In this document: positions 1 to 43,792 of the stretch, one piece after another
How the letters are laid out: the number at the start of each line of letters is the position of its first letter
Numbering within the stretch: the stretch's first letter is position 1
Source of the DNA: a virus
DNA: 43,792 nucleotides
IMG/VR virus record: IMGVR_UViG_3300005529_000016
Coordinates: 1 to 43,792 of that record
Strand: one strand, 5' to 3'
Translations under genes and position numbers: made by a program
Notes under the pieces: generated by a model
What the model was told of the DNA's origin: nothing
Seen by the model: only the letters and a program-made list of their open reading frames with translations
Database searches by the model: none

Positions 1-80
1 CAGGGCGTGCTGCAGCCGATCCTGGTCCGCCCCTGGCCCGAGGGCCAGCCCGACCCGGACGCCGGCGGCGAGGCGCCCGC
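1..80. repeat. Terminal redundancy, left copy
   Basis: These 80 bases are identical to the last 80 bases of the window. The ParB-like reading frame continues without a break from the right end into the left end, so the repeat is best read as the overlap left when a circular or circularly permuted genome is written linearly. The true unit would be 43,712 bp. Confidence 0.95.
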
Positions 81-1866
81 CCCGGCCTGGGAGGTCGCCG
101 CCGGCGAGCGCCGCTACCGGGCCGCGTGCCTGGCCGGGCTGCGGATGATCCCCGCCTTCGTGCGCGAGCTGACCGACCGCGAACTGCTCGAGCTGGCGGT
201 CACCGAGAACGAGCAGCGCGAGGACGTCACCCCCCTGGAGAAGGCCGAGGGCTACGGCCGCCTGGTGGACGAGCACGGCCTGACGCTGGAGGAGGTCGCC
301 GCCAAGGTCGGCAAGGCGGTCTCGACCGTGCGCGGCCTGCTGCGCCTGCGGCAGCTGCCCGAGGCCGCCCGCAAGGCCCTGGAGGCTGGCGAGCTGTCCG
401 CCAGCGTCGCCGAGCTGATCGGCTCGCGGCCGTCGCCGGCCCTGCGCGAGAAGGTGGCGGAGTACGCCCTGGAACCTTACGAGCGCTGGGAGCGCGGCGA
501 GGTGGTCAAGCTGCTGCCCAGCTACCGCCAGGTCAAGGACTGGATCGCCCGCGAGTGCCAGGTCGAACTCAAGCAGGCGTCCTTCAGCCGCAAGGCCCTC
601 GACCTGGTGGAGGGCGCCGGCAGCTGCGAGGACTGCCCCAAGCGCGCCGGCAACAACCGCGAGGAGTTCCCCGACACGCGGGCCGACGTGTGCTTCGACC
701 CCGAGTGCTTCCGGGCCAAGGAGCAGGCGCACCGCGACCGGCTGGCGGCCGCGGCCCGGGCCGAGGGCAAGACGGTCCTGGAGGCCGCCGAGGCGCGCAA
801 GCTCTTCGACAAGTACAGCCCCGGCCGGCTGGCCGCGGGCTCGGGCTACGTGGACCTCGACGCCCCCTGCCACGAGCTGCCCTACGGCCATAAGCGGCGG
901 GGCGCCACCTACCGCAAGCTCGTGGGCAAGCACGTCGCCGACCAGGTCGTGCTCGCCTACGACGAGAAGGGCACGCTGCACCACCTGGCCCCCGCGAAGG
1001 CCGCGGCGAAGGCCCTCAAGGAGCACCACGGCGTCAAGGACCGTTCCGAACAGGACAGCGCCTCGGACCGCCGGTACCGGCAGCAGCAGGCCCGGGAGCG
1101 GGCCCGGCAGCGGCTCGCCGCCGAGGTCGGCCGCCGCTGCCAGGCCCTGGCCGTCGCCGCGGCCGAGGAGGCCTTCGGCGCCCTGGCCGGCTTCGACCAC
1201 CGCCTGACCGGCCTCCTGCGCCTGCTCGTCGCCGGCCACGCCGGGGAGTGCTGGTCCGTCGTCCAGACGGCCGTGCTGCGATCCCGCGGCGAAACCTCGG
1301 GCCGCCACCCGCGGCGACAGGAGGGCCTCGGCGGCCTGGTCGAATCGCTCGACGCCCGGGGGCTGTTCGGGCTCTGGGCCGAGCTGGTCGCCGCCCGCCG
1401 CGTGCAGGACGCCGCGGCCGGCTACGCAGGCGAGCGGCTCCGCAAGGACCGCAACGCCTTCTTCAAGGCGCTGGGCGTGGACTGGTCCGCCGTCGAAAAG
1501 CAGGTCCAGGCCGAGCAGGCGGCGAAACAGAACGGCAAGGCCAGGCCCCACAAGAACGGCCGGGCCGCCCGGGACCTGACCCCCGGCGAGATCCTCGACG
1601 TCGTCGCCCGGCAGGACGCCGCCGAGGAACAGGCGTCCGCACCCGCCGGCGAGGCCTGGCGGAACGTCCCCCTCGCCGAGCTGAAGCTCCCCAAGGGCGC
1701 CGAGCGCCTGCTGCGGTCCAAGGGCTACCTGTCTGCCGGCGAGGCCTTCGACTACGCCTCGGGCGCGCGGCCCTTCGCCACGCCGCCGGGCCCGGTCGCC
1801 CGGCAGATCCTGGCGGCCGTCGAGGCGGCCCGGGCGGAACTGGCCTGGGAGGGCGCGCCGTGCTGA
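1..1866 (+). CDS. ParB-like partition/nucleoid protein, 3' part (crosses the circular join)
   Basis: The gene starts at GTG 43596, crosses the join in frame (39 codons before it), and ends here, giving about 660 residues. The N-terminal ParBc domain shows NPRKHFDEARLRELAES, then GVLQPILVRP and the GERR and ENEQREDVTPLEKAEGY boxes. A helix-turn-helix KorB-like segment follows (LTLEEVAAKVGKAVSTVRGL). Next is a Cys cluster (SCEDCPKRAGN, VCFDPECF) typical of larger plasmid-type ParB proteins, then a basic Ala/Lys-rich tail. ParB proteins bind palindromic centromere sites and spread on DNA. No ParA-type ATPase is visible in this genome, so the protein may use a host ParA or act as a regulator. The short gene at 1860 overlaps its stop. 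Confidence 0.85.
   Translation, partial: QGVLQPILVRPWPEGQPDPDAGGEAPAPAWEVAAGERRYRAACLAGLRMIPAFVRELTDRELLELAVTENEQREDVTPLEKAEGYGRLVDEHGLTLEEVAAKVGKAVSTVRGLLRLRQLPEAARKALEAGELSASVAELIGSRPSPALREKVAEYALEPYERWERGEVVKLLPSYRQVKDWIARECQVELKQASFSRKALDLVEGAGSCEDCPKRAGNNREEFPDTRADVCFDPECFRAKEQAHRDRLAAAARAEGKTVLEAAEARKLFDKYSPGRLAAGSGYVDLDAPCHELPYGHKRRGATYRKLVGKHVADQVVLAYDEKGTLHHLAPAKAAAKALKEHHGVKDRSEQDSASDRRYRQQQARERARQRLAAEVGRRCQALAVAAAEEAFGALAGFDHRLTGLLRLLVAGHAGECWSVVQTAVLRSRGETSGRHPRRQEGLGGLVESLDARGLFGLWAELVAARRVQDAAAGYAGERLRKDRNAFFKALGVDWSAVEKQVQAEQAAKQNGKARPHKNGRAARDLTPGEILDVVARQDAAEEQASAPAGEAWRNVPLAELKLPKGAERLLRSKGYLSAGEAFDYASGARPFATPPGPVARQILAAVEAARAELAWEGAPC
1626..1643. repeat. Degenerate copy of the dispersed 18-bp palindrome
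   Basis: GGAACAGGCGTCCGCACC matches the genome's repeated form GGTACAGGCGCCCGCACC at 16 of 18 positions. It lies in the Ala-rich linker of the ParB-like gene, away from any start codon. Chance in GC-rich sequence cannot be excluded for a single copy like this. Confidence 0.4.
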
Positions 1867-2042
1867 CCGCGGGCGACAAGGCCGGCCGGCCCTGGCTGAT
1901 CGTCGGCACCCGGCCCGGCGGCGACCGGCTCGTCATCGAGGAGCGCGGCACCCTCGCCGCGGCCGAGGCCCGGGCCGGGGACTTGCGTGCCCAGCTCGAG
2001 GGCTACCTGTCGATCGACGTGGAACGGGCAGGGGGGGGGTGA
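1860..2042 (+). CDS. Hypothetical protein, 60 aa
   Basis: A GTG start overlaps the stop of the ParB-like gene (GTGCTGA), the usual arrangement for translational coupling in this genome. The 60-residue product has a beta-like front (RPWLIVGTRPGGDRLVIEER) followed by a helix rich in Ala and Arg. It ends in Gly residues encoded by a run of nine G. I recognise no family. A protein this short, directly behind a DNA-binding protein, could be an accessory or regulator, but nothing in the sequence decides that. Confidence 0.6.
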   Translation: MLTAGDKAGRPWLIVGTRPGGDRLVIEERGTLAAAEARAGDLRAQLEGYLSIDVERAGGG

Positions 2043-2049
2043 AGCGGAG

Positions 2050-2550
2050 ATGGACCGTGAAGAACGCCTCAGACTCATCAAGGAGCGCCACATGGCACTG
2101 CACACCAAGAACGGCGAGCACGCCGCCGCCGAAGGCCCGCCGGCCCCGGCCCCGCCCGCGGGAGCGCCGCCCGCGGACAACAAGTTCCGCCGCGCGGAGA
2201 AGCTGCGCGCCCTCGTGAAGGAGCTGGGCCCGGACGCCGCCGACGCCCGGGTCCTGGGGCACGCCCGGGCCCAGGGCCTGGACCCCCTGCCGAGCCCGTC
2301 GGCGATCAAGCGCGCCCGCGAGGCCCTGGGCTACCCGCCCCGCCGGCCCGGGCCGGCGCCCCGCGGCGCCTCGGCCCGCCCGTCACCCCCCCCTCCGCGC
2401 GAGGAACGGGCGCCCGCACCGCCGGCCGCGGCCTGCGACGTGGACCGCTTTATCGAGGGCCTGCGCCTGCTCAAGGAGGCCGGCCTGCGCCTCGGCGGGC
2501 CGGCCGGCGTGCGCCGCGCCCTGGAGGCCCTGGAACTTCTCCAGCAGTGA
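2050..2550 (+). CDS. Putative helix-turn-helix protein with Pro-rich linker, 166 aa
   Basis: The ATG at 2050 is chosen over an upstream in-frame ATG because it follows a GGAG-like box (GCGGAG) and begins a charged helix (MDREERLRLIKERH). After a Pro/Ala linker, residues about 55-105 form a compact helical unit (KLRALVKELGPDAADARVLG, then SAIKRAREALGYPPRRPG) that resembles small wing-less DNA-binding modules common in planctomycete mobile elements. A second Pro-rich linker leads to a C-terminal helical segment (VDRFIEGLRLLKEAG). DNA binding is inferred from this layout only. The next gene starts 14 bases downstream. Confidence 0.65.
   Translation: MDREERLRLIKERHMALHTKNGEHAAAEGPPAPAPPAGAPPADNKFRRAEKLRALVKELGPDAADARVLGHARAQGLDPLPSPSAIKRAREALGYPPRRPGPAPRGASARPSPPPPREERAPAPPAAACDVDRFIEGLRLLKEAGLRLGGPAGVRRALEALELLQQ
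2403..2420. repeat. Degenerate copy of the dispersed 18-bp palindrome
   Basis: GGAACGGGCGCCCGCACC matches the common form at 16 of 18 positions. It sits in the second Pro-rich linker of the 2050-2550 gene. Confidence 0.4.
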
Positions 2551-2563
2551 AAGGAGGACCGCC

Positions 2564-2749
2564 GTGGGCATGACGTGCAACCAGCGGGAGCAGCTCTTCC
2601 GCCTGATCGAGGACTTCCTGTCCCGCTGCCGCCGCCGGCGCGAGGCGGTCACCGACGCCGAGCTGGCCGAGGCGCTGCAGACCTTTAGCGAGTGGTACGC
2701 CGGCGCGGGTACGACCGTCGAGCTGGCAGGGGGGGGTGAGCAGCCATGA
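2564..2749 (+). CDS. Hypothetical protein, 61 aa
   Basis: A GTG start follows an unusually good ribosome binding site, AAGGAGG at 2551-2557. The product is a small helical protein (QREQLFRLIEDFLSRCRRRR, then DAELAEALQTFSEWY) of no family I recognise. Its last codons include a run of eight G at 2729-2736, and its stop overlaps the ATG of the methylase gene (ATGA). Translation of the methylase is therefore probably coupled to this gene, and slippage in the G run would change where the ribosome stops relative to the methylase start. Confidence 0.65.
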   Translation: MGMTCNQREQLFRLIEDFLSRCRRRREAVTDAELAEALQTFSEWYAGAGTTVELAGGGEQP

Positions 2750-3603
2750 AGATCGGAGCCATCGCGCCCTGGTTCGGCGGCAAGCGGACCCTGGCGCCCG
2801 TGATCGTCGAGGCCCTGGGGCCGCACCGCTGCTACTGGGAGCCCTTCTGCGGCTCGCTGGCCGTGCTGTTGGCCAAGGAGCCGTGCACCTGGGAGTTCGC
2901 CAACGACCTGCACGGCGACCTGGTCAACCTGGCCCGCGTGCTGCAGCAAGAGGACCTCGCCCTGGCCCTCTACGCCCGGGCCGAGCGCACCCTGTTCGTC
3001 GAGGCCTTCTCGGCCGAGTCGCGCGAGCGGCTGCTGGAGGCCTGGGAGCCCGGGCCTGAGCCCGACCCCGAGCGCGCTTACCACTACCTGCGCTTCTCGT
3101 GGTTCGCCCGCAACGGCACGGCCGGGACCCCGATCGGCAAGACCGGGACCTTCTGCGTGCGCTACTCGGCGACCGGCGGCGACGGCGCCCGCCGCTGGCG
3201 CAGCGTCGTCGAGTCAATCCCCGACTGGCACCGCCGGCTGCGGCACGTGACCATCCTCGGGCCGTCGGACGCCTTCAAGCTCCTGCCCCGGATCGACGAC
3301 GCGCCGGGGACCGTCGTCTACGCCGACCCGCCCTACTTCGTCAAGAGCACGCGCTACGTCCACGACTTCGCCGCGCCCGACCACGCCCGGCTGGCCGCCG
3401 AGCTGCGGCGGTTCCGGCGGGCCCGCGTCGTGCTGAGCTACTACGAGGCGCCCGAGCTGGGGGAGCTGTACCCCGGCTGGGCCCGCATCGAGTGCCCGGT
3501 CTCCAAGAGCATGGCCAACGCCGGGCAGCGCGGCAAGAAGGGCCGGACCGAGGCGCCCGAGGTCCTGCTCGTCAACCAACCCGACCTTTTCACAGAGGGC
3601 TGA
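2746..3603 (+). CDS. dam: DNA adenine N6-methyltransferase (Dam/D12 class)
   Basis: The 285-residue product has the order of motifs of the D12 class. Residues 9-17 give the SAM-binding entry (WFGGKRTLA), residues 32-36 EPFCG, then an Asn-Asp pair (FANDLHGD), and DPPY at about residue 195 is the catalytic motif for adenine N6 methylation. The Dam-type C-terminal recognition part follows. Such phage enzymes methylate the phage's own DNA and protect it from host restriction, or mark it for regulation. No partner restriction gene is seen nearby, so it is an orphan methylase. The start overlaps the previous stop. Confidence 0.9.
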   Translation: MKIGAIAPWFGGKRTLAPVIVEALGPHRCYWEPFCGSLAVLLAKEPCTWEFANDLHGDLVNLARVLQQEDLALALYARAERTLFVEAFSAESRERLLEAWEPGPEPDPERAYHYLRFSWFARNGTAGTPIGKTGTFCVRYSATGGDGARRWRSVVESIPDWHRRLRHVTILGPSDAFKLLPRIDDAPGTVVYADPPYFVKSTRYVHDFAAPDHARLAAELRRFRRARVVLSYYEAPELGELYPGWARIECPVSKSMANAGQRGKKGRTEAPEVLLVNQPDLFTEG

Positions 3604-3604
3604 C

Positions 3605-3841
3605 ATGAAGCTGACCATCACCCCGACCGACGTCGTCACCCGCCTCAACGGCGTGCCCTGCCGCCACTGGCTCGGCACGACTGAGTCGGGCCGGCCCGTG
3701 GACGTCTTCGTGCACCTGGTCGCCTCGGCCGACCCCGGGGCCATGGCCGAGCTGGACCGGGCGCTCCGGGAGCAGTCGCCGCCCCGGGAGCTGCCCCTGG
3801 TCCAGGTCCTGGGCGCCCACACGGCCCCGCCCCAGCCGTGA
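3605..3841 (+). CDS. Hypothetical protein, 78 aa
   Basis: The ATG is two bases after the methylase stop, so it belongs to the same transcript. The product begins MKLTITPTDVVTRLNGVPCRHW and reads as a small alpha/beta protein (VDVFVHLVAS, then a helix AELDRALREQ). I do not recognise the family. Small genes of this kind fill the early region of many temperate phages and usually have no assigned role. Confidence 0.7.
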   Translation: MKLTITPTDVVTRLNGVPCRHWLGTTESGRPVDVFVHLVASADPGAMAELDRALREQSPPRELPLVQVLGAHTAPPQP

Positions 3842-3849
3842 GGTGAAGC

Positions 3850-4041
3850 GTGCGCGACGAGCTGGAGCGCCTGGCCGAACACCTGGAGGAGGTCCTCGAG
3901 CTGACCGACCGCCCCTGGCCGTCCTGGGACGAGGGCAAGCTCCGGGCCGTGCTGCTGGAGGTGCGCCAGGTGGCGGCCGGGGCGCTGTGCGAGGTGGCCG
4001 ACCTGCAGCTGCTGGCGGAGATGAACGAGCGACCGGAGTAG
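3850..4041 (+). CDS. Hypothetical acidic helical protein, 63 aa
   Basis: A GTG start, nine bases after the previous stop, is preceded by GAGGTGAAG, a usable ribosome binding site. The product is almost all helix and strongly acidic (ELERLAEHLEEVLELTDRP, then VRQVAAGALCEVADLQLLAE). No domain is recognised. It lies in a tight run of small genes between the methylase and the integrase. Confidence 0.6.
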   Translation: MRDELERLAEHLEEVLELTDRPWPSWDEGKLRAVLLEVRQVAAGALCEVADLQLLAEMNERPE

Positions 4042-4046
4042 AACCC

Positions 4047-4253
4047 ATGCCCGAACGCCGGATCGAGTACATGTGCCCCCACTGCGGCTGGCGCTTCGAC
4101 GCGCTGCTCGCGCACGACAACAGCGGCCTGGTGCCGCACCACGCCTACCCGCCGACGCCGGTCGGCGGCAGGCTGTGCCCCGGCTCCGACCAGGCCCCGC
4201 GCAACCCCGAGAGCGACCGGCGGCCCCTGTGGAAGGACGGTGGCGTACCGTGA
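4047..4253 (+). CDS. Small putative zinc-binding protein, 68 aa
   Basis: The product opens with MPERRIEYMCPHCGWRF, a CPxCG knuckle, and continues GLVPHHAYPP and GGRLCPGS, which together supply Cys and His ligands. Similar small proteins ending in a CPGS motif are frequent in phages and mobile elements of high-GC bacteria, without assigned function. The stop overlaps the GTG of the next gene (GTGA), so the two are probably translated together. Confidence 0.65.
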   Translation: MPERRIEYMCPHCGWRFDALLAHDNSGLVPHHAYPPTPVGGRLCPGSDQAPRNPESDRRPLWKDGGVP

Positions 4254-4504
4254 GCACCCCGCCCCGCGTCTTCCACGTCCACTTCGGCGAGATCCCGCCG
4301 CGCACCGTCGCCACGGCCGAGCTGGTGCCCGCCACCGCCGGCCCGCGGCTGCGCGTGCTGCGGCCCCGCGTCCTCTACACGTGCCTCGACTGCGGCCGCT
4401 CCACCGCCAGCCTCGACCAGATGCGCCGGCACCAGGAGCGGCAGGCCGAGGAGCACACCCTCTGGCAGCGGCTGTGCCGCTGGGTCTCGATCCTCCGGGA
4501 GTGA
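4250..4504 (+). CDS. Small putative zinc-finger protein, 84 aa
   Basis: A GTG start overlaps the stop of the gene before it. The first 40 residues are beta-like (VFHVHFGEIPPRTVATAELV). Then comes a CLDC knuckle followed, 13 residues on, by RRHQERQAEEH, a spacing that recalls a C2H2 finger although the second His is not certain. DNA or RNA binding is possible but not shown. It belongs to the run of small Cys-containing genes at 4.0-4.9 kb. Confidence 0.6.
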   Translation: MSTPPRVFHVHFGEIPPRTVATAELVPATAGPRLRVLRPRVLYTCLDCGRSTASLDQMRRHQERQAEEHTLWQRLCRWVSILRE

Positions 4505-4508
4505 CGCC

Positions 4509-4862
4509 ATGATCTTCATGCTCGCCGACAAGGAGCCCGTCCTGGTCTGCTTCCTCCTGCCCGAGGACCTGGCGATGCTCCGCCAGGGCAACACCGTCTT
4601 CGTGGACCAGCGGCAGCTGCAGGGCCGGGCCTTCGAGCAGGTCGTCCTGTCGCTGCACCGCTCGCGCGAGGAGGTGATGGAGACCCTCCGCTCGGGCGGC
4701 AAGCTGGAGGGCAAGAAGTTCGTGGTCCCCCAGCCCCACGAGAACGAGGGGAAGTGCGAGGGGTGCGAGTGCATCACCCAGCGCAACCTGCTCTACCGGG
4801 GCCGCTGCATCGTCTGCTGGTACCGGGCCGCGCTCGACGCGATGGGCGGCCAGGGCAACTGA
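4509..4862 (+). CDS. Hypothetical protein with C-terminal Cys cluster, 117 aa
   Basis: The ATG start lies five bases after the previous stop. The N-terminal half is an alpha/beta unit (PVLVCFLLPEDLAMLRQGNT, then GRAFEQVVLSLHRSREEV). The C-terminal half carries EGKCEGCECITQ and GRCIVCWY, five cysteines in a pattern that could bind one zinc. I do not know the family. Its position directly before the excisionase and integrase suggests early expression. Confidence 0.65.
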   Translation: MIFMLADKEPVLVCFLLPEDLAMLRQGNTVFVDQRQLQGRAFEQVVLSLHRSREEVMETLRSGGKLEGKKFVVPQPHENEGKCEGCECITQRNLLYRGRCIVCWYRAALDAMGGQGN

Positions 4863-4879
4863 ACCGGAGTGACAACGCC

Positions 4880-5098
4880 ATGTCCGCGAAGACCCCCAAG
4901 CTGACACTGAACGCCGCCGAGGCCGCCCGCATCCTGGGGATCGGCGAACGGCTGCTGCAGAAGCTCACCACGCAAAAGCGCATCCCCCACATACGCCTCG
5001 GCCGGCGCGTGCTCTACCCGCCGGCCGACGACCTGGAGAAGTGGGCCAAGGAAGAGTTCGCCAAGAGCACGGCGGACGGGCCGCCGGCGGCGGAGTAG
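4880..5098 (+). CDS. xis: Excisionase-like DNA-binding protein (MerR/HTH_17 type)
   Basis: The 72-residue protein has the typical winged-helix layout of excisionase-family proteins: LNAAEAARILGIGERLLQKL forms the helix-turn-helix and RIPHIRLGRRVLYPPADDL the wing, followed by EKWAKEEF. It ends 26 bases before the integrase start, so it is the natural directionality factor for that integrase. Proteins of this family can also act as simple repressors, so excision is inferred from the neighbour. Confidence 0.75.
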   Translation: MSAKTPKLTLNAAEAARILGIGERLLQKLTTQKRIPHIRLGRRVLYPPADDLEKWAKEEFAKSTADGPPAAE

Positions 5099-5124
5099 AC
5101 TTCAACCTGTCAGCGGAGGGAGAC

Positions 5125-6564
5125 ATGGCCAGCGTCGTCAGCCGCCCCAACGGGCGCAAGGAGATCCAGTTCACGGGCGCCGACCGCCGGCGGCGCACCG
5201 TCCGCCTGGGCAAGGTGTCCCTGAAGGCGGCCGAGGCCGACCGCGTGCGCGTCGAGCACCTCCTGGCCGCGCAGATCACCGGCCACCCCCTCGACGCCGA
5301 GACGGCGCGGTGGGTGGCGGCCCTGACCGAGGAGCGGGCCGACCTGTTCGCGAGGGCCGGCCTGGTCCCCCGGCGGGAGTCGGCCCGGCTGGGCGCCTTC
5401 CTCGACGACTACGTCGCCGGCCGCGCCGACGCGAAGCCGGGCACGCTGAAGACCCTGCGCACCGCCCGGGGCCGGCTCGTCCGGTTCTTCGGCGCGGACC
5501 GGGAGCTGCGCTCGGTCACCGAGGGGGACGCCGACCGCTTCGCCGTGCACCTGAAGGCGCGCTGCGCCCCGGCGACGGCCGGCCGCACGATCAAGCACGC
5601 GCGCCAGTTCTTCAAGGCCGCCTGCCGGCGCGGCCTGGCGGAGCTGAACCCCTTCGCGACGGTCAAGGCCCCCGGCCAGAAGAACGCCGCCCGCGGCTTC
5701 CACGTCGATCGCGAGACGACCCGCCGGCTCCTGGAGGCCTGCCCCGATTACGAGTGGCGGCTGATCGTCGCCCTGACCCGCTACGGCGGCCTGCGCTGCC
5801 CCTCGGAGCTGGCGCGCCTGGAGTGGGCCGACGTCCACTGGCAGCTGCAGCGGTTCCTGGTCAAGGCCCCCAAGACCGAGCACACGGAGGGCGGCGGCGA
5901 GCGCTGGGTGCCGATCTTCCCCGAGCTGCGGCCCTACCTCGACGAGGCCTGGGAGAAGGCCGCGCCCGGCGCCGCCAAGGTCTTCGCCCGGGCGATCCTG
6001 GGCGAGACCAACCTGCGCACGCGGCTCCTGCTCATCCTGCGCAAGGCGGGCCTGTCCCCCTGGCCACGCCTCTTCCAGAACCTGCGCGCCAGCCGCGAGA
6101 CCGAGCTGGCCGAGACCTACCCGCTGCACGTGGTCTGCGCCTGGATCGGCAACAGCCCCAAGGTGGCGGCCGAGCACTACCTGCAGGTCACCGACGAGCA
6201 CTTTCGCCGGGGCGCCGCGGGGCCGGGCGCGCAAAATCCGACGCAGCCGGCCGCGCACGGGGCGGTTCCGGAGGGCGCCGGGGCGCACGCGGAAAAGGGC
6301 GAAAAGCGTCAAGGTGCGCCGGCGTGCGGCTTTGTGCCGGCCGGTGCGCCTTCGTGCACCAATGCCGACCCCCTACCGAGGGGTCATGGCGGGCCCCGAA
6401 CTAGCGGGCGAATCGTCGCGGAAACGGGCCCCGGCGTCCCGGGGCGCGCAAAAGCCGACGCAGATGGCATAGACCCCGGCCTGGCCCTCGTCAACGCCGC
6501 CTGGCCGACCCTGGACGCGCGCACCCGCCGCGCCATCGTCCGGCTCGTCGAGGGGGAGGGCTGA
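5125..6564 (+). CDS. int: Tyrosine-family site-specific integrase
   Basis: ATG 5125 follows CGGAGGG. The 479-residue protein has an N-terminal arm-type region, a core-binding region (about 88-180) and a catalytic domain: Arg224 in RYGGLRCPSELARLEW, Lys250 in VKAPKTEH, Arg321/Arg324 in NLRASRETEL, Trp340 in VVCAWIGNSPKVAAEHY, and nucleophile Tyr352. The NLRASRETEL and CAWIGNSPKVA wording is characteristic of integrases I associate with planctomycetes. The tail after residue 368 is long, Pro/Gly-rich and atypical. It contains a 22-base stretch repeated 217 bases downstream in another frame, and the second copy reads GAQKPTQMA then stop in that frame, as if the 3' end were duplicated or recombined. 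Confidence 0.92.
   Translation: MASVVSRPNGRKEIQFTGADRRRRTVRLGKVSLKAAEADRVRVEHLLAAQITGHPLDAETARWVAALTEERADLFARAGLVPRRESARLGAFLDDYVAGRADAKPGTLKTLRTARGRLVRFFGADRELRSVTEGDADRFAVHLKARCAPATAGRTIKHARQFFKAACRRGLAELNPFATVKAPGQKNAARGFHVDRETTRRLLEACPDYEWRLIVALTRYGGLRCPSELARLEWADVHWQLQRFLVKAPKTEHTEGGGERWVPIFPELRPYLDEAWEKAAPGAAKVFARAILGETNLRTRLLLILRKAGLSPWPRLFQNLRASRETELAETYPLHVVCAWIGNSPKVAAEHYLQVTDEHFRRGAAGPGAQNPTQPAAHGAVPEGAGAHAEKGEKRQGAPACGFVPAGAPSCTNADPLPRGHGGPRTSGRIVAETGPGVPGRAKADADGIDPGLALVNAAWPTLDARTRRAIVRLVEGEG
6225..6246 (+). repeat. Direct repeat, copy 1, in integrase tail
   Basis: This 22-base stretch, beginning GGGCGCGCAAAA, is repeated at 6442 with one mismatch. Here it encodes GAQNPTQ in the integrase frame. 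It could mark an attachment-site core or a past exchange of the integrase 3' end. Confidence 0.7.
6442..6463 (+). repeat. Direct repeat, copy 2, in integrase tail
   Basis: This is identical to 6225-6246 except for one base. Relative to the integrase it is shifted by one base, and in that shifted frame it reads GAQKPTQMA followed by a stop at 6470, a plausible alternative integrase C-terminus. Confidence 0.7.
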
Positions 6565-6566
6565 CC

Positions 6567-6872
6567 GTGAGGGCCCCCGGCAAGCTCACCGAGGAGGAGT
6601 TCATGGCCCAGGTCATCAACCTGGCCACGCTCTTCAACTGGAAGGTGTATCACACGCGGGACAGCCGGCGCAGCGTCAAGGGCTTCCCTGACCTTCTCCT
6701 CTTGCGCGGCGGCGTGCAGATCGTGGCCGAGCTGAAGGTGCTGCCCAACAAGACCACGCCGGCGCAGGACGAGTGGCTCAACGCCTTCCGCCGGGCCTCG
6801 GTCGCCGCGTTCGTGTGGTACCCGGACGACTGGAAGGAGATCGAGCGCGTGCTGGGGGCCGAGACATGCTGA
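6567..6872 (+). CDS. VRR-NUC domain nuclease
   Basis: The 101-residue protein is a minimal VRR-NUC unit of the PD-(D/E)XK superfamily. It shows the N-terminal QVINLATLFNWKVYHT strand-helix, the catalytic GFPDLLLLR and VAELKV pair (Asp, then Glu-x-Lys), and the closing KTTPAQDEWLNAF helix. Stand-alone phage VRR-NUC proteins are thought to cut branched DNA such as Holliday junctions. With the Rad52-like protein at 40.4 kb it could serve recombination-dependent replication or resolve concatemers before packaging. GTG start three bases after the integrase stop. Confidence 0.85.
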   Translation: MRAPGKLTEEEFMAQVINLATLFNWKVYHTRDSRRSVKGFPDLLLLRGGVQIVAELKVLPNKTTPAQDEWLNAFRRASVAAFVWYPDDWKEIERVLGAETC

Positions 6873-7102
6873 CCGATGACCAAGCCGTTATCCTGACCCT
6901 GGCCGAGTTCGATGCGCTGCCCGAGTACTCCCTCAGCGCCCCGACGGGGACCTTCGTCGGCAAGCGGTGGAAGCGTCGCCTCTGGGACGAGGAGCGGCGA
7001 CGTTGGGGCGGCTGGCTGATGGGCGAGTACGAGCCCGACCCCCAGGGCAGGGCCGACTACGTGCAGATCCGCTGGCGGGAAGTACTCGAGGTGGTGCCGT
7101 GA
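6866..7102 (+). CDS. Hypothetical protein, 78 aa
   Basis: The ATG overlaps the end of the VRR-NUC gene (ATGCTGA). The product is rich in Trp and Arg (GKRWKRRLWDEERRRWGGWL) and ends in a strand (YVQIRWREVLEVV). Small Trp/Arg-rich proteins of this size often sit in the early regions of phages, but I recognise no family. Coupled to the genes on both sides by overlapping start and stop codons. Confidence 0.65.
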   Translation: MLTDDQAVILTLAEFDALPEYSLSAPTGTFVGKRWKRRLWDEERRRWGGWLMGEYEPDPQGRADYVQIRWREVLEVVP

Positions 7103-7317
7103 CGGCCAAGCGCGCCAAGATCCCCTGCCTGGTCATCCGCTGGGACACGGACGACGTGACGGCCTTCGACGTCAAGGGCCGGCAGCTCCCCGAGCTGCAG
7201 GGCCGCTACGCCGAGGTGCGCGCCAAGGTCCTCAACGCCGCCGGCCCGGAGACCGCCTTCCGTCGCGGAGCGTGGCAGGGCCGGGAGCTGACCACCGTAA
7301 GCCGCGAGGAGTGGTGA
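7099..7317 (+). CDS. Hypothetical protein, 72 aa
   Basis: A GTG start overlaps the previous stop. The product reads as a small alpha/beta protein (IPCLVIRWDTDDVTAFDVKG, then a helix RYAEVRAKVLNAAG). It is the last gene of the dense early block. It is followed by a 95-base gap with lower GC before the packaging genes. No function is recognised. Confidence 0.6.
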   Translation: MTAKRAKIPCLVIRWDTDDVTAFDVKGRQLPELQGRYAEVRAKVLNAAGPETAFRRGAWQGRELTTVSREEW

Positions 7318-7412
7318 CGGCCCATTAGCGACTTCTAACAAACCAGACTCTTCCGCTACGGCCACTTCCCCGTTACAATTCACCTGTCACTCGCAACAGA
7401 AGGACCGCCCTC
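7318..7412 (+). promoter_or_regulatory. Intergenic gap, candidate promoter for packaging/late genes
   Basis: This 95-base gap is clearly richer in A/T than its neighbours and separates the early block from the packaging module. A TACAAT at 7375-7380 could be a -10 box. No convincing -35 box is seen at 16-18 bases upstream. Promoter function is inferred mainly from position. Confidence 0.35.
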
Positions 7413-7739
7413 GTGCCCCGCAAGCCGCAGGCCCACCGGCCCGGTACAGGCGCCCGCACCCCCCGTCACGAGCCGCCCCGCCCCACGTCCGCCCAGCGTG
7501 GTTACGGTGCCGACTGGCAGCGTGCCCGCGCCGCGTTCCTGGCCCAGCACCCCTTCTGCGTCCAGTGCCAGGAGGAGGGCAAGGTGGTGCTCGCCACCGT
7601 GGTAGACCACCAGGTGCCGCACAAGGGCGACGGCGGGCTCTTCTGGGACGAGGGCAACTGGCAACCCCTCTGTGAGACGCACCACAACCGCAAGACGGCC
7701 CGGCAGGACGGCGGCTTCGGACGCAACCCGCAGGGCTGA
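7413..7739 (+). CDS. HNH endonuclease, packaging-associated
   Basis: The 108-residue protein carries an HNH nuclease domain in its C-terminal half: FCVQCQEEG supplies one Cys pair, VVDHQVPH the first His, WDEGNWQPLCETHHNRKT the Asn/His part. Small HNH proteins directly before the small terminase are a hallmark of HK97-like phages with cohesive ends, where the HNH protein works with terminase in cutting cos. GTG start; the first 20 residues include GTGARTP, encoded by a copy of the dispersed palindrome. Confidence 0.88.
   Translation: MPRKPQAHRPGTGARTPRHEPPRPTSAQRGYGADWQRARAAFLAQHPFCVQCQEEGKVVLATVVDHQVPHKGDGGLFWDEGNWQPLCETHHNRKTARQDGGFGRNPQG
7443..7460. repeat. Dispersed 18-bp palindromic repeat
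   Basis: GGTACAGGCGCCCGCACC, identical to the copies at 19277 and 24449. It lies 30 bases inside the HNH gene, encoding part of its non-conserved N-terminus. Confidence 0.8.
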
Positions 7740-7932
7740 GGCGGCGGTCTAACTAGGGGGCGCACGGCAGCCCGGGCCCGGCCGACCGGACGCGGTGGCG
7801 ACGACGCCAGGGGCCGCCCCGGGCACGCGGGAGGGGGAGGGGGCCGATTTTTTAGGGGTTCGGCCCGCCAGACCGTATGCCCAGCGTTCCGCGTTTTTTC
7901 ACGGGTTTCGGACTTTTTTTTGGGAGGGAGCC
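7740..7932 (+). other. Non-coding HNH-terminase gap, candidate cos region
   Basis: This 193-base gap between the HNH and small terminase genes holds no gene. It contains purine-rich GGGAGGGGGAGGGGG followed by a T6 run at 7848-7853, then T6 at 7894-7899 and T8 at 7914-7921. T runs of this size are rare elsewhere in this genome. In HNH-containing cos phages the cohesive-end site lies near here, so this is the most likely packaging site. The ends themselves cannot be read from an assembled circle. Confidence 0.4.
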
Positions 7933-8424
7933 ATGTCCGCTCGCGGACCGTCGCCGACGCCGACGCCGATCCTGGAGGCGCGCGGCTCCTGGCGCGCGAA
8001 GGAGCGCGCCGGCGAGCCGCGGCCGCCGGTCAAGGCGCCGAGCTGCCCGGCCTGGCTCGGCAAGGAGGCCAAGGCGGAATGGAAGCGGCAGGTGAAGCTG
8101 CTCGTGGCCGCCGGCGTCCTGGCCGAGCTCGACCGCGCGGCGCTGGCCGCTTGGTGCGAGGCCTGGGAGGAGTTCGTCCTGGCCCGGCACGTCATCGCCC
8201 ACGGCGAGCCGGACGGCGCCAACAAGGGCCACGTCGTGCGCGGCAGCGCCGGCAGCTTCGTGGTCAGCCCGTGGGTGCGCGTCAAGAACGCCGCGGTGCA
8301 GCGGCTGCTGCAGCTCGCGGCGCAGTTCGGCTTCACGCCGGCGGCCCGGGCCCGGCTGCAGGTTGCCGGCGAGGACGCCGGCGAGCTCGACGAGCGCGAG
8401 CGATTCTTCGGCACGGTGGGGTAG
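7933..8424 (+). CDS. terS: Terminase small subunit (P27-like)
   Basis: ATG 7933 follows GGGAGGGAG. Starts further upstream would translate the T-rich gap and are rejected. The 163-residue protein has the P27-type features: Pro-rich lead, then CPAWLGKEAKAEWKRQVKLL, DRAALAAWCEAWEEFVLARH and a C-terminal helix AAVQRLLQLAAQFGFTPAAR. Small terminase recognises the packaging site and loads the large subunit. Gene order HNH-TerS-TerL supports the call. Confidence 0.88.
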   Translation: MSARGPSPTPTPILEARGSWRAKERAGEPRPPVKAPSCPAWLGKEAKAEWKRQVKLLVAAGVLAELDRAALAAWCEAWEEFVLARHVIAHGEPDGANKGHVVRGSAGSFVVSPWVRVKNAAVQRLLQLAAQFGFTPAARARLQVAGEDAGELDERERFFGTVG

Positions 8425-8426
8425 GC

Positions 8427-8624
8427 GTGGCGTACATGAGGCCTTACACCCCTGACGAGCTGGCGGCCCTGCGGCTGCACTGCCCGGCCTGCGCCTGGCG
8501 GGGCCGGGGCGCCGACGCGGTCACGCCGCCCGACGACCTGATCAAGTGCCCCCGCTGCGGCGCGGCGGCACACCTTTGCCCGGGGGAGAGGAGGCCAGGT
8601 GAACGCGACAGCCGTCAGCGCTGA
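8427..8624 (+). CDS. Small zinc-ribbon protein, 65 aa
   Basis: GTG 8427 lies two bases after the TerS stop; an ATG nine bases further on is an alternative. The protein carries two Cys pairs, HCPACAWRG and KCPRCGAAAHLCPG, the pattern of a zinc ribbon. It overlaps the start of the large terminase gene by 26 bases. Both frames look used: the Cys pairs are regularly spaced and the downstream TerL start is well supported. Its role between the two terminase genes is unknown. Confidence 0.55.
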   Translation: MAYMRPYTPDELAALRLHCPACAWRGRGADAVTPPDDLIKCPRCGAAAHLCPGERRPGERDSRQR

Positions 8625-10299
8625 GTGGCGGGACCTCCTGCGCCTGCTGCCGGGCTACGACCCCTTCGCCCAGGCGGACGGCTGCTGGTTCGACCCGGAC
8701 GCGGCCAAGCTCGCCCTCGACTTCATCGCCGAGTGCGTGACCCACGTCGAGGGGGCCCTGGCCGGCCGGCCCTTCGAGCTCGAGCCCTGGCAGCGGTCCT
8801 TCGTGGCCAACCTGATGGGCTGGAAGCGGACCGACGAGCTGGGCCGGCCCGTCCGCCGCTACAAGGAGGCCCTGCTCTACGTGCCGCGCAAGAACGGCAA
8901 GACGCCCCTGGCCGCGGCCCTGGCCCTCTACGTCTTCTTCTGCGACGGCGAGGCGGGCCAGCAAGACTACGTCGCCGCGGCCAACCGCGAGCAGGCCAAC
9001 ATGCTTTTCCGCCAGTGCAAGGGCATGATCCAGAACGACCGCCGGCTCTCGAAGCGCTGCCGGGTCTACGGCGGCAACGGCATGGGCGGGCACAGCCGCA
9101 GCATCGTCAAGCCCGCCGACAACAGCTTCCTGCACGTCATCAGCGCCGACGCGGACAGCAAACACGGGGGCAACAGCCACCTGGTCGTCATCGACGAGCT
9201 GCACGCCCAGCCCTCGCGCGACCTGGTGGACACCCTGACCACCTCGACGGCCAGCCTCAACCGCAAGCAGAACCTCACCATCTACATCACCACCGCCGAC
9301 TTCAACCGGCCGAGCATCTGCAACGAGAAGCACGCCCTGGCCTGCGCCGTGCGCGACAACCGGGGCGACCGGGCCGCCCCGGGCTTCGCCCCGCACTTCC
9401 TGCCCTGCGTCTACGAGGCCCTGCCGACCGACGACTGGAAGAGCCCGGAGACCTGGAAGAAGGCCAACCCCAACCTCGGCGTGAGCGTGTCGCTGGAGTA
9501 CCTGGAGCGCGAGTGCAAGAAGGCCCAGGACACCCCGGCGTACGAGAACACCTACCGCCGGCTGCACCTCAACCAGAAGACCGAGACGGACACGCGGGCG
9601 ATCCCCATGGACCGCTGGGACGCGGCCCCGGGCCCGGCGCCGCTGGTGACCGACGCGGAGACCTTCCGGGCCCACGAGGAGCGCCTGGCCGGCCGGAGCT
9701 GTTTCGGCGGGCTCGACCTCTCGACGACGACGGACATCAGCGCCTGCCCCTTCGTCTTCCCGGACGGCCAGGGCGGCTACGACGTCCTGCCCTACTTCTG
9801 GGTGCCGCGCGAGGGCGCCCGCCGGCGCGAGCTGCGCGACCGGGTGCCGTACGAGACCTGGGCCCGGCTGGGCCTGGTCCGCTTCACCGAGGGCGACGTC
9901 ATCGACTACGACGTCATCCGCGCCGACCTCAACCTGCTGCGCGAGCGGTTCCACGTCCGGGAGATCGCCGCGGACCGCTGGAACGCGACCCAGCTCATCA
10001 CCCAGCTGCAGGGCGACGGCTTCGAGGTCGTCGCCTACGGCCAGGGCTACAAGGACATGACGGCCCCGACCAAGGAGCTGATCAAGCTCGTCGTCGAGGG
10101 CAAGCTCCGCCACCACGGGCACCTTGTGCTGCGATGGATGGCCGCCAACACCGCAACCGAGCAGGACGCGGCGGGCAACCTCAAGCCGTCGAAGAAGAAG
10201 AGCACGGAGCGCATCGACGGCATCGTCGGGGTGATCATGGCCCTGGGCCGGGCGCTGCTCGCCGGCGGCGGCGACGGGCCCACGCTCACCTTCTGGTAG
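8599..10299 (+). CDS. terL: Terminase large subunit (Terminase_1 type)
   Basis: The 566-residue protein is the packaging motor and nuclease. The ATPase part has the Walker A variant PRKNGKTP (residues 96-103) and Walker B LVVIDE (195-200), followed by the coupling TTSTAS. The nuclease part has Asp373 in GGLDLSTTTD and a late acidic residue in ERIDGIVGVIMALGRA. Length and motifs match the HK97-like Terminase_1 family, which goes with an HNH partner and cos packaging. GTG start preceded by GGAGGCCAG. Confidence 0.95.
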   Translation: MNATAVSAEWRDLLRLLPGYDPFAQADGCWFDPDAAKLALDFIAECVTHVEGALAGRPFELEPWQRSFVANLMGWKRTDELGRPVRRYKEALLYVPRKNGKTPLAAALALYVFFCDGEAGQQDYVAAANREQANMLFRQCKGMIQNDRRLSKRCRVYGGNGMGGHSRSIVKPADNSFLHVISADADSKHGGNSHLVVIDELHAQPSRDLVDTLTTSTASLNRKQNLTIYITTADFNRPSICNEKHALACAVRDNRGDRAAPGFAPHFLPCVYEALPTDDWKSPETWKKANPNLGVSVSLEYLERECKKAQDTPAYENTYRRLHLNQKTETDTRAIPMDRWDAAPGPAPLVTDAETFRAHEERLAGRSCFGGLDLSTTTDISACPFVFPDGQGGYDVLPYFWVPREGARRRELRDRVPYETWARLGLVRFTEGDVIDYDVIRADLNLLRERFHVREIAADRWNATQLITQLQGDGFEVVAYGQGYKDMTAPTKELIKLVVEGKLRHHGHLVLRWMAANTATEQDAAGNLKPSKKKSTERIDGIVGVIMALGRALLAGGGDGPTLTFW

Positions 10300-10310
10300 G
10301 AGACCGCGCC

Positions 10311-10508
10311 GTGCGACGCCTCCGAACCCTCTGCCGCCGGGCCGGCCTCGCGCTGGCCGGCAACGTCTGGGAGCTGGCCGCGGCCGCCGGCGTGGGCCTC
10401 ATCGCCTGGGGCCTGGCCTGGCTCTTCCACCTGGCCATGGCGCCGCTCGTCTGCGGCGCGGCACTACTGACGCTCGGCGTCCTGGGGGCACGGCGATGGG
10501 GTTCCTGA
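10311..10508 (+). CDS. Small membrane protein between terminase and portal, 65 aa
   Basis: A GTG start 11 bases after the TerL stop. Two hydrophobic stretches (ELAAAAGVGLIAWGLAWLF and APLVCGAALLTLGVLGA) after a basic N-terminus predict a two-helix inner-membrane protein. Its stop overlaps the portal start by 13 bases. It resembles a holin in size, but its place inside the packaging module makes a head-assembly or membrane-docking role equally possible. Confidence 0.6.
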   Translation: MRRLRTLCRRAGLALAGNVWELAAAAGVGLIAWGLAWLFHLAMAPLVCGAALLTLGVLGARRWGS

Positions 10509-12727
10509 GTCGCATCCTGGCACCCGAGCGGCGGACCTCCCTGGAGAACCCGTCGTTCGACCTCAACAACCCGCCGGACTGGGCGTTCGACATGCTCGGC
10601 GCCCGCAAGTCGAGCGCGGGCGTCAACGTCAACCCCGAGACGGCGCTGACGCTCGACACGGTCTGGCGCGGGGTCAACCTGATCGCCGGCGACGTCGGCA
10701 AGCTGCCGCTCTACGTCTACCGGCGCGAGGGCCGGGGCAAGGAGAAGGACCGCGCCCACCCGGCCTACTACCTGCTCAGGCGCAAGCCCAACGAGGCGAT
10801 GACCGCCTTCCAGTGGCGCCGGCTGTCGATCGCGCACGCGCTCTTGCACGGCAACGGCTACAGCTACATCCGCCGCGGCCCCGACTACCGGCCCGTCGAA
10901 CTGCTGCCGCTCAGCCCGGTGCAGACCTGGCCCGTGCGCGTCAACGGGGTCATCTGGTACGTGACGAAGGTCCTGGGCAACGACGAGATGCGCAAGATCC
11001 CGCGGCACGACATGCTGCACGTCAAGGGCTTCGGGCCCGACGGCCTGCAGGGCTACAACTGGGTCGCCAAGGCGAGGGAGACGCTGGGCCTCAGCATGGC
11101 CGGGCTGCAGTACAGCTCGGTCTTCTACCGCAACAACGCGAAGCCCAGCGTGGTGATCACCTTCCCCCAGGCGATGGACAAGCGGTCCCGCGACGAGCTG
11201 CGCGACGGCTGGGAGCGGATGCAGAGCGGGCTGGAGAACGCCCACCGCACCGCCGTCTTAGACCGCGGCGGCGACATCAAGGAGATGACCATCAACGCGC
11301 GGGACGCGCAGATGATCGAGACCATGAAGCTCGGGCGCGTCCAGGTGGCCAACCTGCTCGGCCTGCCGCCGCACAAGCTCGGGGACGACGGCAAGACCGC
11401 CTACAACAGCCTCGAGCAGGAGAACCAGCAGTACCTCGACGAGGGCCTCGACCCCTGGCTGGTCAACGTGGAGGAGGAGAGCTGGGACAAGCTGCTGACG
11501 GAGGACGAGAAGACCGGGGACACTCACGAGGTCCTCTTCGACCGCAAGCGGCTGGTGCGGGCCGACGTCGCCGCGCGCACCACCTACTACGTCCAGGGCC
11601 TGACCAACGGCTGGCTGTCGATCGACGACGTGCGCGAGGAGGAGGACTACAACCCTCTGCCGGGCGGCCTGGGCGGGCAGTTCCGCGCCCCGCTCAACAC
11701 CGCCGCACTCGGCGGCGCCGCCGGCGGGGAGGAAGGGGAGGGCGGCGGCCTGGTCGCCGGCGAGCCGGCAGGGGTCCTCCTGGACACCGCCGACCTGCGC
11801 CAGCGCTTCACCTGGGACTGCGGGCCCACGGCCCTGCAGATCGCCTGCGGGCTGTTCGGCGTCGGTCCCGAATCCCCCGACGAGTGGGTCAAGCTCGTGG
11901 GCGCGACCGAGAAGGACGGCACCGACCCCGCCGCCATGATGCGCGCCGCCGTGGGCCTGGGCCTGGCGGTCACCGCCGGCGAGATGACGGTCGAGGACCT
12001 CGGCCGCTTCTTCGCCCAGGGCCGGCCCGTCGTCGTCGCCATGCAGGCCCTCGACTACCCGGCGACCGGGACCCGGGCCGGGCATTACGCGGTCGTCAAC
12101 GGCGTGGGCCTGGGCCAGGTGATGCTGCAGGACCCGGTCAGGGGCCGCGTGATGTTGCCGCAGGAGGACTTCACGAAGGCCTGGCACGACGTCGGGGCCG
12201 ACGGCACCCAGTACAAGCAGCTCGGCATCGCCCTGGGCGAGGAGCCCCTGCCGCCCGAACAGTCCGACGTGGACACCGAGCTGGAGGACGACGACCCGCC
12301 CGATGACCCGCCGGCGGACCCGCCGGACGACGGCCAGCGGACCCGGCTGCTGGAGGCGCACCGGCTGCTGCTGGAGAGCGCCCTGGCCCGCATGGCGCGG
12401 CGGCTGGGCAGCCAGGCCCGCAAGGCGGCGCGCAACCCCGCCGGCTTCGGCCGCTGGCTCGACGGCCTGGAGGCGCAGCACCGCGCCGCCGCCGAGGCCG
12501 CCCTGGGCCCGCCCCTGGCGGCGATCGCCGAGCTGACCGGCCGGCCGGCCGCCCCGGCCGCCCTGGCCGGCGAGCTGCTCGGCCGGGCCCGCAAGGCGCT
12601 GCTGGAGACGAGCGGGGCGGCCACCGCCGCGACCCTGGCCGCCCTCGTCGAGCGCGACGCCGGCGAGCTGGAGCGCGCCCTGCCCGGCCTGCTCGCCCGG
12701 CAGGCCCTGGAGGTGCCGCCGTGCTGA
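10496..12727 (+). CDS. Portal protein with an inserted C39-like papain-fold peptidase domain
   Basis: The 743-residue protein is much longer than usual HK97-type portals. Residues 1-400 are a standard portal core (LTLDTVWRGVNLIAGDVGKL, HDMLHVKGFG, GLPPHKLGD). An acidic/Gly linker then leads to a C39-like domain at about 431-585: Gln436 and Cys442 in QRFTWDCGPTALQ, His530 in GHYAVVNGV, Asp546 in MLQDPV. All catalytic positions are present. A Pro/Asp-rich linker and a helical C-terminal part (612-743) follow. Portals form the 12-fold ring for DNA entry and exit. The peptidase could cut head proteins during maturation, act on itself, or be carried into the host. Linkers on both sides and an intact frame argue against an assembly artefact. 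Confidence 0.9.
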   Translation: MGFLSRILAPERRTSLENPSFDLNNPPDWAFDMLGARKSSAGVNVNPETALTLDTVWRGVNLIAGDVGKLPLYVYRREGRGKEKDRAHPAYYLLRRKPNEAMTAFQWRRLSIAHALLHGNGYSYIRRGPDYRPVELLPLSPVQTWPVRVNGVIWYVTKVLGNDEMRKIPRHDMLHVKGFGPDGLQGYNWVAKARETLGLSMAGLQYSSVFYRNNAKPSVVITFPQAMDKRSRDELRDGWERMQSGLENAHRTAVLDRGGDIKEMTINARDAQMIETMKLGRVQVANLLGLPPHKLGDDGKTAYNSLEQENQQYLDEGLDPWLVNVEEESWDKLLTEDEKTGDTHEVLFDRKRLVRADVAARTTYYVQGLTNGWLSIDDVREEEDYNPLPGGLGGQFRAPLNTAALGGAAGGEEGEGGGLVAGEPAGVLLDTADLRQRFTWDCGPTALQIACGLFGVGPESPDEWVKLVGATEKDGTDPAAMMRAAVGLGLAVTAGEMTVEDLGRFFAQGRPVVVAMQALDYPATGTRAGHYAVVNGVGLGQVMLQDPVRGRVMLPQEDFTKAWHDVGADGTQYKQLGIALGEEPLPPEQSDVDTELEDDDPPDDPPADPPDDGQRTRLLEAHRLLLESALARMARRLGSQARKAARNPAGFGRWLDGLEAQHRAAAEAALGPPLAAIAELTGRPAAPAALAGELLGRARKALLETSGAATAATLAALVERDAGELERALPGLLARQALEVPPC

Positions 12728-12933
12728 CCGTCTCGATCGCCTGCGACCACTGCGCCCGCGACCTGCTCGCGGACAACCCGGCCGGCTACCGGATCGAGCT
12801 GGTGCCCGAGCGCGCCCCGCCGCGGCTGACCCTGCCCCGGCTGGTCCACTCGCCGCCGCCCGTCGAGAGGGTTCACCACTTCTGTAACCTGGCCTGCCTG
12901 GGCAAGTGGGCGGCCGAGCACGCGAGGACCTGA
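12721..12933 (+). CDS. Small putative zinc-binding protein, 70 aa
   Basis: A GTG start overlaps the portal stop (GTGCTGA). The product has CDHCARDLL near the N-terminus and HHFCNLACLGKW near the C-terminus, two Cys pairs about 50 residues apart that could form one treble-clef or ribbon site. Proteins of this outline occur in head modules of phages from high-GC hosts without known role. It lies directly before the prohead protease. Confidence 0.65.
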   Translation: MLTVSIACDHCARDLLADNPAGYRIELVPERAPPRLTLPRLVHSPPPVERVHHFCNLACLGKWAAEHART

Positions 12934-12935
12934 CC

Positions 12936-13571
12936 ATGCCCGAACGCCGCTTCAGCAAAATGCCCGTCGGCCTGCGCAAGCGGGACGACGGCACCGAGAC
13001 GATCGTGGGCTACGCCGCGGTGTTCTACAACGAGAACGACCCCGGGAGCGAGTACGCCATCTGGGACGACATGCGCGAGCGCATCATGCCCGGCTGCTTC
13101 GACCGGGCGATCCGGGAGGGCCAGGACTGCCGGGCCCTCTTCAACCACGACGCCGACAACCTCCTGGGCCGCGCGGCCGCCGGCACGCTCGCCCTGTCCG
13201 TGGACGGTAAGGGCCTGCGCTACGAGATCACGCCGGCGGACACCACCTGCGCCCGCGACGTGCTGGAGAACCTGCGCGCCGGCAACCTGTCGGGCTCGAG
13301 CTTCAGCTTTATCCCGCGCGACACCACCTTCCGGGAGCTGCGCGTGGACGGCGGCGACCGGACTTACATTCGGGAGGTCAACGACGTGGACTTGATCGAC
13401 GTGGGGCCCGTCACCTACCCGGCCTACGAATCGACGACGGCCGGCCTGCGCGCCGCCGGCGGCGACCTGGCCGGGCTGCGCCAGGAGCTGGAGGAGTGGC
13501 GGAAGAAACAGGGCCCGCCCCTGGCGGCGAAGCTGGCCGCCTACCGGGCGCGGGCCGTGGAGGTGCAGTGA
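12936..13571 (+). CDS. HK97-family prohead protease
   Basis: The 211-residue protein is the serine protease that trims the capsid precursor. It shows IVGYAAVFYNENDPGS, FNHDADNLLG (His71) and NLSGSSFSFIP (Ser121), then DVGPVTYPAYEST, the conserved series of the S78 family. The C-terminal helical tail (LRQELEEWRKKQG) is usual. It is placed just before the capsid gene, its substrate. ATG 12936 lies four bases after the previous stop. Confidence 0.93.
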   Translation: MPERRFSKMPVGLRKRDDGTETIVGYAAVFYNENDPGSEYAIWDDMRERIMPGCFDRAIREGQDCRALFNHDADNLLGRAAAGTLALSVDGKGLRYEITPADTTCARDVLENLRAGNLSGSSFSFIPRDTTFRELRVDGGDRTYIREVNDVDLIDVGPVTYPAYESTTAGLRAAGGDLAGLRQELEEWRKKQGPPLAAKLAAYRARAVEVQ

Positions 13572-13852
13572 TGACGGAGCTGCTCGTCTGCCTGCTCGTC
13601 GCCGCGTTCGTCATGTGCGCCCTGTTCGGCGTCGTGGTGATGGCCGGCATCGTCGCCGAATCCCGCGAGCCCCCGAGGCCCTCGCTGCGGCGGCTGACCC
13701 CGGCCGACGTGGTCCCCCGGAGCGTGCTGATGCCGCCCGGCGTCCGGGTCCGGCGCACGACGGTGAGGCGTAACGACGCCGGCTCCCTGGAGGTGGTGCT
13801 CGAGGTCGAGGCTTACGAGGTAAGGCCGCCGCCCCTCTTTCCTAAGCCTTAG
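13571..13852 (+). CDS. Single-pass membrane protein, 93 aa
   Basis: The ATG directly abuts the protease stop (TGATG). Residues 3-28 (ELLVCLLVAAFVMCALFGVV and following) form one membrane helix. The rest is a short soluble domain rich in Arg and Val (VRVRRTTVRRNDAGSLEVVL). No family is recognised. It is the last gene before the 265-base gap in front of the capsid gene. Confidence 0.6.
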   Translation: MTELLVCLLVAAFVMCALFGVVVMAGIVAESREPPRPSLRRLTPADVVPRSVLMPPGVRVRRTTVRRNDAGSLEVVLEVEAYEVRPPPLFPKP

Positions 13853-13874
13853 AGTGTGACTTTGGAAAAAATGT

Positions 13875-13914
13875 CTAAGACCCCTTGCCAAACACAAATG
13901 TCTTAGCCTATACT
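13875..13914 (+). promoter_or_regulatory. Strong promoter candidate with overlapping inverted repeat
   Basis: TTGCCA (13885-13890) and TATACT (13909-13914), 18 bases apart, each match the sigma-70 consensus at 5 of 6 positions, in an A/T-rich pocket of a GC-rich genome. A 7-bp inverted repeat, CTAAGAC (13875-13881) and GTCTTAG (13900-13906), overlaps the -35 box and spacer and could be an operator or hairpin. It would give the capsid gene its own transcript. Confidence 0.6.
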
Positions 13915-13937
13915 TCCATCACAACCGAATCACGCCC

Positions 13938-13981
13938 GCCCCGCGGCGCGAACGGCCCAGTTCCCACTAGGGCCGCGGGGC
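13938..13981 (+). promoter_or_regulatory. Leader hairpin upstream of capsid gene
   Basis: A perfect 10-bp stem, GCCCCGCGGC paired with GCCGCGGGGC, encloses a 24-base loop. It is 24 bases downstream of the candidate promoter, so it would lie at the 5' end of the capsid messenger. A role in transcript stability or attenuation is possible. Confidence 0.45.
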
Positions 13982-14089
13982 GGAGACGCAAGTCCTCAGT
14001 GGCATCTAAATGTCGGCTGAACTTGCTGGCGACAGTGACCCAGAGACACTGCGCGCCGGTAGGCTCCGCCGATGCCCTTTTTCGGCCAC

Positions 14090-14111
14090 CCTCCGGCGCC
14101 CAGCCCGGAGG
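14090..14111 (+). promoter_or_regulatory. Hairpin covering the capsid ribosome binding site
   Basis: CCTCCGG (14090-14096) can pair with CCGGAGG (14105-14111) across an 8-base loop. The right arm contains the Shine-Dalgarno GGAGGAG at 14107-14113 of the capsid GTG at 14118. Folding would hide the ribosome site. Confidence 0.5.
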
Positions 14112-14117
14112 AGACCC

Positions 14118-15545
14118 GTGGCCGACACCCTCAAGGCCCTCTACGAGCGCAAGGCCAAGCACGCCGGCGAGATCAAGCGCCAGGCCGACCTCGTCAACGC
14201 CGAGAACCGCGACTTCAAGCCCGAGGAGCGCGCGGCCTGGGACCAGGCGAACAAGGACTACGACCAGGTCTGCGCGCAGATCAAGGTCGCCGAGCGCGCC
14301 GCCCAGGTCGAGGCCGACGAGCGCGCCCGGCAGGAGAAGGACCGGCAGATCGGCCGCGACGACTTCGGCGACGAGGAGTCGCGCCGGCGTCAGCAGCCCG
14401 GCACCGACGGCGCCTCGATCACCGAGGAGACGCGGGCGCTGGCGCTCAACGCCTGGTGCCGCCACCAGCTCGGCCACCAGCTGACCGACGGCATGGAGGA
14501 CGCCTGCAAGCAGCTCCGCTTCAACCCGGGGGTGCAGGCCCTCAACCTCCCCCTCTTCGAGACGCGCAGCTTCCAGCAGGCGCAGCAGGGCTTCCGGACC
14601 TTCAACCGGGCCAGCCCCCAGCTCCGCCAGCACTTCCAGGCGGCCACCGCCGAGCGGCGCACCCTGTCGGCGATCGCCGGGCCGGCCGGCGCCTACACCA
14701 TCGTGCCGATGGACCTGATCCGCAACCTGGAAATCAACATGCTGTACTACGGCGGCATGTTGCAGGTCTCGGAAATCATCCGCACCGCCACCGGCGAGCC
14801 CATGCTCTGGCCGACCGCCGACAACACCAGCATCAAGGGCCGCCGGATCAACCAGAACACGCAGGTGGACCTGGCCAACGCCGTCACGGCCGACCCGATC
14901 TTCGGCGCCGTGCAGTGGCAGGCCTGGAAGTACACGTCCGACGCGATCCTGGTCCCCTACGAGCTGCTCGAGGACAGCGTGTTCAACCTGCCCTCGGTCC
15001 TGGGCGAGATGCTCGGCGAGCGGCTGGGCCGCATCCAGAACACGGAGTTCACCACCGGCACGGGCGCCAGCCAGCCCTACGGCATCACGGTCGTCGCCCC
15101 CGTGGGCGTCACGACGGCCGTCAACAACGCGATCGCCGCGGACGAGCTGATCGACACGGTCCACAGCGTGGACGTCGCCTACCGCACGCCGGACGCGGGC
15201 TTCATGTTCCACGACAGCACCATCAAGGCCATCCGCAAGCTCAAGGACGGCCAGGGCCAGTACCTCTGGCAGGCCGGCCTGCAGCAGGGCCGCCCGGACA
15301 GCCTGCTGTCCTACACCCTGACGACCAACAACGACCTGGCCGCGATCGCGGCCTCGGCGGTCGTCGGCGTCTTCGGCCAGCTCTCCAAGTACAAGGTCCG
15401 CCAGGTCAACAACGTGCGCCTCTACCGCCTGCAGGAGCGGTTCCGCGACAACGACCAGGACGGCTTCGTGGCCTTCGTCCGCGCGGACGGCAACCTCCTG
15501 CAGGCCGGCACGGCGCCGGTCAAGACGCTGAAGATGCACAGCTAG
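14118..15545 (+). CDS. Major capsid protein, HK97 fold, with N-terminal scaffold (delta) domain
   Basis: GTG 14118 is chosen for its strong GGAGGAG box; an in-frame ATG at 14010 would add an unconserved Arg-rich lead. The 475-residue protein begins with a coiled-coil delta domain (VADTLKALYERKAKHAGEIK to about residue 95), which the prohead protease should remove. The HK97-type capsid part follows (GAYTIVPMDLIRNLEINMLY, YELLEDSVFNLPSVLGEMLG, GFMFHDSTIKAIRKLKDG and a C-terminal DGFVAFVRADGNLL). Gene order protease-capsid is the standard one. It is the main shell protein of the virion. Confidence 0.95.
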   Translation: MADTLKALYERKAKHAGEIKRQADLVNAENRDFKPEERAAWDQANKDYDQVCAQIKVAERAAQVEADERARQEKDRQIGRDDFGDEESRRRQQPGTDGASITEETRALALNAWCRHQLGHQLTDGMEDACKQLRFNPGVQALNLPLFETRSFQQAQQGFRTFNRASPQLRQHFQAATAERRTLSAIAGPAGAYTIVPMDLIRNLEINMLYYGGMLQVSEIIRTATGEPMLWPTADNTSIKGRRINQNTQVDLANAVTADPIFGAVQWQAWKYTSDAILVPYELLEDSVFNLPSVLGEMLGERLGRIQNTEFTTGTGASQPYGITVVAPVGVTTAVNNAIAADELIDTVHSVDVAYRTPDAGFMFHDSTIKAIRKLKDGQGQYLWQAGLQQGRPDSLLSYTLTTNNDLAAIAASAVVGVFGQLSKYKVRQVNNVRLYRLQERFRDNDQDGFVAFVRADGNLLQAGTAPVKTLKMHS

Positions 15546-15562
15546 ACCCGCCCGCGCGGGGA

Positions 15563-15580
15563 GGTGCGGACGCCCGCACC
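15563..15580. repeat. Dispersed 18-bp palindromic repeat
   Basis: GGTGCGGACGCCCGCACC, one mismatch from a perfect palindrome. It lies between the capsid gene and the GTG at 15604, ending 23 bases before that start. Confidence 0.8.
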
Positions 15581-15603
15581 CCCGCCCGCCGAGGAGCCCG
15601 ACC

Positions 15604-15795
15604 GTGCGCGTGAGACTGTTGACCGACCGGGCCGGCGCCTACAGCTTCCAGCCGGCCGGCGACGTGGTGGACCTGCCCCGGGCCGAGGCCCAGGCCCTCA
15701 TCCGCGCGGGCCAGGCCGAGCACGCCGGGCCGGAGAACGCGAGCAAGAACCCGGGCGCGGAGACCGCCGCCAAGCCCCCTTCGGAGCCCCGCTGA
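15604..15795 (+). CDS. Small head-region protein, 63 aa
   Basis: A GTG start follows GAGGAGCCC. The first 45 residues (VRVRLLTDRAGAYSFQPAGD, then VVDLPRAEAQALIRAGQAEH) match the outline of small proteins that follow capsid genes in many phages and carry a short beta unit plus helix. The tail is a Pro/Ala/Glu linker. The stop overlaps the next ATG by one base. It may be a head decoration or connector accessory; the sequence alone does not decide. Confidence 0.65.
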   Translation: MRVRLLTDRAGAYSFQPAGDVVDLPRAEAQALIRAGQAEHAGPENASKNPGAETAAKPPSEPR

Positions 15796-16220
15796 TGCGC
15801 GACCTCTTCAACAATTGCAAGGTGACGCAGCTCTTCCCGCCGAAGGCCGCCACCACCGACAACACCGCCTACACGTCGGTCATCATCGACACCCAGGGCC
15901 TCGACTCCCTGCTCCTGGCCTGGACGATGGGCACCCTGACCGACGCCGACTTCACGAGCACGGTCGCCGTCAACCACGGCAACGACCCGGCCCTGGCCGA
16001 CGGCGCCGCCGTGGCCGCGGCCGACCTGCTCGGCACGCTGGCCGGCTGCGCCCCCGACCACACCAGCAGCGGCAAGACGTTCAAGATCGGCTACGCCGGC
16101 AACAAGCGCTACGTCCAGGTCGTCATCACGCCGGCCTCGAACACCGGCAACATCTTCCTGGCCGGCGTCGCGATCCAGGGCATGCCGCGGAGCCTGCCGC
16201 AGTCCGCGCAGGCCGCCTGA
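15795..16220 (+). CDS. Putative head structural protein, 141 aa
   Basis: The product is a beta-rich protein (YTSVIIDTQGLDSLLLAWTM, then TFKIGYAGNKRYVQVVITPA). The GYxGNKRYVQVV and preceding AAADLLGTLAG wording recurs in proteins found shortly after capsid genes in diverse siphoviruses. By position it is a virion component, possibly a decoration or head-tail joining protein. ATG overlaps the previous stop as TGATG. No catalytic motif is seen. Confidence 0.7.
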   Translation: MRDLFNNCKVTQLFPPKAATTDNTAYTSVIIDTQGLDSLLLAWTMGTLTDADFTSTVAVNHGNDPALADGAAVAAADLLGTLAGCAPDHTSSGKTFKIGYAGNKRYVQVVITPASNTGNIFLAGVAIQGMPRSLPQSAQAA

Positions 16221-16226
16221 GCGAGC

Positions 16227-16246
16227 CCGGGCGTACGCACGCCCGG
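16227..16246 (+). terminator. Hairpin after the head genes
   Basis: CCGGGCGT and ACGCCCGG form a perfect 8-bp stem with a 4-base loop, just after the stop at 16220. No T run follows, so it is a stem-only candidate terminator or processing site in the 87-base gap. Confidence 0.45.
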
Positions 16247-16307
16247 CCCGGTCCGGGGGTTATGCGAGTGGCCCCGGCCCGGGACCTTCTTCCCGAGGAC
16301 CTGACCC

Positions 16308-16526
16308 ATGGCGCAGGACGTCACCTATGTCTCGGCCAACTACTACGCCCAGGGCGGCGGGCTCTGGTACGTCGGGGCGGAGTTGCAGATCGGCCCCTCG
16401 GGGAAGATCACCGCCAACGGCGTGCAGCCCGCCGCCCCGGACACCTCGGGCGTGGCCGACGCCCCGACCAAGGCGGTGCTGGATTCCATCGTCTCCGCCC
16501 TCAAGGGCGTGGGGGTCATGCACTAG
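16308..16526 (+). CDS. Hypothetical virion-region protein, 72 aa
   Basis: ATG 16308 follows GAGGACCTGACCC. The product opens with an aromatic beta stretch (DVTYVSANYYAQGGGLWYVG), then GPSGKITANGVQP, and ends in a helix (APTKAVLDSIVSALKGVGV). The repeat-free, Tyr/Gly-rich front suggests a structural protein. It sits between head and connector genes. No family is recognised. Confidence 0.65.
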   Translation: MAQDVTYVSANYYAQGGGLWYVGAELQIGPSGKITANGVQPAAPDTSGVADAPTKAVLDSIVSALKGVGVMH

Positions 16527-17185
16527 TGTGGGGCCTGGCGCAGACCGTGGCGCCGGCGGACGAGCCGGTCACCCGCGACGAGGCGATGCTCTTCTGCCGG
16601 GCCGACAACCCGGAGGAGGCCCCCCTCTTCGACGGGCTGATCCGGGCCGCCCGGCGGCGCGTCGAGCGCGGCAGCAGCCGCCAGCTCGTGACGGCCACCT
16701 GGCAGTTGACCCTGGACAGCTTCTTCGACCTGGAGCCGCGCAGCCGCTGGACGCTGCAGGCCGTGCCCGGCCAGGAGGACCTGATCCCGCAGCTGCGGGG
16801 CATCGGCATCTTCTCGGCGGGCAACGTCATCCGGCTGCCCAAGAGCCCGCTGAGGTCGGTCGTGAGCGTGCAGTACGTGGACACCGGCGGCAACCCGCAG
16901 ACGCTCGACCCGTCGCGCTACCTGACCGACCTGGTGGGCCAGCCCGGCCGGATCGCCCCGGCCTACGGCACCTTCTGGCCGATCACGCGGCGGCAGATCA
17001 ACGCGGTGACGGTCACCTTCACGGCCGGGTACGCCGACGCCGGCAAGGACTGCCCCGACGACGTCAAGCTGGCGGTCAAGCAGATCGTGGCCCTGAAGTA
17101 CCAGAACCGCTCGCTCACGGACAACAACCCCGCCCTGGAGAAGGCCATTGACTCCGTCATCTTCCAGTTCTGGGACGGCGCCTAG
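16526..17185 (+). CDS. Head-tail connector (phiE125 gp8-like)
   Basis: The 219-residue protein follows the gp8/gp6-type connector pattern: ADEPVTRDEAMLFCRADNPE, LIRAARRRVERGSSRQLVTA, WQLTLDSFF, then RLPKSPLRSVVSVQYVDTGG, PSRYLTDLVGQPGRI and VTFTAGYADAG, closing with a helix for the ring (KLAVKQIVALKYQNRSL). Such proteins bind under the portal and form the next ring of the neck. The GTG start overlaps the previous stop. Confidence 0.9.
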   Translation: MWGLAQTVAPADEPVTRDEAMLFCRADNPEEAPLFDGLIRAARRRVERGSSRQLVTATWQLTLDSFFDLEPRSRWTLQAVPGQEDLIPQLRGIGIFSAGNVIRLPKSPLRSVVSVQYVDTGGNPQTLDPSRYLTDLVGQPGRIAPAYGTFWPITRRQINAVTVTFTAGYADAGKDCPDDVKLAVKQIVALKYQNRSLTDNNPALEKAIDSVIFQFWDGA

Positions 17186-17483
17186 GGCGACTGACGGCGA
17201 GAAGCTGTCCTACGCCCTGGGCCTCATCGACCACGTGGCCCAGATCGCCTCCAACTCCCGCGGCGAGCCCGACGGCCTGCTGCGGAAGATCGGCCAGGCG
17301 ATCGAGATGCACCGGCCCCGCGTCGCCGGCGGGCTGTCCGCCCCCGTGGCCGGCGCCGCCGACGAGGAGGCCGTCAACCTGGTGGACGCCGTGTTCACCG
17401 TGGCCGTCGAGGTGAAGAGGTTACGCCGATGCCTCAGCCGCGCTTTCCCGAGGCGGGAGACCTCCGCTACCGGGCCTCGGTAG
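17148..17483 (+). CDS. Hypothetical neck-region protein, about 111 aa
   Basis: A TTG at 17148 with GGAG seven bases upstream is the most likely start; it lies inside the connector gene's 3' end. The body is helical (KLSYALGLIDHVAQIASNSR, then AVNLVDAVFTVAVEVKRLRR). The last 18 codons overlap the next gene in another frame. Without it the 244 bases between connector and head-tail joining genes would be empty, which is unlike this genome. The exact start is uncertain and the function unknown. Confidence 0.5.
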   Translation: MTPSSSSSGTAPRATDGEKLSYALGLIDHVAQIASNSRGEPDGLLRKIGQAIEMHRPRVAGGLSAPVAGAADEEAVNLVDAVFTVAVEVKRLRRCLSRAFPRRETSATGPR

Positions 17484-17794
17484 AGCGGAAGGTAGACCCC
17501 GACCCCGGGCCCAACAGCTACGGCGAGCCGCCCGACGACTGGGAGGCCGTGCCGGGGGCCGGCGGCAGGCTGTGGTGCTCGCGCGAGCCGGCCGCGGGGA
17601 TGGAGTTCTACGTGCAGGGGCAGCTCCAGGAGGAGGTCGATTACGTCGTGTGGTGCCGCTACCGCCAGGGCCTGGGCCCGACCAACCGGCTGCAGCTCTT
17701 GGGCGAGACGCTCAACGTCGCCTGGGCCCTGCGCTGGGGGCCCGCGGCGGATTACGACTGGCTGCAGATGGGCTGCAAGGTGCAGCTCCCGTGA
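17429..17794 (+). CDS. Head-tail joining / head closure protein
   Basis: The 121-residue protein matches the Phage_H_T_join family: GDLRYRASVERKVDPDPGPN with PPDDWEAVPGAGGRLW at the front, then beta strands (EEVDYVVWCRYRQGLGPTNR) and a C-terminal TLNVAWALRWGPAADY. Stopper proteins of this family close the connector channel and dock the tail. Its place between the connector and the gp10-like gene is as expected. Confidence 0.85.
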   Translation: MPQPRFPEAGDLRYRASVERKVDPDPGPNSYGEPPDDWEAVPGAGGRLWCSREPAAGMEFYVQGQLQEEVDYVVWCRYRQGLGPTNRLQLLGETLNVAWALRWGPAADYDWLQMGCKVQLP

Positions 17795-18378
17795 ACCGCT
17801 TCCGGATCCGCGCCAAGGTGGAAGGCCTGGCCGAGTTCACGGCGGGCCTGCAGCAGCTCAAGCAGGGCGTCCGCAACCGCGTGCTGAGGAAGATGGTCAA
17901 CGCCGGCACGCAGCCGGTCCTGCGGGCCGCCCGGGAGCGGGCCCGGCAGGTCGGCAAGTCGGGGGTGCTCGGCTGGGCCATGGTCAGGAAGGTCAAGACG
18001 TACAAGCGGGCCGTCGTCGGCATCGTCGGGGCGGGCAAGGGCAAGGAGAAGACGGTCTCCGTGTGGAGCTGGTGGGAGAGCCGCAAGGGCCGGGTCAAGC
18101 GCTACGTGCAGCGGCGGACGGTGCCGGGCAACATCCTCCACCTGGTGGAGAAGGGAACCAAACCCCACGCCCTGGGCAAGGGCAGCAAGCTGAGCCGCAG
18201 GCTGAAGGTCGGGATGACGACCGCCGTCCAGCACGGCCGGATGCACCCCGGCTCGAAGGCGCAGCCCGTCCTGGAAGAGGCCTGGGAGGTCAGCAAGCGG
18301 GCGGCGAAGTCGGAGATGGTGAGTAAAGGCATCGAAGGGCTCAAGGCCGAGGTCGCGAAGCTGAGGCGCAAGCGGTGA
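17791..18378 (+). CDS. HK97 gp10-like neck/tail completion protein
   Basis: A GTG start overlaps the previous stop (GTGA). The 195-residue protein is very basic and has the gp10 outline: an opening VEGLAEFTAGLQQLKQGVRN, a helix LRKMVNAGTQPVLRAARERA, and the strongly conserved late motif LVEKGTKPHALGKG (family form HxxExGT) followed by HGRMHPGSKAQPVLEEAW. Such proteins complete the neck between head and tail. The insert between residues 60 and 110 is longer than in compact members. Confidence 0.85.
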   Translation: MNRFRIRAKVEGLAEFTAGLQQLKQGVRNRVLRKMVNAGTQPVLRAARERARQVGKSGVLGWAMVRKVKTYKRAVVGIVGAGKGKEKTVSVWSWWESRKGRVKRYVQRRTVPGNILHLVEKGTKPHALGKGSKLSRRLKVGMTTAVQHGRMHPGSKAQPVLEEAWEVSKRAAKSEMVSKGIEGLKAEVAKLRRKR

Positions 18379-18845
18379 GTGTCAAGCAGGCATTCCGGCA
18401 GTTCCTGGCGGGGGCGTCTCAGCTCTCCGCGCTCGGCGGGCGCGTCTACAAGCGCCTGCCCGAGGGCGGCCCGTCCGTGCGGCCGGCCCTGACCTACCGC
18501 CGCGTGCGCGTGCTGCGGCCGAAGACCCAGGAGGGCACCGGCGGCCTGGCCCGGAGCGCCTTCGAGGTGGACGTCTGGGGCGGCGGCGACGGGCCCTACC
18601 AGGACGCCAGCGATCTGGCCGAGGTCGTCCGGCCCGTGCTCACCGGCCAGGACCCCGTGAACTACGGGCCCGGCTTCCAGGGCGCGATCGGCTACCAGGA
18701 CAAGGCCGGCCAGCCGCAGACCGTTTCTGTGCAGAAGACCCTCGCGGACGACGAGCAGGACCTGGACCAGGCCCCCGGCGAGTTCGGCCGCGACTACGTG
18801 CAGGAGTGCGTGACGCTCCGCTTCACCGTGTGGCACCTGGAATAG
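18375..18845 (+). CDS. Tail terminator-like protein (DUF3168 type)
   Basis: The 156-residue protein begins VSVKQAFRQFLAGASQLSAL, then GRVYKRLPEGG and PALTYRRVRV, and ends in a beta region (FEVDVWGGGDGPYQDASDLA). This is the outline of small tail-completion proteins that cap the tube at the head-proximal end. Gene position, after gp10-like and before the tube protein, is the typical one. GTG start overlaps the previous stop (GTGAGTG). Confidence 0.75.
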   Translation: MSVKQAFRQFLAGASQLSALGGRVYKRLPEGGPSVRPALTYRRVRVLRPKTQEGTGGLARSAFEVDVWGGGDGPYQDASDLAEVVRPVLTGQDPVNYGPGFQGAIGYQDKAGQPQTVSVQKTLADDEQDLDQAPGEFGRDYVQECVTLRFTVWHLE

Positions 18846-18857
18846 AGAGGTGGGCCC

Positions 18858-19271
18858 ATGCCCGCGCCTTCCGGTTACGCTTCGTACGGCGGCAGCCTGG
18901 CCCTGGGCCTGGGCAGCCCGCCGCCCGTCATCAAGGGCATGATCTCCGCCGAGCCCGAGGGGATCGACTACACCCAGATCAAGATGGGTGCTCTGGATGA
19001 CGCCACGCGCCTCATCAACTTCGCGAACGGCCGCGGCACGCCGCCCAAGATCAAGTTCACCTACGAGTACCGCACCAGCCCCAGCAACAACTGGGACGCG
19101 ATCGCGGCCCTGCAGGGCACCGACAACGTCAACTACGTCTACAAGCTCCCCGACGGCAGCACCGTCTTCGGCGTGTGCAACGTCGGCAACCTCGGCCTGC
19201 CCAAGGAGCCCGAGGACGACCGCTCCACCTTCGACGTCGAGATCCAGACCAACAGCATCAGCCGCGGCTAA
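18858..19271 (+). CDS. Major tail tube protein
   Basis: The 137-residue protein precedes the frameshifted chaperone gene, where the tube gene normally lies. It is beta-rich (KIKFTYEYRTSPSNNWDAIA, VNYVYKLPDGSTVFGV, TFDVEIQTNSI), fitting a tube-fold subunit that stacks in rings around the tape measure. ATG with GAGAGGTGG upstream. It is small for a tube protein, so a minor tail protein is the alternative, but no other candidate lies in the window. Confidence 0.75.
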   Translation: MPAPSGYASYGGSLALGLGSPPPVIKGMISAEPEGIDYTQIKMGALDDATRLINFANGRGTPPKIKFTYEYRTSPSNNWDAIAALQGTDNVNYVYKLPDGSTVFGVCNVGNLGLPKEPEDDRSTFDVEIQTNSISRG

Positions 19272-19276
19272 CGCCC

Positions 19277-19294
19277 GGTACAGGCGCCCGCACC
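19277..19294. repeat. Dispersed 18-bp palindromic repeat
   Basis: GGTACAGGCGCCCGCACC in the 38-base gap between the tail tube and tail chaperone genes, ending 15 bases before the ATG at 19310 and just before its GAGGAG box. Confidence 0.85.
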
Positions 19295-19309
19295 CCAACC
19301 GAGGAGACC

Positions 19310-19804
19310 ATGCCCAAGCCCCAGTCTTTCCACCCGCTGCGCGAGAAGTTCCTCAGCCCCGCCAACCGCGCCGGCGGCGCCCTGCGCCGCCAGGAGACCA
19401 CCTTCCTGGGCGAGCGCGTCTGGGCCTGGGAGCTGACGGGCGACCAGCGCGCCGCCGTCGAGCAGAGCCGGATCAAGATGGCACGGGGCGGCACCCCCGG
19501 CATCGAGCTGCGCCACTACCGGGCGATGGCCGTCCTCTACGGCCTGCGCGACTCGGGCGAGCCGGGCGCGCGGCAGATCTTCGTGGACGGCGACGAGGGC
19601 TACCTCAACGAGCTGCCCGCCAGCGAGCTGGACAAGGCCGCCGAGCTGGTCGCCGAGCTGTCGGGCATGCGGTCCCAGGACGCGGAGGAGGCCCGAAAAA
19701 ACTCCGGCGCTGCGGCTGGCTCCGGTCCCTCTTCGACCTCGCCGACCGCAGACGGTGGCCCTCCGTCGGCTGGGGGCTCCGAAGGCTCGGCAGCCGCGAG
19801 CTGA
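19310..19804 (+). CDS. Tail assembly chaperone, short form (gpG-like)
   Basis: ATG 19310 follows GAGGAGACC. The 164-residue protein (FHPLREKFLSPANRAGGALR, then ERVWAWELTGDQRAAVEQSR) has the position and outline of the gpG-type chaperone that coats the tape measure before tube assembly. At codons 129-131 the message carries A AAA AAC, a canonical slippery heptamer. After it, the zero-frame tail is low-complexity Gly/Ser/Ala, as expected if only the frameshifted product carries a second folded domain. Confidence 0.88.
   Translation: MPKPQSFHPLREKFLSPANRAGGALRRQETTFLGERVWAWELTGDQRAAVEQSRIKMARGGTPGIELRHYRAMAVLYGLRDSGEPGARQIFVDGDEGYLNELPASELDKAAELVAELSGMRSQDAEEARKNSGAAAGSGPSSTSPTADGGPPSAGGSEGSAAAS
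19696..19702 (+). promoter_or_regulatory. Programmed -1 ribosomal frameshift site A_AAA_AAC
   Basis: In the chaperone frame the codons read CGA AAA AAC, giving the heptamer AAAAAAC. Slipping back one base joins the frame to a 117-codon extension that ends at 20055. This is the classic G/GT arrangement. Confidence 0.9.
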
Positions 19805-20055
19805 CCTACACGCTCGAGCACGCGCGGCTGGAGCCGGCCGGCGGCCTGCGCGACGACCTGCGCTTCGCGGCGCTGGTCTGCGCGGTGCTCAACCCGCAGC
19901 GCAAGCCGGGCAGCCGGCCGCTGACGCCCGAGGACGTCTTCAAGACGCTGCGGCCCGACGAGCCGACCGAGGAGGAGCTGGAAGAGGTGCGAGAGTACGC
20001 GGGCGAGGTGTGGGACCGCTTCGCCAAGTTGAACGAGCAACTGCAAGGGGAGTAG
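19702..20055 (+). CDS. Frameshifted extension of tail assembly chaperone (gpT part of GT)
   Basis: This frame has no good start of its own but codes for a sensible helical domain (SRELTYTLEHARLEPAGGLR, LRFAALVCAVLNPQRKPGSR, then an acidic helix EEELEEVREYAGEVWDRFAK). It is reached by the -1 slip at 19696-19702, giving a fused GT protein of about 248 residues. GT proteins bind both the tape measure and tube subunits during tail assembly. The tape measure gene starts five bases later. Confidence 0.85.
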   Translation, partial: LRRCGWLRSLFDLADRRRWPSVGWGLRRLGSRELTYTLEHARLEPAGGLRDDLRFAALVCAVLNPQRKPGSRPLTPEDVFKTLRPDEPTEEELEEVREYAGEVWDRFAKLNEQLQGE

Positions 20056-20059
20056 CGCG

Positions 20060-22780
20060 GTGGACGTCGGTTACATGAGCCTGAGCATGTCGGTGACGAG
20101 CGGCGGCTTCGACCGCGGCCTGCTCGACGCCGTGCGCTCGGCCTCCGAGGCCTCCCGGGCGATCAAGCAGGCCCTGGGCGACGTCGGGGCGGGCGGCGCG
20201 GGCGCCGACATGACCCGCGCCGCGGCCGAGGCGGCCGAGCTGGCGCGGCAGGTCGGGGCGGCGGGGGAGGCGGCCCGGGCGCACAAGGAGGCCCGGGAGG
20301 CGCTCGAGCTGGCCACCGGCTTCGGGGCCGCGGCGGCGGCGGCCAAGGAAGCGGCGGCGGCCGCGGGCGGCTTCATCCGGGACACCGGCGCCGGGCTCAA
20401 CGGCCTGGTGCGCACGCTCACGGGCATCGACCTGGCCGGCGCGTTCCGGCCGCTGGGCGACATCACCGCCGCCTTCGGCAGGATGACCTTCGCCACCGCC
20501 AAGGCCGCGTTCTACCTGACGGACCTCAAGCTGACGAGCCTGGCCAGCTTCACGGCCATGTACAAGGGCCTCGACGCCTTCTTCGTCCACCTGCGCGGCG
20601 CGGGCGCGCTACAGAGCGTGGCCGGCGCCCTGCGCGGCTTCGCGGGCCAGACGCAGGGCCTGGCGGCCGCTCCCACGGCCGCCGCGGCGCAGCCGCCGCC
20701 GGCCCACGAGACGAAGGCGATCGCCGCCGTGACCGCCCCCGCCCTGGCGCCCTGGCAGGCGCTGGCCGGGGCGATCGCCCAGGTCGATAAGGCGGCCCTG
20801 GCCCTGGCCGAGACGCTGCAGGGGATCGCGCGGCAGGCCGGTGCCTCGGCGGCCGCCGAGGTGCTCCCGGTGGTGACGCTGGTCAAGGACCTCAAGGCGG
20901 CCCGGGACGCCGCGGCCGCGCCGATCGACGTCGAGATTCACCGGCACGTCCGCCAGGCCCGCGAGCTGGCCCCGCCCGAGCTGGTGCAGCACGTGCGGCA
21001 GGTCCGGCAGGCGGCCTTCGTGCCGGCCGCGGCCACCGCGGGCGTGCCCGGCGCCGGCGAGCTGCGCGCCGTCCGCGAGGTCGGCGGCCAGGTCCGGGAG
21101 GTGAACAAGGCCGTCTCAGGCCTGGGCTCGGTCGCCGCGGCCGCCCAGCCCTACCTCGACAGCGCCTTCGTCGGGCTCAAGGCCGGCGCCTTCTCCGCGG
21201 CGGGCGCCGTCGCCGCCGTGGCCGGGGCGGTTGGCGGCATGGTGACGGCGGCGGTCGCGGCCGGCCGGGCCGTGGCCGACTTCGCCGCCGGGGCGCTCCT
21301 GGCCAGCGAGAACAACCTGCGCTTCGCCCGCTCGCTGGGCATCACCGCCCAGGAGGTCGAGCGCTTCCAGGCGGCCGCCCGGCTGTCGGGCGTCGGGGCC
21401 GACATGGCCGCCGGCGGCATGAACGACTTCGCCCAGCACATGCGCCAGCTCCGCGGCGAATTGCGCCAGGGCGGCGGCGAGATGACCCAGTGGCTGGCGC
21501 GGATGAACCTGGACCCGATGCGCGTGGCCGCGGCGGACCTCGACGACAGCTTCCGCATGATCTCCGGGGCCCTGCGCACGATCCCCTCGGACTTCGACCG
21601 CGCCGAGGCCGCGGCCCAGGTGATGGGCCACGGCACGGTGGCGGCCTTCCAGGAAGCGATCGCCGCGGGCCGCGGCCTGGAGAACGCCGTGGGCGGCGCC
21701 GGGACCTTCGGCGACGTGCTCGGCGCCGACCAGACGCGGCAGATTCACGAGGCGATGCAGGAGGCGCGCGAGGCCGGGGGCATGATCATGTCGGTCATGA
21801 AGGGCTTCGCCAACCAGGCGGCCCTGGCCCTGGCGCCGCTCATCAAGGACGTCGGCGCCCTGCTCAAGGACCTGGCCGGCTCGGGGGTCTTCAAGGACCT
21901 GCAGGAGGGCTTCGGCTCCTGGGTCCGCTTCGGGGCCGACCTGATGCGCGACCTGATCGGCTGGCTCCGCGAGGGGCGGCCGGTGCTCGAGGGCATTTGG
22001 GAGGTGGTCAAGGCCGGCGGCGCCGCCTGGATGGAGATCGGCGGCGCGGTCTGGGACGTGATCCGCGCGGTCGGCAACGTCATCGGCGCCTTCCTGGGCG
22101 CGGCCGGCAGCACCCGGGACTGGGGCGACGCCTTCCGCACCGTCGCCGGCGGCGTCCGGGCGGCCGGCCGCGCCGTCGCCGACGTCATGCGCTGGATGGC
22201 GGGCCTGGGCATCGAGGCGATCATCTCCCTGGTCGAGGCCTGGCGCACGGCCCGGGACTTCTTCACCGGCTTCGTCGCGGGGGTCGCTGCCGGCTGGCAG
22301 TACCTCAAGGGCGAGATCACCTTCGACGACCTCAAGAGCGGCCGGTTCATGCAGGAGCTGCAGGAGGACCTGCGGCGCGCCAACGCCGGCACGGACGGCC
22401 TGATCAACCGCCTGCGGGAGGTGCAGATGACCCTGCGCGCCACGGGCGCGGGCAGCGTCTTCTCCAACATCTTCGGCGGCATCCTGGGCTCGGCCCAGTC
22501 CGGCCTGGCCGGCCTGCAGGGCATGATCGACCAGGCCTCGCAGAACCGGAGCCTGCACGCCCCCGTCCGCCTGGCCGCCGGCATGGACGTCGGCTCGGCC
22601 GAGGCCGTCAGCACGGTCAACCTGGCCCTGGCCGGCGGCCGCGAGTCCGCCGAGGAGCGCACGGCCAACGAGCTCGAGCAGCTCCGCGAGACGGTCAACG
22701 CCATGCAGGGCCTCTTAGAGCGGTGGTTCGGCCGGGCGTCCGGCGGCCGCGGCCCGTCGGTGACGATCCCCCCTGCGTGA
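20060..22780 (+). CDS. Tape measure protein
   Basis: At 906 residues it is the longest product in the genome and directly follows the G/GT genes, the fixed place of the tape measure. It is Ala-rich and helical, with hydrophobic segments around residues 370-410 (AAGAVAAVAGAVGGMVTAAV) and in the second half (GGAVWDVIRAVGNVIGAFLG). Using about 0.15 nm per residue for a helix, the tail would be about 135 nm, a siphovirus length. GTG start; no peptidase domain is obvious in it. Confidence 0.93.
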   Translation: MDVGYMSLSMSVTSGGFDRGLLDAVRSASEASRAIKQALGDVGAGGAGADMTRAAAEAAELARQVGAAGEAARAHKEAREALELATGFGAAAAAAKEAAAAAGGFIRDTGAGLNGLVRTLTGIDLAGAFRPLGDITAAFGRMTFATAKAAFYLTDLKLTSLASFTAMYKGLDAFFVHLRGAGALQSVAGALRGFAGQTQGLAAAPTAAAAQPPPAHETKAIAAVTAPALAPWQALAGAIAQVDKAALALAETLQGIARQAGASAAAEVLPVVTLVKDLKAARDAAAAPIDVEIHRHVRQARELAPPELVQHVRQVRQAAFVPAAATAGVPGAGELRAVREVGGQVREVNKAVSGLGSVAAAAQPYLDSAFVGLKAGAFSAAGAVAAVAGAVGGMVTAAVAAGRAVADFAAGALLASENNLRFARSLGITAQEVERFQAAARLSGVGADMAAGGMNDFAQHMRQLRGELRQGGGEMTQWLARMNLDPMRVAAADLDDSFRMISGALRTIPSDFDRAEAAAQVMGHGTVAAFQEAIAAGRGLENAVGGAGTFGDVLGADQTRQIHEAMQEAREAGGMIMSVMKGFANQAALALAPLIKDVGALLKDLAGSGVFKDLQEGFGSWVRFGADLMRDLIGWLREGRPVLEGIWEVVKAGGAAWMEIGGAVWDVIRAVGNVIGAFLGAAGSTRDWGDAFRTVAGGVRAAGRAVADVMRWMAGLGIEAIISLVEAWRTARDFFTGFVAGVAAGWQYLKGEITFDDLKSGRFMQELQEDLRRANAGTDGLINRLREVQMTLRATGAGSVFSNIFGGILGSAQSGLAGLQGMIDQASQNRSLHAPVRLAAGMDVGSAEAVSTVNLALAGGRESAEERTANELEQLRETVNAMQGLLERWFGRASGGRGPSVTIPPA

Positions 22781-22787
22781 GGTAAGC

Positions 22788-23864
22788 GTGGCCGTCCTGC
22801 GCATCAAGGAACAGTGGCCCAAGCGCTCCGGCAGCGCCCGCGTCAACAGCGAGCGGCTCTACCGGCGCTACTTCAAGGTGCTCACGGACACCGACTGGGA
22901 CGGCCCGGGCGTGATCGAGGACACCTTCGCGCGCTACAACCGCTCGGGCCAGGACTTCGCCAACGACGACGGCACGGTCCTGCGCGACGTGCCGTGGATG
23001 GGCAGCCCTTACGACAACAAGGGCAGCAAGCCGGCCCCGGACCCCGCCCCGGTCCCGCCCGAGGAGGACGGCCAGGACCCCGACGAGCCCGAGGTGAGCG
23101 AGGAGGGCGACAGCGCCGCCGTCTGCGTCGATTTCGACGTCAACCAGCACGACGCGGACTCGCGCTGGTGGGACCTGATGCTCCTCTACACCAACCGGCC
23201 GGAGAAGAACCCCGACGAGTACGGGGCCGACCCGACCCAGCGCGAGACCGAGGTGCAGTGGGGCAGCCAGGTCTTCACCTGGGCCCTGCAGGTGGACTGG
23301 TCGAGCCCGCCGCGCCTCATCGCCAACTCGGCCGGCGACCCCTTCAACCCGCCGGCGCAGACGGAGTACAGCTACCGCGTGCTGACCCTGACGCGCTGGG
23401 AGAAGACGGGGCCGGGCGGCTGGGACCCGGTCGCCTCGGGCAACCTGGAGAACACGGTCAACTCCGAGCCGTGGCTGGGCTTCGAGACCGGCACCGTCAA
23501 GCTCAAGAGTATCACGGCCCAGCGCCTGTGGGAGTGCGGCGCCTACTACTGGCGGGTCACCTACACGTTCCACATCCGCTGGTACCAGCCCTGGGACTAC
23601 CGCCCGCTCGACGCCGGCTTCCGCTTCAAGGACGGCAGCAACATGGCGCTCTTCACCCCCGCGCCCGGCGTGCCGCCCGGGACGCCCGGCCTGCTCGACG
23701 GGCAGGGCGGCAAGCTCAACGGCAACGGCGTGCCCTCGGGCGCGCACCCCGCGGTCCGCTGGGACGGCACGGTCGTCAACGGCGTGGCCCTCAGCCCGTA
23801 CCAACTCCACCCGCAGCGAGACTTCAACACGGCCATCGTCCCCAAGCTTCTGATCCCCGGATAG
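22788..23864 (+). CDS. Putative distal tail protein, 358 aa
   Basis: This is the first gene after the tape measure, where distal tail (Dit-like) genes lie. The 358-residue product has an acidic Pro-rich linker (residues about 80-105) between two beta-rich, Trp-rich parts (WGSQVFTWALQVDWSSPPRL, YYWRVTYTFHIRWYQPWDYR). I do not recognise a catalytic motif, and sequence alone does not prove the Dit fold. GTG start with GAGGTAAGC upstream. Confidence 0.6.
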   Translation: MAVLRIKEQWPKRSGSARVNSERLYRRYFKVLTDTDWDGPGVIEDTFARYNRSGQDFANDDGTVLRDVPWMGSPYDNKGSKPAPDPAPVPPEEDGQDPDEPEVSEEGDSAAVCVDFDVNQHDADSRWWDLMLLYTNRPEKNPDEYGADPTQRETEVQWGSQVFTWALQVDWSSPPRLIANSAGDPFNPPAQTEYSYRVLTLTRWEKTGPGGWDPVASGNLENTVNSEPWLGFETGTVKLKSITAQRLWECGAYYWRVTYTFHIRWYQPWDYRPLDAGFRFKDGSNMALFTPAPGVPPGTPGLLDGQGGKLNGNGVPSGAHPAVRWDGTVVNGVALSPYQLHPQRDFNTAIVPKLLIPG

Positions 23865-23873
23865 GAGGTTCCC

Positions 23874-24440
23874 ATGCGTCGCACCCTGACTTTCTCCCTG
23901 GCCTTCCTGGGCCTGGCCTTCCTCGGCGCCCTGGCGCTGGCAGCGCCCGACCGCTTCAACAACGACGTCTACGTCGCCGGCAACCTGAGCTGCGCGACCT
24001 TCTCGCCGCCCTCGGGCTGCGTCACCGACGCGAGCATCGTCTCGGCCGCCAACGTCGCCTTCACCAAGCTGCAGCACCTGCAGAACCACACGTACAGCCA
24101 GGCCGGCGCCTCGAACGCCGCCGCCGAGCGCAAGGCCGTCCACGTCTCCAAGAACGGCGGCGCGGTGCAGAGCTTTGACGTCGGCGCCGTGACCGCCGCG
24201 ACCGGCAACGCCACGGTGGTGCTCGACCTGCAGAAGAACGGCACGACGGTGCTGACGGGCACCATCACCCTCGACAACGGCACCGCGGCCTACGCCCTCA
24301 AGAGCGGCACGCTCTCGGGCACGGTGACCCTGTCCGCCGGCGACGTCCTGGAGGTCGTCGTCACCAGCCCCAACGCGGGCTCGGGCGCCCTGGCCAAGGG
24401 GCTCTTCGGCGTCGTGCAGGTCATGGAGAAGGGCCAGTAA
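23874..24440 (+). CDS. Tail-region protein with a signal-peptide-like N-terminus, 188 aa
   Basis: ATG follows TAGGAGG. The first 23 residues (MRRTLTFSLAFLGLAFLGAL and following, ending ALA) look like a cleavable signal peptide, which is odd for a virion tail protein. The remainder is a Thr/Gly/Val-rich beta sandwich (NATVVLDLQKNGTTVLTGTI, LSGDVLEVVVT-like strands). Similar beta proteins occur in tail clusters of planctomycete elements in my recollection. Either it is exported into the host envelope, or the hydrophobic start anchors it during assembly. Confidence 0.65.
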   Translation: MRRTLTFSLAFLGLAFLGALALAAPDRFNNDVYVAGNLSCATFSPPSGCVTDASIVSAANVAFTKLQHLQNHTYSQAGASNAAAERKAVHVSKNGGAVQSFDVGAVTAATGNATVVLDLQKNGTTVLTGTITLDNGTAAYALKSGTLSGTVTLSAGDVLEVVVTSPNAGSGALAKGLFGVVQVMEKGQ

Positions 24441-24448
24441 CCACGGCC

Positions 24449-24466
24449 GGTACAGGCGCCCGCACC
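24449..24466. repeat. Dispersed 18-bp palindromic repeat
   Basis: GGTACAGGCGCCCGCACC in the 42-base gap between 24440 and 24483, ending 16 bases before the next ATG. Confidence 0.85.
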
Positions 24467-24482
24467 CCCGGAAGGGCCTCCC

Positions 24483-25010
24483 ATGTTCGGACCGCAGGAC
24501 CTGGCGCGCGTGGCCCGGGCCGTCGCCTACGTCGAGGGCCGGCCGCGCGCCGAGATGGGCCCGGGCAACCCGGAGGCCTTCGCCAACCAGCCCGTGATCC
24601 AGTTCGTGCGGGTCACGGGCGGCGCGAAGAACTCCGCCGGCTTCTACCCGGGGGTGTGGCTGACCTGGGACGCGGCCACCCAGACCTGGACCGACCGGGA
24701 CGCCATCTGGGTGGCGGTCGCCGACGGCTGGACGCTGGACCCGGCCCTGCACTACCCGGCCAAATTGTGGGACTACTACCCGACGGCGTACCTGACGGAC
24801 GGCGCCGGCAACCGCGTGGTGGACGGCTCGGGCAACCCGGTCGTCGGCACGCAGGGGGGGACGGTGTACATGGTGGGCCCCTTCGCCTCGGCCGGCTGGA
24901 CCGGCACGTTCCTGGCGGTCTACAGCGTCGTTTGCAACGGCGACGGCTCACTCACCTACCTGGGCAAGACCGTGACCGTGCGCGACGGCCTTATCACCGA
25001 CGTGAGCTGA
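24483..25010 (+). CDS. Tail/appendage protein, 175 aa
   Basis: The product begins with a short helix (FGPQDLARVARAVAYVEGRP) and continues as a beta-rich, Gly/Thr/Trp-rich domain (GVWLTWDAATQTWTDRDAIW, YLTDGAGNRVVDGSGNPVVG). It is in the row of tail-tip and fibre genes after the tape measure. No enzymatic motif is seen. Its stop overlaps the start of the Cys-rich gene (TGATG). Confidence 0.6.
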   Translation: MFGPQDLARVARAVAYVEGRPRAEMGPGNPEAFANQPVIQFVRVTGGAKNSAGFYPGVWLTWDAATQTWTDRDAIWVAVADGWTLDPALHYPAKLWDYYPTAYLTDGAGNRVVDGSGNPVVGTQGGTVYMVGPFASAGWTGTFLAVYSVVCNGDGSLTYLGKTVTVRDGLITDVS

Positions 25011-25714
25011 TGTTCCAGGCCACCATCCCCTGTCCCTGTTGCCGCTGCCCGGAGTGCAACCCGGCGTGCGACCCCGTGCCGTGCTGCCCCCCGTCGGGCG
25101 ACCCCACCTTCGCCGCCCTCGCGGGCCGCCACAAGGCCTGCTACCAGGCCTGGCAGAACCCGGCCACGCCGCCGCCGCGGGTGCTGAACTTCCAGCTCCT
25201 GTGCCCCTGCTGCGCGGGCCAGGCGCAGGGCCCCTTCTGCCCGGGCTGCCCGGTGCTGCACGGGCAGATCTGGCCCGGCGGCGGGCCCGGCGGCGGCAGC
25301 CAGCTCGCCAACCTCGGCAGCTGCGGCGGCACGACCAACGCGCCGGGCGCCGGCCTGGGCGGCATGGTGAGCTACGCCGACGACTGCCTGGCGCAGTGGC
25401 AGAACAGCAGCAACCTCGGCTGCTTCCTGGGCCGCTGCGACGGCGCGGGGATCTGGGACACCGTGTCCGTCAATGACCTCGACTCGTCGAACGCCTTCGG
25501 CCTGCCGGCGTCGAGCTACCAGGTCATCTCCTGCGTGCCGTTCGCGGCCGTCTGGAAGAGCTACCTCTTCGTGCCGGGCTACTGCACGGCGACCTGGAAC
25601 GGCACGGCGTTCGACTACGCGGCGACCTACTGCGGCACCCCGGTGCCGCTGGCGCCGGGCAGCAGCACGTGCTCGGGGGTCCTGGTCCCCTTCACCCTGA
25701 ACATCTACGAGTGA
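25010..25714 (+). CDS. Cysteine-rich putative tail protein, 234 aa, 22 Cys
   Basis: The protein contains 22 cysteines in 234 residues. Eight of them fall in the first 26 positions (IPCPCCRCPECNPACDPVPC, then C), and CPCC and CPGCP clusters follow at 65-80. The C-terminal half is a beta-like domain with spaced single cysteines (SCGG, DDCLAQW, GCFLGRCDG, GYCTATW), suggesting disulfide bonds or metal clusters. It has no signal peptide. Coupled by overlap to the tail gene upstream, it is probably a virion tip component. Planctomycete cell envelopes are known for Cys-rich, cross-linked proteins, which may be relevant to binding. Confidence 0.6.
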   Translation: MFQATIPCPCCRCPECNPACDPVPCCPPSGDPTFAALAGRHKACYQAWQNPATPPPRVLNFQLLCPCCAGQAQGPFCPGCPVLHGQIWPGGGPGGGSQLANLGSCGGTTNAPGAGLGGMVSYADDCLAQWQNSSNLGCFLGRCDGAGIWDTVSVNDLDSSNAFGLPASSYQVISCVPFAAVWKSYLFVPGYCTATWNGTAFDYAATYCGTPVPLAPGSSTCSGVLVPFTLNIYE

Positions 25715-25718
25715 GCCG

Positions 25719-26060
25719 ATGGCCCGCCCCTGTACGTGCGACCAAGGCATCGACCGCCCCTGGCAGCCGGGGACCGGCCAGTGCTCGCGCTGCTGGCTGT
25801 GGCACAACAAGCCCGAGACGCGGGCGGCCCTGGAGGGCTCGATGCCGCCGCCGCCGGGCGCGCCGGCGAAGCCCGCCGTGCCGTGTGGCGACCTCTTCGC
25901 GGCGGTCGCGCGGTACGTCGGCGCGGACCGCCTAGCGAGGCTGTGGGAGAAGTGGACCGGCAAGCCGTGCGGCTGCCCGGAGCGGCAGGCCGCGATGAAC
26001 AAGGCGTGCGCGGCCCTGGAGAAGTGGCTGCGCCGGCTGAGCTGGCTGAAGGGGGGCTGA
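25719..26060 (+). CDS. Small Cys-containing protein, 113 aa
   Basis: The protein has a CTCDQG and CSRCW front, a Pro linker, and a C-terminal helical part with KPCGCPERQAAMNKACAALE. Eight cysteines in 113 residues suggest two metal-binding knuckles. It follows the 22-Cys protein by four bases. The CGCxxR helix recalls small proteins seen next to glycosyltransferase or tail genes in mobile elements, but I cannot assign a function. Confidence 0.6.
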   Translation: MARPCTCDQGIDRPWQPGTGQCSRCWLWHNKPETRAALEGSMPPPPGAPAKPAVPCGDLFAAVARYVGADRLARLWEKWTGKPCGCPERQAAMNKACAALEKWLRRLSWLKGG

Positions 26061-26061
26061 G

Positions 26062-26730
26062 GTGGACGTCACGCACGCGAGCATGGCCGGGGCCGACCTG
26101 CACGACTTCGTCAAGTTCCGCCAGAGCACCGACCCGGGCGGCGAGGCCTCCCCGGGCGACGCCTGGGAGGACACCAGCGCCACGCCGCACCAGCTCAAGA
26201 GGAGGAACGCCGGCGGCACCGGCTGGGACGCGATCGGCGGCGCCGGCTCGGTGACCACGGTCTCGGTCGTCCCCGCCAACGGCTTCGCCGGCACGGTGGC
26301 CGGGGCCACGAGCACGCCGGCGATCACCCTGAGCACCACGGTCACCGGCCTCCTGAAGGGCAACGGCACGGCGGTCTCCGCGGCGGTCGTCGGCACCGAC
26401 TACGTCGCCGGCGCCGGCGGCACGAGCATCGTCACCGTCGGCACGGTGACCACGGGCACCTGGCAGGCCACGGCGGTCGGCCTGGCCTACGGAGGCACCG
26501 GGGCCGACCTGCACGCGACCGGCCCGGGCGTGCTGGTGCAGGCCTCCGGCGGCGCGAACGTCACCGTCGTCTCGCCCTACGGCCCGGCCGGCGTGACGGC
26601 CGGGCAGACGTCCGGCTCCGGGACCGCCGTCCTCGTGGACGACACCTTTACCGGCAACACGGGCAGCTCGGCCTACACGATCGGCGACGTGGTCGCCGCG
26701 CTCAAGGCCGCCAAGATCCTCGCCGCCTGA
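26062..26730 (+). CDS. Tail fibre-like protein, 222 aa
   Basis: GTG start one base after the previous stop. After about 55 residues of polar lead, the product is a Gly/Thr/Val-rich repeat-like chain (GTVTTGTWQATAVGLAYGGT, GADLHATGPGVLVQASGGAN) of the type found in trimeric phage fibres and appendage proteins. The AYGGTGADL wording is common in phage tail fibres. A C-terminal helix (YTIGDVVAALKAAKILAA) may end the fibre. Likely part of the adsorption apparatus. Confidence 0.7.
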   Translation: MDVTHASMAGADLHDFVKFRQSTDPGGEASPGDAWEDTSATPHQLKRRNAGGTGWDAIGGAGSVTTVSVVPANGFAGTVAGATSTPAITLSTTVTGLLKGNGTAVSAAVVGTDYVAGAGGTSIVTVGTVTTGTWQATAVGLAYGGTGADLHATGPGVLVQASGGANVTVVSPYGPAGVTAGQTSGSGTAVLVDDTFTGNTGSSAYTIGDVVAALKAAKILAA

Positions 26731-26745
26731 CGGAGGGCCCCGGAC

Positions 26746-26946
26746 GTGACGAAAGCCTTCATGCTGGCCGTGCTGCTGATCGTCGGCGCCTACGACGTCT
26801 CGTGCTGGCTCGGCCTGACCGGCGCGCCGACGATCTCGGCCACCGTGCGCGGCTGGGCCCGGGCCTACCCGCTGCCGGTCTGCGGCGGCTACCTGCTCCT
26901 GGCGGCGCTGCTCTACTGGCACCTGTTCCTCGAATACCGGGAGTAG
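26746..26946 (+). CDS. Small two-helix membrane protein, holin candidate, 66 aa
   Basis: The product has two hydrophobic helices (KAFMLAVLLIVGAYDVSCWL and VCGGYLLLAALLYWHLFL) joined by a polar loop with APTISATVRGWARAYP, and a short charged tail. This is the outline of a class II holin. It lies between fibre genes rather than next to an endolysin, so a fibre-assembly or superinfection role is possible. Similar small membrane proteins containing a TISxxVRxW loop are frequent near tail fibres. Confidence 0.55.
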   Translation: MTKAFMLAVLLIVGAYDVSCWLGLTGAPTISATVRGWARAYPLPVCGGYLLLAALLYWHLFLEYRE

Positions 26947-26949
26947 CCC

Positions 26950-28683
26950 GTGGCCGACAACACCACCATGCTGCCCGGCGGCGGCGGCGACACCCTCCGC
27001 GACGTGGACCGCGCCGGCGTCAAGACGCCGGTCGTCGGCCTGGACCTCGGCATCGGCACGGGCTCGGAAAAGCTCATGGCGCCGGGCCAGGCGACCATGG
27101 CCAACAGCATCCCCGTCGCCCTCGCCAGCGACCAGAGTACCCTCCCGGTGAGCGTCCCGGGTACCGTGACCGTGGTCCAGGCGGCCGCGGCGAACCTCAA
27201 GGTGACGGCCAGCCAGGGGGGCACCTGGCTGGTCACGGTCGCCAACCTGCCGCCCACCCAGCCCGCGAGCATCGCCGACGGCGCCGACGAGACGCTCGGC
27301 GCCCAGGCCGACCCCGCGGCGACGACGGACACGGGGGCGTTCTCGCTCGTCGCCCTCACCAAGCGACTGCTCTCGCGCCTGACCACGCTCATGGGGCAGC
27401 TGCCGGCCGCTCTGACGGGGGCGGGCAACCTCAAGGTGGCGATCCAGGAGGACTCGGTCACGCTGCAGGCGAACGCCGCCCAGGTCGCGGGCACGGCGAC
27501 CTCGGTCAACACCGGCAACGCCGACGCCGGCACGCAGCGCGTCGTGCTGGCCTCGAACCAGCCGGCCGTCACGGTGACCGAGAGCAACCTCGACGGCTCG
27601 GTCACGGCCGACGGCGGCGCGGCCCCGACCAAGGGCGTCTCCGTCCTGGGCAAGACGAACGACGGCACGGCCCAGTACCGGTACCTGCCCCTGGGCGCCG
27701 GCGGCCGCTCCGTGATCGTCGAGGGGTACGCCGGCGGGACGCAGGTCCCGGTCAACGTCAACCAGGTCGGCGGCGCGGCCCTCGCCCTGGGCCAGCAGCT
27801 CGCCGCCGGCTCGGTCCCCGTGGTGCTCACCGCGGCCCAGCTGGCGGCGCTGACCCCGCCCTCGGCCGTCACCGCCAACGTCGGCACGACGGGCGGCCTG
27901 GCCCTCGACGCCACGCTCACGGGCGGCACGGCCAAGTTCCAGCAGTACGACGGCGCCAACGTCCTCGGCACGGCGGCGCACCCCGTCCAGGTCTCCCTGG
28001 CCAACACGGGCGCCAACGGGACCCCGATCGCGGTCACCGCGAGCGCCGGGACCAACCTCAACACGAGCGCCCTGGCCCTGGAGTCGGGCGGCAACCTGGC
28101 CACGCTCGCCGGCGCGGTCTCGGGCGGCAAGCTGCAGGACAACGTCGCCCAGGTCGGCGGGACCGCCGTGGCCACCGGCAACGGCGCGACGACCGCCGGC
28201 ACGCAGCGCTTCACCCTGAGCAACGACAGCACGGGCCAGGTGCAGCTCGCGGCCGGCAGCGCCCTCGCCGGCAAATTCGGCATCGACCAGACGACGCCGG
28301 GCACGACCAACGGCGTGACCCCGGTCCCGGCGACGTCGGGCGGTCCCACGACCGCCCGGATCAAGTCCGCCTCGGGCACCAACGCCACCAGCGTCAAGGC
28401 CTCGGCCGGCCAGGTCTACGGCTGGTACCTGTTCAACAACACGTCCTCGGTCATCTCGCTGCACCTTTACAACACCGCGGGCACCCCGACCGCCGGCAGC
28501 GGCACGCCGCTCTTCACGGTGCCCGTCCCGGCCAACGGCGGCTGCGTCGTCGAGTTCGACATGGGCGTCCCGTTCGGGACGGGCATCGGCTACACGATCA
28601 CCAAGGGGGCGACCTCGCCCTCGGACACCGACACCGGCGCCTGCGCGGCCGACGACCTGCACGGCGTCCTGCTCTACAAGTAG
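26950..28683 (+). CDS. Tail fibre protein with repeated beta motifs, 577 aa
   Basis: The 577-residue protein is Gly/Ala/Thr/Val-rich with recurring units, for example ANSIPVALASDQSTLPVSV near residue 52 and GTQRVVLASNQPAVTV near 195, then NVNQVGGAAL and NVAQVGGTAV units spaced along the chain. Such repeats build extended beta fibres. The C-terminal 120 residues (GQVYGWYLFNNTSSVISLHL) form a compact beta domain that may bind the receptor. GTG start four bases after the previous gene. Confidence 0.75.
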   Translation: MADNTTMLPGGGGDTLRDVDRAGVKTPVVGLDLGIGTGSEKLMAPGQATMANSIPVALASDQSTLPVSVPGTVTVVQAAAANLKVTASQGGTWLVTVANLPPTQPASIADGADETLGAQADPAATTDTGAFSLVALTKRLLSRLTTLMGQLPAALTGAGNLKVAIQEDSVTLQANAAQVAGTATSVNTGNADAGTQRVVLASNQPAVTVTESNLDGSVTADGGAAPTKGVSVLGKTNDGTAQYRYLPLGAGGRSVIVEGYAGGTQVPVNVNQVGGAALALGQQLAAGSVPVVLTAAQLAALTPPSAVTANVGTTGGLALDATLTGGTAKFQQYDGANVLGTAAHPVQVSLANTGANGTPIAVTASAGTNLNTSALALESGGNLATLAGAVSGGKLQDNVAQVGGTAVATGNGATTAGTQRFTLSNDSTGQVQLAAGSALAGKFGIDQTTPGTTNGVTPVPATSGGPTTARIKSASGTNATSVKASAGQVYGWYLFNNTSSVISLHLYNTAGTPTAGSGTPLFTVPVPANGGCVVEFDMGVPFGTGIGYTITKGATSPSDTDTGACAADDLHGVLLYK

Positions 28684-28692
28684 GGGTCTCAC

Positions 28693-29451
28693 GTGGGCAA
28701 GCCGGCTTCGGGCGCATCCCTGGACGCGGGCAACAGCCTCTACAGCCACCTGACGGCGGCCGGGTCCGCGGTCTGGGCCATGCTGGAGGGCTCGGGGACC
28801 ACGTCGGCCGACTCCAGCGGCAACGGCCACGGCCTGACCCTGGACGGCACCTGCTCCTGGTCCACCGACGGCGCGGGCAACGCCATCGTCACCTACGGCG
28901 GCGCCGCCGGGGGCCACGCCTGCGCCGTCACCGGCCCGCCCGACCTGGCCGGCACGTCGAGCTGGTCCTTCGCCTGGCGGGGCAAGATCACCGGGGCCAA
29001 CACGTTCAACGTCTTCGCCGGCGGCGAGGCGTCGGGGAGCAACATCGACTTCGTCAAGGGCGTCCGGCTGGAGTTCGACAGCAAGGCCGGCGGCTCCTAC
29101 AAGTTCGACTCGTACGCCACCGACTTCCTCAACGACCACGATTACCTCCTGGTCTACGACCAGCCCAACGCCCGGCTGCACCTGTACGTGGACGGCGCGG
29201 AGGTCACTGGCTCGCCCCTGACCGTTGCCTCGAATGACGCGGCGGTCAAGTTCGCCAGCCTGGGGGCCGGCTTCGACGGGTCGGACAGCTTCTCCATCCT
29301 CGGCAGCCTGACCTACGGCTACCTGATGGCGGGCTACGCGGCGAGTAGCACGGACGCGAGCAACCTGCACGCGGACCCCTACTCGATCTTTTCGGCCGGC
29401 GGCGGCTCCCCCGCGCCGCACCTGCTGAGTTCCCTGGGGGTAGGAGCCTGA
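28693..29451 (+). CDS. LamG/concanavalin-like lectin tail protein, 252 aa
   Basis: The product reads as a concanavalin A-like jelly roll: AVWAMLEGSGTTSADSSGNG, GLTLDGTCSWSTDGAGN, SWSFAWRGKITGANTFNVF and HDYLLVYDQPNARLHLYVDG are the strands and turns typical of LamG-type domains, which bind glycans. On a phage tail this points to receptor recognition on the host surface. The gene follows the long fibre gene and precedes a small gene starting one base after its stop. Confidence 0.7.
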   Translation: MGKPASGASLDAGNSLYSHLTAAGSAVWAMLEGSGTTSADSSGNGHGLTLDGTCSWSTDGAGNAIVTYGGAAGGHACAVTGPPDLAGTSSWSFAWRGKITGANTFNVFAGGEASGSNIDFVKGVRLEFDSKAGGSYKFDSYATDFLNDHDYLLVYDQPNARLHLYVDGAEVTGSPLTVASNDAAVKFASLGAGFDGSDSFSILGSLTYGYLMAGYAASSTDASNLHADPYSIFSAGGGSPAPHLLSSLGVGA

Positions 29452-29452
29452 C

Positions 29453-29737
29453 ATGGCGACGACGTACATCCCGATTAGCACCGGCCAGCGCCTGGGCGCC
29501 AGGCTCCGCTCGGCCGTGGACCAGGCCGGCAGCGCCTGGGGGCAGCTGCAGGCGCTCTACGCCGTGATGGGCACGATGGTGGACTCCGCCGCCAGCCCGC
29601 CCAGCTACGCGCTGATCGAGACCCAGTTCGGCCTGCAGGCCGGCCAGGGCGCGACGCTCTACACGCTGCTGCAGACGGTGATCCAGACCGGCGACGCGAG
29701 CGCCGCGCTGGCCGAGCTTTTGACCCAGTGCGGCTGA
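29453..29737 (+). CDS. Hypothetical helical tail-region protein, 94 aa
   Basis: The product is mostly helical (GQRLGARLRSAVDQAGSAWG, then QGATLYTLLQTVIQTGDASA) with no Cys until the last codons. It has no recognisable domain. Close spacing on both sides places it in the fibre operon, perhaps as a fibre chaperone or tail accessory. Confidence 0.6.
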   Translation: MATTYIPISTGQRLGARLRSAVDQAGSAWGQLQALYAVMGTMVDSAASPPSYALIETQFGLQAGQGATLYTLLQTVIQTGDASAALAELLTQCG

Positions 29738-29745
29738 GGCAGGCG

Positions 29746-29931
29746 ATGCATCTCTACTACGCCCTCGGCCTGCGCATGGGGGGCTCGGCGGTCGCCGTGC
29801 CGTCGGCCGTGCTGCACGTACGGGCCGCGGGCCGGACCGCGATCAAGGCGCAGGCCGCCGGGCAGACCGCGCTCAAGGTCGCCGCCGCCGGCCGGACCGC
29901 GCTCCGGGTGACCGGGCAGGGGAGGGGGTAG
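29746..29931 (+). CDS. Short protein with four 10-residue repeats, 61 aa
   Basis: ATG 29746 follows GAGGCAGG. The C-terminal two thirds consist of four tandem ten-residue units of the form L-(K/R)-V-x-A-A-G-R-T-A (VRAAGRTA, IKAQAAGQTA, LKVAAAGRTA, LRVTGQGRG). The charge pattern is regular and basic. The function is unknown; a short amphipathic or beta-solenoid-like structural element of the tail is one option. Confidence 0.55.
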   Translation: MHLYYALGLRMGGSAVAVPSAVLHVRAAGRTAIKAQAAGQTALKVAAAGRTALRVTGQGRG

Positions 29932-29934
29932 CGT

Positions 29935-30252
29935 ATGCCGGACCAGACGGTGCACAACCAGGTCAACACGCCGATCGAGCACGACTACACGTTCCTCGAC
30001 GACGAGGGCGACCCGATCCCCCTGACGGGCGCGACGGTCGTCCTGCTCGCCCGCGAGCCGGTGCCCTCCAAGGTCTCCCACCAGGTCGCCGCCGCGATCG
30101 TGTCCGCCGCGGCCGGCACCGTCAAGGCGACCTTCGCCTACCCGTTCGACGGGGAGTGGACCTGGCAGTTCCGGGCCACGCTCCCGGGGCCCGTCGAGGT
30201 GGACGGGGTGCGGCAGCCGATCCTCGTGGAGCCCAACTGTGACGCGCCCTGA
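29935..30252 (+). CDS. Baseplate/BppU-like beta protein, 105 aa
   Basis: The product follows the outline of the BppU N-terminal-type domain used to attach fibres: IEHDYTFLDDEGDPIPLTGA, TVVLLAREPVPSK, then AAAGTVKATFAYPFDGEWTW and a final strand pair. In other phages such domains describe an input beta sandwich of about 100 residues. It precedes and overlaps the sigma factor gene by 14 bases, tying the sigma factor to the tail operon. Confidence 0.65.
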   Translation: MPDQTVHNQVNTPIEHDYTFLDDEGDPIPLTGATVVLLAREPVPSKVSHQVAAAIVSAAAGTVKATFAYPFDGEWTWQFRATLPGPVEVDGVRQPILVEPNCDAP

Positions 30253-30802
30253 AGTCACCGCCGCCGTCGTCGGGCTCGCCGCCCGCGCCCGCGCCGGCGA
30301 CCTGGCCGCCTTCGGCCTGCTCGCCGAGAAGTACCGCGGCATGGTCCTGGCGGCCGTGCGCCGCCACGCCCGCTCGCGCGAGGACGCCGAGGACCTGGCC
30401 CAGGAGGCGCTGCTGCGCGCCCTGCGCTTCGTCGGCGGCCTGCGCGACCCGGCGAGCTTCCCCTCCTGGCTGTGGCGCGTCGCCGTGCAGACCGCGCTGG
30501 CCCGCCCGGCCCCGCGGCCGGGGCCGCCGCCGGCCGCCGAGCCCGCGGCGCCGGGCGCCTGCCCCCTGGAGGCGCTGCTGCGCGCCGAGCTGCGACAGAT
30601 CGTCCGGCGGGCCGTCGCCGGCCTGCGCCCCACGGACCGCGAGGTCCTGGGCAGCTACTACCTGGCCGGCCGCTCGGTCGGCGAGACGGCCCGGCTCCTG
30701 GGCGTGCCGCGCGGCACGGTGCAGAGCCGGCTGCACGCCGCCCGCCGCCGGGCGCGCGCCGCCCTGTCCGCCCTGGGAGGTGACCCGTGCGCCGCTTCCT
30801 GA
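30239..30802 (+). CDS. ECF-type RNA polymerase sigma factor
   Basis: The 187-residue protein has both sigma domains. Region 2 spans about 19-88 (GDLAAFGLLAEKYRGMVLAA, SREDAEDLAQEALLRALRF, FPSWLWRVAVQTA). Region 4 spans about 115-175 (LRPTDREVLGSYYLAGRSVG, ETARLLGVPRGTVQSRLHAA). A Pro/Ala linker joins them; no extra domain and no anti-sigma gene are seen. ECF sigmas redirect host polymerase, and planctomycetes carry many. A phage copy at the end of the tail operon could switch on the lysis or surface-modification genes downstream. The GTG start overlaps the previous gene, and its end overlaps the dual-protease gene by 16 bases, so all three are translationally linked. Confidence 0.92.
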   Translation: MTRPEVTAAVVGLAARARAGDLAAFGLLAEKYRGMVLAAVRRHARSREDAEDLAQEALLRALRFVGGLRDPASFPSWLWRVAVQTALARPAPRPGPPPAAEPAAPGACPLEALLRAELRQIVRRAVAGLRPTDREVLGSYYLAGRSVGETARLLGVPRGTVQSRLHAARRRARAALSALGGDPCAAS

Positions 30803-31968
30803 CGCTGCTGCCGCTGCTGCTGCTGGCCACGGCCGCCCGCGCGATGGAGCCCGCCGCGGACCCGCAGTACGCCGCCGTAAGGATTCGCTCCCACGGGGCC
30901 TCGGCCACCGTCATCGCCACCGAGCCGGGCCGCTCCTGGCTCTTGGGCTGCTGCCACCAGTTCTTCGCCAGGGGCGAGCAGATCGACCCGGCCCTGGTCC
31001 ACAAGCCGTTCAAGTTCGACGGCCCCGCGCAGCCGTACGCGCGGCAGGTCCTCGCCCAGGCCCGCGTCATCGCCTACGACGCGAAGCGGGACCTGTCGCT
31101 GATGGAGGTCGATAACGGCCCGTTCTATTACGTGCCGGTCGCCCCGCGCGGCCACCGCCCGGGCCGCTGCGTCACCGTCGGTTACGACGAGATGAAGTGG
31201 CCGGTCACCTGCCGGGCCGCGACGGTCTTCAAGAGCGACCGCCTGACCCAGTGGACGCACGAGCCGCCCTGGCACGGGCGCTCGGGCGGCGGCCTGATCG
31301 ACGTGGACGGGCGGTACCTGATCGGCGTCGTGCAGGCCTACACGTCGCCGGCGGGCCGGCCGGACAAGGGGCTGCACGCCAGCCTGGAGAGCGTCCACGA
31401 GTTCATGGCCCCGCACTGGCAGCGCTGCCCGCAGTTCGGCCGGCCGGCCCTGGCGCAGGCGCCGCCGCAGTACCCCGGGCCGACCGGCTGGCTCGAAATC
31501 GACCGCGCCAACCGCGTGCCCAATCGAACGGGCAGTCAGTGCGGCTGGTCTTCCCTGGAGACGCTCGCCAGGCACCACCGGATCCAGGCGCTCTATGACC
31601 TGACGCGGCAGTACCACGGCCTGTCGAGCCCGGGCCAGGTGGCCCAGGTCCTCGGCGCCCGGGGCGTGCGCTACCGCCAGCAGCAGCCCGGGCAGCGCGA
31701 CACCGGCATCCTGACCGGCGAGGGCCGGCGGCTCGGCTGCCTGGTCGGCCTGGGCGGCAAGCACGCGGTCACCTGCCTGGGCAGCGACGGGCAGACCGTG
31801 AGGGTCATCGACAACGAGGGCCCGCGGGCCCTGGAGGTCCAGGACTGGCCCGCCGCGCAGTTCCTGGCCCAGTGGGACGGCTGGGCCGTCGTGCTCTACC
31901 CCGGCGCCCAGGGGCCGGCGCCGCAGTTCTTCCAGTCCCCCGGGCAGAGCTGCCCGGGCGGGACGTGA
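30787..31968 (+). CDS. Secreted dual-domain protein: trypsin-like serine protease plus C39-like papain-fold domain
   Basis: A GTG start inside the sigma gene. Residues 1-19 are a signal peptide (MRRFLTLLPLLLLATAARA). Residues about 28-210 read as a trypsin-like protease: His57 (GCCHQFF), Asp102 (KRDLSLMEV), Ser166 (HGRSGGGLIDVDG). Residues about 240-375 read as a C39-like domain: Cys252 (RTGSQCGWSSLETLARHH), His326 (LGGKHAVTCLG), Asp342 (VRVIDNEG), ending WDGWAVVLYPG. Both catalytic sets appear complete. The protein should act outside the cytoplasm, as a lysis peptidase, a maturation protease for envelope or fibre proteins, or a toxin-like effector. Which domain acts on which substrate is unknown. 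Confidence 0.85.
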   Translation: MRRFLTLLPLLLLATAARAMEPAADPQYAAVRIRSHGASATVIATEPGRSWLLGCCHQFFARGEQIDPALVHKPFKFDGPAQPYARQVLAQARVIAYDAKRDLSLMEVDNGPFYYVPVAPRGHRPGRCVTVGYDEMKWPVTCRAATVFKSDRLTQWTHEPPWHGRSGGGLIDVDGRYLIGVVQAYTSPAGRPDKGLHASLESVHEFMAPHWQRCPQFGRPALAQAPPQYPGPTGWLEIDRANRVPNRTGSQCGWSSLETLARHHRIQALYDLTRQYHGLSSPGQVAQVLGARGVRYRQQQPGQRDTGILTGEGRRLGCLVGLGGKHAVTCLGSDGQTVRVIDNEGPRALEVQDWPAAQFLAQWDGWAVVLYPGAQGPAPQFFQSPGQSCPGGT

Positions 31969-32015
31969 CGGCCCTGAGTGGACGCCGGCCGTGCGCCGGC
32001 GACGAGGAGGCAACG

Positions 32016-33026
32016 ATGGACAGCAACCCGGTGCAGACGCCCGCACCCCCTTCCGGCTTCTGGACGCCCGAGCACCTGCAGATGGTCGCCAAGCAGCTCG
32101 TGACGCTCTTCGCCCTGACGGGCCTGGTCCCGGCCGTGGCGGCCGACAGCGTCAGCGCCAACGTCTGCGCCTGCATCACCGCGGCCTTCCTGTTCCTGGT
32201 CAACGGCCGGGCCCTGGCCGAGTTCTTCCGCCACCAGTGGAACCTGAAGCGCCCGGGCGCGGCGCCGTGCTGGCTGCTGGCGCCCCTGGCCCTGGCCCTG
32301 GCCGGCGGGACGCTGCAGGCCCAGCCTTCCCGCCCGCCGATCGTCACCCTGGAACGCTCGGGCGGCTGCGCCTGCGGCCCGGCCTGCCCCTGCCCGGCCT
32401 GCCCGGGCGGCTGCCCCGGCGCCAAGGCGGCGCAGCCCGAGACGCTCATCCTGGAGGGGAGCATCCGGATCGACGCCGCGGCGCTGCTGCCGTGGCGTCG
32501 ATCGCTGGAACAGAAGCTCGCCGAGCTGAAGCAGCAGAACCGGGACCTGCAGCAGCAGCTCCAGCGCCAGCAGAGCCAGCCCGCGCCGGCCCCGGCCCCC
32601 GCGCCGCCCATCCAGATCTTCCAGGCCCCGCCGCAGCAGACGCCGCCGGCGGCGCCGGCGCCCCTGCAGCAGCTGCCCATCAGCGGCTCGCCGCTGCAGC
32701 AGCTCCCGGTGCCGGGCCAGCCCCAGCAGCAGCTGCCGATCGCCGGGCAGCCGCAGATGCTCCTGCCGATCCAGGGCAACCCGCACCTGCTGGTCCCGAT
32801 CCAGGGCCAGCCCCTGCAGCAACTCCCGATCGCCCAGGCCCCGGCGCCCGCGCCCCAGGCCGGCCCCGGGCTGCCGCCGCAGCTCCCGATCGCCCCGCCG
32901 GCGCCGGCGCCGGCGCCGACAGCGCCCGCGCCGCAGCGGCCGCTGCCGCCGGCGACGATCGGACCGCCGCCCTCGGCGCCCCAGGCTTATACGAACCGGG
33001 CGTACGCCCTCTACCGCGGCAACTGA
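32016..33026 (+). CDS. Membrane protein with Cys-rich segment, coiled coil and decapeptide-repeat stalk, 336 aa
   Basis: ATG follows GAGGAGG. Hydrophobic segments lie at about 24-67 (LVTLFALTGLVPAVAADSVS, ITAAFLFLVNG) and 84-100. Next are a Cys/Pro cluster at 118-133 (CACGPACPCPACPGGC), a helix rich in Gln (about 163-187), and six tandem ten-residue units at 216-275 of the form QQLPIxGQPx. A Pro/Ala tail ends at AYALYRGN. The design suggests a membrane anchor with an extended periplasmic rod, possibly a holin/spanin-like or surface-stalk protein. The C-terminal half is low complexity and could be misassembled, but the ten-residue period is exact. Confidence 0.6.
   Translation: MDSNPVQTPAPPSGFWTPEHLQMVAKQLVTLFALTGLVPAVAADSVSANVCACITAAFLFLVNGRALAEFFRHQWNLKRPGAAPCWLLAPLALALAGGTLQAQPSRPPIVTLERSGGCACGPACPCPACPGGCPGAKAAQPETLILEGSIRIDAAALLPWRRSLEQKLAELKQQNRDLQQQLQRQQSQPAPAPAPAPPIQIFQAPPQQTPPAAPAPLQQLPISGSPLQQLPVPGQPQQQLPIAGQPQMLLPIQGNPHLLVPIQGQPLQQLPIAQAPAPAPQAGPGLPPQLPIAPPAPAPAPTAPAPQRPLPPATIGPPPSAPQAYTNRAYALYRGN
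32030..32047. repeat. Dispersed 18-bp palindromic repeat
   Basis: GGTGCAGACGCCCGCACC, 14 bases inside the 32016 gene, encoding VQTPAP of its N-terminus. Confidence 0.75.
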
Positions 33027-33034
33027 CCACGCGC

Positions 33035-33073
33035 CCCGCCGCCCCTCTCCCGCCAGGGGAGAGGGGCGGCGGG
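33035..33073 (+). terminator. GC-rich 17-bp hairpin
   Basis: A perfect 17-bp stem (33035-33051 with 33057-33073) and a 5-base loop GCCAG lie nine bases after the 33026 stop. No T run follows. It is a strong candidate for transcript end or 3' protection in a high-GC host. Confidence 0.65.
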
Positions 33074-33102
33074 CTCCTATGACCTTCACCCAAGGAGAGA
33101 CC

Positions 33103-33546
33103 ATGTCCCTCGAAAAGCTGCTCGTCATGAACATCGCCGCGACGCTGACCCAGGCCGCCATCGGCGGGCAGGGCAGCAAGCTGCAGGTGATCGACGAGAC
33201 CATCCAGGACCCCAGCCTGCGCAAGCTCAACCTCGAGGACTTCGAGGAGTTCCGCATCTTCTACGCCGCCGTCAAGGGGGCGCTGGAGGACGAGACGAGC
33301 TGGCCGAGCCCGAAGATCTCCAGCGGCTCGCTCGTGCCCTCGGCGGTGCAGGCCGCCGTGCCGACGATCGTCTCCGCCCTGGCGCCCCTGGCCGCGGGCA
33401 ACCCGTTCCTGGCGGCCGTCCTGACGCTCGTGCCCAAGCTGCTGACCCAGCTCACCCAGGGCCAGCAGGCGCCGCCGCCGGCGGCCGGCCCGATCCCCGA
33501 CCCGGGCTCGGCGCCGAGCACCGTCACGCCGGCCCCCGCGAAGTAG
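33103..33546 (+). CDS. Hypothetical protein, 147 aa
   Basis: ATG 33103 follows AAGGAGAGACC. The first 75 residues are a soluble alpha/beta part (VIDETIQDPSLRKLNLEDFE, EFRIFYAAVKGALE). A hydrophobic helix pair follows at about 85-115 (AAVPTIVSALAPLAAGNPFL, AAVLTLVPKLLTQLTQ), then a Pro-rich tail. It may be membrane-associated. It sits between two strong hairpins, so it could be separately expressed. I do not recognise the family. Confidence 0.6.
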   Translation: MSLEKLLVMNIAATLTQAAIGGQGSKLQVIDETIQDPSLRKLNLEDFEEFRIFYAAVKGALEDETSWPSPKISSGSLVPSAVQAAVPTIVSALAPLAAGNPFLAAVLTLVPKLLTQLTQGQQAPPPAAGPIPDPGSAPSTVTPAPAK

Positions 33547-33553
33547 AGAGCCC

Positions 33554-33603
33554 GGGCCGTTGGGACAACTTCAGGGAGGTCCCTGAAGTTGTCCCAACGG
33601 CCC
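33554..33603. terminator. Perfect 24-bp inverted repeat
   Basis: Bases 33554-33577 are exactly complementary to 33580-33603 with only GG between them. It begins eight bases after the stop at 33546. It includes GTTGGGACAACTTCAGGGA and its complement. No T run follows. It could be a terminator working in both directions, or a dyad for DNA binding. Confidence 0.75.
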
Positions 33604-33634
33604 CTTACCCCGCCCGCCCAGGAAGCGAGCCGAG

Positions 33635-33958
33635 ATGACGACCATGAGCACCACGAGCAGCAGCAACGGCCGGCAGGCGCCGCCGGCCCCCGAGGAGAAG
33701 GGCCCGGGCCTGGCGGGCAAGGTCGCCGGCGCCGCCGGCGCCGGCATCGGCGCGGGCACCGTGCTGATGTTCGTCCTCGGCCAGCTCTTCTCGACCAGCG
33801 GCAACGTCGGCGAGCTGAAGGCGGGGTTGCAGGCCGAGCACGAGCAGCGCCGCCACCTGGAGCGCACGCTGACGGGCCGGCTGGACAAGCTCGAGGTCCA
33901 CGTCGGCGCGGGCTTCGAGCGGATCGAGGAGCTGCTGCGCCCCCTGGCCAAGAAGTAG
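33635..33958 (+). CDS. Single-pass membrane protein with coiled coil, 107 aa
   Basis: A polar N-terminus is followed by one hydrophobic segment at about 28-52 (AGKVAGAAGAGIGAGTVLMF) and a charged coiled coil (AEHEQRRHLERTLTGRLDKL, then EVHVGAGFERIEELLRPL). This is the shape of an inner-membrane spanin or of a tail/lysis accessory. It lies between the large inverted repeat and the glycosyltransferase gene. Lysis function is inferred from shape only. Confidence 0.6.
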   Translation: MTTMSTTSSSNGRQAPPAPEEKGPGLAGKVAGAAGAGIGAGTVLMFVLGQLFSTSGNVGELKAGLQAEHEQRRHLERTLTGRLDKLEVHVGAGFERIEELLRPLAKK

Positions 33959-34005
33959 TGCGCGCGGCGCACGCCCTTACCCCTGACCCTCACCCCCGGG
34001 CCGCC

Positions 34006-34773
34006 ATGTACCTCGAAGCCGTGTCGGTGTGTGTGGGCTATTCGGACTTCCTCGCCGAGGCCCTGCAGTTCAACCGGCCCTTGTTTGACCGCTGGCTCAT
34101 CGTCACCGCGCCCCAGGACGAGGAGACGCGCGACCTCTGCCACCGGCACAACCTGGAGACGCTCGTCACCGACGACTTCTACCGCGGCGGCACGGACTTC
34201 GACAAGGCCCGCGCCGTGGACCGGGGCCTGCAGCAGCTCAGCCACCGCGACTGGGTCCTGCACGTCGACGGCGACGTCGTGCTGCCCCCGCACACGCGCA
34301 CCACGCTCGCCGCGGCCGACCTCGACCCGCAGTGCCTCTACGGGTGCGACCGGGTGATGGTCCGCGGCTGGGAGCGCTGGGCCCGGCTGAAGGCCTCGGG
34401 GTTCCTGCACGCCTACAGCCGCAGCCACCACTTCAACGTCTGCTTCCCGGGCACGTACGACGTCGGCGCCCGCTGGGCCGACCTGCACGCCGGCTACGCG
34501 CCCTGCGGCTTCTTCCAGCTCTACCACCGGGACGGGGCGATGCGCCACGGCATCAGGCACCGGCGCTACCCCGCGTACGGGCACAGTGACGCCGCGCGGA
34601 CGGACATGCAGTTCGCCCTGCAGTGGGACCGCCGCCAGAGGGTGCTGCTCCCCGAGCTGGTCGCCCTGCACCTGGAGAGCGCGGGCGCGGCCGTCGGCGC
34701 CAACTGGGCCGGTCGCACCACGCCCCGCTTCGGGCCGCCGGCGCCCCAGGCCCGGCCGGGCCGCTGCTACTGA
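34006..34773 (+). CDS. GT-A type glycosyltransferase
   Basis: The 255-residue protein resembles GT-A glycosyltransferases. It begins with strand-helix units (MYLEAVSVCVGYSDFLAEAL, RWLIVTAPQDEETRDLCHRH), then HVDGDVVLPP with the metal-binding DxD (Asp88, Asp90), and ends in LLPELVALHLESAG and GANWAGRTTPRF, which resemble acceptor-site segments of phage-borne members. It would transfer a sugar, possibly to host surface glycan (receptor change, superinfection exclusion), to a virion protein, or to modified DNA. No sugar-nucleotide synthesis genes are present. Confidence 0.8.
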   Translation: MYLEAVSVCVGYSDFLAEALQFNRPLFDRWLIVTAPQDEETRDLCHRHNLETLVTDDFYRGGTDFDKARAVDRGLQQLSHRDWVLHVDGDVVLPPHTRTTLAAADLDPQCLYGCDRVMVRGWERWARLKASGFLHAYSRSHHFNVCFPGTYDVGARWADLHAGYAPCGFFQLYHRDGAMRHGIRHRRYPAYGHSDAARTDMQFALQWDRRQRVLLPELVALHLESAGAAVGANWAGRTTPRFGPPAPQARPGRCY

Positions 34774-34818
34774 GCCCTCACCCCCGACCCCTCACCCCTG
34801 ACCCCGCGAGGATCCGGA

Positions 34819-35535
34819 ATGCGTCCGATCACGATCGTCAGCCAGAGTACCAAGGTCAGCCCCCAGGACCTCGCCGCCCTGGTGCGCGCCCTGCAGGACC
34901 AGTGCGACAAGCACTTCAGCCCGGCCTGGGGCGTCTACGCGAAGCTCTCGGCGATCGCCGCCGACCCGGCCGTGCCGTACGACCCCAAGGGCCAGGAAGT
35001 CATCCGCCTGCTCGACCACAGCGACCAGGCCGGCGCCCTGGGCTACCACACCGACCTGCCCTCGGGCGTGCCCGAGGGGTTCGCCTTCGTGCTGGACACC
35101 GTCAACGACGGCCTGCCCTGGCAGCCCACGGTCAGTCACGAGCTGCTCGAGCAGCTGCTCGACCCGTGGTGCTCGCTCTGCGTGCCGGCCAAGCTGCCGG
35201 GCGCCTTCGGCAAGGACACCGGCAAGGTCGCCGTCGTCGCCCTGGAGGACGCCGACCCCGTCGAGGACGACGTCTACTCGATCGACGGCGTGCCGGTCAG
35301 CAACTTCGTGCTGCCGGCGTGGTTCACCGCGGCCGGGACGCGCTACGACTTCCTGGGCAAGCTGCACGCGCCCCTGACCCTGACGCCGGGGGGCTATATT
35401 TCTTATTCCACAACCCTCGGGAGCTGGAAGCAAATCACGGCAAAGGAGGCCTTCTCGAAGACCTCCTTTTCGCGGCACGCCCGGCGCAGGCGCTGGCACG
35501 CGGAGCGGCGGAAGCGGTCCCGTCAGGGGACGTGA
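34819..35535 (+). CDS. Putative HELLE-motif (metallopeptidase-like) protein, 238 aa
   Basis: The 238-residue protein belongs to a phage/bacterial family I recognise by wording but not by function: STKVSPQDLAALVRALQDQC at the start, FSPAWGVYAKL, LDHSDQAGALGYHTD, then TVSHELLEQLLDPW (His107, Glu108, Glu111) and YSIDGVPVSNFVLPAWFTAA. The HExxE-like box could bind zinc, but the third ligand is not evident. The C-terminus is strongly basic (FSRHARRRRWHAERRKR). Residues 208-217 are encoded by a terminator-like hairpin. The gene ends tail-to-tail with the minus-strand HNH gene, overlapping it by 13 bases. Confidence 0.65.
   Translation: MRPITIVSQSTKVSPQDLAALVRALQDQCDKHFSPAWGVYAKLSAIAADPAVPYDPKGQEVIRLLDHSDQAGALGYHTDLPSGVPEGFAFVLDTVNDGLPWQPTVSHELLEQLLDPWCSLCVPAKLPGAFGKDTGKVAVVALEDADPVEDDVYSIDGVPVSNFVLPAWFTAAGTRYDFLGKLHAPLTLTPGGYISYSTTLGSWKQITAKEAFSKTSFSRHARRRRWHAERRKRSRQGT
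35442..35469 (+). terminator. Intragenic terminator-like hairpin
   Basis: AAAGGAGG (35442-35449) pairs with CCTCCTTT (35462-35469); inside, CTTC and GAAG add four pairs around a two-base loop. A T run ends the right arm. It has the form of an intrinsic terminator but lies within the coding part of the 34819 gene. Confidence 0.45.
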
Positions 35536-36158
35536 GCCCATCTCCGCCGGCTGATGATGGTGCAGATGAGGGAGTTGTTGACCCCGTATTCGTCGGCCAG
35601 ACGCTGCTGGGAAACGCCGCCGGCGGCATACCGCTGCCGGATCTCCCGGACCTGTATCTCGGTGAGCTTGGCGCCGGAGACCTTCTCGCCTTTGGCGTGC
35701 CGGCCCTTGGCTCGCATGTCGGCGTTGTTGTCGGCCTTGGTTCCGAGGAACAGGTGAGCGGGGTTGACGCAGGCCGGGTTGTCGCAGCGGTGCAGGACGC
35801 ACTTGCCCCGGGGGATCTTGCCGTTGGCCAGCTCCCAGGAGACGCGGCTGGCTTTGCGGGGCGAGGCCTTGGGGATGGAGATGCGGCCGTAGCCCTTTTC
35901 GTCGCGGGAGCCCGTCCAGAGCCAGCAGCCCTCCGTCTTGCGGACCTTCTCCCAGAACCGCTCGGCCAGCGGGCGGGCGGCGTGGCGGAAGCGGCACGCC
36001 GCGCTGCAGTGGATGACCTGGGCGCGGCCGAGCTGGGAGGCGGGCAGGTAGAACAGCTGTTTGCACGAGGGGCAGGTCAGGAGAGCCTTCGGCCTGGGCG
36101 GGCACGGCGGCTTGCGTGGACGGCTGCGGCGGTGCCGCTTAGACTGGGTCTTAGGCAT
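35523..36158 (-). CDS. HNH homing-type endonuclease with C-terminal helix-turn-helix
   Basis: The start at 36158 (MPKTQSKRHRR) is preferred to 36164 because GGGAG is seven bases upstream. After a basic lead and a Cys4-type knuckle (TCPSCKQLFYL, IHCSAACRFRHA), the HNH domain spans about 70-150 (GCWLWTGSRDEKGYGRISI, LHRCDNPACVNPAHLFLGTK). The C-terminal part (VREIRQRYAAGGVSQQRLAD, EYGVNNSLICTIISRRRW) is a DNA-binding helix-turn-helix. It lies on the opposite strand to its neighbours and uses more A/T than they do, fitting a selfish gene acquired from elsewhere. Confidence 0.88.
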   Translation of the reverse strand: MPKTQSKRHRRSRPRKPPCPPRPKALLTCPSCKQLFYLPASQLGRAQVIHCSAACRFRHAARPLAERFWEKVRKTEGCWLWTGSRDEKGYGRISIPKASPRKASRVSWELANGKIPRGKCVLHRCDNPACVNPAHLFLGTKADNNADMRAKGRHAKGEKVSGAKLTEIQVREIRQRYAAGGVSQQRLADEYGVNNSLICTIISRRRWAHVP

Positions 36159-36191
36159 GACCATTCTCCCGACCGAGAGTGGTTGTGTTGG

Positions 36192-36222
36192 GCGGGCCGG
36201 CGGTCACGAGTCGCCGGCCCGC
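36192..36222. terminator. Hairpin upstream of the minus-strand HNH gene
   Basis: A perfect 11-bp stem, GCGGGCCGGCG with CGCCGGCCCGC, and a 9-base loop. It follows the stop of the minus-strand 36273 gene in that gene's direction, so it may end that transcript. ATTTT follows on the plus strand only. Confidence 0.5.
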
Positions 36223-36272
36223 TCCATTTTAGAGCGGCGGACGACGGGCACAATGTCGGGAGAGGACCGGCA

Positions 36273-36479
36273 TTACCTGAGCCGGGGGATATGGTCGAGC
36301 TGGTGCTGGAAGAACTGCCGGTCAAGCTCCCGGTACTTCTTCTCCAGCTCGTCGAGGCGATCCGACTGCCGGGCCAGGGACCGCTCCGCCTCGGAGAGCC
36401 GGACGGAGGCGCAGACGCCGACGAAGAAAAGCGTCGAGGCGGCGAAGGCGCAGACGGCCGGGAGCGGGGACTGGTTCAT
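36273..36479 (-). CDS. Single-pass membrane protein with coiled coil, 68 aa
   Basis: The start MNQSPLPAV at 36479 is preferred; a longer frame to 36524 would translate the palindromic repeat. One membrane helix (VCAFAASTLFFVGVCASVRL) is followed by a charged coiled coil (AERSLARQSDRLDELEKKYR, ELDRQFFQHQLD). The outline matches i-spanin or a small regulator at the membrane. As it is transcribed against the tail and lysis genes, an immunity or lysogeny role is also possible. Confidence 0.55.
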   Translation of the reverse strand: MNQSPLPAVCAFAASTLFFVGVCASVRLSEAERSLARQSDRLDELEKKYRELDRQFFQHQLDHIPRLR

Positions 36480-36497
36480 GCCGCCATTGTAGCACCG

Positions 36498-36515
36498 GGT
36501 GCGGGCGCCCGCACC
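36498..36515. repeat. Dispersed palindromic repeat, perfect copy
   Basis: GGTGCGGGCGCCCGCACC is a perfect 18-bp palindrome. It ends 18 bases upstream of the minus-strand start at 36479, in the divergent region with the 36642 gene. Confidence 0.85.
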
Positions 36516-36570
36516 TGTCATCACCTGGCACTCTCCCCTACGGACCTACCGCTGCCCCGGCCCGCCCGGG

Positions 36571-36576
36571 TATAAT
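36571..36576 (+). promoter_or_regulatory. Candidate -10 box for the 36642 gene
   Basis: TATAAT stands in an otherwise GC-rich stretch 65 bases upstream of the ATG at 36642. No clear -35 box is seen at the normal distance. A promoter that needs an activator would look like this. Confidence 0.4.
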
Positions 36577-36641
36577 CGCCGACGCACTCTCCACGCCCCC
36601 GCGCCGCCTCCCAGCCCGGCCGGGGGTTTTCTGTCGCCGCC

Positions 36642-37133
36642 ATGCCGGAACCGGAACGGGACCCCGCCCGCCAGCTGGCGATCGAGGCCGCGCACCACAC
36701 GCTGCAGAAGATGGTGCGCCGCAACATCCGCCCCGATCGCCCGGTGGTTGACGTCGCCTACTCCGACGCCGCCGGCGTCAAGGTCGTCGTCATCCTCTGC
36801 GAGCACCAGCGGCTCACCCTGCCGCCCGAATCGGCCGCCGAGCTGCTGCGCGCCGTCGAGGCCCTGGGCCGGCCGGGCGGTGCGGCGCCGGGTGTGCCAT
36901 CCGGTGTGCCACCCGAGGCGCCGCAATGTGCCACGCCCCGGCTGTCCCGCCTCGACGAGCAGATCCTGCAGGCGCTGCGGCGCGGGCCCCTCAAGGGCCT
37001 GGCCCTCGCCCGGAGGCTCGGCCGCAACCACAGTTACGTCCGCAAGCGGCTGGTGCGCCTGGTGGGCCTCGGCCTGGTCGAGCACGCCGAGGGGCAGGGC
37101 TACCGTGCGGCGCCGCACGGGCGCCGCACGTGA
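36642..37133 (+). CDS. Winged-helix transcriptional regulator, 163 aa
   Basis: The 163-residue protein has an N-terminal alpha/beta part (LAIEAAHHTLQKMVRRNIRP, VDVAYSDAAGVKVVVILCEH), a short Gly/Pro linker, and a C-terminal winged helix at about 100-155 (LSRLDEQILQALRRGPLKGL, ALARRLGRNHSYVRKRLVRL). It stands alone on the plus strand among minus-strand genes, in the region between the tail module and the early promoter island. It may take part in the lysogeny decision. The linker contains a doubled GVP unit from a short tandem repeat in the DNA. Confidence 0.75.
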   Translation: MPEPERDPARQLAIEAAHHTLQKMVRRNIRPDRPVVDVAYSDAAGVKVVVILCEHQRLTLPPESAAELLRAVEALGRPGGAAPGVPSGVPPEAPQCATPRLSRLDEQILQALRRGPLKGLALARRLGRNHSYVRKRLVRLVGLGLVEHAEGQGYRAAPHGRRT

Positions 37134-37189
37134 GCTATCGCGGGTGCCGCACGGGGCGCGGGATAATGACCCTGTCGGTTGGGCAAAGC

Positions 37190-37726
37190 TCAGCCCATGA
37201 GGCAGTGGCAGACGTAGTGCAAGATCCAGATCGGCAGCCACATGCCGCAGGTGAGCAGGGTCAGGATCAGATGGATGCCGTGCGGGAAGCGGTAGCCCGA
37301 GCCGTTGTTGATGACGTTGGTGACGTTGACGGTGGTGCCCGAATCCCGCCGCCGCTTGCGCGGCCGGTCGTCGTAGTCGTCGTCATCCTCGTAGTCGTCG
37401 TCCCGCCGGCGGCGCTTGCGGCGGCGCGGCTCGTCGTCGAAGTCCTCTTCCTCACGCCGGCGCCGGCGGGCCGGGACGGGGTAGTCCTCCTCGAGCGGCG
37501 CCGGCAGCGGCAGGGGCGCGACCTCGGGCACGGGCGGCGCCTGGGCCTTGGTCTGCGGCGGGCCGGCGATCGTGGCCATCGGGGGCAGGGGCGGACTCGC
37601 GGGCGGCGCCATGGGCGGGACGATCATCCTCCCCTGGCAGGCCGGGCACTTGGCCACCTTGCCGGCGGCGGACTCGGGGGCGTACAGCGTCTGCCCGCAC
37701 GACGGGCACTTCACGGCGATCGGCAT
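37190..37726 (-). CDS. Zinc-ribbon, low-complexity, membrane-tail protein, 178 aa
   Basis: The protein starts with a zinc ribbon (MPIAVKCPSCGQTLYAPES, then CPACQGRM). A Pro-rich stretch follows, then a charged low-complexity segment with alternating Arg and Asp blocks (ARRRRREEEDFDDE, DDDYEDDDDYDD). It ends in a hydrophobic segment GIHLILTLLTCGMWLPIWIL and HYVCHC. This architecture, zinc ribbon plus linker plus membrane tail, is one I associate with planctomycete genomes. Expressed from the opposite strand and close to the control region, it could be a lysogenic-conversion gene altering the host membrane. Function unknown. Confidence 0.75.
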   Translation of the reverse strand: MPIAVKCPSCGQTLYAPESAAGKVAKCPACQGRMIVPPMAPPASPPLPPMATIAGPPQTKAQAPPVPEVAPLPLPAPLEEDYPVPARRRRREEEDFDDEPRRRKRRRRDDDYEDDDDYDDRPRKRRRDSGTTVNVTNVINNGSGYRFPHGIHLILTLLTCGMWLPIWILHYVCHCLMG

Positions 37727-37735
37727 GGCGCGTCC

Positions 37736-37776
37736 CTCACTGGTCGGGCCGGGCCCCGCGCCGGGCCGCCAGTGAG
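37736..37776 (-). promoter_or_regulatory. Leader hairpin before the zinc-ribbon gene
   Basis: CTCACTGG and CCAGTGAG (37736-37743, 37769-37776) form an 8-bp stem with a GC-rich inner part that can also pair. On the minus strand it ends nine bases before the ATG, and its last bases overlap the GAGGGA ribosome site. It could control translation. Confidence 0.5.
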
Positions 37777-37894
37777 TGCAGCGCCGACCGCGGGGCCCGC
37801 TTGCCGGCAGCCTGGCCGGGCAGACGGCGTCCCGAGGATGAGGGCTATGGTGACGCGCTAGGGGAAGCGATGCAAGTGGAAAATGGCAGCTGTG

Positions 37895-38113
37895 TTAGGA
37901 TTCCTTTTCGGGAGGCCAGTAGCCCTTGTCCTCAAGGAACATCTCCATCGCCGTGATGAAGAGGCTGGTTTTCGTGGGCTTTGGTCGCTGCGACGCCTGG
38001 AACGCCCTAATCGCCAGCGCAAGCTCGCGGGAGATCAGGAAGTTGCACGGCTCCCCGGTCTTGGTTTTGGCTTCAGCTTCAGGCACGCGGGGCCTTCCTT
38101 TTTTCTTCGCCAT
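37895..38113 (-). CDS. Small putative DNA-binding regulator, 72 aa
   Basis: The 72-residue protein begins with a basic arm (MAKKKGRPRVPEAEAKTKTG) and has a strand-helix-helix layout (PCNFLISRELALAIRAFQAS, KTSLFITAMEMFLEDKGYWP) that recalls ribbon-helix-helix repressors. It is transcribed away from the 36% GC island and from the early plus-strand block, the usual arrangement of a phage repressor. A repressor role is inferred from fold outline and position. Confidence 0.65.
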   Translation of the reverse strand: MAKKKGRPRVPEAEAKTKTGEPCNFLISRELALAIRAFQASQRPKPTKTSLFITAMEMFLEDKGYWPPEKES

Positions 38114-38280
38114 GCGAGCAAGTTAACACAAACTGCTACACACAGCAACACATAAATTGTTTCGACGCAATGGCTTGCATCTACAAACTATTATTCGTTG
38201 TAATTAATTTGACATTTCTTGTAGTATGTTGTTGACGTTTGTAGTTCTCACGGATACCATTATACGTCGGGAGGCAACTC
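38114..38280. promoter_or_regulatory. AT-rich divergent control region
   Basis: Bases 38121-38270 have 54 G/C in 150 (36%), against about 70% around. On the plus strand TTGACG (38232-38237), 17 bases, TACCAT (38255-38260) form a promoter facing the early genes; another TTGACA lies at 38209. CTACAAAC (38181-38188) and GTTTGTAG (38237-38244) are an inverted pair, the right half overlapping the promoter, and could be operators for the small regulator. An origin is also possible. Confidence 0.6.
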
Positions 38281-38538
38281 CCCACGGCCGAGCTAGCGGC
38301 CCTAAACCCACGCAACGCTGGGCACCGATCCAAACTGCCCCGCCCCTGCCGACGGCGCTAAACTTCGGCCAAGCCCCGCAGCGCAAGCCGACGTCGCGAC
38401 CGGCCGGGGCCCTCGGGAGGGGCTAGGCTCGGCAGGCCGAAAAGCCGCACTTTGGAACCTGGGCGCGGCCCGCCCCTCCCGCAAACGGCAACGGTGGAAG
38501 GGCTGGAAGATCGGAGTAAACTGGCAAGGAGACGGAGG
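38281..38538 (+). other. Untranslated stretch before the early block
   Basis: No convincing gene lies in these 258 bases, although their GC is back to normal. CGGGAGGGGC (38414-38423) and GCCCCTCCCG (38472-38481) are perfect complements 48 bases apart. If transcribed from the promoter at 38232, this is a long leader that might carry a regulatory RNA. Confidence 0.4.
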
Positions 38539-38778
38539 ATGCCACGCAAGCCCAAGAAGGTTGTCGGCCGGCCCTTCTCCAGGGGCCCCGACCCCCGGCG
38601 GCACCCGCTGACGACCGAGGAGCGCAGCCGCGGCGGCAAGACCGCCGTGCTGCGGATGCTGGAGGAGGCGCCCTGGATGCTCGACTGGCTGACCCGGCGC
38701 ATCAAGGCCACGGCCCGGCCCGGGACGGTCGCCGCCTACAACCTGCGCCGCCGCAGAGGAGAGAAGGCATGTGGCTGA
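38539..38778 (+). CDS. Hypothetical basic protein, 79 aa
   Basis: ATG 38539 is preceded by GACGGAGG, a good ribosome site; this is the first gene of the plus-strand early block. The product is basic (PRKPKKVVGRPFSRGPDPRR) with a helical C-terminal half (TAVLRMLEEAPWMLDWLTRR, IKATARPGTVAAYNLRRRRG). It could bind nucleic acid. I recognise no family. It overlaps the next start by ten bases. Confidence 0.65.
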   Translation: MPRKPKKVVGRPFSRGPDPRRHPLTTEERSRGGKTAVLRMLEEAPWMLDWLTRRIKATARPGTVAAYNLRRRRGEKACG

Positions 38779-39020
38779 GGACCCAACACGGCGAGCTGGT
38801 CAACCTGGCCCAGTGCGGCACCGTCCAGCACGGGCCCAACCCCGCCCGCTGCAAGGACACCGACCCGCCCCGCTCCGTGCTGGCCTGGGTGGCCGGCCAC
38901 GGGCGGGTGATGCTGCACACGGGCGCCGCCGAGGAGTGCGAGCGCGTCCTGCAGCTGCTGGCCCGCGCCGCCGGCCTGCACCCGCTCTTGGACTTCACGA
39001 AGGGAGTGCCCGAGCTATGA
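38769..39020 (+). CDS. Hypothetical protein, 83 aa
   Basis: The product reads MWLRTQHGELVNLAQCGTVQ, then a strand (SVLAWVAGHGRVMLHTGAAE) and a helix ECERVLQLLARAAGLHPLLD. It resembles small phage proteins of beta-beta-alpha outline with no assigned function. Overlapping start and stop codons tie it to its neighbours. Confidence 0.65.
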   Translation: MWLRTQHGELVNLAQCGTVQHGPNPARCKDTDPPRSVLAWVAGHGRVMLHTGAAEECERVLQLLARAAGLHPLLDFTKGVPEL

Positions 39021-39373
39021 GCAGCCCCGTCCCGCGCGAGCTGTGGCTCAAGGTGGCCGTCACGCAGGCCGGCTGGACGGCCGAGCTGCACCGCACCAGC
39101 AAGCTCGACGACGACCCGCCCTTCGCGGCCTGGGGCGGCCTGCCCTCGCGCGAGACGGCCGAGTGGCTGGCCAGCCGCTGGGCCGGCCAGCACGGTTGCA
39201 GCGTGGACGGCCGGCCGCCCGAGGTGCCGAGCTTCCGCCGCTGGTGGGAGGAGGAGGGCAAGGCCGCCCTGCCGTGCCCGGGGGACCTGCTCGCCCACCA
39301 CGGCTGGCTGGCGTGCTGGCGGGCGATCGTGGGCATCGACGCGCCGCCCAGCCCCGACGACATCACGTTCTGA
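39017..39373 (+). CDS. Hypothetical Trp-rich protein, 118 aa
   Basis: ATG overlaps the previous stop (ATGA). The product is notable for tryptophans (ELWLKVAVTQAGWTAELHRT, FAAWGGLPSRETAEWLASRW, PSFRRWWEEEGKAALP, HHGWLACWRAIVGID). Nine Trp in 118 residues suggest a compact soluble fold. No motif allows a function to be named. Confidence 0.65.
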   Translation: MSSPVPRELWLKVAVTQAGWTAELHRTSKLDDDPPFAAWGGLPSRETAEWLASRWAGQHGCSVDGRPPEVPSFRRWWEEEGKAALPCPGDLLAHHGWLACWRAIVGIDAPPSPDDITF

Positions 39374-39380
39374 GACCCAC

Positions 39381-39605
39381 GTGTGGTACAACCAGAAGAC
39401 GCTGCTGACCAAGCTCGACATGGACGAGCGGACCTTCCGCCGCAACGTCAAGCGCGGCGCCTACCCCGAGGGCTACGTCCGGCCCGGGGAGAAGGAGCGG
39501 CTCTGGGACGACGAGGACCTCGCCTACATGCTCTGGCGCGCCAAGAACGACTGGCGCTTCACCCCGGAGGGGGGCGACAATTCGGAGGACGACGGTGGCA
39601 AATAG
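39381..39605 (+). CDS. Small putative DNA-binding protein, 74 aa
   Basis: GTG start. The product contains a helix-turn-helix-like unit (LLTKLDMDERTFRRNVKRGA) followed by a wing-like YPEGYVRPGEKERLWDDEDL, as in excisionase-type or MerR-like regulators, and an acidic tail. It may regulate the early block. An 11-base overlap joins it to the next small frame. Confidence 0.55.
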   Translation: MWYNQKTLLTKLDMDERTFRRNVKRGAYPEGYVRPGEKERLWDDEDLAYMLWRAKNDWRFTPEGGDNSEDDGGK

Positions 39606-39768
39606 CGCTGTGAAATTGGCAGCATTTGCCTCTTGGCGTTTCGGGCAATTCAGCCGCAGCGCAGCTGGCGCAGCTGACTTGCGCCGCCTGGTCGCCGACG
39701 GGGTTACTGTCCAACTGGCAGCACATGGCGTTACCCCGTTGCCTGGCAATGGAGACGCGGTACGCTGA
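39595..39768 (+). CDS. Possible small protein, 57 aa
   Basis: A GTG overlapping the end of the previous gene opens a frame of 57 codons (ANSAVKLAAFASWRFGQFSR, then ADLRRLVADGVTVQLAAHGV). GC is lower here than in the neighbours. Overlap with the upstream gene and a sensible helical composition favour coding; the short length and lack of a good ribosome site argue against it. Confidence 0.35.
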   Translation: MANSAVKLAAFASWRFGQFSRSAAGAADLRRLVADGVTVQLAAHGVTPLPGNGDAVR

Positions 39769-39869
39769 AACCCAGCTGCGAGGCGGCGCGACGAACCAAG
39801 GTCCCAGCATGGCGAGCAACCGGGTTAGGAAGGAGGTGGGCATGGACACGGGCTAGTCGGTTGGCCGCT

Positions 39870-39931
39870 CCCCGGCGGGGTGGAACGGACCATGCCTTCT
39901 TCCTCGGCTCCCCCCGCCGGGGGCTTTTATT
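39870..39931 (+). terminator. Intrinsic terminator
   Basis: CCCCGGCGGGG (39870-39880) and CCCCGCCGGGG (39912-39922) are complementary over 11 bases and are followed by CTTTTATT. It ends the 38.5-39.8 kb transcript before the HNH gene. The rest of the 39769-39961 gap shows no gene I can support. Confidence 0.65.
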
Positions 39932-39961
39932 CGCCCATTATCTGCGATCCGGGGATCGAAC

Positions 39962-40405
39962 ATGGGAAACCAATTTCAGCGCAAGCCGATCGTTTTCTTC
40001 ACGGACGAGAGGGGATGCCACGTATGCACTTCGCACTGGAAGGACTACGACGGGTACCCTCGGATCAAGATCGGCGGAGTTAAAATGCCCGTCTCCCACC
40101 TGGCCTATGAGCGGCGGTTCGGTCCGGTTCCCCAGGGTCTGATCCTGAGGCACACCTGCGATAACCCTGCCTGCATTAACCCGGAGCACCTCGTGCCGGG
40201 CACCCACGCCGATAACGTGGCCGATCGCGTGCAGAGGGGTCGGTCCGCGGCAGGCGGCAAGAACGGCCGGGCCAAGCTCACCCCCGCCATCGTCCGAGAG
40301 ATCTTGGCCTCCGACGAAACGACCTGCGCCTGGGCGCGAAGGCTGGGCGTTGACCCGAAGACAGTCCGGAGTATCCGTCAGAGGAAAATCTGGGCCAGCG
40401 CGTAG
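39962..40405 (+). CDS. HNH homing-type endonuclease
   Basis: The 147-residue protein has a HNH_3-type domain: CHVCTSHWKDYDGYPRIKIG, VSHLAYERRFGPVPQG, then ILRHTCDNPACINPEHLVPG with His64 and His77, and THADNVADRVQRG. The C-terminal part (KLTPAIVREILASDETTCAW, LGVDPKTVRSIRQRKIW) is a helix-turn-helix. The layout is the same as in the minus-strand gene at 35523. It sits behind a terminator with more A/T than its neighbours, consistent with a recently inserted selfish gene. Confidence 0.88.
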   Translation: MGNQFQRKPIVFFTDERGCHVCTSHWKDYDGYPRIKIGGVKMPVSHLAYERRFGPVPQGLILRHTCDNPACINPEHLVPGTHADNVADRVQRGRSAAGGKNGRAKLTPAIVREILASDETTCAWARRLGVDPKTVRSIRQRKIWASA

Positions 40406-40420
40406 TTCGAGGCCTGGCGG

Positions 40421-40438
40421 GGCTCTGGCACCAGCACC
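40421..40438. repeat. Degenerate copy of the dispersed palindrome
   Basis: GGCTCTGGCACCAGCACC matches the common form at 13 of 18 positions. It ends 10 bases before the ATG of the Rad52-like gene, the same placement as better copies. Confidence 0.3.
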
Positions 40439-40448
40439 GAGGTTCACC

Positions 40449-41483
40449 ATGAGCAGCGACGAGAGCAAGACCAGCCTGCAGGACCAGCTCGCGCGGCCCT
40501 TCGAGGCGACGGAAGTGAAGTGGAAGGCGCAGGTGGTGCGCGGCAACCGCGCCCTCAGCGTCGCCTACGTGGACGCGCGGGTGGTGATGGACCGGCTCGA
40601 CGCCGTCTTCGGCGTCGGCGGCTGGCAGGACGCCTACGCGGAGCTGCCCGCCACCAAGAGCGTCGTCTGCAAGCTGCGCGTCAAGATCGGCCAGGACTGG
40701 GTCGAGAAGTCCGACGTCGGCAGCCAGAGCGACCAGCCCGACGAGGGCGACCGCATGAAGTCGGCGTTCTCCGACGCGCTGAAGCGCGCGGCCGTCCACT
40801 TCGGCGTCGGCCGCTACCTGTACCGGCTGCCCCAGCAGTGGGTCGATTACGACCCGCAGACCCGGCAGCTGACGGCGACCCCGAAGCTGCCGTCCTGGGC
40901 GGTCCCCGGCAAGGCCGACGACAAGGACCGGCCCTCCGCGCCGACCCTGACCCGCGAGCAGTGGCTGGCGGTCAAGGCCTGGCTCACCAACCTGCACGTC
41001 TCGCAGCGCGCCTTCCTCGACCACCTGGGCGTCCAGCGGCCGGGCCTGATCCCCGCCGCCCGCTTCGACGAGGTCCTGCGCCTGGCGCAGCAGCCGCGCA
41101 AGGAGTGGCTCCTCGCCGGCGCGCCGCCGCCGGCGGACCGTCCCAAGCTCGACGCCCAGGGCGACCCCAGGCTGCGCGAGCCGCTGCCCGACGAGCCGCT
41201 GGGGGAGAAGGGCGCCGCCCCCCTGGAGCGCCGGCTGCTGGAGCGCGGCGAGGACTACGCCGACGCCGTGCTGCGCGTCCTGGGACTGCGCGACCTGACG
41301 CAGATGCCCCACGGCTGGAAGCCCGGCGTGGACGAGCTGCTGCGCCGCCACCGGACGGCGGCCGAGCTGCTCTCCTGGCAGCGCGACGCCCTGGGCGGCG
41401 ACTCGATCAACGACCTGCCCGAGCACGAGCGCGACCGCGCCTTCCGCCGCTCCTACCAGGCGCCCGCCGGCGCCGCGCAGTAA
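40449..41483 (+). CDS. Rad52/Rad22-family single-strand annealing protein
   Basis: The 344-residue protein has the Rad52-type DNA-binding core in its first 130 residues: ALSVAYVDARVVMDRLDAVF, GVGGWQDAY, CKLRVKIGQDWVEKSDVG and KSAFSDALKRAAVHFGVGRY with LYRLP. The rest is a helical tail with no clear domain. Phage Rad52-like proteins anneal complementary strands during recombination-dependent replication and repair. No partner exonuclease or SSB is recognised nearby; the VRR-NUC protein at 6.6 kb may serve the same pathway. Confidence 0.9.
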   Translation: MSSDESKTSLQDQLARPFEATEVKWKAQVVRGNRALSVAYVDARVVMDRLDAVFGVGGWQDAYAELPATKSVVCKLRVKIGQDWVEKSDVGSQSDQPDEGDRMKSAFSDALKRAAVHFGVGRYLYRLPQQWVDYDPQTRQLTATPKLPSWAVPGKADDKDRPSAPTLTREQWLAVKAWLTNLHVSQRAFLDHLGVQRPGLIPAARFDEVLRLAQQPRKEWLLAGAPPPADRPKLDAQGDPRLREPLPDEPLGEKGAAPLERRLLERGEDYADAVLRVLGLRDLTQMPHGWKPGVDELLRRHRTAAELLSWQRDALGGDSINDLPEHERDRAFRRSYQAPAGAAQ

Positions 41484-41487
41484 AAGA

Positions 41488-41514
41488 CCCGCCCGGGTCG
41501 TCACCCCGGGCGGG
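41488..41514 (+). terminator. Hairpin after the Rad52-like gene
   Basis: CCCGCCCGGG and CCCGGGCGGG form a perfect 10-bp stem with loop TCGTCAC, five bases after the stop at 41483 and preceded by TAAAAGA. No T run follows. It is probably a terminator. Confidence 0.6.
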
Positions 41515-41581
41515 CTGAGCAAAAGCGTCCTGGCCGGACCCCGCCATTGTACCGGGGAACGGCCCTGCAAGGAAGTCGGCC

Positions 41582-41827
41582 ATGACCGCCCCGCCCCAGT
41601 TCTTCTACGACGCCCTGGCGCAGGCCTGGCTGCCGGACACGCCCGACCGGCACCGGGACTGCGCGGCCCGCCACCGGGCCCTGGCCGAGCTGCACGAGCT
41701 GTACGCCGACTTCGGCGGCTCGCACGCGGCCCGGGCCCTGGGCGCCGTCCCCGAGGCCCCCTTCGTCCTGCACCGTACCGCCTGGGGCCCGGCGCCCGTC
41801 CCCTGCGTCCCCGAGAGGCCCCCTTAG
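41582..41827 (+). CDS. Hypothetical protein, 81 aa
   Basis: ATG 41582 stands 12 bases after AAGGAAG. The product (FFYDALAQAWLPDTPDRHRD, then AARHRALAELHELYADFGG) is helical with a Pro-rich tail. No domain is recognised. It opens a new run of small genes after the hairpin at 41488. Confidence 0.6.
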   Translation: MTAPPQFFYDALAQAWLPDTPDRHRDCAARHRALAELHELYADFGGSHAARALGAVPEAPFVLHRTAWGPAPVPCVPERPP

Positions 41828-41828
41828 C

Positions 41829-41987
41829 ATGGCACGCAAACCCTCGGCGGCCGCGGCCGCCGTGCAGGCACTGGCCGGCGTCGAGCTGCCCGGCCGCCTG
41901 GCCCGGCTGCTCGTCTGCCGCCAGTGCGGCGAGGCCCTCTGGGGCCGCCGCCGCTTCTGGTCGTGCCCCGGGGCCACGGCAAGCTGA
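41829..41987 (+). CDS. Small putative zinc-binding protein, 52 aa
   Basis: ATG one base after the previous stop. After an Ala-rich helix the C-terminus carries LLVCRQCGEALWGRRRFWSC, a CxxC and a third Cys that could bind metal with a partner. The gene overlaps the next frame by 25 bases. Both frames give sensible proteins, so both are kept. Confidence 0.5.
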   Translation: MARKPSAAAAAVQALAGVELPGRLARLLVCRQCGEALWGRRRFWSCPGATAS

Positions 41988-42217
41988 TCCCCCACGTTCA
42001 GCTGCTGGTGGCCCTGGCCGGCCCGATCACGGACCACGACGTCTACCCCTCGGCCGAGCCCGAGAAAGACTACCGGGCGCTCTTCAAGGAGCTGTCCCGC
42101 GCGTTCTACAAGCGCCACGGCATTAGCCCGCGGTCGCTCCTCGCCAAGATCCGGCGCGCCCAGCGCGCCGCCGCGGAGGGGGGGGGTAACGGCCACTCCC
42201 TGAGCGCGGCAGCCTGA
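41963..42217 (+). CDS. Hypothetical protein, about 84 aa
   Basis: A GTG at 41963 is the likely start; an upstream in-frame start at 41924 would overlap the previous gene more. The product begins VPRGHGKLIPHVQLLVALAG and continues YRALFKELSRAFYKRHGISP with a basic C-terminus. It may bind nucleic acid. Near its end the DNA has a run of nine G (42178-42186). Confidence 0.5.
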   Translation: MPRGHGKLIPHVQLLVALAGPITDHDVYPSAEPEKDYRALFKELSRAFYKRHGISPRSLLAKIRRAQRAAAEGGGNGHSLSAAA

Positions 42218-42223
42218 CTCTCC

Positions 42224-42292
42224 GGACCTCCCCGCCCGTGGCCACGTGTAGGGAGGTCCACCGCGTCGTGAAAAAAGCCGCCCCCGGGCGGC
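42224..42292. terminator. Inverted repeats with a leftward intrinsic terminator
   Basis: GGACCTCCC (42224-42232) and GGGAGGTCC (42251-42259) form a 9-bp stem with an 18-base loop. GCCGCCC-CC-GGGCGGC (42277-42292) is preceded by AAAAAA (42271-42276), so on the minus strand it reads as a hairpin followed by six T, a standard intrinsic terminator against the flow of nearby genes. Confidence 0.5.
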
Positions 42293-42329
42293 CGCGTGGA
42301 AGGTACGCGCCGATTACCTTTTGGTCCGG

Positions 42330-42414
42330 GCAAGCGCAATGCGCTCTTCGCTTACGCTCATCCCACGCCCACACGTCCGGGAAGGCGTTACTCGTAAGCG
42401 CGCTTTGCGCTTGC
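42330..42414. repeat. Large imperfect inverted repeat, possible origin or regulatory structure
   Basis: Outer arms of 15 bases (42330-42344 and 42400-42414) match at 14 positions, and inner arms CGCTTACG (42349-42356) and CGTAAGCG (42393-42400) match fully. The whole can fold into a long stem directly upstream of the GTG at 42430. Confidence 0.55.
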
Positions 42415-42429
42415 CGGGGGGGGTATCTT

Positions 42430-43002
42430 GTGCCCATCGAGTGGAGCGACCGGCCGGGGCAGCAGCGGGCGCGGCCGCCCTCGCCGAAGCTGCTGCGGGT
42501 CCGCGCCGCCGGCCGGCTGGGGGCGCGGCTGCTGGGGCCGGCCCAGCGCGTGCTCACCCACTACGTCGCCGAGCCCCTGGGCGACGGCAAGCTGGTGGGG
42601 AGGACCTACCCCTGCCTGGGGCCGACCTGCCGGCACTGCCCGGCGCCCGAGACGCTGCGCGAGAAGGCCTACGCCCCGGCCGTCTGGTCGAGCGCCGGCA
42701 CGCCCGCCCTGGTCGTCCTCGAGCTCACCGAGGCGGCCCTGGACGCGATCGACGACAAGACCGGGGGCGACCCGGCGGCCTGGCGGGGGCTGCTCGTCGA
42801 GCTGTACCGCGCCAGCCGGGCCCCCAACGCCCGCGTCCTGGTCCGCTTCCACGAGCGGCCGCCCGACTACCAGCTGCCCGAGCCCTTCGACGTGCGTCCG
42901 ACCTTGTACCACCTGTGGCGCTACGACCCGGCGGCCGACGCCGCCCCGGCCGAGCCGCCCAAGACGCTCCCGATCGAGCCCGACAAGCGAAAGCAGGCCT
43001 GA
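42430..43002 (+). CDS. Hypothetical protein with Cys cluster, 190 aa
   Basis: GTG 42430 after a run of eight G is preferred to an ATG-like start at 42238, which would translate the inverted-repeat region. The 190-residue product has TYPCLGPTCRHCPAPE (three Cys, one His) and then an alpha/beta domain (ALVVLELTEAALDAIDDKTG, ARVLVRFHERPPDYQLPEPF, VRPTLYHLWRY). I do not recognise the family; a small metal-binding nucleic-acid protein is possible. It opens the short operon that leads into the ParB-like gene. Confidence 0.65.
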   Translation: MPIEWSDRPGQQRARPPSPKLLRVRAAGRLGARLLGPAQRVLTHYVAEPLGDGKLVGRTYPCLGPTCRHCPAPETLREKAYAPAVWSSAGTPALVVLELTEAALDAIDDKTGGDPAAWRGLLVELYRASRAPNARVLVRFHERPPDYQLPEPFDVRPTLYHLWRYDPAADAAPAEPPKTLPIEPDKRKQA

Positions 43003-43004
43003 CC

Positions 43005-43256
43005 ATGCCCCCACCTACCGCCCTGGTCCCTGTGCCCCGGCTCACCCAGGCCCGGCTGCGCGTCTTCTTCTGCCTCTGCGCCCTGGCGGACCGCGGCCCG
43101 GTCTCGAAGCGAGACTTACTGCGCCTGACCGGCGGCCGCTCGACGAACGCGCTCGAGCAGAAGCTGCGGTCGCTGGAGCGCCTGGGCCTGGTCGCCCGCG
43201 AGCCGCACCGGGCGCGGACCCTGCGACCCCTCTTCCGCATCGAGATTTGGAGCTGA
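43005..43256 (+). CDS. Small winged-helix-like regulator, 83 aa
   Basis: The product contains a compact winged-helix outline: RLRVFFCLCALADRGPVSKR, DLLRLTGGRSTNALEQKLRS, LERLGLVAREPHRAR and a final strand LRPLFRIEIWS. This fits MarR/ArsR-sized DNA-binding units lacking a sensor. It lies two bases after the previous gene and three bases before the next, upstream of parB, so it may regulate this operon. Confidence 0.65.
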   Translation: MPPPTALVPVPRLTQARLRVFFCLCALADRGPVSKRDLLRLTGGRSTNALEQKLRSLERLGLVAREPHRARTLRPLFRIEIWS

Positions 43257-43259
43257 GCC

Positions 43260-43599
43260 GTGGACGAGCCGCCCGACGATTTGCCGCACCAGCTGGAGTA
43301 CCGCCTGCCCGGACCCAGGGGCCCCGTGGTGCTCACCGCCCTGCCGCGGCGCGCCGTCGAGTTCGTCTCGACCTCGGGCAAGAGCACAGCGCCCCTGGTC
43401 CGCCCGACGATCCCCGCCCGGTGCCGACGCCTGGCGGCTGCCGACCGGGACGCTCTGGAAGCCGATCCACACCCTGCCGGCGCACTGGCTTCCGTACCTG
43501 AACCGGCAGCGCGGCACGCCGATGGACCCGCGGCCGCCGCTGGAGAAGAAGGCCCCGGTGCCCAGAGACGCGATCCTTGACGACGAGGTGTCACCGTGA
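43260..43599 (+). pseudogene. Gene upstream of parB with an apparent +1 frameshift
   Basis: From GTG 43260 the frame gives a sensible product (EPPDDLPHQLEYRLPGPRGP, then FVSTSGKSTAPLVRPTIPAR) up to about 43420. After that the same frame becomes low-complexity Ala/Pro/Asp, while the frame one base ahead reads ADAWRLPTGTLWKPIHTLPA and HWLPYLNRQRG, ending at TGA 43597-43599, overlapping the parB start. The two halves together would make about 112 residues. The break is a mutation, a base error in the assembly, or programmed slipping. In the written frame the stop is at 43578-43580. Confidence 0.55.
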
Positions 43600-43792
43600 G
43601 CAGAGACGTCCTGCAGTACCTGAGCCTTGCGAAGATCCGCCCCAGCCCGCTCAACCCGCGCAAGCACTTCGACGAGGCCCGTCTCCGCGAGCTGGCCGAG
43701 TCGGTCGCCGCCCAGGGCGTGCTGCAGCCGATCCTGGTCCGCCCCTGGCCCGAGGGCCAGCCCGACCCGGACGCCGGCGGCGAGGCGCCCGC
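43596..43792 (+). CDS. ParB-like protein, 5' part (continues at base 81)
   Basis: GTG 43596 overlaps the stop of the preceding frame and opens the ParBc domain (SRDVLQYLSLAKIRPSPLNP, RKHFDEARLRELAESVAAQG). The frame runs into the terminal repeat and continues in the copy at 1-1866. The start is supported by the conserved NPRKHFDE box near residue 20, the usual place in ParB. Confidence 0.88.
   Translation, partial: MSRDVLQYLSLAKIRPSPLNPRKHFDEARLRELAESVAAQGVLQPILVRPWPEGQPDPDAGGEAP
43713..43792. repeat. Terminal redundancy, right copy
   Basis: These 80 bases are identical to bases 1-80; see that entry. Confidence 0.95.

What the first reader, a model, noticed from the sequence alone, without database searches (positions are those of the whole stretch)
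11786..12250. Complete C39-like cysteine peptidase domain inserted in the phage portal protein
Residues 431-585 of the 743-aa portal carry Gln436, Cys442 (DCGPTA), His530 (GHYAVV) and Asp546 (QDP), all positions needed for a papain-fold C39 enzyme, flanked by flexible linkers and followed by a helical portal C-terminus. Portals fused to other domains (for example MuF) are known to me, but I do not recall a C39 insertion. Twelve copies would sit at the head vertex, either in the capsid lumen or facing the connector. It could mature head proteins, cut a double-Gly-type leader, or be delivered with the DNA.
Basis: partly seen in the sequence, partly recalled or inferred. Interest (0 to 1): 0.82.

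Follow-up and report, generated by a model that had tools for sequence, protein, structure and literature searches.

The report
Cysteine protease built into phage portal
A virus of bacteria, probably of planctomycetes, carries a complete protein-cutting enzyme inside the ring protein through which its DNA passes; the same arrangement occurs in unrelated samples with the catalytic residues kept, so it is most likely an enzyme packed in the virus head, although what it cuts is unknown.

Summary
The 743-aa ORF (10496-12727) is an HK97-type portal with a complete C39/papain-fold domain at residues ~427-583: Pfam C39 34.4 bits (cut-off 22), AlphaFold pLDDT 89, Foldseek hits to C39 peptidases and PeiR at 1e-7 to 1e-8. 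The genome has 80-bp end repeats and no Ns. Three viral contigs from other metagenomes carry the same fusion (L005, L020, L022); in related portals without C39 the site is a 12-71 aa linker instead of 218-272 aa. A second, independent portal-C39 fusion exists (L140), its C39 nested among MuF-fused C39s (L016, L139). His and Asp are kept in all 43 C39 domains compared, Cys in all 42 that cover it. The helical tail is a separable module related to a MuF-like one; relatives add ParB-like, InPase or unidentified domains. This fits the known theme of enzymes fused to portal or MuF head proteins (polyvalent proteins, MuF toxins), which includes papain-like peptidases on MuF. I found no report of C39 on a portal: a new variant of a known kind. 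Most likely it is head-lumen cargo, released by linker cleavage and acting on a host protein; a self-releasing peptidase is the main rival. No cleavage or delivery was shown.

The parts
10496..12727 (+). portal-C39-helical-bundle fusion ORF, 743 aa, 80.9 kDa
10553..11698 (+). HK97-type portal core, residues ~20-401
   Evidence: Pfam Phage_portal E 6.8e-89; TIGR01537 portal_HK97 271.9 bits; Foldseek HK97 portal 8fql E 3.6e-21
11699..11773 (+). disordered Gly/Glu-rich linker 1, residues 402-426
   Evidence: pLDDT below 50
11774..12244 (+). C39/papain-fold peptidase domain, residues ~427-583
11801..11803 (+). Gln436, predicted oxyanion-hole Gln
   Evidence: kept in 39 of the 42 C39 rows that cover it, counting the masked position of L126 as unknown; Cys in L005, Met in L012 and L150
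11819..11821 (+). Cys442, predicted nucleophile
   Evidence: kept in 42 of 42 rows; aligns with Cys90 of PeiR
12044..12046 (+). Gln517, invariant, role unknown
   Evidence: 43 of 43 rows
12083..12085 (+). His530, predicted catalytic base
   Evidence: 43 of 43 rows
12131..12133 (+). Asp546, predicted third triad residue
   Evidence: 43 of 43 rows
12245..12316 (+). disordered acidic/Pro-rich linker 2, residues 584-607
   Evidence: pLDDT below 50
12326..12709 (+). C-terminal helical bundle, residues ~611-738, related to the helical part of a MuF-like module
   Evidence: pLDDT mostly above 90; hhalign 95.7%, E 9.4e-9 with the MuF-like tails of L059/L064/L072/L078
8599..10299 (+). terminase large subunit
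12906..13571 (+). S78 prohead protease
   Evidence: Pfam E 2.6e-39
14010..15545 (+). HK97-type major capsid protein
   Evidence: Pfam E 4e-41

Best explanation
The portal is a platform that carries enzyme cargo into the virion. Its C-terminal side, which in HK97-type portals faces the head lumen, has an extra C39-type cysteine peptidase on flexible linkers, followed by a helical module of MuF-like descent. Twelve copies would thus be packaged at the vertex. After assembly or at ejection a cut in one or both linkers (by the S78 prohead protease encoded next door, or by C39 itself) frees the domain, which leaves with the DNA and cleaves a host protein early in infection, as proposed for polyvalent proteins and MuF-linked effectors. 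Shown: the fold, the conserved catalytic residues, the fusion and its recurrence. Inferred: lumenal position, release, injection, activity and a host target.
For: Papain/C39 fold. Cys, His and Asp kept in every row that covers them, across 43 C39 domains, many only 20-40% identical to the window's: the chemistry is selected. Fusion present in four related phages and lost once in a subclade, plus an independent portal fusion L140 (Pfam portal 69 bits, C39_2 40 bits) and MuF fusions L016 and L139. In L140, L016 and L139 the C39 is the last domain, the position expected of an effector. Most other phage copies are free-standing, so the enzyme can work in trans. Sister portals carry InPase (71.7 bits), which Iyer et al. 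(PMC5512222) report on portals and read as injected, and ParB-like domains at the same end. HK97 crown at the inner capsid surface (PMC10359639); window core best matches HK97 portal.
Against: A portal ring stays in the virion, so release is required and unproven; no cleavage site was identified. No host target and no immunity gene were found. The window C39 is internal, not terminal. L005 has lost the oxyanion Gln and other motif residues, which suggests altered or weak activity there.
Confidence: 0.42

Rival explanations
1. Releasing peptidase: C39 cuts the linkers of its own polypeptide inside the prohead or after ejection and so frees the neighbouring modules (helical bundle, ParB-like or other C-terminal domain) from the portal. 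It would be the counterpart of the metallopeptidases proposed to process polyvalent proteins.
For: In the window, L005, L020 and L022 the domain sits exactly between the portal core and downstream modules, on disordered linkers. Zhang et al. (PMC3482391) propose this role for internal papain-like domains, and propose processing during assembly or release for the Tox-PL1-MuF fusions. C39 peptidases are specific leader-cutting enzymes.
Against: Sister portals with the same ParB-like or InPase tails lack C39. In L140, L016 and L139 nothing follows C39. No shared cleavage motif was found in the linkers; Gly-Gly pairs occur, but also in the conserved end of C39-free portals.
Confidence: 0.25
2. Head-maturation protease that trims capsid, scaffold or portal during assembly.
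For: Position at the vertex; genes lie in the head module.
Against: A complete S78 prohead protease is encoded next to it; close relatives mature without C39.
Confidence: 0.1
3. Catalytically idle domain kept for structure or binding, or a decaying insertion.
For: L005 lacks the oxyanion Gln and the GP motif and has His-Gly for His-Tyr; the subclade of L023-L048 lost the domain.
Against: Triad residues invariant in all portal-linked copies, including L022 and L140, at about 37-42% domain identity within the clade.
Confidence: 0.15
4. Cell-wall enzyme that opens peptidoglycan for DNA entry, as PeiR cuts pseudomurein.
For: PeiR is the best sequence and structure match in the PDB; several viral structure matches are endolysins.
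Against: A head-lumen location is a poor place for a wall enzyme; C39 leader peptidases match almost as well; PeiR recognises an archaeal wall polymer.
Confidence: 0.05
5. Assembly chimera or frameshift artefact.
For: None found.
Against: Same architecture in independent metagenomes, uniform coding pattern, no Ns in the window.
Confidence: 0.01

Closest known systems
Phage polyvalent proteins and portal fusions of Iyer et al. 2017 (PMC5512222)
   Same: Enzymatic domains fused to portal or MuF, read as packaged and injected; InPase on a portal is reported there and occurs on sister portal L027.
   Different: That paper lists four peptidase superfamilies (zincin-like, assemblin-like, DD, LonC); the words papain and C39 do not occur in its main text.
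Papain-like Tox-PL1 fused to MuF (Zhang et al. 2012, PMC3482391) and MuF polymorphic toxins (PMC5576092)
   Same: Papain-fold peptidase on a head-vertex protein of phages; roles proposed are toxin or releasing peptidase. C39-like toxin domains (Tox-PL-C39) are also described there.
   Different: Here the carrier is the portal itself, the family is C39 and the domain is internal.
C39 peptidase domains of bacteriocin ABC transporters (ComA, PCAT1, LahT type)
   Same: Fold and Gln-Cys-His-Asp arrangement.
   Different: No transporter, no leader peptide; the extra W-H-D region after the Asp-Pro motif is shared with free-standing phage and planctomycete C39 proteins instead.
PeiR pseudomurein endoisopeptidase (8z4h)
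   Same: Best PDB match by sequence (E 3.4e-4) and fold (1e-8).
   Different: 22-23% identity; archaeal wall substrate; not on a portal.

Membership tests
HK97-type portal protein | portal profile and fold | tested here: met
   TIGR01537 271.9 bits against 112; Pfam 298.7 bits; Foldseek 8fql
HK97-type portal protein | gene order TerL-portal-protease-capsid | tested here: met
HK97-type portal protein | dodecameric ring at one vertex | not testable with these tools
   no virion data
Peptidase C39 (PF03412) | profile over curated cut-off | tested here: met
   34.4 bits against 22
Peptidase C39 (PF03412) | Gln, Cys, His, Asp at active-site positions in a papain fold | tested here: met
Peptidase C39 (PF03412) | cleaves after a double-glycine leader | not testable with these tools
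   no substrate identified
Peptidase C39 (PF03412) | part of an ABC transporter (classical members) | tested here: not met
   fused to a portal; no transporter domain matched in the ORF
Phage polyvalent protein | two or more effector-type domains in one virion-linked polypeptide | tested here: inconclusive
   window has one enzyme domain; L005 and L020 have C39 plus a ParB-like domain whose Pfam score is below cut-off
Phage polyvalent protein | packaged and injected | not testable with these tools
   needs virion and infection proteomics
MuF polymorphic toxin | MuF domain N-terminal to the toxin | tested here: not met
   no MuF match in the window ORF; only the helical part of a MuF-like module is related

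The most novel reading that the evidence does not exclude
The C39 domain is a built-in releasing peptidase at the portal vertex: it cuts the portal linkers on a packaging or ejection signal and sets free effector modules inside the head, a phage counterpart of the papain-like proteases that process RNA-virus polyproteins, and so the missing release step for enzymes fused to portals.
Probability: 0.2. Interest if true: 0.82.

Novelty: new variant of a known kind. Interest (0 to 1): 0.52.

Why it matters
Enzymes fused to portals have been read as injected effectors, yet a portal is not expected to leave the virion. An active peptidase placed in the linker between portal and cargo makes that contradiction testable: either the peptidase is itself the cargo or it is the tool that releases it. 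The recurrence on portal and MuF proteins also shows that one C39 lineage was moved between two head-vertex proteins.

Tried and rejected
Assembly chimera: rejected. Search for near-identical C39 domains in viral contigs with the single sequence, in plasmids and in phage records: none except free-standing homologues in huge phages. Two scans of genome contigs for the fused portal found only one C39-free relative, in a Planctomycetaceae MAG; a survey of 392 genomes of that phylum found no fused copy among the matches, only C39-free portals or free-standing C39 proteins. L022 first looked truncated; it is a 10-N scaffold gap inside C39, and the second half keeps His and Asp. A double-glycine processing site was considered; Gly-Gly pairs in the linkers are not informative because C39-free portals have them too. 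A link of the helical tail with the classical MuF domain of L016 was not found (hhalign 0.1%); the link is only with the MuF-like tails of L059, L064, L072 and L078, whose own Pfam MuF or other domain scores are below cut-off.

Full report
What is there. The window is a complete-looking temperate siphovirus-type genome: 80-bp repeats at both ends and no Ns, a tyrosine integrase, terminase, portal, S78 prohead protease, HK97 capsid, head completion protein, Neck1-like and tape-measure proteins. The portal ORF (10496-12727, 743 aa) has three parts. Residues ~20-401 are a standard HK97-type portal. Residues ~427-583 are a C39/papain-fold domain. Residues ~611-738 are a helical bundle. AlphaFold gives high confidence to each part and low confidence (below 50) to the two linkers, 402-426 and 584-607.

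The domain is a real C39 peptidase fold. Pfam C39 34.4 bits against a cut-off of 22; the domain model has mean pLDDT 89.4 and matches PeiR and the C39 domains of PCAT1, ComA and an AMS/PCAT transporter by Foldseek at 1e-8 to 1e-7. Cys442 aligns with Cys90 of PeiR, the residue replaced in the deposited mutant. In 43 C39 domains gathered here His530 and Asp546 are kept in all and Cys442 in all 42 rows that cover it; Gln436 is replaced by Cys in L005 and by Met in L012 and L150; Gln517 and Trp563 are invariant. L022, left out of that set because of its gap, also keeps Gln, Cys, His and Asp.

The fusion recurs and its empty site is visible. L005, L020 and L022, from metagenomes 3300010379, 3300047160 and 3300013772, have C39 at the same place with portal cores 48-50% identical to the window's. 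From the end of the core to the helical bundle there are 218, 272 and 247 residues in the window, L005 and L020, against 12-71 in the C39-free relatives where both ends could be placed. On a tree of portal cores the four fused portals lie in one supported clade of 11 rows (97/97), with C39-free portals nested inside; on a tree of C39 domains they form one group (100/99). One gain followed by one loss explains both.

The helical tail is a module of its own. It is related to the helical part of a MuF-like tail on other portals of the set (L059, L064, L072, L078; hhalign 95.7%, E 9.4e-9). In L022 it is read from a separate ORF after the C39-bearing one. Beyond it some relatives add about 165 residues: a ParB-like DGHHR domain (L005, L020, L023, L025, L026, L048; Pfam ParBc_2 below cut-off where it matched at all) or an inorganic pyrophosphatase, InPase (L027, 71.7 bits against 26.8). 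L022 has after its C39 an unidentified domain without Pfam match; its ExK-like motif made me think of a nuclease, which is a guess.

Independent fusions. L140 is a different portal (Pfam 69 bits) with C39 at its C-terminal end; L016 and L139 are MuF proteins with C39 at the end. The L140 domain groups with L139 and L016 (98/91), apart from the window clade. So one C39 lineage was exchanged between MuF and portal, and portals gained C39 at least twice. L012 combines C39 with InPase. Most other phage copies are free-standing. In planctomycete genomes the related free-standing proteins begin with what look like signal or lipoprotein sequences (read by eye).

How it probably works. HK97 portals expose the crown at the inner capsid surface (PMC10359639). 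The insert lies C-terminal to the core, so a lumenal position is likely, though not shown. There it can be cargo. Iyer et al. (PMC5512222) read domains fused to portal or MuF as packaged and injected; Zhang et al. (PMC3482391) propose that papain-like domains on MuF process proteins during assembly or release. I put 0.42 on host-directed cargo, 0.25 on a releasing peptidase, 0.15 on an idle domain, 0.1 on head maturation and 0.05 on a wall enzyme. The terminal position of C39 in L140, L016 and L139, and the many free-standing copies, favour a role in trans; the internal position in the window clade favours release. Neither is decided. Because the portal ring stays in the virion, any injection model needs a cut that has not been shown.

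Novelty. Fusion of enzymes to portals and of papain-like peptidases to MuF is known. C39 on a portal was not found in the papers searched, nor did BFVD list a portal among the structural matches with a name. The libraries are incomplete, so this is absence from what was searched. I class it as a new variant of a known kind.

Host. The nearest cellular portal relative found is in a Planctomycetaceae MAG, 44% identity. This is a weak hint at a planctomycete host.

Noticed in passing
L016:2126-4540: MuF protein interrupted by an intein with a LAGLIDADG domain and ending in C39; the next gene is a Neck1-type protein.
   Followed up: partly
L140:2513-4561: Second, independent portal-C39 fusion, C39 at the C-terminal end.
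   Followed up: yes
L136 (contig of L022), 1811-2758 and after: After C39 comes an RDPDGKFGSG-type linker and an unidentified C-terminal domain; the helical bundle is read from a separate ORF. L020 has a similar REPDGKFGSG linker before its C-terminal extension.
   Followed up: partly
L088:1853-3820: Portal ORF that continues in frame into what reads as an S78-type prohead protease (read by eye).
   Followed up: no
L012:3320-6367: 1016-aa protein with InPase, C39 and a weak glycosyltransferase-28 match.
   Followed up: partly
window 30787-31968: Trypsin-like (Trypsin_2) serine protease gene in the phage genome, 34.6 bits.
   Followed up: no
window 12721-12933: 70-aa ORF between portal and protease with CxxC and CxxxC motifs, no Pfam match.
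   Followed up: no
window 12044-12046: Gln517 is invariant in all 43 C39 domains compared, outside the usual triad; role unknown.
   Followed up: no
window 40350-41483 and 7-1866: Rad52-type recombinase and a ParB-type protein in the same phage.
   Followed up: no
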